Below the pieces are notes generated by a model. The model searched no databases. It saw only the letters and a program-made list of their open reading frames with translations, and was not told the DNA's origin. From NCBI GenBank assembly GCA_002728755.1, contig PBVT01000083.1, forward strand, positions 1 to 64,000: 64,000 nucleotides of DNA, written 5' to 3'. Source of the DNA: Myxococcales bacterium. GTDB taxonomy: Bacteria > Myxococcota_A > UBA9042 > UBA3505. How positions within the stretch are numbered: position 1 is the first letter of the stretch; the number at the start of each line of letters is the position of its first letter. This document shows positions 1 to 64,000 of this stretch, piece after piece. The translations under genes were made by a program, and so were the position numbers.

Positions 1-156
1 GAAGTGGCTCTCGGACCCTTCGGGAACGTTATGCATATAGCTTTCGTTGAGCACCTGCAGTTCGGCGGGGGCGAAGGCCTGGTCGAGCTTAGCCTGAATG
101 CGCTGCTGCACGGGTCCTGCGGGTCGTTCGGGTTGGTTGGCTTGGGGTGCGTCCAT
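1..156 (-). CDS. BolA family protein, N-terminal part (gene runs off the window start)
   Basis: The minus-strand frame from ATG at 156-154 is open for 52 codons to the first base of the window. It encodes a Pro/Gln-rich leader and then VQQRIQAKLDQAF and LNESYMHNVPEGSESHF. The second block matches the N-terminal half of the BolA fold, where a (D/N)ESxxH and GSESHF stretch is typical. BolA proteins pair with monothiol glutaredoxins and take part in Fe-S or stress regulation; that is family knowledge. An AAGGA ribosome site lies about 7 nt upstream of the ATG. The C-terminal half, including the metal-ligand loop, lies outside the window, so the subfamily cannot be named. Confidence 0.8.
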   Translation of the reverse strand, partial: MDAPQANQPERPAGPVQQRIQAKLDQAFAPAELQVLNESYMHNVPEGSESHF

Positions 157-296
157 GATGAATCCTTATACGCCGGTACGACGTGAAACTCCAGTATGAC
201 GGATCCAGCCTCCCTCCTCAATGGTGGTGTGAACATTTATGATTCACGGATTGCAGTGAGTCTGAAATAATCGCGACGTCTGAGGCCTTGCATCCC

Positions 297-2180
297 ATGT
301 ACGCACAGGAGACGGCCATTTCTTCCGAGAACCATAAAGAATGGGCAGAAGTCAGCCGACTGGGAGCGGCGGTGCACCGTCTCAAGATTCTTCGGCATCA
401 GCTCCTACGAAAGGTTCGCGATACCGGAACAATCCGTACCTGGTCCCAGAGTTCGAAAAGCAGCGACTGCGATCTGGCAGCAAATGTACAGGCACAGCTC
501 TGGTTTGAGGTGCCGAAAGAAGAATGGGTCTTAGAAGCCGGTAAGGTGGAAAATGTGCGCCTGGCCGCACAGAAACTGGATGGTCTGGAGATCCCTGCGA
601 ATGCGATCTTCTCCTTCTGGCATCATATTGGACGCCCCTCAGCCCAGGCCGGATTTGTTGTCGGCCGTGAGATACGGGCCGGCTGTGTGATCCCCACCAT
701 CGCTGGCGGACTCTGTCTTCTCAGCAACGCCCTATATAAGGCAGCCCTCGAAGCGGATCTTGAGATCGTCGAGCGACATGGTCATACCCAGCAGCTCTTT
801 ACCGATGCCTCCGATCCTGTGGACGCCACCGTCTTCTGGAACTACGTCGATCTCCGCTTTCGTTCCTCGAAACCGTGGCGTCTTGAGACCGAGATGACCG
901 ACACCCATCTCCACATTCGAATCCACCAGGCCGGCGCAAAAGATAAAAGAACGGCACCGAGCTCCCTACGACTGGCGGGGGCGTCAGTTCATGGGGTTCG
1001 AAGTTGTTATAGCTGCGATATCGATACCTGCCGCCACTCCCGTGTAGAGCCCGCCCTGGAGGCTCGTCGGGCGATCCTGTTGGACACCTATTGGCCCGAA
1101 TTCCAACGTTGGTTGCAGACCAACCTTCGTCCCAACGATCTTATATATATGCCCATTGATGGGTCTCGTCGCGGATTTTCACGCTATAGCTGGGACCTGG
1201 AGGGAGCCGAGATTGTCGAGTTCCCCCTCGCCTTCGGGCTCCGTGCGGCCACCGCAAGAGTCTATTCGAAGCAAGGGCCCGAGATGCGTGCAGCCCAGAT
1301 GCGTATGGACGCGTTCCTTGCGACCAGTATGGCCCGTATGCTGCCACCGACAGTCACCGAACTGATTGTAGGCCAACACCTCTTGCCCCATCTCCATAAG
1401 CAGGGAGCTTTAGGAGGACGAAAGGTGGAGGTCTTCGCCACCAGGCAGAGCCTGGCCCGAATTCAAGAACGCCTCGACCTGGCCAGCCAACAATGGCCGG
1501 ATCGGACCACTTTACGGGACTTCCGGGTAGACCCCGAACAGGTCGAACTGGAAGCCCAGGCTTTCGAAAGAGTACGACGCTTCCTGACCCCAAACCGCAG
1601 CATCGCTGCCGACTATGGGGCAAGGGCTACGTTGATCGATTGGGTACAGGATAATGAACTGCATCGTCTCCCATCGCGTAGGTCGGAGCGACCGGTGGTC
1701 CATTTGCCCGGCAGTACCGTAGCCCGACTGGGGGCCTGCGAATTACGAGAGGCCCTACGCGGACTCGACGTGACCCTCGAAGTCTCGGGTCGAAACCTGG
1801 AAGACGAGGAGTTCTGGGCAGGCTTTACGCAGCGACCATGCGGTGGGCTCGAAGAAGCCGACCTTGTGGTGTTACCTGCCTGGCTCCCACATAACCCTCG
1901 TCCCCTACTCCGAGCGGCCGCCCTGGGCATACCTGTGATCGTAAGCGATGTCTTCGGTCTCGGAGGTGTTCCCGGCGTTGTCGAGGTCCCTTGCGGCGAT
2001 GTGCATGCCCTCCGTACGGCGATTAAAGAGATACTATCCCTGCCATCAAGAACCGAACCGGGTTTTCCCACAGAAATTGTGAAAAACTTTGTGGAAAAGA
2101 TGTGTTTGACGGGGCCACCAGAGACATACCAATTCCCAACACAGCCCGGTTTTACTGGGGATGATCAATATCCAAGTTGA
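297..2180 (+). CDS. VanW-like domain protein with glycosyltransferase-like C-terminal region
   Basis: About 627 residues. Residues ~85-170 carry VanW-family hallmarks: NVRLAAQKLDGLEIP, FSFWHHIG, GFVVGREI, then GGLCLLSNALYKAALEA and VERHGHT, equivalent to the GGGiCQlSttLYNAAL and ERHxHS blocks of VanW proteins. The catalytic role of VanW domains is not settled; they occur in cell-envelope proteins. The last ~130 residues (ADLVVLPAW, ALGIPVIVSDVFGLGG, LRTAIKEIL) resemble the C-terminal nucleotide-sugar half of GT-B glycosyltransferases, which is inference. No signal peptide is visible. An in-frame TTG at 288 is an alternative start; neither start has a perfect ribosome site. The gene ends 8 nt before the predicted promoter of the large RNA. 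Confidence 0.7.
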   Translation: MYAQETAISSENHKEWAEVSRLGAAVHRLKILRHQLLRKVRDTGTIRTWSQSSKSSDCDLAANVQAQLWFEVPKEEWVLEAGKVENVRLAAQKLDGLEIPANAIFSFWHHIGRPSAQAGFVVGREIRAGCVIPTIAGGLCLLSNALYKAALEADLEIVERHGHTQQLFTDASDPVDATVFWNYVDLRFRSSKPWRLETEMTDTHLHIRIHQAGAKDKRTAPSSLRLAGASVHGVRSCYSCDIDTCRHSRVEPALEARRAILLDTYWPEFQRWLQTNLRPNDLIYMPIDGSRRGFSRYSWDLEGAEIVEFPLAFGLRAATARVYSKQGPEMRAAQMRMDAFLATSMARMLPPTVTELIVGQHLLPHLHKQGALGGRKVEVFATRQSLARIQERLDLASQQWPDRTTLRDFRVDPEQVELEAQAFERVRRFLTPNRSIAADYGARATLIDWVQDNELHRLPSRRSERPVVHLPGSTVARLGACELREALRGLDVTLEVSGRNLEDEEFWAGFTQRPCGGLEEADLVVLPAWLPHNPRPLLRAAALGIPVIVSDVFGLGGVPGVVEVPCGDVHALRTAIKEILSLPSRTEPGFPTEIVKNFVEKMCLTGPPETYQFPTQPGFTGDDQYPS

Positions 2181-2187
2181 ACACCGA

Positions 2188-2215
2188 TTGTCAGCCCGGC
2201 AAAGTCTGCTACAAC
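2188..2215 (+). promoter_or_regulatory. Predicted sigma70-type promoter of the large RNA
   Basis: TTGTCA (2188-2193) and TACAAC (2210-2215) are separated by 16 nt, matching the TTGACA/TATAAT consensus at 5 of 6 and 4 of 6 positions. A start 6-7 nt downstream would fall at 2221-2222. That is the first base of the strand that pairs with 3363-3376 to close the whole RNA, so the promoter and the folding independently point to the same 5' end. Confidence 0.45.
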
Positions 2216-2220
2216 CCTTA

Positions 2221-3415
2221 TTGGATGGTGCGAGGGCATCATTCACGGCTCTTTGAGAAGTGGATGAAATGCGACGAAAAGTCGGTTCGAGGCAACGCTA
2301 GCCGGCTCAGACCAAAACCCCCTCGGGGGTGGCGAGAGAGCAGCTGGAACGGCCCTACGAAATCGCAAGATTTCCGAAAGTCGGTTCGGTGGTTAGCGGG
2401 GTAACCCCAAGCGTGTTCCCGGTATGAAATAGGACCTTAACGCGGAATGGGAGGCAAGGCGCAAGGCGGGTGTGAAACCCGATAGGCCCGCGGATGTTCG
2501 CATCCTCAGGTCGATGTGCCAGGTACTGCGGAGTTGGAAACCCGCAGATAATCGACTCCGGTCATGGTTGTTTCGGCAACCTCGCCCGAAGTTGAACGTG
2601 GCCCATTCCGTGGCGGACGCGGAAGGGAACCTGAAAAGCTCGCGGAAGGTATGTTGGTATTTACAACGCACGATGGACACTTCGGTATCTACCGTGCAAA
2701 CCGGCACTTTGCTCAAAACCAGAACTTCGGTTCCGGCAGAGAGTAATAATCGGTCCCCAGGTCTCGCTTGCGAGATCTGGACGGTCGGAACCATCTCCAG
2801 GAATCTCCAAATCGAGTTTCTTTGAAACACGACGCGGCCCCGGAGATGTTAGCGGCTTCCAAAACTAAGCCACCTGGTTGGCTCGTTCAACCTGGTAGTT
2901 TGGCGCCGAAAGGCACACCGCGGTCGGTGAAGTTGTGAGTACTATACGAAAAGATATCTGAAGTCTTTGAAATCGATGCTAAGTGTAAGAGAGGGACCGT
3001 ATTCGTGATTCTTAGGAAGAGCGGTTACGGAGCCTGGTGTTAAAACCCTGAAGGGAACAGGGTCAGTGCAAAGTAGGTTGTTATCTTCGGACAACCAACC
3101 CACCAACACACTGAACCCAAGGACCTCGGTCCAAGGACCCTGGAAACCCAAGAGGGACGGTTCAAACCAGCAAGAACCAAGACACTAGGAAAACGGAGCT
3201 GATAGAAAGGATGGACCCCCTCCATTTCTATCTGGCGGGACTCTGAAACACCGGTTAACGGTTTGAGGTGCGGCTTCGATTTCTCCCAGTTGTTTCTTCG
3301 GAAATAACCGCGGAAATCGGAACCAGAAGATTTCTTTAGTCTTCGAGGAGCAGCCCGAACTTCTCGTATTGTCCAAATTGAGGCGGATTCTTCGCGGAGT
3401 CCGCCTCTTTTTTTT
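2221..3415 (+). ncRNA. Candidate giant structured noncoding RNA (about 1.2 kb), class not recognised
   Basis: No ORF here has a ribosome site or a recognisable protein, yet the DNA is dense in hairpins. A closing helix pairs 2221-2234 (UUGGAUGGUGCGAG) with 3363-3376 over 14 bp, four of them G-U. Long-range helices include 2302-2307/2342-2347, 2792-2798/2842-2848 (7 bp, perfect), 2997-3001/3026-3030, 3063-3068/3109-3114 and 3275-3283/3313-3321. Hairpins with stable loops include GCAA at 2359-2374, UUCG at 2492-2505, 2566-2581, 2722-2733 and 3289-3308, CUUG at 2757-2780 (10-bp stem), CUCG at 2317-2330 and 3121-3132, and a bulged 12-bp stem at 3201-3232. The RNA ends in a strong terminator. I saw no RNase P, tmRNA, SRP, rRNA or group II intron signatures. 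It could be a known giant class (OLE, GOLLD, ROOL) that I cannot recognise by eye, or a new one. Confidence 0.72.
3380..3415 (+). terminator. Intrinsic terminator of the large RNA
   Basis: GAGGCGGA (3380-3387) pairs with TCCGCCTC (3400-3407), extendable to 11 bp with one G-U. Eight T residues follow directly (3408-3415). It starts 4 nt after the closing helix of the RNA and ends 21 nt before the uvrD start, so it separates the RNA from the helicase gene. Confidence 0.88.
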
Positions 3416-3436
3416 ACCCTCTGTATACCAAGCCCC

Positions 3437-5446
3437 GTGACATCTCTAGACAAAATCATCGCCTCTTTGAACGACGCTCAAAGGGAAGCCGTTACCGCCC
3501 CAGGTGGTGCAACGCTGGTCTTGGCTGGTGCTGGATCTGGAAAGACCCGCGTCATCTCCGCCCGTGTGGCGTGGCATATCGCACAGGGGGTCCCGGTAAA
3601 CCAGATTACGGCCGTGACTTTCACCAATAAGGCCGCGCGCGAGATGTCCGCCCGTATTGGCGCTCTGGTCAAAGAGGTGCCCTTCGTCGGCACGTTTCAT
3701 CGCTTCGGTCTCACCGTTCTACGTCGCTATCGACGCCAACTGGGATACCATACCCACCCGAACATCATCGACCGCGGGGATCAGCTCGGCATTGTCCGGG
3801 AATCTCTAAAACAACTCGGCCTTCAACCCGCCTCCTGGGATGTGGGCGAAGCCCTATCTCTGATTCTCGAGGGACGAACCTGTAAGGCCATCGAAGGAAA
3901 GATCCGGTTTCCGCGTGCCCACGGTCTCGTCCCCATGGGAGTAGAGCTGGTAGAGGCCTATGAAAAGCGTCTTCGTACTCTCAACGCGGTGGACTTCGAC
4001 GAGTTGATTCTCGTTCCTCTGCGCCTCTTTCATAGCCACCCGAATCTCTTTTCACGGGTTCAAGCCGGTACCCGGTATATTCTGGTCGATGAGTTTCAAG
4101 ATACCAACCACGCCCAGATGGAGCTGGTTCGTAAATTGGTTGGCGAAGACGGAACGCTTATGGCCGTGGGGGACGACGACCAGTCCATCTATGCCTTCCG
4201 GGGTGCACGCGTCGAAAATATTCTACGATTCGCGGAGTCGTTCCCAGACTCCCAGACCATTCGCCTGGAAGACAATTATCGTTCGGCCAAACCGATTATT
4301 GAGTTGGCCAACGCCATCATCCGTAGCAACCCCGATCGTAACGACAAGACACTGCGGGTACGCTGCCCATTCACAGGAAGCACTCAGCTGGTGGGCGCAT
4401 CCAGCGAAGAAGCAGAGGCTGACTTTATCGCCCAGGGTGTCGCCGACGCCATTCGCTCGGGCACGTCTCCAAACGAGGTCGCGGTTCTCTATCGCGCCAA
4501 CCGACAAGCCAACGCCATTGAGCTCGCCTTAACACAGATCGCGATACCTTTTCGTCGCATCGGCGGCACATCCTTCTTCGAACGCAAAGAGGTGCGCGAT
4601 GCCCTGGGTTGGCTCGGCGTTCTGATCGATGGAAACGACGACTTATGTTTCCGACGAGCGGTCTTAGCACCAGCTCGAGGCGTGGGTGAAGTCTCTCTCA
4701 AAAATCTGGAACGAGGGGCGACCAAACAAAAGACATCGCTCTTTCGAACCGCCGAAAAGCTGGTCGATATCCCCGGAGCCCTTCCCAATCAGTCCATCTC
4801 CGGTCTGAAGGAGATGATTTCGGTTCTCAAAGAGGGCCGAAAAAAGCTCCGCTCTGCCGGTGTATCGAAAGCCTTTAAATTCGTTCTCCAGCAGGTGGGA
4901 TATCGAAAATATCTGATTCATAACGCCGAAACACCCGCCGAAGGTAGCCGTCGATTCCATCGAGTCATGCAGCTGGCAGATACCCTCGACAGCTACGTCC
5001 ATCGGGATCCGATCGAAGGTGCTAGAGCCTTTTTGGATGACGCACTGCTCTCCAACGCCAACGATGCCGTCGACGAAGACGAGGCCATGGTCTCCCTCAT
5101 GACTCTGCATGCTGCCAAGGGTCTCGAATTCGATTCGGTGTTCATCCCGGGCGTCGAGGAGGGGATCTTGCCCCATGAACGCTCCATCGGGAACGCCAGC
5201 GGTCTGGCAGAAGAATGTCGCCTTATGTACGTGGGTGTGACTCGAGCCAAGAAAGACCTGACGCTCTCCTATGTCCGGAAACGTCCACAAGGGGGCCCAG
5301 TGGGTGAAGAGCGCATCAGTCGTTTTCTACGAAACGTCGGTCTACGACCCAGGCTGGTCGGTGCGCCAGTTCAGGAGGGGCCCACAGAATCGGAAAAGAA
5401 GGCCATGCTAGAGATCGAGAAGTTGCAGGAGCTGCTCCGTTCCTAG
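3437..5446 (+). CDS. uvrD: UvrD/Rep/PcrA-type superfamily 1 DNA helicase
   Basis: 669 residues with the full SF1A set in order: GAGSGKT (residues 31-37), TFTNKAAREM (61-70), VDEFQDTN (217-224), GDDDQSIYAFRGA (245-257), LEDNYRS, TLHAAKGLEFDSVF and EECRLMYVGVTRAKK. Such proteins are 3'-5' ATP-dependent helicases of excision repair, mismatch repair and replication restart. It begins with GTG at 3437 with no clear ribosome site. The protein ends about 40 residues after motif VI and lacks the C-terminal Tudor-like RNA polymerase-binding domain of UvrD/PcrA; its length is closer to Rep. A Tudor-like segment appears instead on the ATPase at 7052-8491. Its stop codon overlaps that of the convergent helicase gene in the palindrome CTAG. 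Confidence 0.93.
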   Translation: MTSLDKIIASLNDAQREAVTAPGGATLVLAGAGSGKTRVISARVAWHIAQGVPVNQITAVTFTNKAAREMSARIGALVKEVPFVGTFHRFGLTVLRRYRRQLGYHTHPNIIDRGDQLGIVRESLKQLGLQPASWDVGEALSLILEGRTCKAIEGKIRFPRAHGLVPMGVELVEAYEKRLRTLNAVDFDELILVPLRLFHSHPNLFSRVQAGTRYILVDEFQDTNHAQMELVRKLVGEDGTLMAVGDDDQSIYAFRGARVENILRFAESFPDSQTIRLEDNYRSAKPIIELANAIIRSNPDRNDKTLRVRCPFTGSTQLVGASSEEAEADFIAQGVADAIRSGTSPNEVAVLYRANRQANAIELALTQIAIPFRRIGGTSFFERKEVRDALGWLGVLIDGNDDLCFRRAVLAPARGVGEVSLKNLERGATKQKTSLFRTAEKLVDIPGALPNQSISGLKEMISVLKEGRKKLRSAGVSKAFKFVLQQVGYRKYLIHNAETPAEGSRRFHRVMQLADTLDSYVHRDPIEGARAFLDDALLSNANDAVDEDEAMVSLMTLHAAKGLEFDSVFIPGVEEGILPHERSIGNASGLAEECRLMYVGVTRAKKDLTLSYVRKRPQGGPVGEERISRFLRNVGLRPRLVGAPVQEGPTESEKKAMLEIEKLQELLRS

Positions 5447-7065
5447 CTGGTTTCAAAGCCCGCCCGATATTCGAGGGGTAGGTAGCCATCCCATGGACCT
5501 TTCCCCCGCGATCGTCCCAGACCTTTTTGGGTTCCATCGCCCCCCGAATGGGGCACGACCATCACCTGATTCTTTTTTACGGATTGCACTTTCCAGCTAC
5601 GACCACCCAATACAAAGACACTCCCAGGTGTTCGGGGCGCAAAACCATTCCCGACCATCCGTCCCGTGGATGCGTCAAAGACCTGGGAACCAAGCGAGTC
5701 GGGGAGATTGGCGTGAACCGTCCCCCTGGTCCCCATATCCATAATGCGCGTCGTAGCCAAAAGCGTATCCCGCTCGCGGCGGATATGGCCCTCGGCAACA
5801 AGATGATCCACAACCCGTTTCAGATGTACTTGAGCCGTTAGACCGCGCAGCAGGTGAAGCAGCTCCTCTTCATCGACACCCGATGGACGCGAAAATAAGA
5901 TACTGAAAATCTGTTGAATCGCTACACCGGGATCCACTCGAACTCGAATGGCCTCCAGCTCTCCCCGATCGGCATAGAGGGCATGCAACTCCAGTTGGCG
6001 CTTACGTTCCTCCGTTTCGGCGACTCCCAATACTCGAATCACCGAGTCTCTTCGCGCTCCACGACCGATCCGCTGCTGAAACGCGCTGGGCGCCACCGGC
6101 ACTTCAAGCAGAGCCACCGCCTCGATCGATCCCACGTCGATTCCCAGCTCCAACGTACTCGTCGCCACACATAGCCAGGACGAAAAAGTCCGCATGGCCT
6201 CCTCTACCTCGTGCCGACTTCTTGCGCTCAGGCCGGCATGGTGCACGAGGACACGCCCACCGGGCATCAATTCCTGGAATTGGGCCGCGGCCTCTTCCAC
6301 CTTCGCGCGGGTCTCCGAAAAACATAGCACGCGGCGTAGCCGCTGTTCACGAAGAGCGGTCAACAGGCTCTCCAGATCGGGAACACATTGTAAAGTTGTC
6401 GCCCGGCGACCTTCCCCAACGATGACCTGCCCCTCACCGAGATACCGACGCACCACCGCATCGGGATCGGCAATCGTCGCCGATAATGCGACCCGTTGTA
6501 CCTCCCGTTCGCAGAGCCGATCAAGACGATGCAATAGGACCATCAGTTGATCACCACGCGGGTTCCCATGGACTGCGTGGATCTCGTCCAACACAACGGT
6601 CTGAACTGTTTTCAGAGCTCCAGGTGCCCGAGCCAGCAGAGAGTCCAGAGATTCCAGGGTCGTGACAAGCATGAACGGTGGTGGGTCTGGCGCGTTCGGG
6701 CTATCTCCGGTTCGTACCAGGACCTTGCGTTTGAATACCCCCAGCACTTCTTTCATTCGATCGCCCATATCACGGCATAAGGCGCGAGTGGGGGCCACAT
6801 ATAAGACGCGAAGGTTATCGTCCGACGGGGACATTCGGCGTTCCACGATGGGGGCCAGAGCGGCCTCCGTTTTTCCGGTCGCGGTCGGCGCCACGATCAA
6901 GGCATTCTCCCCCTTCAAGATGGGATGGCAGGCCGCCAACTGCAGAGCATTGGGCGCATTATGATGGGCAAAAAAGGCCAGATAACTTCGACGCAGCGCA
7001 CGTCGATAGGCGCGCATCTCCGAGATCAACTCGGGGCTCGGTCTCGTATCGTCAGAAGGAACCAC
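5443..7065 (-). CDS. Lhr/BrxHI-like DEAD/DEAH-box (superfamily 2) helicase
   Basis: 540 residues, GTG start. SF2 motifs: ATGKT (62-66), APTRAL (91-96), DEIH (160-163), SAT (195-197), STLELGIDVG (303-312) and QRIGRGARR (331-339). The DEIH box and the ELGIDVG/IGRGARR pairing are typical of Lhr-like helicases, and the protein is much shorter than canonical Lhr. It is the last gene of a four-gene operon: its start overlaps the end of the upstream ATPase gene by 14 nt. In type 2 BREX systems an Lhr-like helicase (BrxHI) accompanies a DUF2791 ATPase (BrxD), and the gene pair here is reminiscent of that. The substrate is unknown. Confidence 0.88.
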   Translation of the reverse strand: MVPSDDTRPSPELISEMRAYRRALRRSYLAFFAHHNAPNALQLAACHPILKGENALIVAPTATGKTEAALAPIVERRMSPSDDNLRVLYVAPTRALCRDMGDRMKEVLGVFKRKVLVRTGDSPNAPDPPPFMLVTTLESLDSLLARAPGALKTVQTVVLDEIHAVHGNPRGDQLMVLLHRLDRLCEREVQRVALSATIADPDAVVRRYLGEGQVIVGEGRRATTLQCVPDLESLLTALREQRLRRVLCFSETRAKVEEAAAQFQELMPGGRVLVHHAGLSARSRHEVEEAMRTFSSWLCVATSTLELGIDVGSIEAVALLEVPVAPSAFQQRIGRGARRDSVIRVLGVAETEERKRQLELHALYADRGELEAIRVRVDPGVAIQQIFSILFSRPSGVDEEELLHLLRGLTAQVHLKRVVDHLVAEGHIRRERDTLLATTRIMDMGTRGTVHANLPDSLGSQVFDASTGRMVGNGFAPRTPGSVFVLGGRSWKVQSVKKNQVMVVPHSGGDGTQKGLGRSRGKGPWDGYLPLEYRAGFETS

Positions 7066-8491
7066 CGGCGTACATCAATAAACTATCAGGGTGGCTCTCC
7101 GGATAAAACCGACGGTGGTCGAGTAGTTCCATAAAGCCTTTAATAAGATAACGGAAGGAGTGGCCGTGGGTGGCGATCAATGTTTCGGCCGCCTGACGAA
7201 GATCGGGTTGTACTGGGCCGATAGCACAGACCTTCTTGTAGGCATCCAATAAGCGATCAAAGAGCCGAAGAACTTCCTCGCGGGTTGGCGTATCGAGCCG
7301 CACCAGATTATCCGTATGTACATGCTGGAAAAACCGCGTGTAGCCAGGTGTAAAGGCAAATACGACCTTAAAGCGGCAAGGGATCTGGTAGATGTACGGA
7401 ACCTTTAAGAAGCCGGAATACACCAGGCCCGAACGCTCTCCACGAAAGCAATCGAGGCGCTCGATCACCTCATTCTCCAGGACGTCGTCGTCGTCCGCGA
7501 CCCAGGCCAGACCGTTGAAGAAGTTTACGCCTCGTTGCCATTCGTAACGGTAGCGGTAGGTGCGACTCATCTCGGCTTCGTCGATCAAAAGGATCATCCC
7601 CTGCAAACCGAGAGCCTCGGTCAACCATACCGACAGGCCAGATAATAGATAACAATATACATTCGCCGACGTCGTATGATCGGGAAGATTCGGCAAGCCC
7701 GGGAGCTTACGGCGAATGGGCCGTCCCCGCAGATAGGCTAGAATGGCGGGTCGTAGCTTCGGCCGGTTGCGCCAGAGATCGGAGATAACCGACCAGATGC
7801 TATGGTCACGAATGGCCTCATCGCTGCGGCCACATAGACGTTCGAGGATCTGCTCAAGCCCCAACACCTCACCATCTATGGGTACACGCAAACTGGTGAT
7901 CGCGTGTCGATACACCCGCTTGGGAAAACCAGCCGGTGCATCCGATGGATCAATACCCACATTGCAGACGGCCCAACCACGGTCGAGGGCCTGCACCTTC
8001 AGCACAGCCATCGTATGGCTTTTGCCACTACCATAGGCACCTTCCACCACGAGAGAGCCGCTCGCGGGATCATCCAGCCAACCCAAAACACGTTTGAGCT
8101 CGTCGCGACGACCCACTGTCCATTCCATAATGGAATGCTCAGGAACGATTCCAAGACGAAAGGCTTCAAACGCCAATCGGATATCTCGGAACTCGGGCTT
8201 GCCATTCAGAGGTGCAACGCGTGAAGGCAGCACCGATGGCGCTATCTTCTTTTTGCTCTTGCCCTCGTACACTCGACCCATGATCCGGTCGATGATCTCT
8301 TCGGATTCCAATAGCGCGGTGTTCTCAGGCTGTGGCGGTAGGGCCCCCGGACTGCGCACCTGATCCGCCCGGAGCCAGAGTCGTAACTGGCAATCGAAAT
8401 CCACCATGATCTCGTAGCCTGCTTTCCGTACGGCATGAACTAGACCGCGCCCATAGCGTGGGTGTCGAACGACCTGTCCCACTTCCATCAT
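7052..8491 (-). CDS. BREX-type (DUF2791/BrxD-like) P-loop ATPase with N-terminal Tudor-like domain
   Basis: 479 residues. Walker A is GAYGSGKS (151-158), followed by a conserved HTMAVLKVQAL helix; Walker B is IDEAE (303-307). P-loop flanks of this type, with YRHAITSL after the first sheet, resemble the DUF2791 ATP-binding proteins of BREX systems. Residues 1-45 (VGQVVRHPRYGRGLV, then a hydrophobic strand pattern) closely resemble the C-terminal Tudor-like domain of UvrD/PcrA, which binds RNA polymerase. The start codon overlaps the stop of the upstream ATPase gene as ATGA, so translation is probably coupled. Family assignment is by eye and could shift to a related AAA family. Confidence 0.68.
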   Translation of the reverse strand: MMEVGQVVRHPRYGRGLVHAVRKAGYEIMVDFDCQLRLWLRADQVRSPGALPPQPENTALLESEEIIDRIMGRVYEGKSKKKIAPSVLPSRVAPLNGKPEFRDIRLAFEAFRLGIVPEHSIMEWTVGRRDELKRVLGWLDDPASGSLVVEGAYGSGKSHTMAVLKVQALDRGWAVCNVGIDPSDAPAGFPKRVYRHAITSLRVPIDGEVLGLEQILERLCGRSDEAIRDHSIWSVISDLWRNRPKLRPAILAYLRGRPIRRKLPGLPNLPDHTTSANVYCYLLSGLSVWLTEALGLQGMILLIDEAEMSRTYRYRYEWQRGVNFFNGLAWVADDDDVLENEVIERLDCFRGERSGLVYSGFLKVPYIYQIPCRFKVVFAFTPGYTRFFQHVHTDNLVRLDTPTREEVLRLFDRLLDAYKKVCAIGPVQPDLRQAAETLIATHGHSFRYLIKGFMELLDHRRFYPESHPDSLLMYAGGSF

Positions 8492-9744
8492 GGCAGGGCT
8501 TCTCCCCGCAATAACAGGTCGGCATCATCCGGACCCAGCTCCGTTTCGGGCTTATGTCGTAAGAGATGCAGGTAGCGAATCGCCCCCTGCACGAAAACAC
8601 GTTTGTAGCCGATATCACCAAAACGCATTTCGTAGGCTTTCCGCGCGAGATTGTTCATACCATCGCGGGTCTTCTTTTCGTTCAAGATACAACGATAGGC
8701 GGTCTGGTAGATGGCGCGTAGCCGATCTCCCAGCTCTGCCAGAAGTAACTCGGGTTCCCCTTCCAGCTGTTCGAGGTCGATTCGAACACCGGTCGGGTTG
8801 AACACATCAAAAACCGAGGCGAGGCGCTGTTTCAACGCTTCGTATACAGCCGCCCTACCCTCGAGAAAGGACTCGTTCGGGACGGCGTAGAAGATCATGA
8901 CGTTGCGGAACGCATGATGGGCACAGCCATCCACCAGCTCACGCAGATTGCTCAACAAAAGATCTTTGGCCCGTGTACTCATGCTCGGGACGATCTCTGC
9001 TTCATCAAAGAGAATGACCAGCCCCGCATAATCTACACGTCGTACAAGCTCCACCAACGATCGCAACATAGAGAAAGCCTGACTGCGGTCGAAGCGCTGC
9101 AGGATCCCCATGGCGTTATGGCGGCTATGGTCATAGCCCTCACCCATCAGCCATTGCATGGCGTATTGAAAGGTCTCCTCATCCTTCTGCTTTAAAGCCT
9201 GCATCGCAGCGTGAATGGCGCGTCCGAAGTTGGTGTTGTCCAGCCCTCGTGTCGCCTCTGCGATCCGATCATCAAAGAAGGCATCGGCGTCCGACAACTT
9301 CTTTTCCTTGGCTTCCTTGAAAATGCGCTGCATCCAACGTTGCAGAAAGGCGGCCAGCCCCGACTCGTTCCCATCCAGGAGCTCCTTGGGGCTCAAGGGC
9401 ACCATAAGGTTTCTCGCCACCGAGCGGTATACCAGAGACAGATCGGAGAACGGTGTCTCTTCGGGAGATAAGACCACATAGGAGACCACATAGTTTTCTG
9501 ACCAGGCCTCTTCACGAACTGCGTAGAGGAAATGGGTTTTCCCCCCACCATAGGTTCCCACAACGAGTTTGAATGTCGCCCCACCATCTTCGCCAATAAA
9601 GGTTTGAAGATAATCACTCGTAATCACAGACAGGTACGGATCCAGTCCCACTGAATACAGGCTGACACCCCACTCTGGCGGTGTCCCGTTACTACCCAAT
9701 GTCTCAACAATATGCCGCGCCAAGCGACCATCTATCACCTTCAT
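8488..9744 (-). CDS. BREX-type (DUF2791/BrxC-BrxD-like) P-loop ATPase
   Basis: 418 residues with Walker A GTYGGGKT (63-70) followed by HFLYAVREEA, and Walker B FDEAE (246-250). The layout (short N-terminal segment, GxYGGGKTH, a second conserved block SLVYRSVARNL, DEAE) matches ATP-binding proteins annotated as BREX-system DUF2791 domains. It overlaps both neighbours by ATGA (9741-9744 upstream, 8488-8491 downstream). It is distinct in sequence from the second ATPase, so the operon may encode a hetero-oligomeric AAA-like complex; that is inference. Confidence 0.68.
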   Translation of the reverse strand: MKVIDGRLARHIVETLGSNGTPPEWGVSLYSVGLDPYLSVITSDYLQTFIGEDGGATFKLVVGTYGGGKTHFLYAVREEAWSENYVVSYVVLSPEETPFSDLSLVYRSVARNLMVPLSPKELLDGNESGLAAFLQRWMQRIFKEAKEKKLSDADAFFDDRIAEATRGLDNTNFGRAIHAAMQALKQKDEETFQYAMQWLMGEGYDHSRHNAMGILQRFDRSQAFSMLRSLVELVRRVDYAGLVILFDEAEIVPSMSTRAKDLLLSNLRELVDGCAHHAFRNVMIFYAVPNESFLEGRAAVYEALKQRLASVFDVFNPTGVRIDLEQLEGEPELLLAELGDRLRAIYQTAYRCILNEKKTRDGMNNLARKAYEMRFGDIGYKRVFVQGAIRYLHLLRHKPETELGPDDADLLLRGEALP

Positions 9745-10613
9745 GGGGCCCCCAGATTTTTCAGCGCCAGCGCTCCAAAGTGCGTACCATGCCCACGGAG
9801 ATCTGTAGGAACATAGATATGATCGCCTTTCTTGCGAGTCTGCTCCCGAGTGGCCACTACAAGACGAATTTCAAAGCCTTCACCACTCAGTGGTCGCGCC
9901 CGAAACAGGTGAGTAGAAGCCATCAACCGTGTATACGGCTGGAATCCAGCCCGCGTCGGATTGCTCGCGAAGGCATCCTTCTGGTGTACAACATTAAGCT
10001 CCAACAGGAACTCCGAGACCGGCACTGGAGCTTCTGGGCTTCGTTCCGCGATACGATTGGCTCGTTGCAGAGCTTGTCGCACCAGATTCAGAAAATGCTC
10101 CCGCGCGAATTCCCCGTCGAAAAGCTCCGCGTAATGCTTGCGAAGAGCCTCGCCAACCTTATCTGCGTCCATCGCGACCTTGTCGAGAACCGGTCCCCCC
10201 TTACCCAGCGCAAGCTCCGCCTGCGCCACTTCTGCACGAAAGGTAATCACGAACGGCCCTACACTAAGCTCGGGAAAACGGCCGGAGACCGGTAATCCCA
10301 ACGCCTCGACGGCGCTTGCTACCGCCAGACCCAGGCGATCTTTCAGTCTTCGACTGGCTTCTTCGGCCTGACCAGAAAGAGCTGCCAATGCGGTTGGTAA
10401 CTCTGCGATAGACGAAACCTCTTCCATCAGTCGCGTCGCTTTCTGGGTTAATGCGGCAGCCTCGCCCCGCACCAGAAAGGCGTTCTTGTCGAGATCTCGA
10501 GACTTTCGTTCCAGATCGGACAGAGCCGTATGCATCTTGGCCAGTTCGCGTTGGAGACGTCCGACTCTACGGGTGACATCACCAAAGGCTGCGTTTTGCT
10601 TTGCTTCATCCAT
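9741..10613 (-). CDS. Unknown protein with N-terminal coiled coil, first gene of the helicase/ATPase operon
   Basis: 290 residues, ATG at 10613 preceded by AGGAAG at about 8 nt. Residues ~15-95 are rich in Leu/Ala/Glu/Lys heptads (RVGRLQRELAKMHTALSDLE, then ALTQKATRLMEEVSS) and predict a coiled coil. The C-terminal half is mixed alpha/beta with FVITFRAEVAQ and HYAELFDGEFAREHF segments and no catalytic motif I recognise. Its stop overlaps the next start as ATGA, which argues that it is a dedicated partner of the ATPases and helicase, perhaps a scaffold or target sensor (inference). Confidence 0.7.
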   Translation of the reverse strand: MDEAKQNAAFGDVTRRVGRLQRELAKMHTALSDLERKSRDLDKNAFLVRGEAAALTQKATRLMEEVSSIAELPTALAALSGQAEEASRRLKDRLGLAVASAVEALGLPVSGRFPELSVGPFVITFRAEVAQAELALGKGGPVLDKVAMDADKVGEALRKHYAELFDGEFAREHFLNLVRQALQRANRIAERSPEAPVPVSEFLLELNVVHQKDAFASNPTRAGFQPYTRLMASTHLFRARPLSGEGFEIRLVVATREQTRKKGDHIYVPTDLRGHGTHFGALALKNLGAP

Positions 10614-10688
10614 AGGTCGACTTCCTATCGGACTGTGCCGCCCTCGTAAAGAGCATTTACAGGACTTTGTAAGAAGACGACGCCGACC

Positions 10689-11246
10689 TTATGGCCCCAA
10701 CTCAAAAAGTTCCTCGGGGATCTGGATTCTTCTACCCCCGTCCAATTGCCCCCGCAGCATCAGAACATCGTCCACCATCGTCAAACAAATCGCCCGTCCA
10801 ACGTCGCCCCGCTCAAAGCCTTCCCAGGGCATAAGCAAAACAAATTCACGTCCACGGACACCGTAATCTAGAATCGCTATGGACAGAGGAGACGGAAGAG
10901 ATTCTCGTGTGATCAAAAGATCCAGCGATGGGAATTCAGAGTCTGCAAAATGAATAGTCACGTCGCCCGGAGCATCGGGAAACACCCCCGTAACCACCAA
11001 CTTCACCGATTCATCAATCCGAAAGGTGACCACAACGTCCTGCAGGGGGAATCGATCCAATAGAGCCAAACGTATATGTGCACGTCGCTCCATCCACCAA
11101 CGTGCGGCTCGTATAACTAGAGAACGGTCTCTTGGTCCATCACCCGCAAGGTAGTCCACCAACGCCGCTAAAGATATACGATAGTCTTCGCCGCTCGGGA
11201 CGTGTTCCGGCTCAATTACCGGATCATGCGGTGCCATTTCAGTCAT
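10689..11246 (-). CDS. Unknown protein upstream of the helicase/ATPase operon
   Basis: 185 residues from ATG at 11246, which follows AGGA closely. A GTG at 11306 would add 20 residues (GFFIPLDLSDRFRN...) but would intrude on the divergent pgsB leader. The sequence has an Arg-rich helix (RDRSLVIRAARWWMERRAHI) followed by alternating beta-strand patterns (VVVTFRIDESVKLVVTGV, DVTIHFADSEF). No signal peptide, membrane segment or family motif is seen. It lies 75 nt upstream of the coiled-coil gene on the same strand, so it may be the first member of the same transcript. Function unknown. Confidence 0.6.
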   Translation of the reverse strand: MTEMAPHDPVIEPEHVPSGEDYRISLAALVDYLAGDGPRDRSLVIRAARWWMERRAHIRLALLDRFPLQDVVVTFRIDESVKLVVTGVFPDAPGDVTIHFADSEFPSLDLLITRESLPSPLSIAILDYGVRGREFVLLMPWEGFERGDVGRAICLTMVDDVLMLRGQLDGGRRIQIPEELFELGP

Positions 11247-11353
11247 AGTCCTGATTCTGGCGTTCCGAAACCGGTCTGACAAGTCCAGGGGTATGAAAAA
11301 CCCCACAAATTGCAGATTCAGCCTACATCCAATAAGCTCGCAAGTCGGTGGGT

Positions 11354-12605
11354 CATGGAAATTTTCATCCTATGCATCTTGATTTCATTCGTGGTTGGCG
11401 ATCGTATCCTAGAGGGAACTCGCCTCAAGCGGCATCGTGAGCAAATCCCAATTCGGATCCATGTGAACGGTAGTCGTGGGAAGTCCTCGGTGACGCGTCT
11501 TATCGCTGGAGCCCTACGAGGCGGAGGGATTTCAGCTATCGCCAAGACAACTGGAACCACCCCCCGGATCATCTACGAAGACGGCTCCGAGACCCCCCTC
11601 TATCGATTGGGTAAAGCCAATATCAAAGAACAATTCCACGTTCTGGGTCTGGCCGCGCAGCGCAACCCTGACGCAATCGTAATCGAATGTATGGCCCTCC
11701 AACCCAGACTCCAGGCCATGTCCGAACACCGGATTATTCATTCCACCATTGGTGTCATAACCAACTGCCGAGAAGACCATCTGGATGTTATGGGCCCCAC
11801 CGAGCGCCATGTCGCGCAGGCCTTGGCCGGGACCACACCCGCAGGGCAAACACTGGTGACGGCAGAGTCGCAACACCTTGATATCCTTAAGCATGCCTGC
11901 CAAGAGTTAGAGTGCAATCTCGAGGTCGTCGCGACGGACGATCTGGAAGCGATCTCGAACGCGGAGATGGCTCGGTTCGGCTATTATGAACATCGGGAGA
12001 ATGTGGCTGTCGCGCTCCGTGTCGCCAAGCTCTGTGGCGTATCCCGTGAGGACGCAATGGTCGGCATGTTGAACGCCACACCAGATGTAGGTGCCCTGCG
12101 CATGTACGATCTGGAATTCTTCGGCCGGCAGATCTGTTTTGTTCATGGCTTTGCCGCCAACGATCCCCAGAGTAGCCATCATATCTGGGAACTATCCCAC
12201 CGGGTCTTTCCTGAATATTCACGACGTATCATGTTGTTGAATCTGCGAACGGACCGAGGCGACCGTTCCCGTCAACTTGGGGAAGCCATAACAACATGGG
12301 CGACACAGCCCGATTTTGTCGTATTGATGGGTACAGGTACACGAATCGCTGCACGCGAGCTCCTCAAAAAAGGTTTTCTGCCAGGACAGATCGTCTTTTC
12401 GGAAGGAACCTCAGCGCGTGATGTATTCGAACGAATCGTCGAACTTGTCGATCAGCGGGCACTCGTAGTAGGCCTTGGTAATGTCGCCGATCCTGGTCTG
12501 GCACTGGTCGGTCTATTTCGTAATCGAGGCGTACAAATTCCTATGAGTCAGCTCTACCCCACAACCCCACCCGAAGCGCAGCCGCCAGAGGTAGCGAATG
12601 GTTGA
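11354..12605 (+). CDS. pgsB: Poly-gamma-glutamate synthase subunit PgsB/CapB
   Basis: About 417 residues from ATG at 11354. A membrane segment (IFILCILISFVVGDRIL) is followed by a Mur ligase-like P-loop NGSRGKSSVTRL (38-49), then the conserved KTTGTTPRIIYEDG, ECMALQP and NCREDHLDVMGP blocks of CapB/PgsB. The enzyme is the ATP-dependent amide ligase that polymerises glutamate through its gamma-carboxyl at the inner membrane. A TTG at 11310 gives a longer frame, but known PgsB proteins begin right at the membrane helix. The stop overlaps the pgsC start by 8 nt. Confidence 0.93.
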
Positions 12606-13056
12606 TCTATCCACGATCTCGGTGGGCATTGGGCTCGTCTTCAGTTTCGTCTTCTCGGAGCTATTCTCGCTGGTACCGGGTGGCATGGTCGTTCCCGGAT
12701 ATATGGCCCTCGGACTGCATGAGCCAATTCGCGTGCTGGTAACCCTTGGTGTAGCTGTCACCACCTGGTTGGTTGTGGCGAGTCTGGCGCAACACGTCAT
12801 TATCTACGGACGACGCCGTACTGTGCTGATGATTCTAGTGGGCTTTCTGTTCAACCTTCTCTTTGAACGATATCTGATGATCTACCTCACATCGCAACCC
12901 ATGGAGTTGGTTGTTATCGGACAGATCATCCCAGGTTTGATCGCCATCTGGTTCGACAAGCAGGGCCCCATCGTCACGACCGCGACCCTGATTATCGCCG
13001 CTGTTTCCGTTCGACTGGTTCTGATTCTCCTCTACGGTTCGGAGTTGATGCTTTGA
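12598..13056 (+). CDS. pgsC: Poly-gamma-glutamate biosynthesis membrane protein PgsC/CapC
   Basis: 152 residues, almost entirely hydrophobic, with about five membrane helices and the family's N-terminal SELFSLVPGGMVVPGYMAL block. PgsC forms the membrane complex with PgsB for polymer synthesis and export. The ATG at 12598 lies inside the end of pgsB and the stop overlaps the TTG start of the next gene (TTGA), so the three genes are almost certainly translated as a unit. Confidence 0.93.
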   Translation: MVDLSTISVGIGLVFSFVFSELFSLVPGGMVVPGYMALGLHEPIRVLVTLGVAVTTWLVVASLAQHVIIYGRRRTVLMILVGFLFNLLFERYLMIYLTSQPMELVVIGQIIPGLIAIWFDKQGPIVTTATLIIAAVSVRLVLILLYGSELML

Positions 13057-14636
13057 GATTATTCTGGCGACCAACGGAAGTATCCAGCGTCCTGCTGGTG
13101 CTCGTGGCCATCCTGGCTGTGGGTGGCTTCGCCCTGGTGGAAAGTCATCGCGTGGTTCGCTCGCTTCCCCACGGGAAGCAAAAGAGTGAGGCGAGTCTTC
13201 TCACCCAGAAGGCATACGAAACCATCAAGCAGGCCCGCGAAGACCGACAGATACCTATCGACGAAACATTGGATCCCGCCGAATCCGGCCTTATCGGCGT
13301 AACCGTAAGTACCATCACCAGCAAGGCGGGTCAGCTTCCTGCCAAACAGACGAGTATCAACCCCAACTGGGGGGCCGTCTTTGTCAGCCTATATCGGAAA
13401 GCAGGTCTTCGGCGTGGCGACACCATCGCCCTGGGCTTCTCTGGCTCCTTCCCCGCCTTGAATATAGCGGCCCTCGCGGCCTGTAAGGTGATGGGACTAC
13501 GACCCATCATCATCTCTTCCGTCAGTGCTTCTATGTGGGGCGCCAACCATCCCCAGTTTACCTGGCTGGATATGGAGCTAGAGCTCATCAAAGCCGGTGT
13601 GTTTGATAAGGACTGGCATAGCTTGTACGCGTCCATGGGTGGGCTCTCCGACCAGGCCATTGGCCTGCAAAAGGCCGCCATCCCGGATATTCTTGCGGCG
13701 ATCACACGAACGATCGAACCCCCGATCAAATTACGGCGGAGCCAAAACGATCTCCCTGAAAAGAAATCGACTACGGTGGACGGTGAGGAGAGTGACGAGC
13801 CCGTGCTCCCTGCTGCCCCCAAAGCATGTGAGACCGACGAGACCTGCGATAAGGGCTTCCGCTGTACCCACGGACTCTGTCGTAAGAAATGTAAGTCGCG
13901 CCGTGGATGCCCAAGTGGCTCCACCTGCAAACGAGGATTTTGTCATCAACGGTGCAAAAAGACTGTCCCCTGCGCGGAAGGTCTACATTGCTATAAACGC
14001 CATTGTGTCCAATGCACGGAATCAAGCCATTGCTCGCCTGGTATGATCTGTAAGGACCAGCGCTGTGGGAACTGTACCGGTCACGAGGAGTGCGGTGACA
14101 CGGAGTTTTGCGGACTCGGCAAATGTTACAACCCCGATATCCTCACGCGAACAGTCACGGGGACCGATTTACGAGATCTGGTCCAAGAGCGTATCGACAT
14201 CTATAAGGCCGCGGCTGCTGGCTCTCCGATTCGGGCCTACGTCAATGTAGGTGGTGGGATCGCGTCGGTCGGCTCGCTACAAAGTAAGAAACGGTTCCGA
14301 CCGGGGGTCAACACACGCTCCAGCCTGGGCAAGGTACGGAAGAATAAAGCGGGCGTAATGCACCATTTCATTCGCAAAGGTGTACCCGTAATTCATGTGG
14401 TTCGATTACGCACCATGGCCAAGCGCTATGGTCTGGAATGGGCTCCCCTGTCCACCCCAAACCCTGGTACCGGTGGTGTATACGAAGCGGAGACCTACGC
14501 CATCTGGCTCGTATGGGCCGTACTAATCGTTATTCTGCTCGCGCTGGTCGCGATTACACGAGTGGACATCACCTTCCTGTTCCGCCGCATCTTCCGGAGT
14601 CAGGAGGGAGACGGGCCGGGGGCACCGGGCGTATAG
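13053..14636 (+). CDS. pgsW: Poly-gamma-glutamate system protein (PgsW type) with a 20-cysteine insert
   Basis: 527 residues, TTG start overlapping the pgsC stop. Membrane helices lie at ~10-30 and ~485-507. The core (NPNWGAVFVSLYRKAGLRRGDTIALGFSGSFPALNIA cut into two shorter conserved blocks, the ISSVSASMWGANHP block, and YVNVGGGIASVGS near 397-409) matches the poly-gamma-glutamate system protein family. Between residues 259 and 358 sits a segment with 20 cysteines in regular spacing (C-x5-C-x5-C-x4-C type), flanked by a charged linker (PEKKSTTVDGEESDEP). Such Cys-rich modules are usual in this organism's surface proteins but not in this family, so it looks like a domain insertion in the periplasmic part. 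Confidence 0.82.
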   Translation: MRLFWRPTEVSSVLLVLVAILAVGGFALVESHRVVRSLPHGKQKSEASLLTQKAYETIKQAREDRQIPIDETLDPAESGLIGVTVSTITSKAGQLPAKQTSINPNWGAVFVSLYRKAGLRRGDTIALGFSGSFPALNIAALAACKVMGLRPIIISSVSASMWGANHPQFTWLDMELELIKAGVFDKDWHSLYASMGGLSDQAIGLQKAAIPDILAAITRTIEPPIKLRRSQNDLPEKKSTTVDGEESDEPVLPAAPKACETDETCDKGFRCTHGLCRKKCKSRRGCPSGSTCKRGFCHQRCKKTVPCAEGLHCYKRHCVQCTESSHCSPGMICKDQRCGNCTGHEECGDTEFCGLGKCYNPDILTRTVTGTDLRDLVQERIDIYKAAAAGSPIRAYVNVGGGIASVGSLQSKKRFRPGVNTRSSLGKVRKNKAGVMHHFIRKGVPVIHVVRLRTMAKRYGLEWAPLSTPNPGTGGVYEAETYAIWLVWAVLIVILLALVAITRVDITFLFRRIFRSQEGDGPGAPGV

Positions 14637-14637
14637 C

Positions 14638-15306
14638 CTAGAAACGGTAGCCCACCCCAACCATCAACCGACCGTCCCAGGTATTCTGAAGTTTGACGCC
14701 TGTGATGGTGTTTCCGGTGGATTCGATTCGATCCTTATACGCTTCTGCCTGACTCGTATTGTAAGCGACCCGCAAACGCACGGGTATCTCGAGATTATCG
14801 GGAAGGTCTATCCGAAAGCCAATCTCCAGGGCGATGTTCGTAGAGTCGACTTTCAGAGCCTTTGGACCATTGCCATTATCCGAGACGCTGGAAGGTCTGA
14901 TGAATTCTGGTCCCAGCCCAAAGGTTACAGCGCCGAACCCTGTAGGCGCGTTCAACTTCAGAAGAAGCGGGATTCGCCATTGGCCTGCAGTTTTGCTCTC
15001 GGTAATCTCCACAACATTGTTGATGGTTACCCACCGTTTCAACTCGGAAGACTCGTAGAGAAAATCAAGTTCCAGTCCCACGTATTTGTTTACGTTCAGA
15101 TGATAATAAATGCCTCCACCATAAGCTGCTCCACCGGCATGCCCTTTGAAACCAATTCCGTCATCCGCCACGTGAAGCCCCGAGGGCTTATTAAAGTAGT
15201 TACCACCTGCGTAACCAAGCGCTCCAGCGGAGTGGGTCAGCTCCAAGGCCAACGCCGGCCCAGTCAAAAGAACAAAAATGGAGAGGAACAGGGCTCGTAA
15301 CTTCAT
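14638..15306 (-). CDS. Outer-membrane beta-barrel protein
   Basis: 222 residues with a clear signal peptide (MKLRALFLSIFVLLTGPALA). The mature part alternates polar and hydrophobic residues (YYHLNVNKYVGLELDFLYES, VPVRLRVAYNTSQ in shortened form) and ends GRLMVGVGYRF with the C-terminal Phe typical of BAM-inserted barrels. The size suggests an 8-strand OmpA/OmpW-like barrel. Its stop lies 1 nt beyond the pgsW stop on the opposite strand. Ligand and role are unknown. Confidence 0.78.
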   Translation of the reverse strand: MKLRALFLSIFVLLTGPALALELTHSAGALGYAGGNYFNKPSGLHVADDGIGFKGHAGGAAYGGGIYYHLNVNKYVGLELDFLYESSELKRWVTINNVVEITESKTAGQWRIPLLLKLNAPTGFGAVTFGLGPEFIRPSSVSDNGNGPKALKVDSTNIALEIGFRIDLPDNLEIPVRLRVAYNTSQAEAYKDRIESTGNTITGVKLQNTWDGRLMVGVGYRF

Positions 15307-15331
15307 AGGAGATTCTCCGTCGGGGCTGATT

Positions 15332-17503
15332 TTATTGGGAGGACTTGAATGTGAAGGGCCAGTTCACCACGCAGATACCACCCTCCGGCTTCTTGAAGCG
15401 CAGCTTTCGAATATTCTTAACAACACACTTTCCTACTCTTTTATCGGGGAGCGTGTTCTTGGTGATCTTCGCTCCATCCACCTTTCCGGTCTCGGCGATG
15501 GTGAATCGAACACTCAATTTCCCCTGTAGCTCGGGTCGTGCCTGCAGCTCGCGCTCATAGCAGAACCGGAAGGCACCAGCGCGCTTCTTACGCACCTTTT
15601 CGATATCACTCTTTTTACAGAATCCGAGGGGACGCGCTTCGGGTTTCGGCTTGGGCTCGGGCTTGGGTTTCGCGACTATTTTTTTCTTGGGTGGCACATA
15701 GATCCGAAGGGCGATCTTACGTTCCGCCCGGCCGTCGGTCTTACCGTGCACCAGCGTCGTCAACAACCGTTGCCAGCGGACAGGCTTTTCATTTCTGGCA
15801 TCGATCACGATCCCTTCCAGGGGCGTATTGGTCTCGAGCCAGTCCAGAGCTGCCACAAGCTGTTCTGGTGCCGCTCCATCTGTGCCCAGGGGCAAGATCA
15901 CCGTGAGACCATCTTTCCCCGACTTGGTCTCAAAGGGTAGAGGCTCTTCTGTCTCCAGGGCCTTGAGCGCATCGCTCAACGCCGTACCAACCTGAAGAAT
16001 CACATGCTCCTTTTTTAAGCGGACCGTCGGCCAGGAGGTATGTGGTGGTTTTTCCGCAGCGGCATCGCTGTTGTTTACATCCGTAAGCCAGATCGACAGG
16101 GACCGGGTAGACTCGTCCGTGGGTAGAGCCAGAGAATGTACATCATAGATATTGGCCGCGTTGAGGATCTCCGTCGCTGCGCTGAGAAGATCGGGGCGGG
16201 TATCACCCGATATTACCAGGCTAGGCGCACCCTTTTCCGCCATCGCGTGTTTGAGCATACCGCCTGCTTTGGCAATCTTACCTTTTCGTTCACGGCCTTC
16301 GAGGGCGAGAAGATCCGTGCCCACCAGCTTTTGGGCCTCCGTAGCGGTCCAGGTTACAGAGCCATCGGCTCCGACTCCAAGTTGTGGGCTCTGTACGGCA
16401 TAGACACCCTTCTTATCCACGAGCAGAAGGCGCTCTGGCGCGGCCGCTGGTGCTCCCGTACCTGCGCTCACCGGCATCCAGATAACATTGGGGGATTTGG
16501 CCGGTGATGTCTCTCCTCGTAATACCTCCGGTGGAAGCGTCGCTGTATAACTCGTCACCAGCTTCACAACCTTCTTCTTAAGCTCCTGGTATCGCGGATC
16601 TCCAGTCTCTCCGGTCACAGCCAGCTTGGCGAGCCGATCAAAAGCACGAGCCATGATCAAGCTCCTTGGACCCATGCGACCTTTTAGAATCGCAGGAAGC
16701 TTATGTTTGGTATTTGGCATCGAACAACCCACGACCGCATTATCAATGGCGCGCTCGGCGTTGATCGCGGAACAGCCCAGGCCTCCCTTCGGCATAACCA
16801 CGTCCAGGAGCGTCTGCAGATCATCGGTTGTGGCGCATTGCGGACAGGCAAGGCCCCGAAGAATCATATGGGCTTCTTCCGGCGAAGCGGCCTTAAGGGC
16901 TGCGTCTGTGGAGAGAACCACTCGAAGCGCCATCGCCGTCGCCAGATCTCCCTGGGCACCTCCCGTCGGCCCCTGGCTATCTGCCACGCCCGCGAGGGCC
17001 AGAGCGGCGTCTAAATCCGTCGTATGCTTGGCTAAAGATTCCAGACGGGACCGTACCGCTTCTAATTTGGTACGCGTTTCCGCTGCCTCTTCGGCTGTCA
17101 CAAGTGCCAGTGCCGGATCGATCACCGTGGTGATCACGCCCTGGAAATCCGAGGGTTGGTCCAGGGAGCCCGCCATCGAGCCCTGCACATAGCCAAGGAT
17201 CAGCGCGTCATCCAAGCCAGTCGCGAGCTCGGCCAGGGCCGTACGGGCCTTGCCATCGGACGGAGGTTGCGCGTAAGCGGCCGTCAATTGGTCATACAGA
17301 CCTTTTTCAATTCCATTGGCGGAACCTGCAACTGCCTCCTGGAGGACGGCTACAGCCTTCTGTTCGTCAGCGCTCTTCTTCGCCGCGATCTCCGCGGCCG
17401 AGGGGCCGGTGTTGGTGTTCGCTTTTTTCGCACCCTTTTTGCCGCAGCCGGGGGCCAACATTATGAGCACCATCAAACTGACAACGAGTTTCGTCGGGGT
17501 CAT
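15332..17503 (-). CDS. Lipoprotein with AgmX/PglI-type C-terminal domain
   Basis: 723 residues. MTPTKLVVSLMVLIMLAPGC is a lipoprotein signal with Cys20 as the lipidation site, followed by a Lys-rich start and a long mostly helical region rich in Ala. A Lys/Pro stretch (KPKPEPKPKPEARP) leads into the C-terminal ~100 residues: CYERELQARPELQGKLSVRF, then TIAETGKVDGAKI and CVVKNIRKLRFKKPEGG. That block is the AgmX/PglI C-terminal domain, a TonB-C-like fold common in Myxococcota gliding or envelope proteins. RBS AGGAGGT precedes the ATG. The exact role in this organism is unknown. Confidence 0.8.
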   Translation of the reverse strand: MTPTKLVVSLMVLIMLAPGCGKKGAKKANTNTGPSAAEIAAKKSADEQKAVAVLQEAVAGSANGIEKGLYDQLTAAYAQPPSDGKARTALAELATGLDDALILGYVQGSMAGSLDQPSDFQGVITTVIDPALALVTAEEAAETRTKLEAVRSRLESLAKHTTDLDAALALAGVADSQGPTGGAQGDLATAMALRVVLSTDAALKAASPEEAHMILRGLACPQCATTDDLQTLLDVVMPKGGLGCSAINAERAIDNAVVGCSMPNTKHKLPAILKGRMGPRSLIMARAFDRLAKLAVTGETGDPRYQELKKKVVKLVTSYTATLPPEVLRGETSPAKSPNVIWMPVSAGTGAPAAAPERLLLVDKKGVYAVQSPQLGVGADGSVTWTATEAQKLVGTDLLALEGRERKGKIAKAGGMLKHAMAEKGAPSLVISGDTRPDLLSAATEILNAANIYDVHSLALPTDESTRSLSIWLTDVNNSDAAAEKPPHTSWPTVRLKKEHVILQVGTALSDALKALETEEPLPFETKSGKDGLTVILPLGTDGAAPEQLVAALDWLETNTPLEGIVIDARNEKPVRWQRLLTTLVHGKTDGRAERKIALRIYVPPKKKIVAKPKPEPKPKPEARPLGFCKKSDIEKVRKKRAGAFRFCYERELQARPELQGKLSVRFTIAETGKVDGAKITKNTLPDKRVGKCVVKNIRKLRFKKPEGGICVVNWPFTFKSSQ

Positions 17504-17590
17504 CCCTACCTCCTGTTTGGGTGGGTGACACTAATCCGAAGTGTCCGTTTTTTCAAGACCGTACTCTACAGCGTCGCCAGGCTCGCGATA

Positions 17591-19018
17591 TTAGAGCCCC
17601 GTTGGGACGAATGTATTCGTCCGAACCCCCGACACACCGTACATCTCGTGCTTCTCTTTGGGGAAATATCGGCGACAATCCGCCCCCACTACCCCCTCGG
17701 GGCATACGCCGCGAGCATCATCATTCAACACACCGATAATCCGTTGCCAGGTGAAGCGCCGGCCTTCATCATCCCGTCCGCCCGAGATCGCGCCAGCCAA
17801 TAGATTTGTGACCAGGATACGAGTCGACGTCTCCATCTGTGTAAAAAACGCGTAGGTCGTATTATTGACCACATCCGCCAATTCCCAGCCGGAAGAGTCA
17901 GTCTCCGTCACCTTATTCTTGAAGACCTGCTTGGTATAATACTCATAGGACCAACAGGAGTTCATAAACAGGATCTGGTATGTGTCCTCGGGGTAGTTCT
18001 CACGCGTATCCAGAACGTTGAGAGAGCCATAGAAAGAGTGACCGTTGTAGATCAGGATCTCGTGGGTTCGTAACAGCTCAACGAAGAAGGCCTCGCCTTC
18101 GGGTGCCACGGATTCGAGGTCAAAGGGAGAGACCAGACTGATGATCTCGACCAACCCCTCTCGTTTTCGCATATAGCGCTGTCCGACCGTCAGCCCCTCC
18201 ACCTTCTCGAAACCGCGCAAGCGAATATTCACCTCGAAGGTGCGCCAATTCATAACACCCCAATCGCCGCCATAGACGGCGCCAGATTCCGCGGCCCCAA
18301 AGATGACCGCGATCTCTACCTTACCGTCCTCGACCAGGCGGTCATACTCAGGGTAGGCGTCCGATGGTGGCAATAGGGAACGAATCTCAAAGAGAGCGTC
18401 GGGAGCCAACTTTGCGGTGCACTCCGGCAGATCGGGGTCAAAGTAATAGAAGTAGTTGGTATCCGTGAGTGAGCCGGCATTATGACCTGTCGCGCAATCG
18501 GCACCATAGCGTGCCAGGAGGTCTCGAGGGTCGGCGGCAACCTTCACATAGTATTTTCGATCGACGAGAGCCTCGGCGTCGAGCCCCGCTTCCTTCAGCT
18601 CTTTATAGGTGACCAGTGTATCTGCATCGACAGTATAACGAATACGAAGGATCCCATCCTCCAACGTGATTTCGGATACCTGGAGATTATCTGAGGTCAG
18701 ATTCAGATGAAGCTTTTCTCGGTTCAACTGGTGTTTCGCCAGTTTGACCTGGGAGTCCACCAACCGACCCAATTCGGCTGTGTTCGCCTGGTATTCGCCC
18801 AGTAGATCCTTCTGCGCCTCCTCGTTCAGGTCACGCACATCGAGTTCAAGAACGGAATAAAACCGGCCCTGCAGCTCTGTCGCCAGGCTGGAATAATAGC
18901 CAGTGTCGGCCTTCCCATCTGGGGGTACCAGATCGTCTACTTCGGCGGGTAGATCGTCGCCCACACCACAGCCCACCAAGGCGAAAGCCATCAAAATACA
19001 AAACACACGAAACCACAT
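17591..19018 (-). CDS. Lipoprotein with possible clan CD-like His/Cys peptidase dyad
   Basis: 475 residues; MWFRVFCILMAFALVGC is a lipoprotein signal (lipid Cys17), RBS GGGAGG. The N-terminal third is helical and the middle is beta-rich. Two hydrophobic strands end in candidate catalytic residues: EILIYNGHSFYG (His327) and YQILFMNSCWSYEYY (Cys355). Strand-NGH(S/G) followed by strand-(D/N)xC is the arrangement of caspase/gingipain/CHAT (clan CD) peptidases, with a shorter than usual gap between the two. I infer a peptidase or pseudo-peptidase; overall similarity to a named family is not evident. The ORF ends 88 nt before the next gene on the strand. Confidence 0.6.
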   Translation of the reverse strand: MWFRVFCILMAFALVGCGVGDDLPAEVDDLVPPDGKADTGYYSSLATELQGRFYSVLELDVRDLNEEAQKDLLGEYQANTAELGRLVDSQVKLAKHQLNREKLHLNLTSDNLQVSEITLEDGILRIRYTVDADTLVTYKELKEAGLDAEALVDRKYYVKVAADPRDLLARYGADCATGHNAGSLTDTNYFYYFDPDLPECTAKLAPDALFEIRSLLPPSDAYPEYDRLVEDGKVEIAVIFGAAESGAVYGGDWGVMNWRTFEVNIRLRGFEKVEGLTVGQRYMRKREGLVEIISLVSPFDLESVAPEGEAFFVELLRTHEILIYNGHSFYGSLNVLDTRENYPEDTYQILFMNSCWSYEYYTKQVFKNKVTETDSSGWELADVVNNTTYAFFTQMETSTRILVTNLLAGAISGGRDDEGRRFTWQRIIGVLNDDARGVCPEGVVGADCRRYFPKEKHEMYGVSGVRTNTFVPTGL

Positions 19019-19168
19019 ATTTCCTCCCAGAACACCGACTCCTGGCCCAGCAGGAGCGGATAAGCAGCCGAACTATACGGGCGACCCGACCGGAAAAGCA
19101 ACAAAGGACTGAGCAAACCAATCCACTAGAGGAAAGAGAGACGGACACTGGCTCGATACTGGGCAAGG

Positions 19169-21115
19169 ATGGATTGTCCTCCTATAATGCCGTCGAATCG
19201 TTCTTGGGAGTTGGTTTTGGGTAGTTTCAGAATTCTTATCGCTTTTGTACTCGCTATCGGATTGGGTTGTTCCGGAGGTTCGACCTCTACATCCAAGGAT
19301 GGCTCGAATAGCGACGCAACGGATGTGCAAACAGACAGTGGTGGTGAAACACAGATCACACCAGACGCGACCACAGACGAAACCTCCTCCGCCGATCTCA
19401 CGCCATCGGACAGTTCGACGGATAGCGTGGAGACCGAGGACACGACACCGCCACCTCCGCCCCCGACCTTTGCCATCGTAATCCCCACAGACGCAGAGCC
19501 GACCGCAGAGAGTCAGGATTTAATGGGAGTGAATAAACCTCCCTACCACTTCAGCAAAGATGGTGGTCAGACCTTTGATTCCACCGCGCTCTATCAGGCC
19601 TTTGGGATCCGGCAGGTACGCTTGCACGATTCCAAGATTGATCCCTGCGAGATCTATCTGGATGACACGGTGTCCGATCTAACCACCAACCCCCCCACGG
19701 TTCTCCCGCACTGCACCAATGAACCGCAAAATGGTCCACCGAATGTGGAATGGAAGGCTAATTTCTTCCAGGGCCTCGACTTTGTGGGCAACTACGACTT
19801 TGGCCATACAGACACCGTCATCGAAAAGGTGCAAGCGTCCGGTGCAGACGTCTATCTTCGCCTGGGCGAGAGTTATAACGGTCCCAATAACATGGCCTCC
19901 TTTGAGGCGTTGGCCGGCTGGTCACGGGTGGCTCGAAACCTCTTCCTCCACGTCATTGGAAAGTTCGCCGTGCCCTGTGATTGCCCAGAGACCATCGACG
20001 TAAACTGCCCCGGCGAAAATGTAGCCCAGTGTTTCGACTGCGACCTCCATGAAACAGCTCCCTTCAAATGCGTTGACCCTGCTAATCAGACCCCCTATCC
20101 GGGAGCCATCACACCGGTCTACATCGAAGTGTTCAATGAACCCGATGGGATGTTCTGGGTGGCAGATAACTTCAACTTCTACGAGCTCTATCGCCAGACC
20201 GTCGACATGATCCGGCTAGTGGCCGATGAACATGGTGTCCAGGTTCGTGTGGGTGGTTCCGGCTTCGTCCATCAGGTAACGGAGACTCTTCCCGTTGAAG
20301 GCTCTCTTACCAATGGCTTTGTAGAAGCAGTCACACCGGCACGTTTGGATTTCTTCAGCGCCCATTACTACGGACAATGTGCCGAAGCGACACTTGCAGA
20401 CGCGGCGACCTGGCTGCAGACCTTACGAGGCCAACTCGACGAGCTCGGCCTTGAAAACCTGCCTCTGCATATTACCGAATGGAATATTGGGCTTGGAAAA
20501 GACTGCGGTTCTGGGTTGTTTGGACAACCCTTCGTACAGAGTTTCGTGAGTGGCTTTCTTACGATTCTGCAACACCCGGACTACAAGATACAGGCCGCAC
20601 ATTATTACGCGGGAATCCCCAATATGAGTCTCTTCTATACCGAGGACTCTCAATTCTTCGTTCGTCCCTCTGCCTGGGGTTTCTGGGCCCATAGTCAACT
20701 CGACGGAGGCAGTCTCGTGGACGCATCGGTCTGCGACGACGAGAACTGCGCCTTCGGCTACGACGCCACCGACAGCCCTCTGCTCGTAACCGCGTCGAGG
20801 AACGGCTCTGATTATATTGCCGTTGTGACCAATATGACAGACAGCCCTATGCCCTATTACGCTCGAGCTACCGGTGAGGATGCTGCGAACCTAAATCTGT
20901 CGGTCCACACGCCTCCAGCTCCTGACCACCCCGCGCATCAGCTGGAAACCGTAGAGACAGAAGGAACCTTCCATCCCACCCAGGACGCGGTTACCGACCT
21001 GTTGAATACGATCGACATCGAGACCAAAGAGCTGGAGGCAAGTGATTCCGGGCATGAAGCGGTAGTCGTGATTCCCGCTCATTCCACCCAGATTCTCATG
21101 TTCTCCGAGCAATAA
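19169..21115 (+). CDS. Lipoprotein glycoside hydrolase, GH39/GH-A clan-like TIM barrel
   Basis: 648 residues. A lipoprotein signal (FRILIAFVLAIGLGC) is followed by an ~65-residue Ser/Thr/Asp stalk ending in a proline run. The catalytic region has the GH-A clan pattern: EVFNEPDGMFW around residue 320 (acid/base Glu after Asn) and LHITEWNIG around 434 (nucleophile Glu), with RQVRLHDSKI and YLRLGESYNG strands before. These are like GH39 xylosidase/iduronidase enzymes; the substrate cannot be told. Start: ATG at 19169 or 19187, neither with a strong ribosome site. It is divergent from the His/Cys lipoprotein. Confidence 0.72.
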   Translation: MDCPPIMPSNRSWELVLGSFRILIAFVLAIGLGCSGGSTSTSKDGSNSDATDVQTDSGGETQITPDATTDETSSADLTPSDSSTDSVETEDTTPPPPPPTFAIVIPTDAEPTAESQDLMGVNKPPYHFSKDGGQTFDSTALYQAFGIRQVRLHDSKIDPCEIYLDDTVSDLTTNPPTVLPHCTNEPQNGPPNVEWKANFFQGLDFVGNYDFGHTDTVIEKVQASGADVYLRLGESYNGPNNMASFEALAGWSRVARNLFLHVIGKFAVPCDCPETIDVNCPGENVAQCFDCDLHETAPFKCVDPANQTPYPGAITPVYIEVFNEPDGMFWVADNFNFYELYRQTVDMIRLVADEHGVQVRVGGSGFVHQVTETLPVEGSLTNGFVEAVTPARLDFFSAHYYGQCAEATLADAATWLQTLRGQLDELGLENLPLHITEWNIGLGKDCGSGLFGQPFVQSFVSGFLTILQHPDYKIQAAHYYAGIPNMSLFYTEDSQFFVRPSAWGFWAHSQLDGGSLVDASVCDDENCAFGYDATDSPLLVTASRNGSDYIAVVTNMTDSPMPYYARATGEDAANLNLSVHTPPAPDHPAHQLETVETEGTFHPTQDAVTDLLNTIDIETKELEASDSGHEAVVVIPAHSTQILMFSEQ

Positions 21116-21143
21116 CGAAAACAAACAGAGCTCGGCTTGATGA

Positions 21144-22739
21144 TCAGTGCGCTCCGTGCATGTCCATATCGGACAGAGCGTCGGGATTCTCTGGATCGAC
21201 CACCATGATCACACCCATCATGCCCACTTTGGCATGCTCCAGAATATGACAATGGTACATCCAGCCGCCCGGGTTATCGAAGATCAAGCTGATACGCACG
21301 GTCTCATCTCCCGGCACGAGGACCGTGTCCTTGAACCCGTTACGAGCCTCAGTGGTCCCAATCTTGTCGATGACCTTGAAGAAATGTCCATGAATATGCA
21401 GCGGATGATCAAATGGGCTCTTATTGACGAAGTCGATGACATGGTGGGAATCCAGATCCACAAAGACAGGCTCATGGTCACCAAAGACTTTGTCGTTGAG
21501 GAACCACTTCACAGTACCGTCAGACATATGACCGCCATCTAATTCGACGACCATGGTCGGCTCAGCCAGAATCGGATACTCGGGAAGAGTGACCGTCGGT
21601 AACCGGATCTCACGCTCCTCCAACGGCGGCTCGTTTGTAGACACAATATTGAGCATTGTCACCGGCCAGATCACCACCTGATCATTCTCCAACATCGGTA
21701 CGTGATAGCGGAACTTCGCCGCATCACTCGAGTTCTCCGGATTCCAGCGCACCTCGATATCGTAACGCTCTCCAGGGGCGATGGTCAGCGTCTGGGTAGT
21801 ATAGGGCTCGGGCACAAGACCGCCATCCGTGCTTATCACACGCCACTCGGCGCCAAGAACATCGATCTCCGCAAAACGACCGTTGGCAGAGTTCAGAAGC
21901 CGCCAGCGCTCGACGGATCCTGGACGGATCGAAAGCCCCTGTTTTTCATCCACAGGTGCGCCATTGAGCAGCAACACATTGCCGTGGCGACCGTGCATAT
22001 TGTCGGGGGGCATCTCCGTAAAAGCTGCCAGATCGCCGGTCTCCGGGATCAAGCGAATATCGTCCAGAGCGAAGATCCGCTCCACATCGTATTCCGGCGG
22101 TTGCCGCTCGTGCACTACGATAGCGCCATAAAGGCCACGTTCCACCTGCTCGTGGGTGCGAAGATGGGGATGATACCAGTAGGTGCCCGCGTCGGTGAGG
22201 GTAAACTCATACTCGAAGGTTCCCCCGGGCTCGACCGGATCCTGGACCATCGGACTTCCGTCCATCGCGTTGGGAAGTCGCATCCCATGCCAATGAACCG
22301 TGGTCGTTTCCGGAAGGTTGTTGTGGAAATGTACGATGAGTCGGTCGCCCCTCTTGGCGCGGATCATCGGGCCAGGAAATAAGCCGTTATAGGTCCACAG
22401 GCGCGTGGTCGTACCCGGCAGCAACTCAACATCCATGGGCATCGCGACCAATGTTACTTCTACGATATCCGGGTCTGGGTTCTCGTCTGGAAGCTCTATC
22501 GCTCCCAGAACGTCCGGTGGCGCGGTCACAGGTCCCAGTTCAGCAAAGGAGCTTCCGGGTTTCTCCGAACCATGGGAATGGCCTTCCGGACCATGGGAAT
22601 GGCCTTCCGGACCATGGGATTGGCCTTCGAGATTCTCGGCCTCCGCTTGCAAATGACAGTGGTCATCAGACTCGGGCTCACACCCTAGAAAACAAAGAAC
22701 AATGCAAAGAAAATAGATTCCCAAAACAACACGTTTCAT
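21144..22739 (-). CDS. Lipoprotein multicopper oxidase (laccase/CueO-like, three-domain)
   Basis: 531 residues. The signal peptide ends at lipid Cys20 (LCFLGC), followed by a His-rich segment with GHSHGPE repeats (residues ~40-57). All copper-site motifs are present: HWHG (149-152), WYHPH (188-192), HPLHIHGHFF and HCHILEH (496-502) with a following Met as likely type 1 axial ligand. Multicopper oxidases couple substrate oxidation (Cu(I), Fe(II), Mn(II), phenols) to oxygen reduction. RBS GGAGGAG precedes ATG. It diverges from the pentaheme cytochrome gene, suggesting a shared redox function. The His-rich stretch may bind copper (inference). Confidence 0.93.
   Translation of the reverse strand: MKRVVLGIYFLCIVLCFLGCEPESDDHCHLQAEAENLEGQSHGPEGHSHGPEGHSHGSEKPGSSFAELGPVTAPPDVLGAIELPDENPDPDIVEVTLVAMPMDVELLPGTTTRLWTYNGLFPGPMIRAKRGDRLIVHFHNNLPETTTVHWHGMRLPNAMDGSPMVQDPVEPGGTFEYEFTLTDAGTYWYHPHLRTHEQVERGLYGAIVVHERQPPEYDVERIFALDDIRLIPETGDLAAFTEMPPDNMHGRHGNVLLLNGAPVDEKQGLSIRPGSVERWRLLNSANGRFAEIDVLGAEWRVISTDGGLVPEPYTTQTLTIAPGERYDIEVRWNPENSSDAAKFRYHVPMLENDQVVIWPVTMLNIVSTNEPPLEEREIRLPTVTLPEYPILAEPTMVVELDGGHMSDGTVKWFLNDKVFGDHEPVFVDLDSHHVIDFVNKSPFDHPLHIHGHFFKVIDKIGTTEARNGFKDTVLVPGDETVRISLIFDNPGGWMYHCHILEHAKVGMMGVIMVVDPENPDALSDMDMHGAH
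22570..22632. repeat. 21-bp tandem repeat, three copies, encoding His-rich GHSHGPE units
   Basis: Units begin CCATGGGAATGGCC at 22570 and 22591 (identical) and at 22612 (diverged at several positions). The repeat is in frame in the multicopper oxidase gene and encodes the His-rich N-terminal segment, so slippage would change the number of His motifs without shifting frame. Confidence 0.9.
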
Positions 22740-23090
22740 CCGAGCTCCTCCGTTAGCTGGTAAAGGTGTTTCTTTCTGTCTACTTATGAGTAGATAAACT
22801 AGAAGGCGGGGCTAATACGGGGAACAAAACAGGCAGTCAAGGACTTTCGTCAAGAAAAACTCAAAACCGTCACATAGCGGTCTTGTATATAGATGTGAAA
22901 GGAACAGGTTTTTTCCATGTTTTTCTACCACAAGCGATTGAAGCCAGACTCTCCAGTCTGGTCATCGGATATGTACGGATTGAGCGAGCGACACCAGTCG
23001 ATATTGTAGACAAGTCCCGGTCGAGCCCGGTACAACCCGGAGCATGAGCTACCCCAGTCGAGACAACCAACGAAACGGTCGAGGCACGCC
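22740..23090. promoter_or_regulatory. Divergent intergenic region between multicopper oxidase and cytochrome genes, with inverted repeats
   Basis: 351 bp without a convincing gene; a 66-codon minus-strand frame at 22870-23070 has no homology I recognise. Two inverted repeats stand out: TCTACT-TATG-AGTAGA (22779-22794), 40 bp upstream of the oxidase start and a candidate operator, and CCAGACT-CTCC-AGTCTGG (22944-22961), a 7-bp stem. Promoters for both genes must lie here; no single clear -35/-10 pair could be fixed. Confidence 0.4.
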
Positions 23091-24896
23091 GTGAAATCTC
23101 GTTCCTTATCTCAATCCGGATGGTGGGCTCTGTACATCATGCTTCCCCAGATCGTCCTTGGCGCGTATCTGGCCTGGGTACCGGACCGCTTCGCGTTTAC
23201 CGCCGGTCAGCTGATTGTGATCGCACATGTCCTTCTCGGTATCCTCTCGCTGCTACCCTTTTCCCTATGGTTGGCGAGCCATATCCGAGAACGAGAATAC
23301 CCGCGTGACCGCTCCTATCGAACGATCGTGGCTATCGGAACATCCATCGTTCTGGCAGCCATGGCGTCGTTCGCCTATTTGACGGGCGTCGGGCTGGTCA
23401 TCATTCCAGGCTATTCGGAATCCATGCATACATGGCACTTTCTCTTCGGTCTGGGCTTGCTGCTACCGATGCTTGTTCATCTTTGGCTCTCCAGCCGGAT
23501 CAAAGCCGCCCTGCTATTGCTCTCGCTGGTTCTGTTCCTCGCATTTGGATCGGCCGCCTTGCAGGTCAGCGCTCCACCCCCCTTTCCCGACCGCCCGGCC
23601 TTTCGATACGAAACTCGTCCAACGGCCCTCTATCGCTCCGCCGAATGGTGTGGTTCCTGTCATGTAGAGATCTATAATGAATGGCGGCACTCCACCCACG
23701 CACGTGCGCTGCAAATCCCAACCAATTCCAAAGGTAGGGATGAACCCAGCTCTGTCGTCGGCGGGTTGATGACCGCGTCGGATCAGGAGGGAACCGAACA
23801 GTTCCAGGATGTGGACATCCAGATGGATCCAAATACGGGCCGGTGCGTAGAATGCCACGCTCCCACATCGTATTATGGTGACGACACCACCTCCATTTTC
23901 GAGGCCAAAGTGCCTGTAAGCGAAGGTGTGACCTGCTCGTTCTGCCATACCCTCCAGGGCATCCAGGACTGCGGCCCAGCCGGACAAAATCCCTTTGGAG
24001 ATGAGGTTATCGGCGATCCAGACCGAACCTGTCCGCATATGGTCTCCGCCCCCGAAACCGTAAAACCCTATCTGGGACAGCGTTCGAGCAATCCCATCCT
24101 TCAGCAGCTGGGGGATACCCTCCTATGGCTCCGTCCCGCCATGCATCGACGGAACTATATGCGGCCCCTGCTGAAAACGTCCAAGGCATGCAGCGTCTGC
24201 CACAATCTCACCTATGCGAGTTGGAAAGACAGCTCTTACAACGATCCGGAGAACCCCGTTCATTGCCAGGACTGCCATATGGTCACCGTGATGACCGGAG
24301 CGCCCGTCGTCGAGCCCGGCCCGTTGGTCCCGGGCGGACCGATTCGCCCGCAACGACGCTCCCATTACTTCCTGGGAGGTAACGTCCAGGCCGCCCTAGC
24401 CTATAACGACATCGAGATGGCGAAGCGGGAACGCACCGTGTCGGAAAAGGGAATGAAAGTAGAGTTCGTCTCGGTGGCCATCAAGGATGGCCACGTACAT
24501 GCCGAGGTACGGGTCTCAAATATCGGTGTAGGCCATGTCTTCCCTGTGCTCGAGCTTATGGAACACTGGGCTTTCCTTCAGTTGGTGCTGATGGATAACG
24601 AGGACAAGGTGATTGTCACTTCTGCCGTCCCCACACACGCAAATAAGCGGATTATGAAACAGGGGAAAGCCTACTATAAGAATGACCTTGATTTCCCATG
24701 CGCCATCATCACGGGTGATCCCCGCGAACCTAAAGACACGGACACGTCGATACATCCTGGAAAATCACGAACTTTCCAGCTCCAACTACCTGTGCCCGAA
24801 TCTGGAGCGGAAAACCTTCACGTGGTCGCCATGCTCTACCACATGCTCGATCCAGCTCCTATCGCTGAAGACAAGCGGGCCGTGGATCAGCCCTAG
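23091..24896 (+). CDS. Membrane-anchored pentaheme cytochrome c with N-terminal cytochrome b-like domain
   Basis: 601 residues, GTG start with GAGG upstream. Five membrane helices lie at ~11-30, 38-65, 76-105, 111-134 and 139-159, with membrane histidines His46, His113, His116 and His130 that could hold heme b or quinol. The extracytoplasmic part has five CxxCH heme c sites: CGSCH (187-191), CVECH (252-256), CSFCH (282-286), CSVCH (367-371) and CQDCH (392-396), the arrangement of cytochrome c554-type multiheme proteins. The last ~170 residues are beta-rich. It probably moves electrons from the membrane to periplasmic or outer-membrane acceptors; it is followed by a porin gene. Confidence 0.88.
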   Translation: MKSRSLSQSGWWALYIMLPQIVLGAYLAWVPDRFAFTAGQLIVIAHVLLGILSLLPFSLWLASHIREREYPRDRSYRTIVAIGTSIVLAAMASFAYLTGVGLVIIPGYSESMHTWHFLFGLGLLLPMLVHLWLSSRIKAALLLLSLVLFLAFGSAALQVSAPPPFPDRPAFRYETRPTALYRSAEWCGSCHVEIYNEWRHSTHARALQIPTNSKGRDEPSSVVGGLMTASDQEGTEQFQDVDIQMDPNTGRCVECHAPTSYYGDDTTSIFEAKVPVSEGVTCSFCHTLQGIQDCGPAGQNPFGDEVIGDPDRTCPHMVSAPETVKPYLGQRSSNPILQQLGDTLLWLRPAMHRRNYMRPLLKTSKACSVCHNLTYASWKDSSYNDPENPVHCQDCHMVTVMTGAPVVEPGPLVPGGPIRPQRRSHYFLGGNVQAALAYNDIEMAKRERTVSEKGMKVEFVSVAIKDGHVHAEVRVSNIGVGHVFPVLELMEHWAFLQLVLMDNEDKVIVTSAVPTHANKRIMKQGKAYYKNDLDFPCAIITGDPREPKDTDTSIHPGKSRTFQLQLPVPESGAENLHVVAMLYHMLDPAPIAEDKRAVDQP

Positions 24897-25013
24897 CATC
24901 AACAACCACGTGATCTAGGCCGCTGGAGCTTGCACAGAACCCCCCACAGGGCTATGAAATAAACTAGCCCCGTCGGGTAGGGGTCAAACCAGCTACTTCT
25001 GGAGGACACGGTC

Positions 25014-26336
25014 GTGAAAAACCGAAATTTGAACTACGCCTTATTTTTCGCCCTCTTTATCCTGCTTCCATCCATTGCCTGGGCCGAGGGCGAAAAGCCC
25101 AAAGAAAATCCAGCCCCAGAAAAAGCAGAGGTAACTGACGAGGAGTCTACACGATTCACTCCCTCAGAGGACCAGCCCCATAGAGCCGGTGAAACCCACA
25201 ACCAGACCGGTACCATCGAGAGAGGCTCCCCAGGCGATGCGGTCTTTCGCCCACCGCATGAAGGGCATTCGGTTGTTACCGATTCCGATGTGAAAGTCTG
25301 GGTATCGGGTTATCTGCGAAGCCAGTACTCCCACATTATGGACGATCCGGACGAAACGGACTTTGTCGGCCGATACGATGGCTTTCAGATGGCCAACGCC
25401 CGACTTCGGTTCAAGGGGAAATCCAAAGACTTCTGGTTCATGCTATCGCTGGATGGTGCCGTGGACCGCCGGGACAGTGTGAACACCTCGACGGGCGAGA
25501 CCATCGTGCGTCTGAAAGATGCCTATGTGTCCTGGCGCCCCCATGACGCCCTACACATCTCAACGGGCCAGATTCGAACACCGTTCGACGCCTACGACAT
25601 GACCTCAACGAGTGATCTTCTATTCATTAGCCGACCTCTCTCCAGCCGGGGCGTAAAAGGAGTCGAGGGGTATAACGTCGAAGGTCTGGGTACCGGACGC
25701 GAAGTGGGCCTGGGTATCAACAGTGAACCACTACACCTTGGCTTTGTGCCCGTATCCTTCTCCTACAATCTGGCGGTCACCAATGGAAACAACGCCAACG
25801 CCTCATTGAACGATAACGACGCCCTTGCTTTTTACGGTCGACTGGAGATGTACGTAGGGGAGTGGCTCAGTCTCGGAGGCTCCGTCTACAGCAACGAAAT
25901 CACCTATAACGAGCCGCCCGATGAGTTGACCGAAGATCGCTTTGGTTACAGCGCCGACATCATGTTCCGCAGCCATAATTTTCTTCTCATCGGCCAATAT
26001 ATCCAGGTGCAGTCAAAATTCGGTGATGTGAGTACAGAGCCGGAGCGCGTCGCTCGTGGGTACAACGCCGCTGTCGCCTATCACCTCCCCTATGGGTTGA
26101 TTCCGGGCTATCGATTCTCCTACTACGACCCAACAGCGGAGTTTGAGACCAACGACCCGACTTTGAACGAACAATTGCTGGCCGACGAGCTTATGTATCA
26201 CACCATGGGACTTACCTGGGTCGCCCCAGCCTCCCCGTTTAAGCTCCAATTAAACTACACTATGGCGCAAGAGCCGGGTGGTGCCGTTCGGGTCGCCAAC
26301 GATCGCGCGGATGTAGTTGTCCAATATCGGTTCTAA
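25014..26336 (+). CDS. Outer-membrane porin (phosphate-selective porin O/P-like)
   Basis: 440 residues, GTG start 8 nt after GGAGG. The signal peptide is LNYALFFALFILLPSIAWA. A charged Glu/Pro-rich linker (to ~residue 75) is followed by a barrel beginning VWVSGYLRSQYSHIM and FQMANARLRFKGK and ending DRADVVVQYRF with C-terminal Phe. Strand patterns such as ARLRFKG and DAYVSWRPHDALHISTGQ match the porin O/P family. Placed after the cytochrome, it could form a conduit through the outer membrane, or simply be a porin; the first is inference. Confidence 0.78.
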   Translation: MKNRNLNYALFFALFILLPSIAWAEGEKPKENPAPEKAEVTDEESTRFTPSEDQPHRAGETHNQTGTIERGSPGDAVFRPPHEGHSVVTDSDVKVWVSGYLRSQYSHIMDDPDETDFVGRYDGFQMANARLRFKGKSKDFWFMLSLDGAVDRRDSVNTSTGETIVRLKDAYVSWRPHDALHISTGQIRTPFDAYDMTSTSDLLFISRPLSSRGVKGVEGYNVEGLGTGREVGLGINSEPLHLGFVPVSFSYNLAVTNGNNANASLNDNDALAFYGRLEMYVGEWLSLGGSVYSNEITYNEPPDELTEDRFGYSADIMFRSHNFLLIGQYIQVQSKFGDVSTEPERVARGYNAAVAYHLPYGLIPGYRFSYYDPTAEFETNDPTLNEQLLADELMYHTMGLTWVAPASPFKLQLNYTMAQEPGGAVRVANDRADVVVQYRF

Positions 26337-26368
26337 GCCGTCTCGTAATGGTGCAGGAGAAAGACACG

Positions 26369-29300
26369 ATGAATACCTACCGCTTACGCACATTCGGTCT
26401 CCAGGCATGCCTGCTAGTCCTCATGGCACTTCTCTCCCTGGGGTGTAAAAAGAGTATCCTGGAAACCGACGATGGAAACCGTTCAAGAGCCCGGCAGGCC
26501 CTTACTCGCAGTGATCTTATCGGAGGTCCGGGAGCCCTCGGAGAGGTCGGGGATTTCATCCTCGAGAACGACCAGGTTCGATTCGTAATCCACGGTCTCC
26601 AGAACGACGGCTATTCGCGTGGAAACGGGGTATATGGTGGCTGTCTTCTAGACGCCGACATCGTGCGACCTCAGGCACCGGACAACCCCACGGAATTGGG
26701 TGGTAAGGACTCCTTTGGGGAGCTCTTCCCGGTCTTTTTCCTCCAAGCTCTGGTACCCGAAAATATCGAAATCTTGAACGATGGTAGCGATGGCAATGCC
26801 GCTCGGATCAAGGTAACGGGCGGTATCGGCGACTATCTGAGTATGACCACCGCCATCAACCAGGTGTTGATGAATTCCCATGAGCTCCCACAGGATCTTC
26901 TCGCGGTGCTTAATCCCGAAGAGCTGAATGGTGCCCAGCAGCTGGCATACTCGGTCACCTATGAATTAGCTCCGGGAGACAGTTATGTGTCGATCGTAGG
27001 AACCATCGAGAATATCGCAGATGAGGAGTTGTTAATTCCCTCGCCTATCGCCTCTTCCCTTCTTCAACTACTCCTGCCCGGATCCGGTGAGTTGAAGGTC
27101 CCGGTAGGCCATCTCGCTCTCTTCGGAGCAGGAAACGACCTCTTTCTGCCCGGCGTAGGATACAACGTAAAACTATCGCTTATGGACAGCTATAAGACGG
27201 CCTTTCCGTTCCCGGCTATCTCCGGCCTGATTACATCCGGCTTGTTCTCCAGTAACGAACACGGCGTATCCTACGGCTTCTTCCCGGCCCGTGACGGACA
27301 AGCCATCGATTCCCGCTTCAAGAACTTTGCGAAAAATCGAGTCGATGAGAACGGGGACAACTATTATGAGAAGGGATACGACATCGAGGTAGCGGACGAC
27401 TCTATCCTTGTCCCCTTCTTGGCATCGAGCATCACCGGTACGTTCTACGCAGAAGCCCCCTCCCCTCTACCTGCCGGAGAAGCGTACTCCTTCAAGACGT
27501 ACTTCGCCGTAGGAGACGGAGACATCTCCAGCGTCATGGACATCTATTACGCGACGCGGAACCAGGAAACGGGTCTATTCACAGGGCGAGTTCTGGATGA
27601 GACGACCCTGGCTCCGGTGGAAGAGGCCTCCATTATTGTCTACGAAGGGAACTGCGACGATAAGAACGAGCCCACAAAACCTGTGAACCAGCTGTTCACC
27701 CACTCTTCGGGGTACTTCAAAGGGGAGCTTCCCCCTGGATCCTATCTCGTACGGATTGAAAAAGACCCCGTACTTTCGGAACTGTCGTGCATTACGATTG
27801 AAACCGGAAAAACCACGTACGCAGAACTTGTACGCCCAGGTGTCGCCCGCATCGCGGTGCAGGTACGAGATAGCGCCAATCAAAAACTGCCCGCGAAAGT
27901 CACCGTGGTAGGCACCTACGACCACCACGAAGATCTAGAGACCCGTGAGTTCCTCTTCGACCTGGAAGCGGGGCAACGCTGGAGAATCAGTGACCAGGTG
28001 AAGGACGACCCGAACGACCCCTCGACTCGGCAATACATCGAGACAATTGGCTATACCGAGGATGGACACGTCAGCTTGGATGTTCGTCCAAACCGGAAAT
28101 ATACGGTCTACGTCTCCCGTGGGCTGGAATATGATCTCGGCCATTTCGAAGTCGAGTTGGCCCCCGGCCAAGGTGCCAGTGAGCTGGTGGTTCTGGAGCG
28201 AACCGTGGACACCACCGGATATATCGGATCGGATTTCCATATCCATGCCGACCCCTCGGTCGACTCCCATGTGTCGTTACACGACCGCGTTGTAACAGCT
28301 GCTGCCAACGGCCTGGAATTTCTGACGGCCACAGACCACAATATGATCACGGATTACAGCCCCTATATCGCCCGAGCCGATCTCCTCGATTGGGCGACAT
28401 CGATGGTGGGCCTGGAGCTGACGACTCTCGAAGCCGGGCATTTCAACGGCTATCCGTTAACCCGCGAAGTGGGGCATATCACAAATGGCTCGTTCCAATG
28501 GTCCATGCTTCCCCCAGATGAAATCTTCGAGAAACTACGCGCTCGTGGTGAGCTCGGTAGCGAAAACACAATCATCCAGGTCAATCATCCACGAGACTCC
28601 ATTCTCGGGTACTTCTCGCAATTCGACATCGACGAGCTGAGCGCGGAACACGTCAGCGAAACCGGTGGAATCGCTGGTATGATGGCACCCAATGGGACCG
28701 CCTTTTTCCACCCGGAGACCGGTGAGACGACCTTTAGCCTGGACTTTGACGCCATAGAGATCATGAACGGCGGTGTTCTGGGCCAGGAATTCCATCAACG
28801 GATGCCGGAGAGCATCGAAGGCTTATCGATTCCAGAAGATGTGCTCGAAGATCTGCCCGAAGCAGGGACGATTCTATGTGCCGATGACAAAGTGGCCTTC
28901 CCCGGTGTCATCGACGATTGGTTCAATCTGCTCAACCAGGGTCATACCTTCGCTGGTATCGGAAACTCCGACAGCCATCATAAAAACGACATTGGCTTCC
29001 CCCGAAGCTATGTGCGTGTCGACGATGACCGGCCTCGCCATGTTACGCCCATGAACATCGTGGATGGGATCCGGGACCATGGCATTACAATCTCCAATGG
29101 CCCCTTTATTGAAGCGTCGATTAATGGGCAACCTATCGGCTCCAAGGTCATCGCCGCGGACGGAGAGGTCGAGCTTTCGATCAAAATACAGACCGCCAAC
29201 TGGGTCGGCTTAAGTAAAATCACGGTATTCGCGAATGGCGAGATCCTCGACGTAATCCCGGCCCCCCTGGCCAAGGAAGAGCGTGTCTTCGAGACAACCC

Positions 29301-29788
29301 AGACCTACGAGCTGTCTCGCGACACCTGGTTTGTAGTCGTGGCTGAAGGGGAAAACTCCCTATTCCCTGTGATTCCACCCATCGACATTCCACCCTTCTA
29401 TCTTAGCGACGCCTTTTCCACTCTGGCCGGTGCTATTGGCTTTGGTGGGACAAGCGCTCTCGGTGAACTACGCCCCGGTATGACAGGCTTTTATACGCCC
29501 TTTGGGCTCACGAATCCCATCTGGGTCGATATCTCTCCGACCACAGACGCCGATACGGGTTCCGAGACATTTACGTTTGATGCTCCAGGGATCATCCCCA
29601 GAGAATGCGATGGTCTCGGTGTCGTACGTGTGGACGATACTGGCACCGTCTCCTCCGGTCTACGAACCGCACCGGCCAAAGCACGCTGGAACAAAATCCT
29701 CAGCAATTCTTTTGGCTATCCGAGGGTTCGGGGCGATATTTATGACATCCGAACTCTTTTCGACCAGTATACGCGTCACTCGCATTAG
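26369..29788 (+). CDS. Large lipoprotein with PHP-type metallohydrolase domain (CehA/McbA-like)
   Basis: 1139 residues. I chose ATG at 26369, since AGGAG lies 9-10 nt upstream and the lipoprotein signal (LVLMALLSLGC) starts there; the frame is open from 26348. A beta-rich N-terminal half is followed by a carboxypeptidase-regulatory-like Ig domain (GRVLDETTLAPVEEASIIVY, then SGYFKGELPPGSYLVRI). The PHP domain starts near residue 622 with DFHIHAD, then FLTATDHNMITDY, VNHPRD (~740) and GNSDSHH (~864), the expected metal-ligand His/Asp set. PHP domains are phosphoesterase-type metal hydrolases; the substrate here is unknown. It ends 24 nt before the transporter gene. Confidence 0.82.
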   Translation: MNTYRLRTFGLQACLLVLMALLSLGCKKSILETDDGNRSRARQALTRSDLIGGPGALGEVGDFILENDQVRFVIHGLQNDGYSRGNGVYGGCLLDADIVRPQAPDNPTELGGKDSFGELFPVFFLQALVPENIEILNDGSDGNAARIKVTGGIGDYLSMTTAINQVLMNSHELPQDLLAVLNPEELNGAQQLAYSVTYELAPGDSYVSIVGTIENIADEELLIPSPIASSLLQLLLPGSGELKVPVGHLALFGAGNDLFLPGVGYNVKLSLMDSYKTAFPFPAISGLITSGLFSSNEHGVSYGFFPARDGQAIDSRFKNFAKNRVDENGDNYYEKGYDIEVADDSILVPFLASSITGTFYAEAPSPLPAGEAYSFKTYFAVGDGDISSVMDIYYATRNQETGLFTGRVLDETTLAPVEEASIIVYEGNCDDKNEPTKPVNQLFTHSSGYFKGELPPGSYLVRIEKDPVLSELSCITIETGKTTYAELVRPGVARIAVQVRDSANQKLPAKVTVVGTYDHHEDLETREFLFDLEAGQRWRISDQVKDDPNDPSTRQYIETIGYTEDGHVSLDVRPNRKYTVYVSRGLEYDLGHFEVELAPGQGASELVVLERTVDTTGYIGSDFHIHADPSVDSHVSLHDRVVTAAANGLEFLTATDHNMITDYSPYIARADLLDWATSMVGLELTTLEAGHFNGYPLTREVGHITNGSFQWSMLPPDEIFEKLRARGELGSENTIIQVNHPRDSILGYFSQFDIDELSAEHVSETGGIAGMMAPNGTAFFHPETGETTFSLDFDAIEIMNGGVLGQEFHQRMPESIEGLSIPEDVLEDLPEAGTILCADDKVAFPGVIDDWFNLLNQGHTFAGIGNSDSHHKNDIGFPRSYVRVDDDRPRHVTPMNIVDGIRDHGITISNGPFIEASINGQPIGSKVIAADGEVELSIKIQTANWVGLSKITVFANGEILDVIPAPLAKEERVFETTQTYELSRDTWFVVVAEGENSLFPVIPPIDIPPFYLSDAFSTLAGAIGFGGTSALGELRPGMTGFYTPFGLTNPIWVDISPTTDADTGSETFTFDAPGIIPRECDGLGVVRVDDTGTVSSGLRTAPAKARWNKILSNSFGYPRVRGDIYDIRTLFDQYTRHSH

Positions 29789-29811
29789 GTTTTGAATATC
29801 CAGGAGGTCTC

Positions 29812-30840
29812 ATGAGCTTAGCGGGCTTCAAAGTAGGTGAACGCCGCTTGCTATTGAGTTGCACGCTTGTGTTGACTGCGGTCGCCCTTGGGTGGGCTCT
29901 GCACTTCATGAAACCCATCATGGTGCCATTGGTCCTGGCCATTCTTTTATCCTATCTGGTCAACCCACTTGTGGACCTTATTCAGGTCCGGCTCCACATA
30001 CCTCGCCCCATCGCAATTGTGTTGGCTCTTATCTTTGCAGCCCTGGTGATGGCATTTGTGGCGTTTCTTCTGGTCTATTCGATCAAAGACCTGGCAGGAA
30101 ACGCCAAGTTCTACGAACAGAAATTCGTGGATCTGGGCTCGTCCGCCCTAACACAGGCTCAATCCATGGGGATTCCGGTGGATACGGACACTTTCATGGC
30201 CGAGCTCCGCACGATTGAGTTTGCTCCCATGCTCCTGGAAGTCTTCGGAGATCTGTTGGACTCGATCTCCACCTTCCTGCTCGTCTTGATCTGTATCGTA
30301 TATATCGTCGCCGGCCGGACTCCATACGCGAACCGTAAAGGAATCTATAAGGAGATTGATCATAAGATTCGTAAGTACCTTATTATCAAAGTCACCGTAT
30401 CGTTGATTACAGCGATTATCGTTGGTGTCGCTTTAGAGCTGATCGGAATGCCCCTGGCGGTGGTCTTCGCTGTTCTGACATTCCTTCTAAACTTCATCCC
30501 TTCCATAGGCTCGGTCATCGCGATCATCTTGCCCCTACCTGTGGCCCTGGTGCACTTCGATAGTCTCGGTCCGGTGCTCATGGTCCTGCTCATCCCGGGT
30601 ACATTCCAATTCGTCATCGGAAATGTCCTTGAACCACAGTTTATGGGTGAGTCGTTAAACCTTCACCCCATCACAGTGCTTCTCTCCCTGATCTTCTGGG
30701 GGATGATCTGGGGCCTGGCGGGAATGGTACTAGCTGCCCCGATTACGGCCGTCCTGAAGATCGTTCTGGAACGCATCGAAGCCACCCGGGCCATCGCCAA
30801 CGTTCTGGCGGGGAATCTGCCCGGAGAAGCAGACGCCTAG
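29812..30840 (+). CDS. AI-2E family transporter (YhhT/TqsA/PerM-type membrane protein)
   Basis: 342 residues, ATG with AGGAGGT 4 nt upstream. Eight or so membrane helices: two near the N-terminus (LLSCTLVLTAVALGWAL, IMVPLVLAILLSYLVNP), one at ~62-80, then an ~80-residue soluble segment and a hydrophobic C-terminal half with FLLNFIPSIGSVIAIILPLP and VLEPQFMGESLNLHP. The last two blocks are the family's signature. Members export diverse small solutes; the autoinducer-2 name does not establish the substrate. Confidence 0.92.
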   Translation: MSLAGFKVGERRLLLSCTLVLTAVALGWALHFMKPIMVPLVLAILLSYLVNPLVDLIQVRLHIPRPIAIVLALIFAALVMAFVAFLLVYSIKDLAGNAKFYEQKFVDLGSSALTQAQSMGIPVDTDTFMAELRTIEFAPMLLEVFGDLLDSISTFLLVLICIVYIVAGRTPYANRKGIYKEIDHKIRKYLIIKVTVSLITAIIVGVALELIGMPLAVVFAVLTFLLNFIPSIGSVIAIILPLPVALVHFDSLGPVLMVLLIPGTFQFVIGNVLEPQFMGESLNLHPITVLLSLIFWGMIWGLAGMVLAAPITAVLKIVLERIEATRAIANVLAGNLPGEADA

Positions 30841-30844
30841 TCCA

Positions 30845-31525
30845 TCAGCTGCGAACCATCAGATGTTCATGCAATATCGCACGGGTAAACGCAGGCCGTA
30901 GATAAAATCCGCGTGGCAGGGTTCGAACCTTTCCACCATCGACACCTATTCCCCACGTCTCTGCGGCAGCGTTGGCCGCTTTGGGGCGAATCTGTAGTAC
31001 TTCGCCCTGGTGCCCACTGATCTCGTCCACACGACCCGTTAAGACCATCCCCATCAAGTCGTCCCAGTCGGCTTTCAACAGGCGGTTTTCCTCGTCATTT
31101 GGCGTCCATAGAAAACCCGTAGCTATACGACGCTCGGGCATCGGTACATTCGCTTGAACTGGCAACCATAAGACTCGCTTCAGCTTACGATAGACCGGCG
31201 AATCCTCCCAGGGCACTCCAGCCTTCTCTCCCATCGGCGTCACACATACGAAGGTCGACTCAGTCGGCTTACCGGTGGCGTCGATGGGTATGGTCTTCAG
31301 CTCTACACCAATAGACTCAAAATCGGGCACGGACCGTGACCCGGCCGTTGCACCCAGATATGCCTCCACGAGCTGGCCCAACCAGCCTTTGGCGTTCCGT
31401 TGGTCCGAGGGAACCTCTTTGTCGATATCCGCCGCCAACTGGGCGAAGGTCTTACCAGCCAGCTTTCGTACCCGAAGCATCAACTCTTCTTCGCTACGGG
31501 GCGGTGATGGAAGGGTGTAGGGCAC
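30845..31525 (-). CDS. mutH: DNA mismatch repair endonuclease MutH
   Basis: 226 residues, GTG start with GGAGA 6 nt upstream. The whole protein aligns with E. coli MutH: SPPRSEEELM, KGWLGQLVEAYLGATAGS, DFESIGVELKTIP, STFVCVTPMGE, KLKRVLWLPV, LQIRPKAANA and LPRGFYLRPAFT. The PD-(D/E)xK catalytic residues are Glu54, Asp68, Glu75 and Lys77, matching E56/D70/E77/K79 of E. coli. MutH nicks the unmethylated strand at hemimethylated GATC when activated by MutS-MutL. It is typical of Dam-containing Gammaproteobacteria, so its presence here is notable. It converges on the AI-2E gene with a 4-nt gap. Confidence 0.95.
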   Translation of the reverse strand: MPYTLPSPPRSEEELMLRVRKLAGKTFAQLAADIDKEVPSDQRNAKGWLGQLVEAYLGATAGSRSVPDFESIGVELKTIPIDATGKPTESTFVCVTPMGEKAGVPWEDSPVYRKLKRVLWLPVQANVPMPERRIATGFLWTPNDEENRLLKADWDDLMGMVLTGRVDEISGHQGEVLQIRPKAANAAAETWGIGVDGGKVRTLPRGFYLRPAFTRAILHEHLMVRS

Positions 31526-31599
31526 CAGATGTCTCCGCTGAACAACAACCTGGGATTACCATAGGAGGCGGCCCGATGCACGGCCTGTTCGTCGGCAAT

Positions 31600-33786
31600 T
31601 CAGCGATCGTAGATATAGGACTCTTCTAAAAGGAACTCTGTGGGACAGGGCCCACTTCCGTGCATCACCGCCAGGCGTTGGTTCGGTAATATTTTGAAGA
31701 ACGAGAAGTGTCCGGCTGCCTGGTAGCAATGTTCCGTCGTGACCGCCTCCGGTAGAACGAAGGTCGGAGCATCGGGAGAGATCCAGATCAGACCATCCCC
31801 AAGCCCGCCGATTTCAAGTTGTCCATCGAGAGACGTTGAAATTGCGATCTGCGGACCAAACGGACCGAGAGGCAACGCTGTATCTAGAAACCAGGCACCG
31901 GCCAGCGTACCGGCCACATCTCTAGACGCGCTTCGACATGTAGAACCAGGTACAGGCACGTGCCCGCTTGTCCCGAATAGCTGGTAATATGCGTTCTGGA
32001 GCGGGGCCGTAAAGTAGTCGTAGGGACAATCCGCATATAGGGTCCGCTTCGATTCGCCATAACGGGCTGGGTTGATGAAGTCGACGGGCTTCGCGAGATT
32101 GATCACCCCAAAATATAAGGGGGCTTCTGGGCCGGTCGCGTCGACGGTCCCGATGAAATCACCGGCTTCCACAGAGATATAGACAGCAGGGTCGATCACC
32201 AGCGACGAACCAATTACGGGCGTCTCCTCGATTGCTTCCCCTATGGAGTCCGCCACGGAGATGAGGTTGTCGAGATGATAGCCCACCTCACACGAAGTCT
32301 GGAAAAAGAGCAGATACATTGGCGTCTCCTCCCAGGGCATATGGTAATAGGCCATCTGGTATAGAACGCCATCGGCCGGAGCATAGACCGGCTCCTGGGC
32401 CAGACCCGTCATATAGATATAGGTTGTGTCGGAGATGCGGTCGCCTGTCACGGAGCCGAGAGGAACGATACTGTCTATGGCCGACATGGTGACAACCTCA
32501 CCATCAAAGACAGGCTCAGCATCACTCCAGAAACAATGAATCGTTGCCCCAATGTTTCGACAACATTCGCCCGGCATGCAGACCTGGTCGGGAAACTGCG
32601 GAGCACAGGTGGCGTCTTCCAGGCAACTCCCGCCAGTGCAGGTCCCATCTACCGAGCAGGTCTCTCCTACGGTACAGACATTCCCATCATCACAGCTTCC
32701 GCTTAATACCTCGTAGGAACAACCAGACAACGGGAAACAGAGATCCTTGGTGCAGGTGTTTCCATCGTAACAGTCCAGAGGTGTGATCCCCTGGCAACTC
32801 CCCTCGATACAAATATCGACTACCGTACACGCATTTCCGTCGTCGCATACATCGGTATTTCCAAGATGCACACAACCGGTAGTGGAGTCACAAAAGTCAT
32901 CTGTACAGGGATTTCCGTCGTCACATGGCAGAGGATCACCGGGTACACAGCTTCCCGCTAAACAGACATCGTGGAGGCTACAGGCGTCACCATCACTACA
33001 GAGCTCGTTATTATCGGTCTGAATACAGCCGAGCTCCGGATCACAACTATCCGTCGTACAGAGATTGCCATCATTACAATCAACCGACTCCATCCCCACA
33101 CAACTTCCACCTCCACACTGGTCGACGGCAGTACATTCGTTCCGGTCGTCACAGGGATCATCATTGACCGTATGCACACAGCCCTGGGTCGGGCTGCAGC
33201 TATCATCCGTACAGGGATTCTGATCGTCACAATCCAGGGGCGTTCCCGCTTCACAGACCCCGTCTACGCAGACATCATCCTGGCTACAGAGGTCTCCGTC
33301 CGAACAAAATACGTCTACGTTGGTATGGGTACACCCCTCCTCGGATGAACAACTATCCTGGGTGCAGATGTTGCCATCATCACAGTCGTTGATTGTGCCC
33401 CCGACACAATTCGAATCTACGCATTGATCATCCAATGTACAGTCGTTGGTATCGTCACAGGGCAAGGTATTGGATGCGTTCGTGCAGCCCGAGTCCGGTG
33501 AACAGCTGTCATCGGTACAAGGGTTCTGATCATCACAGGAGAGGACCACTCCACCGCCACAGACCCCATCCGCACAATAGGTATCCATGGTGCATAGATC
33601 ACCATCGTTACAGGCCAGTCCCGTCAGAGGCTCCACCGAACAAATACCGCCGACACAGAGCGGCAAACTGCATGGCTCGGCCGTTCCACAATCTTCATCG
33701 ACAACACATTGGTTCGTCTCCGACGAGGTGTCGGATCCACAGCCCCACAAGAGGAGCAGAGTCAGTAGATATGCAGTGGTCTTCAT
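31600..33786 (-). CDS. Lipoprotein with Dictyostelium-type Cys repeats and degenerate M23-like domain
   Basis: 728 residues; MKTTAYLLTLLLLWGC is a lipoprotein signal. Residues ~25-420 hold about nine Cys-rich repeats of the form CDDxNPCTDDSC...GCxHTxN...C, each ~45 residues, as in slime-mould CTDC repeats. A C-terminal region reads like a peptidase M23 (lysostaphin) fold: PVYAPADGVLYQM, GYHLDNLISV, VEAGDFIGTVDATG, LYFGVIN and KPVDFINPARYG. The HxH of active enzymes (HLHF) is replaced by LYFG, so hydrolase activity is unlikely. The M23 relation is inference by pattern. Its start is 94 nt before the Omp85-like gene's end. Confidence 0.75.
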   Translation of the reverse strand: MKTTAYLLTLLLLWGCGSDTSSETNQCVVDEDCGTAEPCSLPLCVGGICSVEPLTGLACNDGDLCTMDTYCADGVCGGGVVLSCDDQNPCTDDSCSPDSGCTNASNTLPCDDTNDCTLDDQCVDSNCVGGTINDCDDGNICTQDSCSSEEGCTHTNVDVFCSDGDLCSQDDVCVDGVCEAGTPLDCDDQNPCTDDSCSPTQGCVHTVNDDPCDDRNECTAVDQCGGGSCVGMESVDCNDGNLCTTDSCDPELGCIQTDNNELCSDGDACSLHDVCLAGSCVPGDPLPCDDGNPCTDDFCDSTTGCVHLGNTDVCDDGNACTVVDICIEGSCQGITPLDCYDGNTCTKDLCFPLSGCSYEVLSGSCDDGNVCTVGETCSVDGTCTGGSCLEDATCAPQFPDQVCMPGECCRNIGATIHCFWSDAEPVFDGEVVTMSAIDSIVPLGSVTGDRISDTTYIYMTGLAQEPVYAPADGVLYQMAYYHMPWEETPMYLLFFQTSCEVGYHLDNLISVADSIGEAIEETPVIGSSLVIDPAVYISVEAGDFIGTVDATGPEAPLYFGVINLAKPVDFINPARYGESKRTLYADCPYDYFTAPLQNAYYQLFGTSGHVPVPGSTCRSASRDVAGTLAGAWFLDTALPLGPFGPQIAISTSLDGQLEIGGLGDGLIWISPDAPTFVLPEAVTTEHCYQAAGHFSFFKILPNQRLAVMHGSGPCPTEFLLEESYIYDR

Positions 33787-33879
33787 GGCGTTCGCGCTAA
33801 TGTCATCAAGCCTTCACCCAGTGTAGCGATTGGATTGCCGACATGCCACCGCCACAGAGTCTCCCGGATAGACGCCGTA

Positions 33880-35442
33880 TCAGTGAATATTCTGAATCAG
33901 AAAGAATAGATTATGAGTGAACCCCAATGGGTCGACACCACCCACATCCACACCCATTCCATAGTAGACGTCTAGCTGGACGTAATCGAATAGCAGCATA
34001 TGCATACTAGGGCCCGCCCCGAGTAAAGCGCAGAGTACGGGCTCTGTATCTCTTCGATCCAGAAACCCGCTGGCGTCGAAGAACATACCGAACTTAAGGT
34101 AATCCCGGTTCCAGGAAAACCGATACTCGGATTGCAGCTGCAGCGCCTCCAGGACTCGATACCGATCTTCAAAAAATACGCGATGGTAATCTCCGGTAAG
34201 CAGAGCTTCATCCCAGAACCGGAGATCGCCGCTCATGTAGACAGCCTGCCCCCGCACCAGGAGCTGATCGAAACCGAAATTATACACCCATTGTCCCTGA
34301 AGCCGACTATCAAACGATAAATAGTCCATCCCCTTCCCGCCGATGGTCATCTGCAGCTTCAGGTGTCGACGCTGGTCGAGACGAACCAGATCCGAAGCTC
34401 GCTCCAATTCAAGCTCCATACGAAGTAAGCCTCGCACTCGACTCAACGCAGGGGGGGCATCCTCAGTCTCTAACTCCATCTCCACATCGAGAATATCCAT
34501 CCGATCGGCTCCTACCCAGGTGGTAAGCGTCAACCAGTCCTTGAAGAGATGGGTGAATCCGACGAGCACTTCGCTCCCACTCGTCACATATCGTTCGATT
34601 CGGCGCGCAGTATGCCTATAGACCGTAGAGTCGATGGAGATCTGGGCCGTTGGGGCCAGTTGCAGCTCCTTCGACGGCCGGAAGCGATAACCGGTCATCG
34701 TTCGGCCATGTACCCATTGGAACTCCGGCTGTTCATCAAAGAGATACTCTCTATAGGGAATGCCAAAGGCGATCTCACCATACGCTCGGTCACCTTTTAC
34801 AAGGGTGTTGGGAAGCCGAAACCCGAGGGTGGGCGTGATCCCCGTAATCGGCTGGACCGATACACCAAAGGACCAACCAAGGCGTTCGTGTTGCGTCACA
34901 TAGATGGCAAGCTCACGCATCGACACAATCTTACCGGTGCGCGTCTTCATACGTTTATCCTCTCGGTTGCGGACCCGATAGGAGAGCTTATGAAGACCGT
35001 ACTTCAGCCGAAGGGTTTCGAGAGACCTGGTCACCTTCTCTTTATGGAACACGTTGTTGGGTAGATCGAAGTCAACGTGCAACATCACACCGCTGACCAG
35101 GTTGGTCCCGACGAAATAGATGTTGTGCATAACTCCTTCGTCAATCTCGATACGAACAACCCCCTTTTGACTCAAGTCCATAAAGACACGTGCGTACGAA
35201 TATCCTTTCGCCGCATACATGGCTTTGATTCGAAGGGCCGTCGCATCGGCCCACATCTGGACAACTTCCGGGTGTGGATCGGCCGGCTCGGCCGCCGTCT
35301 CCAGGATATCCACGACTGAGACCTGCTCCGCCCCTATAACCTCAATGGTCAAAGCCGACGCGGTCTGAACTCCAAAGAAGCCGATGCACAGTACAAGGAC
35401 TGTAATCATTCGAACTCGGAGGAGTCCTATACCTTCGTTCAT
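33880..35442 (-). CDS. POTRA-containing Omp85-type outer-membrane protein (BamA/TamA/ShlB-like)
   Basis: 520 residues. The signal peptide ends FGVQTASA. The N-terminal ~160 residues hold one or two POTRA-like modules: VVQMWADATALRIKAMYAAKGYSYARVFM, cut here as AMYAAKGYSYARVFM, and VVRIEIDEGVMHNIYFVGTN, with the beta-alpha-alpha-beta-beta order of POTRA. From ~residue 190 to the end the sequence is amphipathic strand after strand (VSVQPITGITPTLGFRLP, YGEIAFGIPYREYLF). Such proteins insert or secrete other proteins through the outer membrane. The C-terminal residues FLIQNIH lack the usual final aromatic. Confidence 0.72.
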   Translation of the reverse strand: MNEGIGLLRVRMITVLVLCIGFFGVQTASALTIEVIGAEQVSVVDILETAAEPADPHPEVVQMWADATALRIKAMYAAKGYSYARVFMDLSQKGVVRIEIDEGVMHNIYFVGTNLVSGVMLHVDFDLPNNVFHKEKVTRSLETLRLKYGLHKLSYRVRNREDKRMKTRTGKIVSMRELAIYVTQHERLGWSFGVSVQPITGITPTLGFRLPNTLVKGDRAYGEIAFGIPYREYLFDEQPEFQWVHGRTMTGYRFRPSKELQLAPTAQISIDSTVYRHTARRIERYVTSGSEVLVGFTHLFKDWLTLTTWVGADRMDILDVEMELETEDAPPALSRVRGLLRMELELERASDLVRLDQRRHLKLQMTIGGKGMDYLSFDSRLQGQWVYNFGFDQLLVRGQAVYMSGDLRFWDEALLTGDYHRVFFEDRYRVLEALQLQSEYRFSWNRDYLKFGMFFDASGFLDRRDTEPVLCALLGAGPSMHMLLFDYVQLDVYYGMGVDVGGVDPLGFTHNLFFLIQNIH

Positions 35443-35472
35443 AAGCTGCCGATCAAGTTGTGTGCGTGTGGC

Positions 35473-38205
35473 CTAGTTCCCACAGTTACCAGGAGCAAAG
35501 TCGTACGGGAAGATCCTTTCATTGAGCAATCCCGACATAGCCGCTTCCTGACCCCAATCGTTGCATAACCAACCATCAAGGAAGTCCACCAGATCAACAC
35601 CTTCCGCTCCACGATCCAGGAAATGGTCGCCAGGAAGATGATTGAAGATCACATCGTAGATCCCCGTAGACATGTGGTTCATATTGTCCTGCGCCTCACC
35701 AGCGCTAATGCCATCGGCGATATCCCAGAGAAGACCGAATATAAGGTATTCGGACACTGGGCCTGTCATAGCGTCGTTATCCGTACGATAGGAGAACGGC
35801 GACTCCATGGCCTCAAGATCATGGAAGACATATACACCGAGCGGCCGACTATCAATATAGACCTGCGTATTGCTGGCGTCGCAGGAGAAGAAGGTGCTTA
35901 CGCCCTCTGTCCATGCACGCGCGGGATTTCCTCGAGTACCATCCGAGACACCACCCGGACTGTTTTCGCGGCTCACCTGGTCGAGAGTGAATTTGAAGAA
36001 CTCACGCATGATGACGCGGTCATCGTATTCATCCCGATCCGAGTCTTTCCCCTGTACGGACAGAGCATCTTGCTCGCTGCAAACCCCGAGACTGTAGAGA
36101 TACTCACTACAGAACGCGGTCTCGGTCGTGTCCGCGCCCGTCGCCCAATAGGCGTTCAAGGGTCCAAGCTCACGACCGGTCGCCAAGCGGATTCGGTCAT
36201 AGCCCTCTACAAGTACATCATAGATGTTGAAGGCACCCGCCTTATCGGCCTCTGTAATATCAATGTCCTGACGGAAGTTCTCACCATTGCTATCGTTCAG
36301 CTCCGGTGAATGAATCTCGTATAGTTGGCCGAACTTGGGATGGTTCCGCACGGAGATATCACGGATACCTTCTTCCAGGTCCGATTGACTGATAATCGCC
36401 AGATAGACGCCCTCCGGGCCATCCTGGTTACTGAAGTTCAGCATATAGTTACCAAAGCGATCGGTGGAGGTGACGGCAAGAACCTCGTCGTTTTCTACAC
36501 GGCGAAGCTCCAGGCGTGCATAGCGAACCGGCTTCCATGTTCGAGCCGAGAAACCATCGTCTTTCAACAATCGGTCTTCATAACGAACCACGCCTGTTAA
36601 CGCTTTCGTACAGTTCTCGTTATTGAACTCCGCGACCAGAACACCCGATCCTGCTCCACCATGATCATCTGTATCCGGAGCAAAAGAGTCTTCAAACACT
36701 TCCGTCTTTCCACAGTACTGCAGAGTCACGGTATAGTTGGCACCCTGGCTCCCACAATCGGAATAGAAGTCCACCTTCACCTGGTAATCACCCAGCGGGG
36801 CAGCTCCCAGTTCCCAGTACACATTCTCGTTGTTGATGCCATCGATGAAGCAGGCCGGATTGGAATCCAGATCCAGGAAGCCTGCACAGCCGGTCTTATT
36901 CCCGTAATAGAGCTCGCATCCACCAGGCTCGATAACATGAAGGTCGAGATCGGTGTCCGTATCCCATTGTACGCTGACCTGAATATCACCCGAACCGACA
37001 GGTTTTACTTCCATCGTATGATAGGTCGATGGGGAAATCCGTCCCTGGGCATCCCGAAGGGCCGCGCGAAGTAAAAGCTCCGACGGAACATTTTCCGACT
37101 CGGCATACGTACGCATCGTCAATAGGGTCTCTTCGGTCCCTGCAGAGTCCTCTAGAGGGAGCTGGTAATAGCCGGTATAGCCATCAACCCAGATCAGAAT
37201 TCCTACAATATTCTCGGGAATCACATAATTTGTGAATCCAACCGATATGCTCGCGGAACCACCCGTGACCACCACAGAAGAGCCTTCGATGCTCGGCCCG
37301 ATGGAGCCAATCCAACCACCGCTCTCCGGCGGAACGAGGCCTGGCACAAAGATGGCTCGTTGCACACGAAGCGGAAGCGTCTGTGACGTCTCAAGAGATA
37401 GATGAAGGTCGCTATACTGAATGACCGTATCACCCCATGTAGCGCGCACAGGCACCTCATAGAGGCCATCGCCCTTCAAATTTGTACCCGTGATTGTATA
37501 CACAACGACAAATTCCGTATCGCCAACGGGGAAGATGTTTTCCGATCCTGGTACATATCCCGTATCCATATCGCCGAAGTCGACCTCTAGATCGGCGTCA
37601 GGATGACTGAGTCGTACAGAAACGGTCACCGTATCACCGCTCTGATATTCTTTCCGATCCGAAGCGACGAGATCGAATTGTTGCTCCGTGTTTGTAACAT
37701 CAACCGTCAGGCTATCCTCGGCGACATCACCGAATCGCAGAGCAACGGCTTCAAGAACCAACTCGTCAGCATCGATGGTGCGGGTGTCCAACAGGAACTG
37801 TGTAGGAGCTTTGGTGTCAGAAAAGATCTGTAAACCGTTGGCACGTACAGTGAGGCTCTCTAACAACAGCTCGTCTTCCTTAACGGGGACAATCTGAACC
37901 ACGATGGTCTCCGTGACGAGGTCGTCATCGTTCGGAAGTTTAATCTGAATCATCGGGGCTTCGGTCTGACCCGTATCATCCCCGGCGTCGGGAGACGTTG
38001 TCTCCGGGTCGCTGGTCGTGACATCATCACTGGTTTCTTCACCATCTGTGCTGCCATCAAGCAACGAGTCCCCGTCAGCATTGTCCGTTCCATCAGCAGA
38101 TACGTCCGAGGAGGTCGCATCACCAGACGGGTTTCCTCCCCCACTATCGGAGGATGAACAGGCCACAAAGACAAACAACCCCATCAACAGAATAAAACGT
38201 CGCAT
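35473..38205 (-). CDS. Large lipoprotein with DUF2135-like domain and degenerate zincin-like domain
   Basis: About 910 residues from ATG at 38205, chosen because GAGGG lies 9 nt upstream and the lipoprotein signal (FILLMGLFVFVAC) starts there. A 70-residue Asp/Ser/Thr stalk follows. Beta-sandwich repeats fill the middle. Residues ~420-535 match DUF2135/YfaP (TDTDLDLHVIEPGGCELYYGN, shortened, and LDLDSNPAC). A CNA-B-like domain follows (VRYARLELRRVENDEV, GNYMLNF). The C-terminal region has the layout of secreted zincins (VIM-HExxH-...SPGG-HS-...AWsEG-ATFF), but the motif reads VIMREFFKF and SPGGVSDGT before ARAWTEGVSTFF, so the metal ligands are lost. Probably a structural or binding surface protein. 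Confidence 0.75.
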   Translation of the reverse strand: MRRFILLMGLFVFVACSSSDSGGGNPSGDATSSDVSADGTDNADGDSLLDGSTDGEETSDDVTTSDPETTSPDAGDDTGQTEAPMIQIKLPNDDDLVTETIVVQIVPVKEDELLLESLTVRANGLQIFSDTKAPTQFLLDTRTIDADELVLEAVALRFGDVAEDSLTVDVTNTEQQFDLVASDRKEYQSGDTVTVSVRLSHPDADLEVDFGDMDTGYVPGSENIFPVGDTEFVVVYTITGTNLKGDGLYEVPVRATWGDTVIQYSDLHLSLETSQTLPLRVQRAIFVPGLVPPESGGWIGSIGPSIEGSSVVVTGGSASISVGFTNYVIPENIVGILIWVDGYTGYYQLPLEDSAGTEETLLTMRTYAESENVPSELLLRAALRDAQGRISPSTYHTMEVKPVGSGDIQVSVQWDTDTDLDLHVIEPGGCELYYGNKTGCAGFLDLDSNPACFIDGINNENVYWELGAAPLGDYQVKVDFYSDCGSQGANYTVTLQYCGKTEVFEDSFAPDTDDHGGAGSGVLVAEFNNENCTKALTGVVRYEDRLLKDDGFSARTWKPVRYARLELRRVENDEVLAVTSTDRFGNYMLNFSNQDGPEGVYLAIISQSDLEEGIRDISVRNHPKFGQLYEIHSPELNDSNGENFRQDIDITEADKAGAFNIYDVLVEGYDRIRLATGRELGPLNAYWATGADTTETAFCSEYLYSLGVCSEQDALSVQGKDSDRDEYDDRVIMREFFKFTLDQVSRENSPGGVSDGTRGNPARAWTEGVSTFFSCDASNTQVYIDSRPLGVYVFHDLEAMESPFSYRTDNDAMTGPVSEYLIFGLLWDIADGISAGEAQDNMNHMSTGIYDVIFNHLPGDHFLDRGAEGVDLVDFLDGWLCNDWGQEAAMSGLLNERIFPYDFAPGNCGN

Positions 38206-38482
38206 AAACCAATACCCTCTTAAAAACATCCGAGTTACCCAATATCAATTCGGCCAGCAGGTCTAGGACAACTGCCGCTGCAAGGCAATACCTTACGTGT
38301 TTTGGCCTGATCCTCCAAAGGATTCCTTTGTTAATGGAAATCCGCAGGAAGTCAAAACCAGCCTATATATAGCCTCCAGTTTCTTGACACTCATCTCTCC
38401 GTACAATTACCCTGAATCCCAAGAAAAGACCCCAAAACCAACGCAAGGCAGGCCGTCTTTTTCTTAAACTGGACTCATCGTA
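38206..38482. other. Intergenic region between two divergent lipoprotein genes
   Basis: 277 bp with no credible ORF. TTGACA occurs at 38384-38389 and TACAAT at 38402-38407, but the 12-nt spacing is too short for a normal promoter. An AT-rich run (38364-38371, TATATATA) is the other notable feature. Promoters for both flanking genes must lie here. Confidence 0.35.
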
Positions 38483-39835
38483 ATGCTCCGTTCATTCGTA
38501 ATTCTTACATACATGCTTTTTCTCATCGCCTGTGGTGGGGAAGGCGTTGCGAATAACGAGCCCTCTTCTGATTCGGTAACATCGGACACTGTGGGAACCG
38601 CAGATTCCCAGCCAGTATTACCGACCATCCCCCAACCTCCACATATGGCTGGGGTCGTATATGTCGCACACCTCGAAGATCCGAGCTTAATGAGTTATCG
38701 TATCGACGGTGACTATATAGAGCCCGGCCCCATTCTCACCATGACCAGTTATAGTCATGACCTGGCTCTCGACGGATACAATGACCGGCTATATGTGGCC
38801 CATGACGCCAACCAGACCGTAGAGGTCTACCAACTCTCGCGGCCAGCAAGCCCGGAGGAGCCACTCACCCCTCCGTTGCTTCTTTCCACTATCAACGTCC
38901 CGGACATCCCACGGTTTTTGTTGGTTGATCCACACCACGACCGCTTGTACATCGCAGCATTCCCTCCCGGGTCGACCGTAAGTCAGACCCATCTTTATAT
39001 CTACGATGTGTCCAGCCCAGCGACGCCCGCACCACTGTCTCCAAACTATTTCACTGTACCGGTGACCTACAGTTGGGCGCTCGACCCCGTCCGCCGTATT
39101 CTATTTGTGATCGATAACAACATCGGCTCACTCCATATGTACGACGTGAGTCAAGACAACCCGGTCCTGCTCCCCAACGGACCTCTGAGCCTGCGGAATC
39201 TGTATCCACAGGAAAACCAGAGCTCATTCTCGATTACAGGTCCGGTCGTGGACCCGGCTAATGCACGATTCTATGCGGCCCGTAACCAGGGAGCCTTATC
39301 GGAAACCGTCGTTCTCCAGTATCCAATCGGAATCCAACCGCAGGGGGTCTCCTACTCTACGATCGGTGACCATAGCTCGATTTTCTCGATCCCTGACTAT
39401 TTCGACGTCAATCTGCCAATCGACGAGTTCCCCAATCTGCTGGGTGGATTTGGAGTACTACATGACCGATACGCCAACCATCTGTTCTTGATCTCCAACG
39501 CCTGGGATGGAGCCTCCATGAGCTCGCTTGTGGTCCCCATGTTGGGGAACCTTACTCCCGGTTCCGGTTGCGGCGACTACTCTGGTTTCGGGTGTTGGTA
39601 CACCCAATACACAAATGGCGCTCCGGGCAATCGACAACTCACAGAGGGAGCCGCCTGTGTCGATGGGCAACATAAGGTGGTTGTAGGAACATCCTACAAC
39701 GTAAACAACCCGCAAGACGCAGGAAGCCTACACGCCTTCCGATATGACGACTCGCTGACTCTATCGCCACTGCTTACACAGGACGGCAACAACCCGATCA
39801 CAGACGGTTCCCCGGTTGCCATCGGCTGTCATTAG
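38483..39835 (+). CDS. Lipoprotein with beta-propeller (lactonase/YVTN-like)
   Basis: 450 residues; the signal MLRSFVILTYMLFLIAC ends at lipid Cys17, followed by a Ser/Thr/Asp stalk. Recurrent blocks of the type LALDGYNDRLYVAHDANQTV, LLVDPHHDRLYIAAF, ALDPVRRILFVIDN and VVDPANARFYAAR are beta-propeller blades, spaced about 60-70 residues, as in YVTN/6-phosphogluconolactonase-like proteins. No catalytic residues can be pinned down; it probably binds a ligand at the surface. It is followed 17 nt later by the ABC transporter genes. Confidence 0.72.
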   Translation: MLRSFVILTYMLFLIACGGEGVANNEPSSDSVTSDTVGTADSQPVLPTIPQPPHMAGVVYVAHLEDPSLMSYRIDGDYIEPGPILTMTSYSHDLALDGYNDRLYVAHDANQTVEVYQLSRPASPEEPLTPPLLLSTINVPDIPRFLLVDPHHDRLYIAAFPPGSTVSQTHLYIYDVSSPATPAPLSPNYFTVPVTYSWALDPVRRILFVIDNNIGSLHMYDVSQDNPVLLPNGPLSLRNLYPQENQSSFSITGPVVDPANARFYAARNQGALSETVVLQYPIGIQPQGVSYSTIGDHSSIFSIPDYFDVNLPIDEFPNLLGGFGVLHDRYANHLFLISNAWDGASMSSLVVPMLGNLTPGSGCGDYSGFGCWYTQYTNGAPGNRQLTEGAACVDGQHKVVVGTSYNVNNPQDAGSLHAFRYDDSLTLSPLLTQDGNNPITDGSPVAIGCH

Positions 39836-39852
39836 AGCATAGAATCGCGCGC

Positions 39853-40746
39853 ATGGTACCTATTCAGATCGAGGCCATCAGCCGGGCATTCGGCAATGTT
39901 AGGGCGGTGAACAACCTGAGTCTGCGTGTCCCGGAAGGGGAAATATTCGGTTTCCTGGGGCCGAATGGGGCTGGAAAAACAACGACCATCCGTACGCTTC
40001 TGGGCCTCTTACAGCCAGACGCAGGTAGCTGTAGGGTTCTGGGCCACGACTGTTGGGAAGAGAGTCATACGGTAAAAGCCAAGATCGGTTTTCTTCCAGG
40101 TGATCTGCAATTGCCACCGCGCTGGACAGGTCACGAGTTCTTCTCCTACCACGGCTCCTTTCGAAAACAGGACCCCAAACGGCTACAAAACCTTATCGAT
40201 CGGTTCGACATGGACGGTAGCCGACGGCTGGGAGACCTTTCTAAGGGAAACCAGCAGAAAGTGGCCATCATCGGAGCGTTCATGCACGAGGCCTCTTTGG
40301 TCATCCTGGACGAACCGACGTCGGGTCTCGACCCGTTGATGCAACAGAACTTTCTGGAACTCATTGAAGAGGAGCGCGACGCAGGTCGTACGGTGTTCTT
40401 GTCCTCACACCACCTACAAGAAGTAGAGCGTGTCGCCGATCAAGTGGGTATTATTCGTGATGGAACTCTGGTGGCTGTAGAGACCGTCAATGATCTCAAA
40501 AGGGTCTGTGAACGTACATTAAGCATCGACTTTTCATCCACCCCTGATCTCGACCCGCTGCTACGCCTCGACAATGTCTCTCTGCGTGAGCAATCCGAGC
40601 TACGCGTCATTCTTGGAGTGAAAGGGTCTCCGGACGAGATCCTGACCACACTTGCCACGATGCCTGTGAAAGACTTTGTCTTTCCATCCGCCGATCTCGA
40701 GAGCATCTTTATGCACTACTACGATTCGGGGAGCCATACACCATGA
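39853..40746 (+). CDS. ABC transporter ATP-binding protein (ABC-2 type)
   Basis: 297 residues with Walker A GPNGAGKTT (36-44), signature LSKGNQQK (129-136), Walker B ILDEP (151-155) and H-loop SSHHLQEVE. The Q-loop region reads IGFLPGDLQLPPRWTG. It is the CcmA/DrrA-type subfamily that partners ABC-2 permeases for export. The stop overlaps the permease start as ATGA. The substrate is unknown. Confidence 0.95.
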   Translation: MVPIQIEAISRAFGNVRAVNNLSLRVPEGEIFGFLGPNGAGKTTTIRTLLGLLQPDAGSCRVLGHDCWEESHTVKAKIGFLPGDLQLPPRWTGHEFFSYHGSFRKQDPKRLQNLIDRFDMDGSRRLGDLSKGNQQKVAIIGAFMHEASLVILDEPTSGLDPLMQQNFLELIEEERDAGRTVFLSSHHLQEVERVADQVGIIRDGTLVAVETVNDLKRVCERTLSIDFSSTPDLDPLLRLDNVSLREQSELRVILGVKGSPDEILTTLATMPVKDFVFPSADLESIFMHYYDSGSHTP

Positions 40747-41537
40747 TGGCGATCTTCCAACGTACGTTTCGCGATCTACGACGACGAACGATCGGCTTCG
40801 GAATCTTTGGTTTTCTATATGCGCTGATGGTCTGTTCCCTCTATCCGGCCGCAAAGAAAAACGCGGAAACCATTCAAAAATTGATGGATGGGTTTGGTGA
40901 AGGGTTCAAGAAATTATTCGGGGGCGACGACTTCGGCACCCTGCCTGGCTATATAAATGGTGAATTCTTCTCCCTGATCTTCCCCATACTGATCACAGTC
41001 TGCATCGTACCAGCGATGGCAGGCATAGTGGCTGGAGAAGTACGCACTCGCGCCATCGACGCCTCTCTGAGCGTCCCCGTGGATCGGAAACAGTTTCTCC
41101 TGGCACGTATGCTGGCTGTCATGGCGATGGTGGGCATCGTATGCCTGAGCATCACCATTTCTCTGGAACTGGGCTCGATCTTTTTCGACGTCCGGATCCC
41201 TCTTGGAAACATTCTACTTACAACGATCGTCTTGTTCTCCTTCGGCCTGGTCGTTATCGGAGTCACGGCCATGGCTACAAGCCTCCTCTCCAGTCGAGGC
41301 TCAGTAAATGCCATCGGAGCCTTATTTCTAGTGATTTCGTATCTCTTCTGGGTCGTGGTCAACCTCAAGCCAGAAGCCAGCGCTCTCCGATGTCTAACTA
41401 TATTTTCTGCGTTCAGTCCCCGTGAGGCGTTAAAAGCCGGAGAGCTTATTCCGTTCGAGCTTCTTACTCTGTTCGGCTGTTTTGCGCTCTCCACTGCGGC
41501 CTCCGTCTTCTTTTTTTCGCGCCGACGGACACTCTAA
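40743..41537 (+). CDS. ABC-2 type transporter permease
   Basis: 264 residues with six predicted membrane helices (GFGIFGFLYALMVCSLYP, FSLIFPILITVCIVPAMAGIVAG, LAVMAMVGIVCLSITI, ILLTTIVLFSFGLVVIGVTAM, IGALFLVISYLFWVVVNL, LLTLFGCFALSTAASVFFF, each cut by loops). EVRTRAIDASLSVPVDRKQFLLAR after helix 2 is the coupling region that contacts the ATPase (given here in part as ASLSVPVDRKQ). Translationally coupled to the ATPase gene by the overlapping ATGA. Confidence 0.92.
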   Translation: MMAIFQRTFRDLRRRTIGFGIFGFLYALMVCSLYPAAKKNAETIQKLMDGFGEGFKKLFGGDDFGTLPGYINGEFFSLIFPILITVCIVPAMAGIVAGEVRTRAIDASLSVPVDRKQFLLARMLAVMAMVGIVCLSITISLELGSIFFDVRIPLGNILLTTIVLFSFGLVVIGVTAMATSLLSSRGSVNAIGALFLVISYLFWVVVNLKPEASALRCLTIFSAFSPREALKAGELIPFELLTLFGCFALSTAASVFFFSRRRTL

Positions 41538-41637
41538 ACAACCTATAGAGTCGTCTACATAAAGCCTCTATGGCATTGAACTTGCACCTTTGTATCTCCA
41601 AATGGGGTCAATCGACCCCGGACGCGGGAGCAGTACA

Positions 41638-41970
41638 ATGGGTCAGAGCAACGGTAAACGAACGGTAATCGTCCTTGGTATCGGCGTGGCTGCCCTCCTC
41701 TGGGCGTATTCCACGGCTCTTGCTGATGTGCCAGAACCAACGGTATCTCCAGGGGCCGATCATATCTCAAGCACAGCCGCATATGAGATCGTCACCTCCT
41801 CGGAATTGCAATCGTACGCCGTACGGGACAGCTCCATGGGCGGATGCATGGCGACCCGCCAGATCAACGACAATAACCCGGTACCCGAACATTCGGTGGG
41901 AATCCTGGTAATTCTGTTGCTCGGGGGCATCGCCTTTGGATTCCTATACCAGCGAGACTCAATCGATTAA
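41638..41970 (+). CDS. Small exported protein with C-terminal membrane helix
   Basis: 110 residues from ATG at 41638, with GGGAG 8 nt upstream (an in-frame start at 41590 lacks one). The N-terminus has a signal-like helix (TVIVLGIGVAALLWAYSTALA). The middle is about 50 residues with one Cys. The end is a second helix, HSVGILVILLLGGIAFGFLY, followed by QRDSID. The PVPEH before the last helix faintly recalls PEP-CTERM sorting tails, but the following Arg cluster is missing. No family recognised. It lies 101 nt after the permease and may share its transcript. Confidence 0.65.
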   Translation: MGQSNGKRTVIVLGIGVAALLWAYSTALADVPEPTVSPGADHISSTAAYEIVTSSELQSYAVRDSSMGGCMATRQINDNNPVPEHSVGILVILLLGGIAFGFLYQRDSID

Positions 41971-42088
41971 CCGGCTCAATGACAGAGAAGACACATGATC
42001 GGTCACGAAGGTTTCATATCCAGTATTCTTATCAAGGGGTATATCTGATATATGGCGTACGGGTGATCTAGGAGCGGGAGGATTCGAT

Positions 42089-43969
42089 ATGCGAAGGGGA
42101 GCTCGCACAAAGCAACACAATCTATCGAGCAGAAATACGAAGAAAAATCGCTTTCTATTCAGCGCGCTGGTCTTATTTCTAAGCACCAGCATGGTCGTGG
42201 TCCAGGGATGCGATGTAGAGCTCGCCGCCAATCGAAATGGAGAAAGCCCCTTTTCTCGTGACTCCACGTCGACCCCCGACGGAACCGATCCTACCGACAC
42301 CACAAATACGTTGGACACCACCAACACGTCAGATAGCGCAGACACCTCGGATTCCAGTGAGGACCTCTGCGGCGATGGCGTCTGTGACGAATTCGAAAAC
42401 CCCGAAAGCTGCCCCGAGGATTGCCCTATCACCTGTGGTGATGGAACCTGTGATGGGCTGGAGGCCACCACCAATTGTGTAGAAGATTGCGGTAGTGAAT
42501 GCGGCGATGCCGTATGTAATGGCAACGAAAGCTCGGTCAACTGTGTAGACGATTGTGGCAGCGAATGCGGTGATGCCGTTTGCAATGGAGACGAAACTCC
42601 TGCGGCCTGCTCTGAGGACTGTTCCGCCGATTGTGGTGACGGCGCATGCACAGGTATAGAGACGACTACGAACTGTCACGAGGACTGCGGAACCGAATGT
42701 GGTGATGGGGTCTGTAATGGCGGAGAAGACTCCATCGGCTGTTTGGATGACTGTGGTACAACCTGTGGCGATATGGCCTGCCAAGAAGGTGAAAACAGCT
42801 CCAACTGCGAGTCGGACTGCCCTCCCGCTTGCGGTGATGCCATCTGTAACGGAAACGAATCCTCTACATCCTGCTGGGAGGATTGTGGCAGCCAATGCGG
42901 TGATGGCACATGCAACGGTAATGAGAGCACAAACTCCTGTGTAGCGGATTGTGGCACCAACTGCGGCGACGGCACATGTAATGGGCAGGAAACGACCGTT
43001 ACCTGTCATTTTGACTGTGGCAGTTCCTGCAATGATGGGGCGTGCAATGGGAACGAGAATTCCAATAGTTGCCCCGAGGATTGCGGCTCCGAATGTGGCG
43101 ATGGAAGCTGTACAGTAGGGGAAACCCCATCCAACTGCTTGCAGGACTGCCCCACGTCCTGCGGTGACGGATTTTGTGTAGGAAACGAAAACTCCACAAA
43201 TTGCACCGACGATTGTGGTTCAAGCTGCGGTGACGGTACCTGTAATGGAGACGAGACATCCATCAACTGCGCAGGAGATTGCGGCACCGTCTGTGGAGAC
43301 GGCACCTGCAATGGAACCGAATCGACAATCACCTGTACCGAGGATTGTGGGACGCATTGTGGCGATGGTATGTGCCACTCCAACGCAGAAAATGGAGTGG
43401 ATTGCCCGGCCGACTGCACCGAATGTGGCGATAACCATTGCGGTCCCACCGAGACAACAGCCAGCTGCGCAGCAGACTGCCCCGGCTGTGGAGACGGGTT
43501 ATGTAATAACGGCGAAACAACGGGCACCTGCTCTGAGGACTGTGGCGAACCGATCTCGACGGAGATCATCACGATCTATCGCCATTTCTTTATCGTGCCG
43601 TTCTCAAGTACAACCATGCATCGATGGGCACCAACAGACTCAATGGAAGGCGGTTGGATGCTGGATGGACCGTCATTTGAACTCTATTTAGAACCAGCAC
43701 CTGGTCGCATTGAGCTACACCAGCTCTTCGCGGCAACACTTCTGACGTATCTCCCGACAACGAACCCAACGGAAGGTTCCCCAAACTACGAATACGACAC
43801 ACATCTTGGGTACTGCGAGATTGTCTCCTCGGAAACGGCCACGAAGCCATTGTGGAGATTATATCACGAAGGTCTCAATCGATACCTCGTGTCCAAAGAT
43901 TCTGACGAAATCAGCCACTCCCTTACACTCGGATACGACTACGAGGCGCTCCTCTGCTATGTACCATGA
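42089..43969 (+). CDS. Secreted protein with 18 CGDG-type Cys repeats and DUF5648-like C-terminus
   Basis: 626 residues; GGGAGG lies 7 nt upstream of ATG. A signal segment (FLFSALVLFLSTSMVVVQGC) has a possible lipid Cys. A Thr/Asp/Ser linker follows, then 18 tandem ~23-residue repeats of the form CGDGxCNGxExxxxCxxDC, each with four cysteines; two carry CGDA, one CGDM, one CND. The last ~130 residues (IYRHFFIVPFSSTTMHRW, PLWRLYHEGLNRYLVSK and LGYDYEALLCYVP) resemble DUF5648 modules of secreted bacterial proteins. The repeats are probably disulphide- or metal-stabilised rods. No enzyme motif. The next gene shares the same repeat family. Confidence 0.82.
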   Translation: MRRGARTKQHNLSSRNTKKNRFLFSALVLFLSTSMVVVQGCDVELAANRNGESPFSRDSTSTPDGTDPTDTTNTLDTTNTSDSADTSDSSEDLCGDGVCDEFENPESCPEDCPITCGDGTCDGLEATTNCVEDCGSECGDAVCNGNESSVNCVDDCGSECGDAVCNGDETPAACSEDCSADCGDGACTGIETTTNCHEDCGTECGDGVCNGGEDSIGCLDDCGTTCGDMACQEGENSSNCESDCPPACGDAICNGNESSTSCWEDCGSQCGDGTCNGNESTNSCVADCGTNCGDGTCNGQETTVTCHFDCGSSCNDGACNGNENSNSCPEDCGSECGDGSCTVGETPSNCLQDCPTSCGDGFCVGNENSTNCTDDCGSSCGDGTCNGDETSINCAGDCGTVCGDGTCNGTESTITCTEDCGTHCGDGMCHSNAENGVDCPADCTECGDNHCGPTETTASCAADCPGCGDGLCNNGETTGTCSEDCGEPISTEIITIYRHFFIVPFSSTTMHRWAPTDSMEGGWMLDGPSFELYLEPAPGRIELHQLFAATLLTYLPTTNPTEGSPNYEYDTHLGYCEIVSSETATKPLWRLYHEGLNRYLVSKDSDEISHSLTLGYDYEALLCYVP

Positions 43970-44021
43970 CCTCGGTTCGGCCGATAAAAAGCAAAGAGTT
44001 CCACCATCGATCAAAGCTTCT

Positions 44022-45911
44022 ATGAACCGTACGAACACCAGTTGTGGGATATGTCGATGGCGATGGGTTCTGATCCTTTTAGCCGGAGGTCTCTATTCGT
44101 GTGGGTCAACCCCCACCCCGGCCGTAAATGTGGATGTAATCGAACCCCCTGACACATCTTCTACCAACGATGGCAGCGTTACAGACAGCGGTTCCGATTC
44201 AGGCCCAAACACCGACGCTGGTAACGACTCACAATCCGACGCTGGTAACGACTCACAATCCGACGCTGGTATCGACTCACAATCCGATACTGCGGAAGAC
44301 TCCCAATCCGATACAAGTTCCGACACGATAACCGAACCCGATCCCGGATCAGATACCGCGGTACCTGCCTGCGGTAACGGTATCTGTGAACCCGAGGAAA
44401 GCAGCATCTCCTGTCCTGCGGACTGCGGCCAGGACTGCGGCGATGGTACCTGTAACGGGGAGGAGTCCACCACCAACTGTCCGGCCGATTGTGGCAGCTT
44501 ATGCGGTGACGGCGTATGCAATGGAACCGAGACGTCGGAAATATGTTCTGACGATTGTGGCTCAGAACCAGTAGACTGCCCTCTGGTTGAACCTCCGCCT
44601 CCTGTAAGTAACAACCCCTTAGCAGAGACCGTCCAGGGCAACTCCCATACGACTACAGTCAATGGTTTTACCGACGACTACATCACCAACGCGGACGGCT
44701 CATTCAAAGTTGGTATACGCCGCGATTGGGGTGGAACTATCATCTTTTTCGGCTTTTCGGGGGACGGCCCGGGGGTGAACACCACCAATGTAATCGACGC
44801 GCACGACACCGGCCGTGAAGTCCAGGTGGCCTTTTATGATCAGGATAAGGCCATGCAGGGGTGCGCCTACAACGGCTCCTGCCAATCCAGTCCAGGATGT
44901 CCCGGGCAGATCACATTCCTCGGATGGAACCCGGTACAGGGTGGCAATGAATGTAACCAGGGCTCTGGCGTGGAGTGGGTCAACGCTACGGATGGGATCC
45001 TGTCTATGGAGACAAACCCTCTATTCTGGAATCCAGACTGGCAGCAGGAAAGTTGCGTGAATGAGGCCTGTAATTCCCCAGCTACCAGCGCCCTCCCCTC
45101 CGATGTGCTGTATACGCAACGGCTACGGTTTGTAAGCTCCCATGTGGTCGAGATTGATATGACCGTGACCAACCTGGGCGGAGAGGAATATTACAACTAC
45201 CATGAATTCCCCACTCTATACGCTAGCTTTGGCCACGAAGGCACCCCCAATCTATCGGCGATCCTGAACTCCTCGGGCAGTCCGGTCGACATCACAGGCC
45301 TGGATGGAAACGGCTTCAACTACAGCGATTTCACCTCACCAGGAGGGTGGGCCACCCTCCAGAATGAGACCCACAGCTATGGAGTGGGACTCTATTACGA
45401 GAATCGCCTTCCCAACTTCCGGGCCTATTGGAAAGCCGGTGTCTTTAACAACTTCCGTCTTATGTTCCCGTTTTTGATCCCTGCGTACGGATCCGTCCGG
45501 GCCCGAGCCTATCTTATACTCGGCAACTTCGAGACGGTCTCTGGTCTAGCCAATAATCTCGACAACACCATCCCACCCTTTGGGAGCCTGGACAGTCCCG
45601 CAGCCGACGCAATGCTCTCCGGTAGTAGTGCAGAAATAAAGGGCTGGGTCCTGGACAATAAAGATGTCGAGAACGTCGAAGTCCTCGTAGACGGCGAATT
45701 CCTGACAACCCTCAACATCGACCAAAGCCGACCTGATGCCTGCACCCTCTATCCCGGCTACGCCATGTGCGACTCGAACACCGTCGGATTTGAGGGAACA
45801 ATCTCCCTACAGGGGCTGACCCCCTGTGCACATATCCTATCCATTCGCGCTACGGACACGGATGGTAACGCGCGTATCATAGGACGCCACCGCATCTACC
45901 TGGGGCAATGA
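44022..45911 (+). CDS. Lipoprotein with 3 CGDG repeats and C-terminal Ig-like domain
   Basis: About 629 residues. The open frame begins at 43806, inside the previous gene, but the lipoprotein signal (RWRWVLILLAGGLYSC) fits the ATG at 44022; ATG 43959 is an alternative and neither has a strong ribosome site. A Asn/Asp/Ser-rich tandem-repeat stalk is followed by three CGDG repeats (CGNGICEPEE, CGDGTCNGEE, CGDGVCNGTE). Then comes a ~300-residue beta-rich domain (RRDWGGTIIFFGF, GREVQVAFYDQDKAMQGC, EIDMTVTNLGGEEYYNYHE) of a family seen in secreted sugar-related proteins. A final bacterial Ig-like module contains IKGWVLDNKDVENVEVLVDG. Function is not assignable. Confidence 0.75.
   Translation: MNRTNTSCGICRWRWVLILLAGGLYSCGSTPTPAVNVDVIEPPDTSSTNDGSVTDSGSDSGPNTDAGNDSQSDAGNDSQSDAGIDSQSDTAEDSQSDTSSDTITEPDPGSDTAVPACGNGICEPEESSISCPADCGQDCGDGTCNGEESTTNCPADCGSLCGDGVCNGTETSEICSDDCGSEPVDCPLVEPPPPVSNNPLAETVQGNSHTTTVNGFTDDYITNADGSFKVGIRRDWGGTIIFFGFSGDGPGVNTTNVIDAHDTGREVQVAFYDQDKAMQGCAYNGSCQSSPGCPGQITFLGWNPVQGGNECNQGSGVEWVNATDGILSMETNPLFWNPDWQQESCVNEACNSPATSALPSDVLYTQRLRFVSSHVVEIDMTVTNLGGEEYYNYHEFPTLYASFGHEGTPNLSAILNSSGSPVDITGLDGNGFNYSDFTSPGGWATLQNETHSYGVGLYYENRLPNFRAYWKAGVFNNFRLMFPFLIPAYGSVRARAYLILGNFETVSGLANNLDNTIPPFGSLDSPAADAMLSGSSAEIKGWVLDNKDVENVEVLVDGEFLTTLNIDQSRPDACTLYPGYAMCDSNTVGFEGTISLQGLTPCAHILSIRATDTDGNARIIGRHRIYLGQ
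44214..44309. repeat. 24-bp tandem repeat (three near-perfect copies and one diverged)
   Basis: Units start GACGCTGGTAAC at 44214 and 44238 (identical) and GACGCTGGTATC at 44262; a fourth, GATACTGCGGAA, at 44286 is diverged. They encode DAGNDSQS units in the lipoprotein stalk. Copy-number change would lengthen or shorten the stalk in frame. Confidence 0.9.
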
Positions 45912-45923
45912 AGGAGGCTGAAC

Positions 45924-47036
45924 TCAGAAGCCTCCCAGGCCTCCGAGGCTGACACCACATTCCTCACGCTCGTCTTTGCATTTCGCGGTCAGGCATTGCA
46001 ACCAGCAAAAGTCCTCACCATCACCGCAGCCACAGTCTTGAATGCAGCCAAAGAACGCGTCGAGCTGCTCATAAGCCTCGGGGCTGGCCTCACCCAGGCA
46101 GGTTGGCGCACAACAGGGCCCCTTCCCTTCGCAGCCATCGGTTATACACTCAAAGGCTGTGCTGCAATCGGCCGTACCAGTACCTGAAGCCGGCGCATCT
46201 GGACATTGGCAGGTCCAGACCGATTCCATGCAATTCTCACCAATGCATGTGCCCCAACACTCGTCATCTCCGTCTTCACAATTCGAACACTTATCGAAGA
46301 TGCAGTCCATTAGTACATCGGACTGCGCCTGGGCTTCCTCATTCAACTTCGACCGGCATTCTGGAAAGCAGCATAAGTCGTCTTCACATTCGTCCGTACA
46401 GTCCAGAAACTCCGTGCACTCAGCGGTCCCCTGCATGGCATCAAAATGGGAACATGCACAGTCTACTGCCAGCTCAGCACACTCGTCACCCGAGCCATTA
46501 TTTGCGACGGAGTTGGCAAAACATTCCAGAACCGGGAAGTACGCGGCCTGTCCTTCGACCGAAGCCTTCTCTACACAATCCTGTAGACAATGTAGATCGC
46601 CATCCGAGCAGGCATCGTTACAAGCGAAGGTCTCTGCACAATCCGCAGTCCCGCTCGTCTGATGGCTCATGCATTCGAACCACTCGCTGGTACAGTTTAG
46701 GAAGATACAACCTCCCAGACAGTCTTCATTATCAACGTCACAAAAACTGCATTGTTCGGCACTACACGCGGCATAGGCCTCCCAGGTCCCAACACTGGCC
46801 GCGCCAAGCTCTACGGCACAGGCCTGTACGCAAGCACCAATATTATCGGAATCCGAACAGTTATTATCCCGACTACAATGCAGAACCTCACCACAGGCTA
46901 CGGTCGAAACAGAGGTGTCTTGGCCCCCGCCATTGGAAGACGTGTCATTACCTACCGCGCCTGGCGAAGACCCCTCAGATCCCGGACAGGCGAGAACAAA
47001 AACAGATAACAAAACAATCGGAATGAATTTATACAC
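45924..47036 (-). CDS. Cys-rich lipoprotein of unknown function
   Basis: 370 residues, GTG start with GGAG 7 nt upstream. MYKFIPIVLLSVFVLAC is a lipoprotein signal, followed by a Gly/Ser/Asn stalk and about 45 cysteines spaced in blocks such as CVQACAVELG, CLGGCIFLNC, CLQDCVEKAS and CWGTCIGENC. The recurring C-x3-C and CxxxCxxxC pattern in helices suggests a helical-hairpin array held by disulphides, as in uncharacterised Myxococcota lipoproteins. No enzymatic motif. It converges on the previous lipoprotein gene; a GGAGGCT...AGCCTCC stem (45913-45935) spans both ends. Confidence 0.75.
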   Translation of the reverse strand: MYKFIPIVLLSVFVLACPGSEGSSPGAVGNDTSSNGGGQDTSVSTVACGEVLHCSRDNNCSDSDNIGACVQACAVELGAASVGTWEAYAACSAEQCSFCDVDNEDCLGGCIFLNCTSEWFECMSHQTSGTADCAETFACNDACSDGDLHCLQDCVEKASVEGQAAYFPVLECFANSVANNGSGDECAELAVDCACSHFDAMQGTAECTEFLDCTDECEDDLCCFPECRSKLNEEAQAQSDVLMDCIFDKCSNCEDGDDECWGTCIGENCMESVWTCQCPDAPASGTGTADCSTAFECITDGCEGKGPCCAPTCLGEASPEAYEQLDAFFGCIQDCGCGDGEDFCWLQCLTAKCKDEREECGVSLGGLGGF

Positions 47037-47317
47037 GAGCTAGCTCCAGGCTGTAAGAAGGGACAGACCATACAGATTCTTCTTCCGATATTTCAACCAT
47101 AGAAAAGCGACTGCCAAACCCCTTCATAACCAGCACACTGGAAGCCATTCTCATTGTGTAGAAGTAAAAACTCAAGGCGAGTTACACAGTGCAGCCCCAG
47201 CGTTTTGGAGCACAAAACGCGCGCAGAGTTGACGGATAGAGATTGGATGACCACCATATGCGACGGGCTGGAGGGTATATAGAGGCATTCCTCCGGCATC
47301 TAATTCGGAGGACTCCC
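47037..47317. other. Divergent intergenic region with inverted repeat
   Basis: 281 bp between the Cys-rich lipoprotein and the metalloprotease. A perfect inverted repeat GCGTTTTG-GAGCA-CAAAACGC (47200-47220) sits about 98 bp upstream of the protease start and could be an operator or an RNA hairpin. No credible ORF is present; the minus-strand frame at 47093-47299 has no support. Confidence 0.4.
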
Positions 47318-50300
47318 GTGAAACGATCTATCTTCAACTCGACCCGAAATATCGTGCTGGTTTTATTGGCCTTTGCGTTGGCACCACTTGGTTGTGCCCA
47401 GCAAGTAGGTGATATCGACCGCACCCAGCCCGGCCTGATCGATAAAGATGTCTTCGAGGGGGAATGGTTTATGCGCCGTACGGTCATCGATGTACCCTAC
47501 GACGCCGGCTACACCTTCATAGGCGAGACCGAAGAAGTCATTCGTATTCGATGGGATATACAGGAAAACCATCTGGTCGCGTTGCGCGCCCATCCTCTTA
47601 TTGCGGGGACAACGGACGCCGCCCCCATCGCGGTCTTCGAGATTGAAGACCATGTGGATGTGAATCGAGAATACAACTCCTCTACCGGAGAGCAGTCCAA
47701 CGTTATTGTAGAAAACACAGAAGACAATATGTGGTACGAGCGTAGTCATCTCCGCGTCGACTGGTCCACAAATCACGTGAAGAACTTCCATTTCTATGTG
47801 GATGAGTTGGAACAAGATTCGGTGGCCGTTACCATCGAAGATGAGAACGATCCCAACCACCCCATCCTTGGAGTAAAAAACGACGATGGTTCCTGGACCG
47901 ACTACTCCGATCCGGCAGAAATTCGCGGCCTGGAATCGGCACAATATATCGATGTAGTCACCAAGATATTTGTGAAACCCGAGACCTTCCTGGTGGAGGA
48001 TTGGGACGGGAACCTCTTCTACGAACCCGCTTGTTGGTATTATCTGAACTACGATTGCGTCACGGCTATCGTCAGCATCCGTAACTCCTTTGTACGGGTC
48101 GATGCAGCGGTCAGCGACTACGAGCCTCTGGAATATCCAGACAACCAGCTGGTTCGAAACGCGGACGGCGATGCGATTCATGTGCGCTGGAATGCCGATG
48201 GAGACCGGGAATCCTACGACCCTGACTCCGATGGCGGCTCGGACGGTGGAGACAAAAGCACAGGTGCTGGTGATGGGCCACAGGACCCCTATGGCCTGGG
48301 TGGTGACAACTCTCTGGTACGAATGGAGATGTTCGACAAGTTCGGGTATTTCCGAGTCGAGCGATATGGCTATGATCCCGATTACGGTGAGGTCGAGAGC
48401 AACCGTATCTACCTCATCAACCGCTGGAATATCTGGCAGCAAACGCGCGGTGACGACGGGAACCTCATCCCCTTTCCGGAACGAGAGGTTCGACCCATCG
48501 TATACTACCTATCTCCCGGCTTTCCGGACTCGCTCCTTCCAACCGCAAACCATCTTGTAAAACAGTGGAACGACGCCTTACAGGAGACCGTCACAAGCCT
48601 CACCGGCCGTGCAGACATTCCTGACGTCTTTGAGCTGCGACCAAACACTCGCTCGGTCAACGCAGAGACAGGCGAGGTGCTTGTTCGCGGCGAGGTCATC
48701 GGTGATCTCCGGTACAGTCATCTGTACCTTGTTGATGAACCTACCCGTGCCGGACTCCTCGGCTATGGTCCATCGGCGATCGACCTGATGACAGGTGAGA
48801 TCTTCGCGGCCGACGCCTACATCTATGGTGCGACCGTACGAGAGGTCGCCGCCAAGGGGCGTGACATCGTAGACCTCATCAATGGTCGTATCGATCCGCA
48901 GGAATTCGCGCTGGGCGAGAATGTGCAGGCCTTATTGGCCAAACTGAAGATGGGCGGAACAAGCCAGGCCTCCCCCTCAAAGGAGGCCCTCGATAAGTTC
49001 GTAGCGTCCCGCCCCAACGACAAGCCCAAAAACCCGATGGCAGGTATGAAGAAAGGCCCGGCTCGGATGCCATCCCCCCATTCGGTCCACAAAATCCCCG
49101 GCATCGACAAACTGAAGCGACCGGCCGGATGGACGCACTCCCGCCTACAGAACATCAAAGACAAACCCATCGAAGATCTTCTGATGGCGAGTCCCGAACT
49201 TCGCATATTGAAGGGCATGGGTATGGTCACGCCGCAAAATGCCAGCCAACCTCTACCCCCAGGTCTCCATAGTCAGGTCTCCCCCACCCATTGGGCTTCA
49301 CCGCTCCATCGTAGAGAGGTGGTCAATCGGTTCCGAAGCTACGCCATGCGTAATATGATGATGGCTTCCTTCTTCGATGACGCCGTCGCAGGTCTGGCGC
49401 TCGAACTGAAGGATACACCCTCCGACGAAATTCTCGACGAGCTCGTCAGCCACATCTTCCGTGCCACCGCCGAACATGAAGTGGGGCATACACTCGGCCT
49501 TCGCCACAACTTTGAAGCGTCCACCGACGCGTTGAACTACCATGAAGGCTATTGGGACCTTCGCGGTGAAAACCCAGAGCCGATGGCCAACCTGGGTCAG
49601 GCGGAGAAGAACGGGAAACTTCGGGAATACCAGTATAGTTCGATCATGGACTACGCGGGCCGCTTCAACGCCGACATCCAGGGGATTGGGCGCTACGACC
49701 GGGCCGCCATCAAATTCGGCTACGGACAACTTGTGGAAGTATTCGACAACGCGCCGAATGATCCGCTGCTTGAACTGCAAGACTACGATGGTGACTATTA
49801 CGATCGTCCATTTTCGCTTCGTGATATCTTCCGGGATCTTCGCCATTACACGCGAATCCCGGGCATTATGGGCGGGGTCGACAATATCGGTAAGCGCACG
49901 AATGTGCCCTATACGCCTGATGTGGCGGAGCTGATGGGCCAGGACGCCCACACATCCTATATGTCGCAACATACCGGTGACGCTCCCTGGTCGTATTGGG
50001 AGGTCCCCTACCGATACTGTTCCGACGAATACACCTTCGGCACGAAAACCTGTCACGCCTACGATATGGGGGCCGATTCCTACGAGATCGTCGCAGACGC
50101 TATCGACCGGTATTGGAACTACTACTGGTTCAACAACTTCAAACGCGATCGAGTCTTCTTTGACGAGTGGGATTATATGGACCGCATGTGGTACCGCTAC
50201 TTCCACTTCGTTCATAACGCCTACCAGCACTGGGTGTTTGACGATTGGTTCCTGGGAAGCACCGTATGGGAGTCCCTGCGCTGGGATGGCGCAGAGTCCT

Positions 50301-51325
50301 GGGGGATTGAAGATGAAGAGTGGAGCAAGGCTCTCGATGGTGGGTTAACGCAGGCCGCCGCCTCCATGCAGGGATTCAAATTCCTACAACAGGTGCTGGC
50401 GATACCGGAACCCGGTGCCTATTGGTACGACTTTGATTACGACTACTACTGGGCCTTCGAAAGCCAGAGCCTGCCCATCTGTGAGGAAGAATGGTCCATG
50501 TTCACCAGCGAGTATTGTTCCGACGTCAACTTCGAACTCGGTGACGGGCGATATCTCTATAGTATCTACGACTGGGAGAGCGGGTACTACTTCTACGAAC
50601 GCCTGAAATGGGTCGGTACATTCTACGATAAGATTCTCGCTTTAGAGGTGATGACGAACCCGGACACTTATATTCTCGGTGTGCAGAGCGCGGAGAGTAT
50701 CGATGAATGGGCCATCTCCATGAACCTTCGCTTCCCCGATGAGATTCAGAAGGTCTTCGGTGGAATCGCCGCAGATCGCTTCGACCTCTTCGGTGGGGTC
50801 ATCGAAGAAGAATTCTTCTCCTACGTCCCTCCAGACCCATTTGCGACGGACTCCGATGGAGAGATGTTCGCTACCTATAGCCCTGTCGACCCCTATACCA
50901 GCTTTACGATCCAACTCTATGCTCTGTGGTATGGGATGGCGTGGCTCAACGCCAACTTCGACAATAGCTTCAACGATTACGCGAAGATCTGGCTTCAGGG
51001 TTCCGGCGAAGGGCTGGAAAGCTCTACGCCAGAAAATGTGATCCAGTTCTCCAACCCCTACAACGGCCGGATCTATGTCGCTGTACAACCGAGCGATATG
51101 AGTAACACCAAACTCGGTGTGGGAGCGTTGATGCTGGGTAAAGCCAACGAGTATCTAGACATGATCGCTGAATCGCAGGCGGCCATTGAAGCATCCGAAG
51201 ACGCAGACGAGATCGATTATTACGAATATCTGATCTCCGATCTCGAATGGCAGATTCAGAACATCACGGAGAATATCGAAGTCGTACGTGGCCTACACGA
51301 GCTATACGGCAAGCTATACTTCTGA
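47318..51325 (+). CDS. Large metzincin-type zinc metalloprotease lipoprotein
   Basis: About 1335 residues from GTG at 47318, which follows GGAGG by 6 nt; upstream in-frame starts lack this. The signal peptide ends ALAPLGC (lipid Cys). The zinc site HEVGHTLGLRHNF lies near residue 719, the HExxHxxGxxH of metzincins, in the context of bacterial zinc-dependent metalloproteases of the DUF5117 kind. An SSIMDYAGRF block downstream is the Met-turn-like SxMDY. Asp/Tyr-rich segments surround the catalytic domain. Probably a surface or released protease. Two long reverse-strand frames within it are shadows. Confidence 0.85.
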   Translation: MKRSIFNSTRNIVLVLLAFALAPLGCAQQVGDIDRTQPGLIDKDVFEGEWFMRRTVIDVPYDAGYTFIGETEEVIRIRWDIQENHLVALRAHPLIAGTTDAAPIAVFEIEDHVDVNREYNSSTGEQSNVIVENTEDNMWYERSHLRVDWSTNHVKNFHFYVDELEQDSVAVTIEDENDPNHPILGVKNDDGSWTDYSDPAEIRGLESAQYIDVVTKIFVKPETFLVEDWDGNLFYEPACWYYLNYDCVTAIVSIRNSFVRVDAAVSDYEPLEYPDNQLVRNADGDAIHVRWNADGDRESYDPDSDGGSDGGDKSTGAGDGPQDPYGLGGDNSLVRMEMFDKFGYFRVERYGYDPDYGEVESNRIYLINRWNIWQQTRGDDGNLIPFPEREVRPIVYYLSPGFPDSLLPTANHLVKQWNDALQETVTSLTGRADIPDVFELRPNTRSVNAETGEVLVRGEVIGDLRYSHLYLVDEPTRAGLLGYGPSAIDLMTGEIFAADAYIYGATVREVAAKGRDIVDLINGRIDPQEFALGENVQALLAKLKMGGTSQASPSKEALDKFVASRPNDKPKNPMAGMKKGPARMPSPHSVHKIPGIDKLKRPAGWTHSRLQNIKDKPIEDLLMASPELRILKGMGMVTPQNASQPLPPGLHSQVSPTHWASPLHRREVVNRFRSYAMRNMMMASFFDDAVAGLALELKDTPSDEILDELVSHIFRATAEHEVGHTLGLRHNFEASTDALNYHEGYWDLRGENPEPMANLGQAEKNGKLREYQYSSIMDYAGRFNADIQGIGRYDRAAIKFGYGQLVEVFDNAPNDPLLELQDYDGDYYDRPFSLRDIFRDLRHYTRIPGIMGGVDNIGKRTNVPYTPDVAELMGQDAHTSYMSQHTGDAPWSYWEVPYRYCSDEYTFGTKTCHAYDMGADSYEIVADAIDRYWNYYWFNNFKRDRVFFDEWDYMDRMWYRYFHFVHNAYQHWVFDDWFLGSTVWESLRWDGAESWGIEDEEWSKALDGGLTQAAASMQGFKFLQQVLAIPEPGAYWYDFDYDYYWAFESQSLPICEEEWSMFTSEYCSDVNFELGDGRYLYSIYDWESGYYFYERLKWVGTFYDKILALEVMTNPDTYILGVQSAESIDEWAISMNLRFPDEIQKVFGGIAADRFDLFGGVIEEEFFSYVPPDPFATDSDGEMFATYSPVDPYTSFTIQLYALWYGMAWLNANFDNSFNDYAKIWLQGSGEGLESSTPENVIQFSNPYNGRIYVAVQPSDMSNTKLGVGALMLGKANEYLDMIAESQAAIEASEDADEIDYYEYLISDLEWQIQNITENIEVVRGLHELYGKLYF

Positions 51326-51349
51326 TCGAGACCGCACCCAACGCCGGGG

Positions 51350-54106
51350 TTATGGCTCATAACAGAGCGCTACTGAGTCCAACCAGGACTGACTGGCACC
51401 GGCCCCAGCATATCCATGGAATTGAAGCCCCGTGACCAGCTTGCTCGGGTCGATAACCATCAGTCCATCATGCTGGTACCAGGTTGTTCCCGAATAGAAG
51501 AAGTCACTGGATGTCGTCCCATCGCTATAGATTACCGACCAGGACATAGGGCTGCTTGGAGCCCCCTTCTTCGTCCAGAACGTAAGCTCGTTGATCGTAT
51601 CTCCGGGCACCGCATTGAAATCCTGCCGTATCCAGGAATTTCCAACCGATCGAACAGAAAAATTACCGTCATGGGCATCGTTCACAATGGAATAGTTATC
51701 CAGGTAGTACCAGGGGCCGACCGTTCCAGATTCGAAGCCTCCATTTACTAGAGCGTTGACTCCGACATCACAGCTATCGAGACAGTCCTCGTCAATGGAT
51801 CCATCGCAATCGTCGTCCAGCTCGTTGCCACATGTCTCCGTGGTCGCTCCAAGAAAAGGATCGCAGACCGGTGGGACATCATCCACACAGTGTTCCAACT
51901 CGTGGGCACATCGGCCCTGCCCACAAATATATGTGCCGAGGTTTTCATTGTTCTCGCCATCGCAATCGTTATCGATCAGATCACAGACCTCTGCGGTAGC
52001 TCCCTCGTACGGGTTGCAGTAGTTGATGTCCCCGCCGACACAGGCCGGAAGCGTCTGAGCACAGGCCCCCAGACCACAGGAGATGGTTCCCTGATCCTCG
52101 TCGACCTCGCCGTCACAGTCGTTATCCAGACCATCGCAGATCTCCAAAGACGCACCCTCCATCGGATCACATCCCTGTAGAGCGCCATCGGAACATACAT
52201 CTACGGTATGGGCACAGACACCTAGACCGCAGGTCTCGGTGCCAAAACCTTCATCGAGCTCTCCATCACAGTCATCATCAATGCCATTACACGTCTCAAA
52301 GGACGCCCCTTCATCTGGATCACAGACCCGGATCTCTCCGCCGTAACAGACCGGAATCGACTTCGCGCAAGCTCCCACACCGCATTCCAGGGTTCCGAGA
52401 TCTTCGTCCACCAGCCCATCGCAGTCGTTGTCGAGGCCATCACAAATCTCCGTCGAGAGCCCTTCCACCGGATTGCAGGCCTGTGGAACGCCACCAGAAC
52501 AGTTCTGAATGGTATGCTCACATACACCAACGCCACAGGTGGTCGTGCCGAGCTCTTCGTCCACGACTCCATCGCAGTCGTTATCAACACCATCGCAGAA
52601 CTCCGTCTGGGCCCCCTCGTTGGCATCGCAGAAGGTAGGACTACCACCCACACAATTGGCGATGGTCTTTACACAGATACCCAGGCCACAGGTTGTGGTT
52701 CCCAGATCTTCGTCCACCGCCCCGTCACAGTCATTGTCCAGACCATCACAGCTCTCGGCCGAAGCCTCGGCAAAGGGGTCACAGAAGGCAACGGCCCCAT
52801 CCACACAATTTTCGACGGTCTTGGCACATAGCCCCAGACCACAGGTCGTGGCTCCCAGATCTTCGTCGGTCAATCCGTCGCAATCGTTATCCACCCCATC
52901 ACAGAAGTCGGGTTCGGCCCCTTCAAAGGGGTTGCAGATCTGCGTCACACCATCGACACAATTTTCTATCTCATGTGCACAGGATCCCAGCCCACAGACC
53001 GTCGTTCCCAGTCCCTCATCGACCTGGTCATCACAATCATTATCTATATTGTCACAGACCTCGGTGGACGTGCCCTCAAAGGGATCGCATACCGTTGGAA
53101 CACCGTCGGTACAACTCTCTTCCACATGGGCACACGCTCCAACACCACAGCTGACCGTGGCAAGGTTCTCATCTACGAGACCGTCACAGTCGTTATCATT
53201 TCCATCACAGATTTCCGTATCCGCGCCTTCTAATGCGTCACAAACCTGTACTTCGCCGTCCACACAATTCTCGGCCGTATGCAGGCATACGCCCACTCCA
53301 CAAGTCGTGCTTCCCAGGTCTTCGTCCACATCCCCATCGCAATCGTTGTCTACCCCATCACAGATTTCCTCGACAATCGCCGGTGCGTCGCATTCCGTAA
53401 GACCGTCGGTGTCACAAAATCGAAGTCCCGTGCAGAACTCGTTACCACAGCTTGTCTGCGCGGCATCAATGGTCGCCTTATGGTTGCACTCACAGGTCTC
53501 CGAATCCGGTAAACAATGCTTGAAGGTCTGGCTTGTATCCGGGTCCACAACATCGGTGCAGGAATACCCGTCCGGACAGGTTTCCCCACCGAAACAACTG
53601 GTCGCACAGAAGGAGCCCTCCCAGTCAGAAAACTTCACGCAACGGTCGGCGGATGTACCACCGAGAACCCGGCATTCATCATGGAATAGACAAGGCCGGC
53701 ACAGGTTGGCGGTCTTATCCACACAGATAAAGGTTAGATCCTCGCCCGGCAATTCCACCGGACTACAGACCCAACCTATCGGGCAATCGTCGACACAGTT
53801 CTGGGTGCAGACCTGACCTTTCGACGAGGGAACACAGTAGCCGCTCTGGCATTCACTATTGCTCTCGCAAGGCCAACCAAACTCACCCGCGGCAATCACC
53901 GTATCGGCTGTGCCATCCATTCCCTGCACGTCTGTTCCCAGATCGGTAGCCTGACTATCGGAGGCTACATCCCCGGGGATATCCTGGCTTCCTCCATCGG
54001 CCCCTATCTGTGAAGATCCATCTCCACCGCAACCCCATAGAGTCACCACAAGAACCCATACAACCCAATAGCTACAAACTGGCTTCGTTCGACAGCCGCT
54101 TTCCAT
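51350..54106 (-). CDS. MopE-like lipoprotein with 11 CDGxDNDCDG repeats and C-terminal carbohydrate-binding-like domain
   Basis: 918 residues; a signal with lipid Cys26 (VLVVTLWGC) and an Asp/Ala stalk. Cys-rich EGF-like modules follow (residues ~75-200), then ten ~51-residue repeats and a final partial one, each starting CDGxDNDCDGxVDE. The acidic DNDCDG core resembles a calcium- or metal-binding loop, and the second half has CGxGxCAHTxxxCxxG. MopE of methanotrophs and many Myxococcota proteins share this motif. The last ~150 residues (NGGFESGTVGPWYYLDN and SWIRQDFNAVPGD) resemble a CBM4/9-type jelly roll. Function unknown. Confidence 0.82.
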   Translation of the reverse strand: MESGCRTKPVCSYWVVWVLVVTLWGCGGDGSSQIGADGGSQDIPGDVASDSQATDLGTDVQGMDGTADTVIAAGEFGWPCESNSECQSGYCVPSSKGQVCTQNCVDDCPIGWVCSPVELPGEDLTFICVDKTANLCRPCLFHDECRVLGGTSADRCVKFSDWEGSFCATSCFGGETCPDGYSCTDVVDPDTSQTFKHCLPDSETCECNHKATIDAAQTSCGNEFCTGLRFCDTDGLTECDAPAIVEEICDGVDNDCDGDVDEDLGSTTCGVGVCLHTAENCVDGEVQVCDALEGADTEICDGNDNDCDGLVDENLATVSCGVGACAHVEESCTDGVPTVCDPFEGTSTEVCDNIDNDCDDQVDEGLGTTVCGLGSCAHEIENCVDGVTQICNPFEGAEPDFCDGVDNDCDGLTDEDLGATTCGLGLCAKTVENCVDGAVAFCDPFAEASAESCDGLDNDCDGAVDEDLGTTTCGLGICVKTIANCVGGSPTFCDANEGAQTEFCDGVDNDCDGVVDEELGTTTCGVGVCEHTIQNCSGGVPQACNPVEGLSTEICDGLDNDCDGLVDEDLGTLECGVGACAKSIPVCYGGEIRVCDPDEGASFETCNGIDDDCDGELDEGFGTETCGLGVCAHTVDVCSDGALQGCDPMEGASLEICDGLDNDCDGEVDEDQGTISCGLGACAQTLPACVGGDINYCNPYEGATAEVCDLIDNDCDGENNENLGTYICGQGRCAHELEHCVDDVPPVCDPFLGATTETCGNELDDDCDGSIDEDCLDSCDVGVNALVNGGFESGTVGPWYYLDNYSIVNDAHDGNFSVRSVGNSWIRQDFNAVPGDTINELTFWTKKGAPSSPMSWSVIYSDGTTSSDFFYSGTTWYQHDGLMVIDPSKLVTGLQFHGYAGAGASQSWLDSVALCYEP

Positions 54107-54308
54107 AGACCTGACCTCTACGACACATGAGAACCCGGACTATTGTCCGTTTCGCCGCGCCGACTTGCAAGAATGAAATTCCAAGAAGTGTTATCGGCCC
54201 ATTTGTGTCAGTTTCAAATACTCGTGCATAGTTGCCGTCAGATCGCAGGTTCGAGGCCACAGGAAAACGTTGGCCTTTCCTGCAGACTCCGCTAGAACTT
54301 CCCAATCC

Positions 54309-55574
54309 ATGACTCTCTTCTCCCATACCGATTTTCGACCGGTCTCACCCGGTATACCTGCGTTGGGCAAATGTATTCTGGGCCTCCTGATTCTAGTCAG
54401 CCTTGCCGTTACGCCACTTCAAAGCACGAGCGCCGAAGAAGCCGCCTCATCGACTGAAGAGACGAAGACGAAGGGTACCGTCGCCAAGACGCCGGCCAAA
54501 GCAGAGCCCCTGGACTTTGTATTGGTTGATCGAGATGCCTTCCTCTACATCCATCCCGATACACAGTCCCAAAGTGCCAGAGACCGCTTCTATTACCGAG
54601 ACAACGAAAATTCCGGCTCCTACTGGGTGTTCCGGCTGATCAAAGAATATAGCGATTGGGTTGCGTTGGAGACCATCGCAGATACCAGCCAGCATTGTTA
54701 TGGAACCGCGTCTGGCCTACACAATCTCAAGTTGCGACTCTTCGTACATCATCGACACATCGCTCGTACCCTACGAAAACCGGCGACCTATCGTTCCGAA
54801 GACGGCACTTCGGCTACCATCCGGCCGGGGGTCGCGGTCGAGGGCGATGAGGCCGGGCTTATGAAGCCAGCGCTCCCCGGCTACCTCTTGCGCTTCCCAA
54901 CGCCCGAAGAGATCTTGGTAACCCACTACCAGGTGCAACCATCTCCAAAGAAGGAGGCCGACACCCATCGGCTACAAAACGGTGCCCGGATCCGCTTCTC
55001 CAGTTCCGGCATGCTGACGGTCGCAGGGGTCCCTTCTCGGGAGCAAACCCAACGCTCACGTTCCGGTATCGACACCAAGGTGCTTCTGTCACAGGATACT
55101 CTTCGCCCACCTATGAAGACTGCAAACCAGGCACCTCCCCCCGTGTTCTCCCTGCCAGTTTCGCGAGTGAAGGTGCATAAAGATCCTCGGCGTACGCGAG
55201 TCATCTATCAGGATGCATGTGCACGGATTGAAGGGGACACTCTCACCGCAGAACTCAAAGAGATCGGGGTACCAGACGCAGCAGAGACCCCATCACCTTC
55301 CCCTGATTCCTGTCATATCAAAGCCGGCACAAAACTGACGTGGTCCGATGGATCCGCCGCAGGTACAACACGATTCGATCAACCCGTAAACCTGGGACCT
55401 GAATCGAAAGAGACCTGCTTTCGACAAGAGCTACGAAGCCTACCGTCGGACCAACTCGCGCGACCCGCCAGTAGCCTTCAGATATGCTTTAAACGCGAGG
55501 AGCTTATCTGCCCCGCGCCACCCGAGCCGAAATCCGGCAAGGGGAAAAAGCGAAAGAAGAGGAAGAGAAGATAA
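54309..55574 (+). CDS. Exported protein of unknown function with Lys/Arg-rich tail
   Basis: About 421 residues from ATG 54309 (a TTG at 54270 is also in frame; neither has a good ribosome site). A membrane or signal helix (GKCILGLLILVSLAVTPLQSTSA) is followed by Ala/Glu/Lys linkers. Beta-strand blocks (VLVDRDAFLYIHPDT, FRLIKEYSDWVALETI) suggest an SH3-like cell-wall module. The C-terminus is KSGKGKKRKKRKRR, unusually basic. It is divergent from the MopE-like gene and convergent with the Kazal lipoprotein. No family identified. Confidence 0.6.
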   Translation: MTLFSHTDFRPVSPGIPALGKCILGLLILVSLAVTPLQSTSAEEAASSTEETKTKGTVAKTPAKAEPLDFVLVDRDAFLYIHPDTQSQSARDRFYYRDNENSGSYWVFRLIKEYSDWVALETIADTSQHCYGTASGLHNLKLRLFVHHRHIARTLRKPATYRSEDGTSATIRPGVAVEGDEAGLMKPALPGYLLRFPTPEEILVTHYQVQPSPKKEADTHRLQNGARIRFSSSGMLTVAGVPSREQTQRSRSGIDTKVLLSQDTLRPPMKTANQAPPPVFSLPVSRVKVHKDPRRTRVIYQDACARIEGDTLTAELKEIGVPDAAETPSPSPDSCHIKAGTKLTWSDGSAAGTTRFDQPVNLGPESKETCFRQELRSLPSDQLARPASSLQICFKREELICPAPPEPKSGKGKKRKKRKRR

Positions 55575-55608
55575 CCCCTTCACGATGGGTAGAGTCCAGC
55601 CCCAGAGA

Positions 55609-56634
55609 TCAGGGAGGGCTCAATAAACTCGTCGCCAGGGCCGCAGCATCCAGGCCATAGCCCGAGCACTCATTAAAGGACTCTCCAAAGTGTTCCAGCA
55701 AACACCCCGCACAGGTGAACTCATCCACAGAGGAGCTGGCTATATTGCAGTTTCCCTCGCCCGTCGTACATAGGCCCAGGTTGGCCGCAACATCCGCGTA
55801 GCAGCCACCACAAGACGGAGTAAATCCAACCTGCTGTGCAATACAGGATCCGACACCGTCCGCAGGGGAAAGGGCATAACAGGTCTGCAAAATCTGCCAG
55901 GTCACCTCCGCAAAGAACGGGACATCACCTGCGATACATTGTGCTTCACCACCACAGTTTTGCCCATCGGGACAGGCGTTTCCGTCACAGTCGCCCAGAT
56001 GAAAGATATCGACTCCCGCGGCACCTGCCTGGCAACTATTGCTGTAGGTTTCCCCGTTGCAACCACATACGGGGTCATACTCATCCGTACAGTCGGTGGG
56101 GCGAGCGACGCAGATCCCATCCGTCGTGCAACCCTCGCCATAATTACAATAGTAGCCGATGCAGTCTTCGTCTTCATCACAACTGCCACATTGCTCGTTG
56201 GTTGAACACGGCTCCCCAGCCACACAGGTGTCTTGGCAACCATCCCCATCCAAATCCACGGGGACCTCTTCTCCCGGACAGGTGGGCGGCTCTCCGCAGG
56301 GCGGCGCCACATCTGCGACAACATCGTCTCCCTGCCCCGCATCCGTACCTTCGTCGGTCGCGGTCCCTGCATCCGGGCTTCCCTCGTCCGTCGCAGTACC
56401 CTCGTCAGCAGCACCTTCATCGGCCGCCCCCTCGTCGGCAGCGCCTTCATCCGCAGCGCCTTCATCGGCCGCCCCCTCGTCGGCAGCGCCTTCATCCGTC
56501 GACCCTTCGTCGGCGGCGCCTGCGTCAGCTGCTCCCTCATCGGTGGGTTCCATTGCGAGGTATCCAGGGGAGCCAGTACAGGCGGCACCAAGAATTAGAA
56601 AGATCATACAAAAAAGAATTTGAGCTGTTCGCAT
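55609..56634 (-). CDS. Lipoprotein with ADEGA-repeat stalk and Kazal-type domain
   Basis: About 342 residues from ATG 56634, which follows GAGGAG by 8 nt (the frame is open from 56736). MRTAQILFCMIFLILGAAC is a lipoprotein signal. A stalk of DEGAA units (about 12) precedes Cys-rich modules and CGGCYAD-type blocks. The segment CTDEYDPVCGCNGETYSN has the CxxxYxPVCGxdGxTYxN core of Kazal serine-protease inhibitors; bacterial Kazal-like domains are usually in surface proteins. It could inhibit proteases or merely be structural; the reactive-site residue cannot be judged by eye. Confidence 0.8.
   Translation of the reverse strand: MRTAQILFCMIFLILGAACTGSPGYLAMEPTDEGAADAGAADEGSTDEGAADEGAADEGAADEGAADEGAADEGAADEGTATDEGSPDAGTATDEGTDAGQGDDVVADVAPPCGEPPTCPGEEVPVDLDGDGCQDTCVAGEPCSTNEQCGSCDEDEDCIGYYCNYGEGCTTDGICVARPTDCTDEYDPVCGCNGETYSNSCQAGAAGVDIFHLGDCDGNACPDGQNCGGEAQCIAGDVPFFAEVTWQILQTCYALSPADGVGSCIAQQVGFTPSCGGCYADVAANLGLCTTGEGNCNIASSSVDEFTCAGCLLEHFGESFNECSGYGLDAAALATSLLSPP
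56414..56498. repeat. 45-bp higher-order tandem repeat in the Kazal lipoprotein stalk
   Basis: A 40-bp block beginning CCTTCATCGGCCGCCCCC is identical at 56414-56453 and 56459-56498, a 45-bp period built from 15-bp units. It encodes the DEGAA repeats on the minus strand. The exact 45-bp identity suggests recent duplication. Confidence 0.85.
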
Positions 56635-56704
56635 TCGATCATCTCCTCGAGGGTTGCCACGAAAGTATACTTGAAACCTGACGGTTTCCCAGATCATGGG
56701 ATTC

Positions 56705-57157
56705 TTATGTCGCTGTCGTGTCTGCGAATAGCTCAACAGAATCCCCCACCTGGATTTTTGCGGGTGTAAGAACCTTGCAGGTGACTCCGCCCCGCCAATT
56801 GGGTGTCAGAGCATCCTGGAGTCCGGGGATTTGCTCATCCAACCGGTCGCAAGGATCACATTCACCGGTAATTTCGAGAATAAGCTCGCCCACCTGTAGA
56901 CGGCCATGCACCTGCTCCTCCAGACGAACCCCCTCAACCAGGAGGTTGGCTCTACGAAGCGTCCAGTCCAGGCTTTGGTCCATATCGCGACATGCGTCGT
57001 TCCAATCTTCTAGCGACAACACCGTAATCTGCCGTTTCCCTGGCTTTCCACGGTGATCTCCCTCTACACCGTGTTCCAGGGAAACCATCACCTCCGACAG
57101 CTGGCATACATCGGCTCGTTTTTTCGCCTTAATTGCAATTCCGACCAAGCGACCCAT
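56705..57157 (-). CDS. MOSC domain protein
   Basis: 150 residues, ATG with GAGGAG upstream. It has the short-form MOSC pattern: VSLEHGVEGDHRGKPGKRQITVL (split as GVEGDHRGKPG), RRANLLVEGV, LQVGELILEI, ECDPCDRL and GGVTCKVLTPAKIQVGD in parts. Cys in the CDPC motif is the conserved MOSC cysteine. MOSC proteins carry molybdenum-cofactor sulphur chemistry; the specific target is unknown. It is the first gene of its strand after the Kazal lipoprotein and divergent from the small-lipoprotein operon. Confidence 0.82.
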   Translation of the reverse strand: MGRLVGIAIKAKKRADVCQLSEVMVSLEHGVEGDHRGKPGKRQITVLSLEDWNDACRDMDQSLDWTLRRANLLVEGVRLEEQVHGRLQVGELILEITGECDPCDRLDEQIPGLQDALTPNWRGGVTCKVLTPAKIQVGDSVELFADTTAT

Positions 57158-57310
57158 GCACTCCTCGCAGTTCGACTCAATTCATTAGTAGCGAACTTCT
57201 ACAGACTAGAAAAGTGCCGTGTAATCCGACGTATAAAACGCACCTATCCTCCCTTCCCATTCCAGATTGAAAAGAGTAGAATCATACCTTCTTGGGTATG
57301 AGGATGAGGG
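57158..57310. other. Intergenic region upstream of the Cys-rich lipoprotein operon
   Basis: 153 bp between divergent genes. No ORF and no strong hairpin is seen. It must carry the promoter of the 57311-59018 operon, but no convincing -35/-10 pair was fixed. Confidence 0.3.
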
Positions 57311-57874
57311 ATGAAAAGAACGAAAAAGATTCGGCAGCGTGCATTACGAGCAGCCAAGGCCGTAACCATGGGCGCAGCCATCGTTGGACTCGGGGTCGGT
57401 TGTAACTCCACTGATGATAACCAGCCAGATGTGAACGTTGGTGAAGACACAAACCAGGCCGACACCGGCAGTGATAACGTTGTCACCGATGCGGGCACGG
57501 ATACGGCCAGTGTTGATGTGAGTACAGATACATCCACGACCGATACCACCGTAGAAGATCTGGGTAATGACACGACAGAGTCAGACGTAACGGAAGAAGA
57601 CATTGCGATCGAAGATGTCTCCACCAAGGTCGATGTAGAAGACGAGGACGCGGATGCCATAACAATCACGCCAGATGAGGGGTCCGCGGACACCGCAGAA
57701 GTTGGGTGTGAAAATGAACCCGACGAAGTCTGCCCGGAAAAATGTACCCAAGATAACGACGCCGATTGTTGTTACGAATGGGGTGATGGGTTCATTGGCT
57801 GCGAATTTATACCCGATGAAGGTTGTATGTGTGCCATACCAGGTCCCTTCGTTGCCCCAGAGATGATCGTTTAA
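57311..57874 (+). CDS. Cys-rich small lipoprotein with conserved PGPFVAP C-terminus (long form)
   Basis: 187 residues, ATG with GAGG 7 nt upstream. KRTKKIRQRALRAAKAVTMG and AAIVGLGVGC give a basic, Tat-less lipoprotein signal. A ~95-residue Asp/Thr/Val/Ser stalk is followed by a C-terminal Cys module: CENEPDEVCPEKCTQDNDADCC, split in use, then CMCAIPGPFVAPEMIV at the end. The next gene encodes a shorter paralog with the same start RALRAAKAV and the same CxCAxPGPFVAPxM tail. Operon spacing is 9 nt. Function unknown; the conserved tail suggests a processing or recognition signal. Confidence 0.78.
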   Translation: MKRTKKIRQRALRAAKAVTMGAAIVGLGVGCNSTDDNQPDVNVGEDTNQADTGSDNVVTDAGTDTASVDVSTDTSTTDTTVEDLGNDTTESDVTEEDIAIEDVSTKVDVEDEDADAITITPDEGSADTAEVGCENEPDEVCPEKCTQDNDADCCYEWGDGFIGCEFIPDEGCMCAIPGPFVAPEMIV

Positions 57875-57883
57875 GGGGAAAGC

Positions 57884-58153
57884 ATGAACGATAAAACACT
57901 TCGAAAACGTGCCCTACGTGCGGCAAAAGCAGTAGCTATTGGTGCAACCCTTATGATGGCAAGCGCTGGCTGTGAGTCATCCAGTGACCCGTGCGTGGTA
58001 GAAACCGATGGGGTCTGCCCCGACGAATGCACCACCGAGAATGACGGAGATTGCTGCGAAGCTCAGGAATGGGGTGACTGTATGCTCGAACCCGAATATG
58101 GTTGTTCCTGTGCTGTACCGGGCCCCTTCGTTGCCCCTTCCATGCCGGTCTGA
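57884..58153 (+). CDS. Cys-rich small lipoprotein with conserved PGPFVAP C-terminus (short form)
   Basis: 89 residues; AAGGGG precedes ATG. The N-terminus KRALRAAKAVAIGATLMMASAGC ends at the lipid Cys (cited in part). There is no stalk, and the Cys module follows directly: CPDECTTENDGDCCEAQEWG, then CSCAVPGPFVAPSMPV. It aligns with the preceding gene across the signal and the Cys module, so it is a tandem paralog without the linker. It is followed 13 nt later by the diiron protein. A role as small-protein substrate for that enzyme is only a hypothesis. Confidence 0.8.
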   Translation: MNDKTLRKRALRAAKAVAIGATLMMASAGCESSSDPCVVETDGVCPDECTTENDGDCCEAQEWGDCMLEPEYGCSCAVPGPFVAPSMPV

Positions 58154-58166
58154 AGGAGATTTATAA

Positions 58167-59018
58167 ATGGGCGTTTTGCGGGTCGAGGTTGGAGACAACC
58201 CCCTCAAGAACGAACATGAACAGCTCGTGCATAAGGCGCTGACTCGCGGTAGCGAGGCACCCGAACAATTTCCCACCACAAAACTCCAGGGCGACTACTC
58301 CCCTGACGCGATTATGTTGGCCCGTGAGAACTGGCGGCAACGCATGCTGCATGAGCACCAGAGCTCCGCGGTCTTCTCTCGACTGCTCCCGCAGCTGATC
58401 GAAGCCGAGGCCACCCTGGAATTCAAGACCTGTATCCTACGATTCTCCATGGATGAATTACGGCACGCCGGCCTATGCGGTCGAGTTGTCGCCCTTCTCA
58501 ACGGAGATCCGATGATCGAGGCACGGCTGACGACCGAACCATTGCCCAAACACCCGGACTGCCCACCCCTGGAACGGGCTCTTCGCAATGTATTGTTCAC
58601 CAGCCTATCCGAGACGATCTCAGTGGGACTTCTCACAGAGGAGCGGGAACGGGCAAAGGAACCATTTGTGAAGGCCGTCCTACACCAGTTATCGGCTGAC
58701 GAAATCAACCACGCCCGCTTTGGCTGGATCTATCTCGGCGACACATGGCCCCGCCTTAACAAAGACGGACGGTCCCGCATACAAGACTATCTCCCCGTCG
58801 CCCTCGGCCACCTGGAAACCTGCATGCTGGCCGCGATGCCGATAGGAAAGAAACTCCCAGAGGCCCTCGTTCAAGAAGCCCAGGCCCTAGGGTTCTCCGA
58901 TTCTTATACGGCCCGTTCCCTATTAGCGGACACTTTCGAAGAGGTGATTATTCCGCAGCTTTCGGCCGTGGGTCTCGACGCGCGTACGGCCTGGACCAAC
59001 CGGGTCAAAGCACAATAG
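58167..59018 (+). CDS. Ferritin-like diiron protein
   Basis: 283 residues, ATG with AAGGAG about 8 nt upstream. All helical. It carries a full ferritin-like diiron ligand set: Glu63 (EHQSSAVF), Glu97-x-x-His100 (DELRH), Glu149 (LSETISVGLL) and Glu179-x-x-His182 (ADEINHARFGW). No signal peptide, so it is cytoplasmic. The two-helix-pair spacing suits oxidase/oxygenase or AurF-like N-oxygenase families rather than bacterioferritin. It is the third gene of an operon with two Cys-rich lipoproteins, which suggests it acts on them or that they share a stress role (inference). Confidence 0.8.
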   Translation: MGVLRVEVGDNPLKNEHEQLVHKALTRGSEAPEQFPTTKLQGDYSPDAIMLARENWRQRMLHEHQSSAVFSRLLPQLIEAEATLEFKTCILRFSMDELRHAGLCGRVVALLNGDPMIEARLTTEPLPKHPDCPPLERALRNVLFTSLSETISVGLLTEERERAKEPFVKAVLHQLSADEINHARFGWIYLGDTWPRLNKDGRSRIQDYLPVALGHLETCMLAAMPIGKKLPEALVQEAQALGFSDSYTARSLLADTFEEVIIPQLSAVGLDARTAWTNRVKAQ

Positions 59019-59029
59019 CAAAAACCAAA

Positions 59030-59062
59030 GCGCCCACGGCTTACGAAGAAGACCGTGGGCGC
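59030..59062. terminator. Bidirectional terminator-type hairpin
   Basis: GCGCCCACGG (59030-59039) pairs with CCGTGGGCGC (59053-59062), a perfect 10-bp GC-rich stem. On the minus strand it is followed by CTTTGGTTTTTG, a T-rich tail suitable for the MopE/MYXO-CTERM gene; on the plus strand it follows the diiron gene by 11 nt with a weaker tail. Confidence 0.78.
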
Positions 59063-59086
59063 CTTGTTGAAAGGGTTCTTTTAGTA

Positions 59087-61000
59087 TCAGCTAAGCGTCA
59101 CGCTGCGACGACGGCGCGTCACAAAGAGCGTTGTGCAAAGCACGATAAGCCAGGCGATGGGTCCGTTACCGGAGCCATTGGAGCAACCGCCACCGGAACC
59201 GCCACTGGAGCATTTGCCATCGTCAACGTAGCCGTTGCAATCGTTGTCGATGCCATCACCACAGATTTCAGCAATCGGTTCGGGTGCGCTGCAGGTTCCC
59301 CAGCCACCGTTGGTGCAAGACATGATTCCGGTTCCACAAGCGCTGGAACAGGTCTCCTGGATACCTTCGTCAATCTTGCCATCACAATCGTTGTCCACAG
59401 AATCACAGACCTCAGCGGTCGGCTGCGGAGCCGTGCACTCGCCCCAGCTACCCAGGGTGCAGAACTGGTAACCAGTGCCACATGCCGTCTCACAACTATG
59501 CTGCAGAGCTTCGTCGATCATGCCGTCACAGTTGTTGTCCAGACCATCACAGGTCTCGACCTCTGGCTCTTTGGAGCACTCACCCCATACACCATTGGTG
59601 CATTTCTGGGTTCCGTTGCCACAGCTTGTCTCGCAGTCACGCTTGACGCTCTCATCAATGCTGCCATCACAGTCATTATCCAGACCGTCACAGACCTCAA
59701 GAGCTGGTTCCGACGAGCAGGTGGTCCAAAGACCTTCAACACATTGACGGGTTCCTAGACCACAGGAGGTCTCGCAGACAACCTGGAGCTCTTCGTCGAC
59801 CACGCCATCACAGTCATTATCCAGACCGTCACAGGTGTACTCTTCCATCTCGAACAGTTCCGGAACAGCGCACTTCCAGAGGCCCTCGTCACAAGTGGGA
59901 CCGCCGTAGGCACAAATTCCCAGAGCCGGGCATTCGAAGTCGGCAGGAACATCGTCATCCGAGTAGCATTCGATCTCAAGCGGTGGCGTGAAGGTAACAT
60001 CTTGTACGCTTACGCTGATCTGGTTTTCGCTATCGGGCCAGATCCACCAGGCCGGACGACGGAAGCCAGCACCAATGTTGATTTCTGCAATGTGAGCTGT
60101 CTCACCCTGCGGAGCCTGCACCACGATGAAGTACTCATGATAGGCACTATCGTTGGTGATGGTTCCATCCTCGGTTACAACCATATTCCACGTCATATTG
60201 GTCGCACCACCCTGTACCAGCATCTGCCATTTGTAGAGGGTTACGGTGTACTGACTGGAAACTTTGTAGGACTGGTTTACGTATCCTTTGCCCTGGATAT
60301 TGGCACCAACGGTCGCATCCTTAAGGTAACTCCCCTCTTTGAACGCGCCTTTGGCCTGGGCACTGGCGGAAGCATTCAGATCATAACCAGCAGAATAGGT
60401 TTCCTGAATCTCGATGACCTTTTCGGGCTCCCACTGGTAGTTCTGGAACGGAACGCTCCAGTCCCAACGAATGGCACCGTGTAGACCAGAAGACTCCATC
60501 TCCACGTTCACAGTCTGACAGGGGGTCAGTTCGTAGATCCACTCCTGAAAGATGTTGTCGCTATCGTGGCTCAGCTCCCAATCATCAACAGCATTCGGGG
60601 CCGACTTCACTTTCAAAACCATAACGTAGAAATCAGCGCTCTTGGGCACAGACGATTCAAACCAATAAAATTCGAGAACACCATCAACGGTATTGCCAGT
60701 ACCCAGATCGGTTGCACCAAAGAAGAAGGTATCTCCTTCCCAGTTACCGTAGGTCTGTACACAATCCTCGATCTCAAGAGCGTCACAGGCTGGACTCTCA
60801 AGCTCACTGTAAATGCCAGGTACTACATCTCCGCTGAACACTTCCTCACCGGATTTCAATACCCGAGCACCAATATAGGAAGTCTGCGCTCCGGTTACGC
60901 CCGGCACATCATTATTTGCAAATCCCTGCGTAGGAAGCAGCAGTACGGCCAAAAATCCAACAAATCCAAACAAACAAAAAAAACGATTACGAATATGCAT
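59087..61000 (-). CDS. MopE-repeat surface protein with MYXO-CTERM-like tail
   Basis: About 637 residues from ATG 61000, with AAGGGG 7 nt upstream (the frame extends to 61042). The signal peptide is FFCLFGFVGFLAVLLLPTQGFA. The N-terminal ~330 residues form a beta-rich domain of unknown type. Five CDGxDNDCDG repeats follow (CDGLDNDCDGVVDE, CDGLDNDCDGSIDE, CDGLDNNCDGMIDE, CDSVDNDCDGKIDE, CGDGIDNDCNGYVDD), each with CxxxCGxGxxxCxxGxW. The end is GGCSNGSG, a membrane helix (PIAWLIVLCTTLFV) and TRRRRS, the tripartite MYXO-CTERM sorting arrangement. Probably surface-anchored after processing. Confidence 0.85.
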   Translation of the reverse strand: MHIRNRFFCLFGFVGFLAVLLLPTQGFANNDVPGVTGAQTSYIGARVLKSGEEVFSGDVVPGIYSELESPACDALEIEDCVQTYGNWEGDTFFFGATDLGTGNTVDGVLEFYWFESSVPKSADFYVMVLKVKSAPNAVDDWELSHDSDNIFQEWIYELTPCQTVNVEMESSGLHGAIRWDWSVPFQNYQWEPEKVIEIQETYSAGYDLNASASAQAKGAFKEGSYLKDATVGANIQGKGYVNQSYKVSSQYTVTLYKWQMLVQGGATNMTWNMVVTEDGTITNDSAYHEYFIVVQAPQGETAHIAEINIGAGFRRPAWWIWPDSENQISVSVQDVTFTPPLEIECYSDDDVPADFECPALGICAYGGPTCDEGLWKCAVPELFEMEEYTCDGLDNDCDGVVDEELQVVCETSCGLGTRQCVEGLWTTCSSEPALEVCDGLDNDCDGSIDESVKRDCETSCGNGTQKCTNGVWGECSKEPEVETCDGLDNNCDGMIDEALQHSCETACGTGYQFCTLGSWGECTAPQPTAEVCDSVDNDCDGKIDEGIQETCSSACGTGIMSCTNGGWGTCSAPEPIAEICGDGIDNDCNGYVDDGKCSSGGSGGGCSNGSGNGPIAWLIVLCTTLFVTRRRRSVTLS

Positions 61001-61173
61001 AAAAAAACCCCTTTCATTATGCGGTCGGGGAAAATCCCCCAAAAAAGTTGGCGCTTTTTACTCGCTAGGCCTGTAGGCCGCAACACAATTCCCGTTAGCC
61101 CCCGTCATTCCTGGCCCTCTCCCTGTAAAGCTTCGCTCAACAACATCGCAAAAAACTGATTTTCCCCTACGTG

Positions 61174-61199
61174 CGAGTACGAGATTTATCTCGTACTCG
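61174..61199. repeat. Perfect inverted repeat, possible operator or hairpin
   Basis: CGAGTACGAGA (61174-61184) and TCTCGTACTCG (61189-61199) with a TTTA loop form an 11-bp perfect palindrome 174 bp upstream of the MopE/MYXO-CTERM start and 12 nt after the SDR gene's end. There is no T tract on either side, so it is less likely to be an intrinsic terminator. It may be a regulator site or an RNA-stabilising hairpin. Confidence 0.5.
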
Positions 61200-61210
61200 A
61201 CGGGATAATC

Positions 61211-62320
61211 CTAGATATCGCCTGTCTCCCGGAACCACGCCAAAGTGTCGCGAACACCTTCTCGAACATCCGGGTATCGGTATTGGTAACCAAGCTCTTT
61301 GCTCTTACGGTTTGAGATCCAATAACTGGAACCAATATACGTCGCTGACTGGACTTCAAGCATCTGCATTTTGGGGAAATTGAACTTACGTTCCAGCCAG
61401 GTCCAAAACTGCGCCGCAGGTACCGCAACAGCTCGATACATGGACAAACGGATGCCTGGCACATTCCAAAGCCGCCGACCAGAAACGAGAGCGATGTAGT
61501 GGAGAAAATCGCGGTAGGAAATGATGCTATCATCCACCACATTATAGTCCTCGCCGATGGACTCTTTTTTCTCGATTACAAAGCGTGCAAATCCCGCGAC
61601 ATCCTCCACATGCACCGACGTAGTCACTGCATTCTTGGCGTCGCTGGGTATCGCACGTAACAGGCCCTTTGCGATCAGTAGCATGATGCCTCCGTGACCA
61701 TAGCGACTACCACGTCCGTAGATCGGTGCTGGGCGAATCACCGTCAGAGGCAATCCATTATCCGCATATGCTTTCCAGAGAAGCTTCTCCTGTATCCATT
61801 TACTCTCTGAATATACATTGACCAGGTGGGTTCCGTCCGGGCCTTCCGCGTCCATTGCGGTGTTCTTCGGAGAAGAAGCCTTCTCGTCGAAGGGGAGATT
61901 GTGCTTTTTTCCCTCGGCGGCCGTATAGGGTTTTCCAAAGACCCCGCAGGTACTCCAATGCACGAAGCGTTTCAGATCCGCCTCGAGAGCCCAGGACAGC
62001 AGATTTCGCGTACCTTCTACGTTTACCGCCATCAAGGCTTCCCGTGTGGCACTATAGTCATAGAGCGATGCCACATGAAAGACATGGCTTATGTCGTATT
62101 CATTGAGCTGTTTCAATGAATCCGGATCCAATAAATCTGCCGACAAAAGAGTCAGCTTGGGATTGGCAGGATCGATCTTACATACCTTGAACCGCTCCTC
62201 CATCCCCTCAAAGGACTGGGCTCGATCCATGGCAATTACATCCTTACCGTCTTCAAGCAGCTGCCGGGTCAACGTACTACCCGAAAAACCCATGGCCCCT
62301 GTCACTAGATAGTATGCCAT
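61211..62320 (-). CDS. NAD-dependent epimerase/dehydratase (extended SDR)
   Basis: 369 residues. Rossmann nucleotide site TGAMGFSG (7-14), then DLLDPDSL, HVASLYDYSATREAL and a YSESK motif (around residue 174) for catalysis, with VIRPAPIYGRG afterwards. This is the extended SDR pattern of sugar-nucleotide epimerases and 3-beta-hydroxysteroid-type dehydrogenases; the substrate cannot be told. It lies 64 nt from the RNase HIII gene on the same strand. Confidence 0.9.
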   Translation of the reverse strand: MAYYLVTGAMGFSGSTLTRQLLEDGKDVIAMDRAQSFEGMEERFKVCKIDPANPKLTLLSADLLDPDSLKQLNEYDISHVFHVASLYDYSATREALMAVNVEGTRNLLSWALEADLKRFVHWSTCGVFGKPYTAAEGKKHNLPFDEKASSPKNTAMDAEGPDGTHLVNVYSESKWIQEKLLWKAYADNGLPLTVIRPAPIYGRGSRYGHGGIMLLIAKGLLRAIPSDAKNAVTTSVHVEDVAGFARFVIEKKESIGEDYNVVDDSIISYRDFLHYIALVSGRRLWNVPGIRLSMYRAVAVPAAQFWTWLERKFNFPKMQMLEVQSATYIGSSYWISNRKSKELGYQYRYPDVREGVRDTLAWFRETGDI

Positions 62321-62384
62321 TGATTATCGCCTTATCCCTGTAGTTCTGATTCGCCACGGTACGCGAACGAATACTGCGCCATTA

Positions 62385-63308
62385 TTAATCGGTCGCCCCA
62401 AGCTTGTCCGTAGTTGAAAAGTGCAATTTTGCAAAATCCTTCAGAGCGTCTCGACCATGCTCCTCGATGATTCGACGGCCCGCGGTGATAACGCCGGCCC
62501 CAGCCCCTTTCGGCACGGTAAACCCTGCTTTTTCTCCCAGTCTCTTCATCTGCCAGAGAAATTCCGCCCGAGCGATAATGGATGCGACCGCAACGGCGGG
62601 ATCCGACTCACCTTTGGTGCGTTGATGATACCGAATGGAGCGCCCTCTCTCTCCCAGGTAGCGACCAACAACACGTTCATCACGAGCAAACTGATCGCTC
62701 AGCGCGAACGTACAATCGGGCTCCTTCTCCAATAGATTCTCTAGAACCCGAGCATGCGCCCATCCCAGCAAGCGGTTTAGATTACCGATCTTGGCATAGA
62801 GATCATTATAACGAGCTACACCAATAACGATCTGTTCATAGCTGCAGCAGGCCTTCAGATCTGCCGCCATCTTCTTGATCTTGGCATCGGCGATCTTCTT
62901 ACTATCCGCGATCCCCAGCTCGCGAAGAAGGTCGACCTGGTCCCGATTGACCGCGGCCGCTGTGACCACAAGCGGCCCGAAGTAATCGCCTTTCCCCGTT
63001 TCATCAATACCGATCCATCGTGGGGGCTTCGGATCCGGATGAAGATCCATCGCATCTTGAAATGGATCAGCGAATACGATGGATAGGGTTTGGCCGGCGT
63101 CGATCTGCTCGGCCCATTCCTGCGCCCCAGCGCCCTGCAGGACCACCTTACCTTTGGTATAAAAGGTGGCCGTACAGTCCGTTCCCCGTGCGCGCCAAAG
63201 CGCATAGGGAGCCTCTCCGAATTCAAAATCCCCGTGCTCTAACAGACTGCGTATACGCGCCGCTTCGAGGGTGCTGATCGTTAATGTTATGGTCTTCTGA
63301 CCGCCCAT
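62385..63308 (-). CDS. rnhC: Ribonuclease HIII
   Basis: 307 residues from ATG 63308 (the frame is open to 63368, but RNase HIII usually begins at such a TITLT segment). The N-terminal ~90 residues are the TBP-like substrate-binding domain. The RNase H fold follows: IGIDETGKGDYFGPLVV (active-site Asp102, Glu103), LGIADSKKIADAK and ALSDQFARDE. The IDETGKGDYFGP signature separates RNase HIII from RNase HII. It removes RNA from RNA-DNA hybrids. Confidence 0.93.
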   Translation of the reverse strand: MGGQKTITLTISTLEAARIRSLLEHGDFEFGEAPYALWRARGTDCTATFYTKGKVVLQGAGAQEWAEQIDAGQTLSIVFADPFQDAMDLHPDPKPPRWIGIDETGKGDYFGPLVVTAAAVNRDQVDLLRELGIADSKKIADAKIKKMAADLKACCSYEQIVIGVARYNDLYAKIGNLNRLLGWAHARVLENLLEKEPDCTFALSDQFARDERVVGRYLGERGRSIRYHQRTKGESDPAVAVASIIARAEFLWQMKRLGEKAGFTVPKGAGAGVITAGRRIIEEHGRDALKDFAKLHFSTTDKLGATD

Positions 63309-63435
63309 GGCTGACGAGCATAAGCTCCTATACCCAAATGAGCAAGCGGGATCACTTCCATAAAACATTCCCCTTCAACCTTGCGCAGCACGACGAATCT
63401 ACAGTATGATAAGCAAAATTTTGAAGGAGTGTGTC
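63309..63435. other. Divergent intergenic region
   Basis: 127 bp between rnhC (minus) and the Tat lipoprotein (plus). No ORF; promoters for both must lie here. TTGAAGGAG just before 63436 is the ribosome site of the downstream gene. Confidence 0.4.
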
Positions 63436-64000
63436 ATGGGGGATATTGAAGCAAAAAATCGGCGAACATTCCTCTCAAATATGGCACGCTGGGCTACGGC
63501 CGGAGCTGCTCTATTTACCGTACCTGCTTGCGGTATTGAAGAGATACTCACTGAAGAGGAAGATCTTCTGATGCACGGACCCATTAAGGTCGCGGAGCGC
63601 TGGCTCAAGCTTCCTTTAGAGGTTGAGGCTCTACCCCTACTCGCCCCTTATGAGGACGGTTCTATTTTCCTTCGTTCCTGGGCCTTTGGTCATATTGTAC
63701 GTGGTCCAAAAGACCAGCTGGCTATCGTTATCGTAGATCTGGAGACCGGCGGTCACGCCGAGATCGAGCTCTTCAAACCAGAGCCAGATATCGCACCCGT
63801 GGCAGAGACCGCTCACTATGGACTCATCATCAATAATGGTGGTCTTGGAGACGTTTCTACACCACGCCATATTCGTCGTTTGGCACGAAAAGTTTCTCGA
63901 ATTATCTCCAGCAATGAAGAGAACGTGACTCTCTCCTGGCGGGTTCCGACCCTTTCAGAGAAAATGCCGAAACCCGGTGTGGAGAATCTAGAGCCGGCTG
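63436..64000 (+). CDS. Tat-dependent lipoprotein, N-terminal part (gene runs off the window end)
   Basis: The frame from ATG 63436 (AAGGAG 8 nt upstream) is open to the window end for 188 codons. It begins with a twin-arginine signal, NRRTFLSNMARWATAG, followed by AALFTVPACG, where the Cys is a plausible lipid site. The mature part shows alternating strands and helices (LEVEALPLLAPY, IFLRSWAFGHIVRG, LAIVIVDLETGG) with no recognised family. Tat export suggests a folded, cofactor-containing or fast-folding protein. The C-terminus is outside the window. Confidence 0.75.
   Translation, partial: MGDIEAKNRRTFLSNMARWATAGAALFTVPACGIEEILTEEEDLLMHGPIKVAERWLKLPLEVEALPLLAPYEDGSIFLRSWAFGHIVRGPKDQLAIVIVDLETGGHAEIELFKPEPDIAPVAETAHYGLIINNGGLGDVSTPRHIRRLARKVSRIISSNEENVTLSWRVPTLSEKMPKPGVENLEPA

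Follow-up and report, generated by a model that had tools for sequence, protein, structure and literature searches.

Few bacterial RNAs of very large size and complex structure are known, and the functions of most are open. The OLE, GOLLD and ROOL RNAs are very large, covarying and noncoding, with poorly understood functions; all three form homo-oligomers, and the genes for GOLLD and ROOL lie in phages or prophages, in many cases close to tRNA islands (PMC12286853). The raiA-motif and HEARO RNAs are likewise structured bacterial noncoding RNAs outside rRNA, and are given there as only 205 and 343 nt long (PMC12286853). A further system for comparison is the rRNA transcription unit, with boxA near its start and a leader-trailer helix which closes its product. 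In two papers (PMC10250234, PMC5725501), boxA is described as the site that recruits NusB/S10, with a key role in the rRNA antitermination complex, and E. coli is described as unable to form active 30S without the leader-trailer helix.

The DNA analysed here, hereafter called the window, is a stretch of 64,000 nt from a Myxococcales bacterium (contig PBVT01000083.1). It very likely contains, at approximately 2120-3415, the gene for a giant, structured and independently transcribed noncoding RNA outside Rfam, the transcription and function of which are untested. Judged by sequence comparison alone, the RNA almost certainly represents a real new structured class, which adds to the few large bacterial RNAs one laid out like an rRNA gene. 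The sequences show dispersed, diverged copies, homologs in four phylum groups, a covarying fold, boxA in many members, a closing helix and a terminator. The boxA/leader-trailer layout is a feature of the new class which distinguishes it from OLE, GOLLD and ROOL. Unlike rRNA units, the new RNA has no rRNA model match inside, and it consists of one RNA whose own terminator follows closely on the closing helix.

The region 2221-3415 is flanked by a gene for a VanW-domain protein (288-2180, +) and a uvrD-type helicase gene (3437-5446, +), and all features of the RNA gene are on the plus strand. An upstream element, TGTGGAAAAGATGTG (2090-2104), is common to the copies of the source genome. The promoter and 5' leader are presumed to occupy 2105-2220, inferred from the position between this element and the closing helix; a consensus promoter scan of the plus strand of 2105-2220 recognised nothing. 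The closing (leader-trailer) helix P1 is formed by 2221-2234 and 3363-3376, with 14 bp, or 16 pairs once a G-U extension is allowed. A boxA (GCUCUUUGA, 2248-2256), invariant in the window copy (A) and its paralogs B and C, lies just inside this helix in a hairpin (2241-2265). The conserved core domain (2403-2627) includes two outer strands (within 2403-2413 and 2618-2627) and a long helix (2443-2451 with 2602-2610), placed by eye from the helices of the homologs, and two hairpins (2421-2436 and 2467-2481), located by string search. It is followed by a variable middle domain (2640-2950), longer than in B and C and poorly alignable among the three paralogs, the energy-predicted helices of which are without comparative support. 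The 3' domain (2981-3251), defined by alignment and fold of A, B and C, contains a recurrent module with a 3x3 internal loop, in which GUGU (2983-2986) pairs with ACAC (3248-3251) and AGAG (2990-2993) with CUCU (3241-3244), around the loop AAG/GAA. In the alignment of the three copies this domain has 90 pairs, 25 with a change on both sides; for example, GUGU:ACAC of the window copy is replaced by GUGC:GCAC in paralog B. The 3' half of the window copy was compared with these two paralogs only. An intrinsic terminator (3380-3415, comprising 3380-3407 plus a T run) ends the gene, and GGCGGA...TCCGCC plus a T run likewise ends B and C.

The segment 2221-3376 had a minimum free energy of -450.9, compared with -394.0 ± 9.8 for 40 dinucleotide shuffles (z -5.83), none of which was as low. 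Nine control segments of equal length from the window (16 shuffles each) had z values of -1.75 to +1.02, one of them likewise with 0/16 shuffles as low, and for the region's own minus strand z was -4.05. Chance folding of the region was ruled out by the z value against shuffles together with the control segments. Paralog B folded with z -6.72 (20 shuffles). The preliminary description of this locus had proposed a closed structure whose ends pair over 14 bp; the positions given for this pairing were exact, and it closes the energy-based fold. Its left edge, 2221, needs correction, the transcript probably starting further upstream, at a site that is undetermined.

The source genome (4.14 Mb in 133 contigs) was found by blastn to contain two more diverged copies, B on contig C94 and C on contig C48. 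The copies A, B and C have in common a start region, CNGCTCTTTGAGAAGTG, which was absent elsewhere in the genome even at one mismatch, several internal blocks and the GGCGGA...TCCGCC terminator. Both paralogs have equivalents of the 14-bp closing helix (14-16 bp in A, B and C), with bases changed on both sides. A 91-column covariance model built from the three copies (R1) found a fourth, shorter copy, D, on contig C73 (E 2.9e-14), as well as weaker matches in other genomes. Copy D (L032) measures about 0.5 kb by eye and has kept boxA, core and terminator; no 3' domain or closing helix was detectable in it. The 4.1-Mb genome contains the upstream pattern TGTGGRAAANNTGTG at five places, before A, B, C, D and a further copy, E; the reversed control pattern was absent. 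Copy E is cut, its contig ending inside boxA. Its final 162 bases, covering promoter and leader, are identical to C at 157 positions, and the DNA further upstream is unrelated. Contig C48 ends at the terminator of copy C, and two contigs of the source genome, C48 (end L007) and C54 (end L166), break at the RNA gene. It is inferred from the contig breaks that the assembly collapsed C and E as near-identical repeats; at least five copies are present, and the copy number is probably underestimated. The TGTGGAAAA-type upstream element, which may also be termed DnaA-box-like or a phased A-tract, resembles DnaA boxes (TTATCCACA), and similar strings precede the homologs G008a, G119, G366 and two from Gemmatimonadetes. 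A role as DnaA-regulated site or UP element is a possibility only.

When 52 genomes (the source genome and others of its class) were searched by blastn, the only match outside the source genome was one of 28 nt, in G039, on a different contig from that genome's later model match, so a covariance model was needed to find homologs. A degenerate exact pattern of the core, scanned over GTDB genome contigs, gave 17 stretches, of which 12 carried the core by eye and five (L049, L050, L051, L056, L059) were judged to be chance. Five of the core-bearing stretches were from Myxococcales/Deltaproteobacteria metagenome-assembled genomes (MAGs) and were all R1 matches already (L048, L055, L057, L060, L062), four were from Gemmatimonadetes MAGs (L046, L047, L052, L054) and two from Riflebacteria (L058, and L053 in genome G380 of the same phylum); L061 was a further one. 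For a second covariance model (R3), 18 homologs were used and all sequences of the source genome excluded; its members had originally been found with R1 or with the pattern derived from R1 matches. R3 found four copies of the source genome, that of the window at 2403-2538 (E 2.4e-5) and the others with E-values of 9.1e-7 to 1.3e-4; the match in the window copy stops at 2538 because of a longer insert in this copy.

In Myxococcota, the phylum of the window, 66 of 377 genomes (37 of 235 better genomes) reached E ≤ 0.01 with R3, representing 46 of 234 genera, and each positive genome had one to six matches. Positive genomes made up 28 of 39 in the Riflebacteria phylum, two of 249 in Gemmatimonadota (including the query's own genome) and one of eight in the phylum of L061, namely L061's own genome. 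The R3 E-values are rough and per genome, and the weakest best matches were 0.0016 (G232) and 0.00258 and 0.0058 (two Riflebacteria), so that a few of the weakest positive genomes may be chance. All named carriers are MAGs, for which binning errors are possible in single cases. Of four R1 matches omitted from the alignments A6 and A7, R3 confirmed G051 and G319, not G033 or G076; these alignments also omit the copies of the source genome and the truncated L046 and L054.

Paired covariation, which the preliminary description had proposed to look for in homologs, was present and very strong. The core of the 18 homologs, none from the source genome, has 39 pairs in seven helices, 33 of which changed on both sides. 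Pairing was possible in 94.4 % of cells, compared with 35.8-46.0 % when the structure was slid along the alignment, and the covariation score was 0.735 compared with 0.10-0.14; none of 500 shuffles was as high in any of five measures. Full-length RNAs of Riflebacteria (approximately 1.05 kb) were aligned for 20 of 23 loci (A8), omitting Rif649, Rif666 and Rif648, the 5' ends of which are laid out differently. These 20 RNAs have pairwise identities of 52-97 % (median 62 %) and a consensus of 269 pairs, 190 with both-sided change; 94.8 % of cells were paired, compared with 35.7-42.4 % slid, and covariation was 0.52 compared with 0.09-0.13. Each structure was tested on the alignment from which it had been predicted, giving some bias in its favour relative to the slid controls. 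The alignments of the class are already deep enough for structure work.

No evidence of coding was found. The three longest inner ORFs of the window copy (2472-2825 +, 2393-2830 - and 3040-3459 -), the only ones scanned, shorter ones being left out, had no match among Pfam or NCBIfam models. Stop codons interrupt every frame of both strands in all 20 Riflebacteria RNAs (at least six on the plus and at least two on the minus strand), and 745 of the 842 gaps in their alignment are not multiples of three. In 22 of 57 loci the core is overlapped by mechanically predicted ORFs of at least 150 amino acids, antisense in 20 of these loci, and such ORFs are similar between related loci; we infer that the antisense ORFs are the expected outcome of conserved DNA poor in antisense stops. 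A protein gene was rejected, since the three longest ORFs belong to no family, the frames are not open and the gaps are not in threes.

Rfam 15 was searched with cmscan at gathering score against the window and 15 homolog-bearing loci, with no match in any of them, including none to OLE, GOLLD, ROOL or SSU/LSU rRNA models, and a known RNA family was rejected on this basis. The 4227 models used presumably included the OLE, GOLLD and ROOL families. At E ≤ 10, the region 2221-3415 gave six weak matches, the best (E 0.27) over the terminator; at E ≤ 1, six of the homolog loci gave Thr_leader (0.035 and 0.12) and Clostridiales-1 (0.58), all under gathering score. No such class was named in the open-licence PubMed Central literature, among the matches listed, nor was a paper found there on boxA together with ROOL. 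A word search of the main text of discovery papers gave one passage on 'large ncRNAs' and no myxobacterial match. 'Large ornate RNA' is a descriptive group; the class is rated as new since the models of known families do not match it, and its function is open. The preliminary description had inferred a large structured noncoding RNA without a known class, which a match to a known protein gene would have refuted. That inference is supported by the covariation and by the lack of Rfam matches at gathering score in the window and of protein-family matches for the three longest inner ORFs. The same-genome paralogs, the rRNA-like layout of boxA and leader-trailer helix and the spread across phyla go beyond it.

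In Riflebacteria, a promoter-like string (TTGACN-15..19-TANNNT) precedes the RNA in 19 of the 20 aligned loci and is followed by a boxA of type NATCTTTGANAAT, in most about 600 nt 5' of the core, after which the closing helix begins with its 5' strand. This helix (alignment columns 91-100 with 1181-1190, near the 3' end) has both-sided changes in seven of its ten pairs; apart from Riflebacteria, the leader-trailer helix was looked at in the source-genome copies and in no other Myxococcota. Of 57 loci, 13 had a perfect GYTCTTTGANAN 5' of the core, including four loci of the source genome (shuffled controls: mean 0.2, maximum 1 in 20 rounds; reversed 0; complementary 0), and 31 had it with at most one mismatch, some at other positions (shuffled 2.75; reversed 3; complementary 1). 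The 57 loci are related to each other and the counts are thus not independent. Even at one mismatch, boxA was not found in several Myxococcota or in three Gemmatimonadota loci, and it is not universal in the class. Ten carriers were searched for 16S, of which two were positive (G005 and G653) and eight, the source genome (G000) among them, negative. In the rrn operon of G005, GCTCCTTGAAAACTGG lies 98 nt ahead of 16S and GTTCTTTGAAGACTGG behind it in the spacer, and the boxA-type string of its RNA, GGTTCTTTGAAACT, 560 nt before the core, resembles these. The rrn operon of G653 has GATATTTGAGAAT 178 nt before 16S, followed directly by a strand pairing with the trailer behind 16S; its RNA has the boxA GATCATTGACAAT, with only 10 of 13 bases alike. 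A likeness of the RNA boxA to the genome's own rrn boxA was thus seen in both carriers that allowed the comparison. By inference, the RNAs of the class use the same boxA/NusB/S10 machinery as rRNA; NusB/S10 binding and antitermination are not shown. A boxA-assisted, rRNA-like biogenesis of the RNA is considered probable, in the absence of transcript evidence, and raises the testable question of why rRNA antitermination would act on a non-ribosomal RNA.

Within the molecule, the Riflebacteria consensus contains nine 3x3 internal loops, six clearly of ANG/GNA type, one mixed and two not of this type; the module also occurs in the window copy, at 2983-2993/3241-3251. Six Riflebacteria genomes have a second, weaker core match about 430 nt upstream (E 2.9e-5 to 8.6e-4), and G214 has one about 250 nt downstream (E 2.0e-6), from which we infer that part of the architecture may have arisen through internal duplication. 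A simple pseudoknot scan gave 387 short helices compared with 406 in the parallel control, none above control, so tertiary or oligomer contacts are without covariation support.

The surroundings of the homologs bear on whether the RNA acts on a neighbouring gene. The homologs sit between varying genes (mechanical ORFs), with the downstream gene also found on the opposite strand, and when 330 flanking ORFs were compared all against all, no family was shared by the loci as a whole. The biggest neighbour clusters covered eight and five loci, all from Riflebacteria. Loci of more than one group were joined in two clusters, one of repeat proteins (G258 and six Riflebacteria loci) and one kinase-like (copy C, G008b, Rif640 and Rif641), at varying distances and orientations and with family names assigned by eye. 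As there is no common neighbour gene, the RNA is probably an independent gene acting in trans. A leader or attenuator that controls the downstream gene in cis would fit the start of uvrD about 20 nt 3' of the terminator on the same strand; this reading is hardly tenable, as the terminator precedes uvrD, the structure closes on itself and homologs precede different genes, some in opposite orientation, and a leader of uvrD was ruled out by these varying neighbours. Nearly as improbable is a decayed rRNA, intron or protein gene, for which the resemblance of the boxA and leader-trailer layout to rrn operons and the existence of long antisense ORFs could be cited. It is opposed by the lack of any rRNA or intron among the weak Rfam matches (window region at E ≤ 10, six homolog loci at E ≤ 1), by the coding evidence given above (no family for the three longest inner ORFs, closed frames, gaps not in threes) and by the strong selection on the fold.

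An RNA nanocage of the ROOL/GOLLD kind, borne by phages or mobile elements and spread with mobile DNA, would account for the size, the ornate fold and the several dispersed copies, for the scarcity of carriers in Gemmatimonadota and the small phylum that includes G382, and for copy E sharing promoter and leader with C but not the upstream DNA. It is regarded as improbable: ROOL and GOLLD models gave no match, and 28 of 39 Riflebacteria genomes were positive, suggesting a chromosomal gene. A blastn comparison of the window copy with phages and plasmids and four exact-pattern scans of viral contigs were also without match, both being insensitive to diverged members. ARAGORN found no tRNA in the window. 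CsrB is a sponge for CsrA, and a sponge that captures a single RNA-binding protein in many copies through its repeated modules would be consistent with the nine 3x3 loops and the predominance of one loop type. Somewhat less improbable than mobile spread, it remains unlikely, because the repeats are internal loops within a long-range covarying architecture, which is more conserved than a sponge seems to need.

The preferred reading, an independently transcribed giant RNA made in the manner of rRNA, would involve the following steps, all of them inferred. A sigma-70-like promoter would start the transcript, and boxA would load NusB/S10 on the polymerase, allowing at least 1 kb of untranslated, heavily folding RNA to escape Rho termination as it is made. 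Pairing of the two ends would form the leader-trailer helix, possibly trimmed by RNase III, and keep the molecule closed, and the terminator would end the transcript. The RNA would not be the leader of a neighbouring gene; it would act in trans in the form of a compact and stable particle, consisting of the RNA alone, of an oligomer or of RNA with proteins, and made up of repeated 3x3-loop modules and the core domain, partly duplicated in some members. The existence of such a stable trans-acting particle, suggested by analogy with the homo-oligomers of OLE, ROOL and GOLLD, is about evenly balanced, and no result shows a particle. More tentative, and rather doubtful as a whole, is the proposal that this cross-phylum giant RNA, present in most Riflebacteria genomes and made with the rRNA machinery, forms a large particle, of RNA or RNP, that serves a housekeeping function, as a third large rRNA-like molecule.

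Two further observations concern the genes around the locus. The protein encoded by 288-2180 (+) has, besides the VanW domain (E 2e-29), a C-terminal glycosyltransferase-like stretch just under the Pfam cut-off. Beside uvrD lies a BrxHI-like helicase gene (5443-7065, -; PADLOC E 6e-72), which adjoins a gene for a weakly BrxD-like ATPase (7052-8491, -; E 6e-12, under the NCBIfam cut-off), and 5443-8491 (-) is possibly a two-gene BREX-like or SngBC-like pair.
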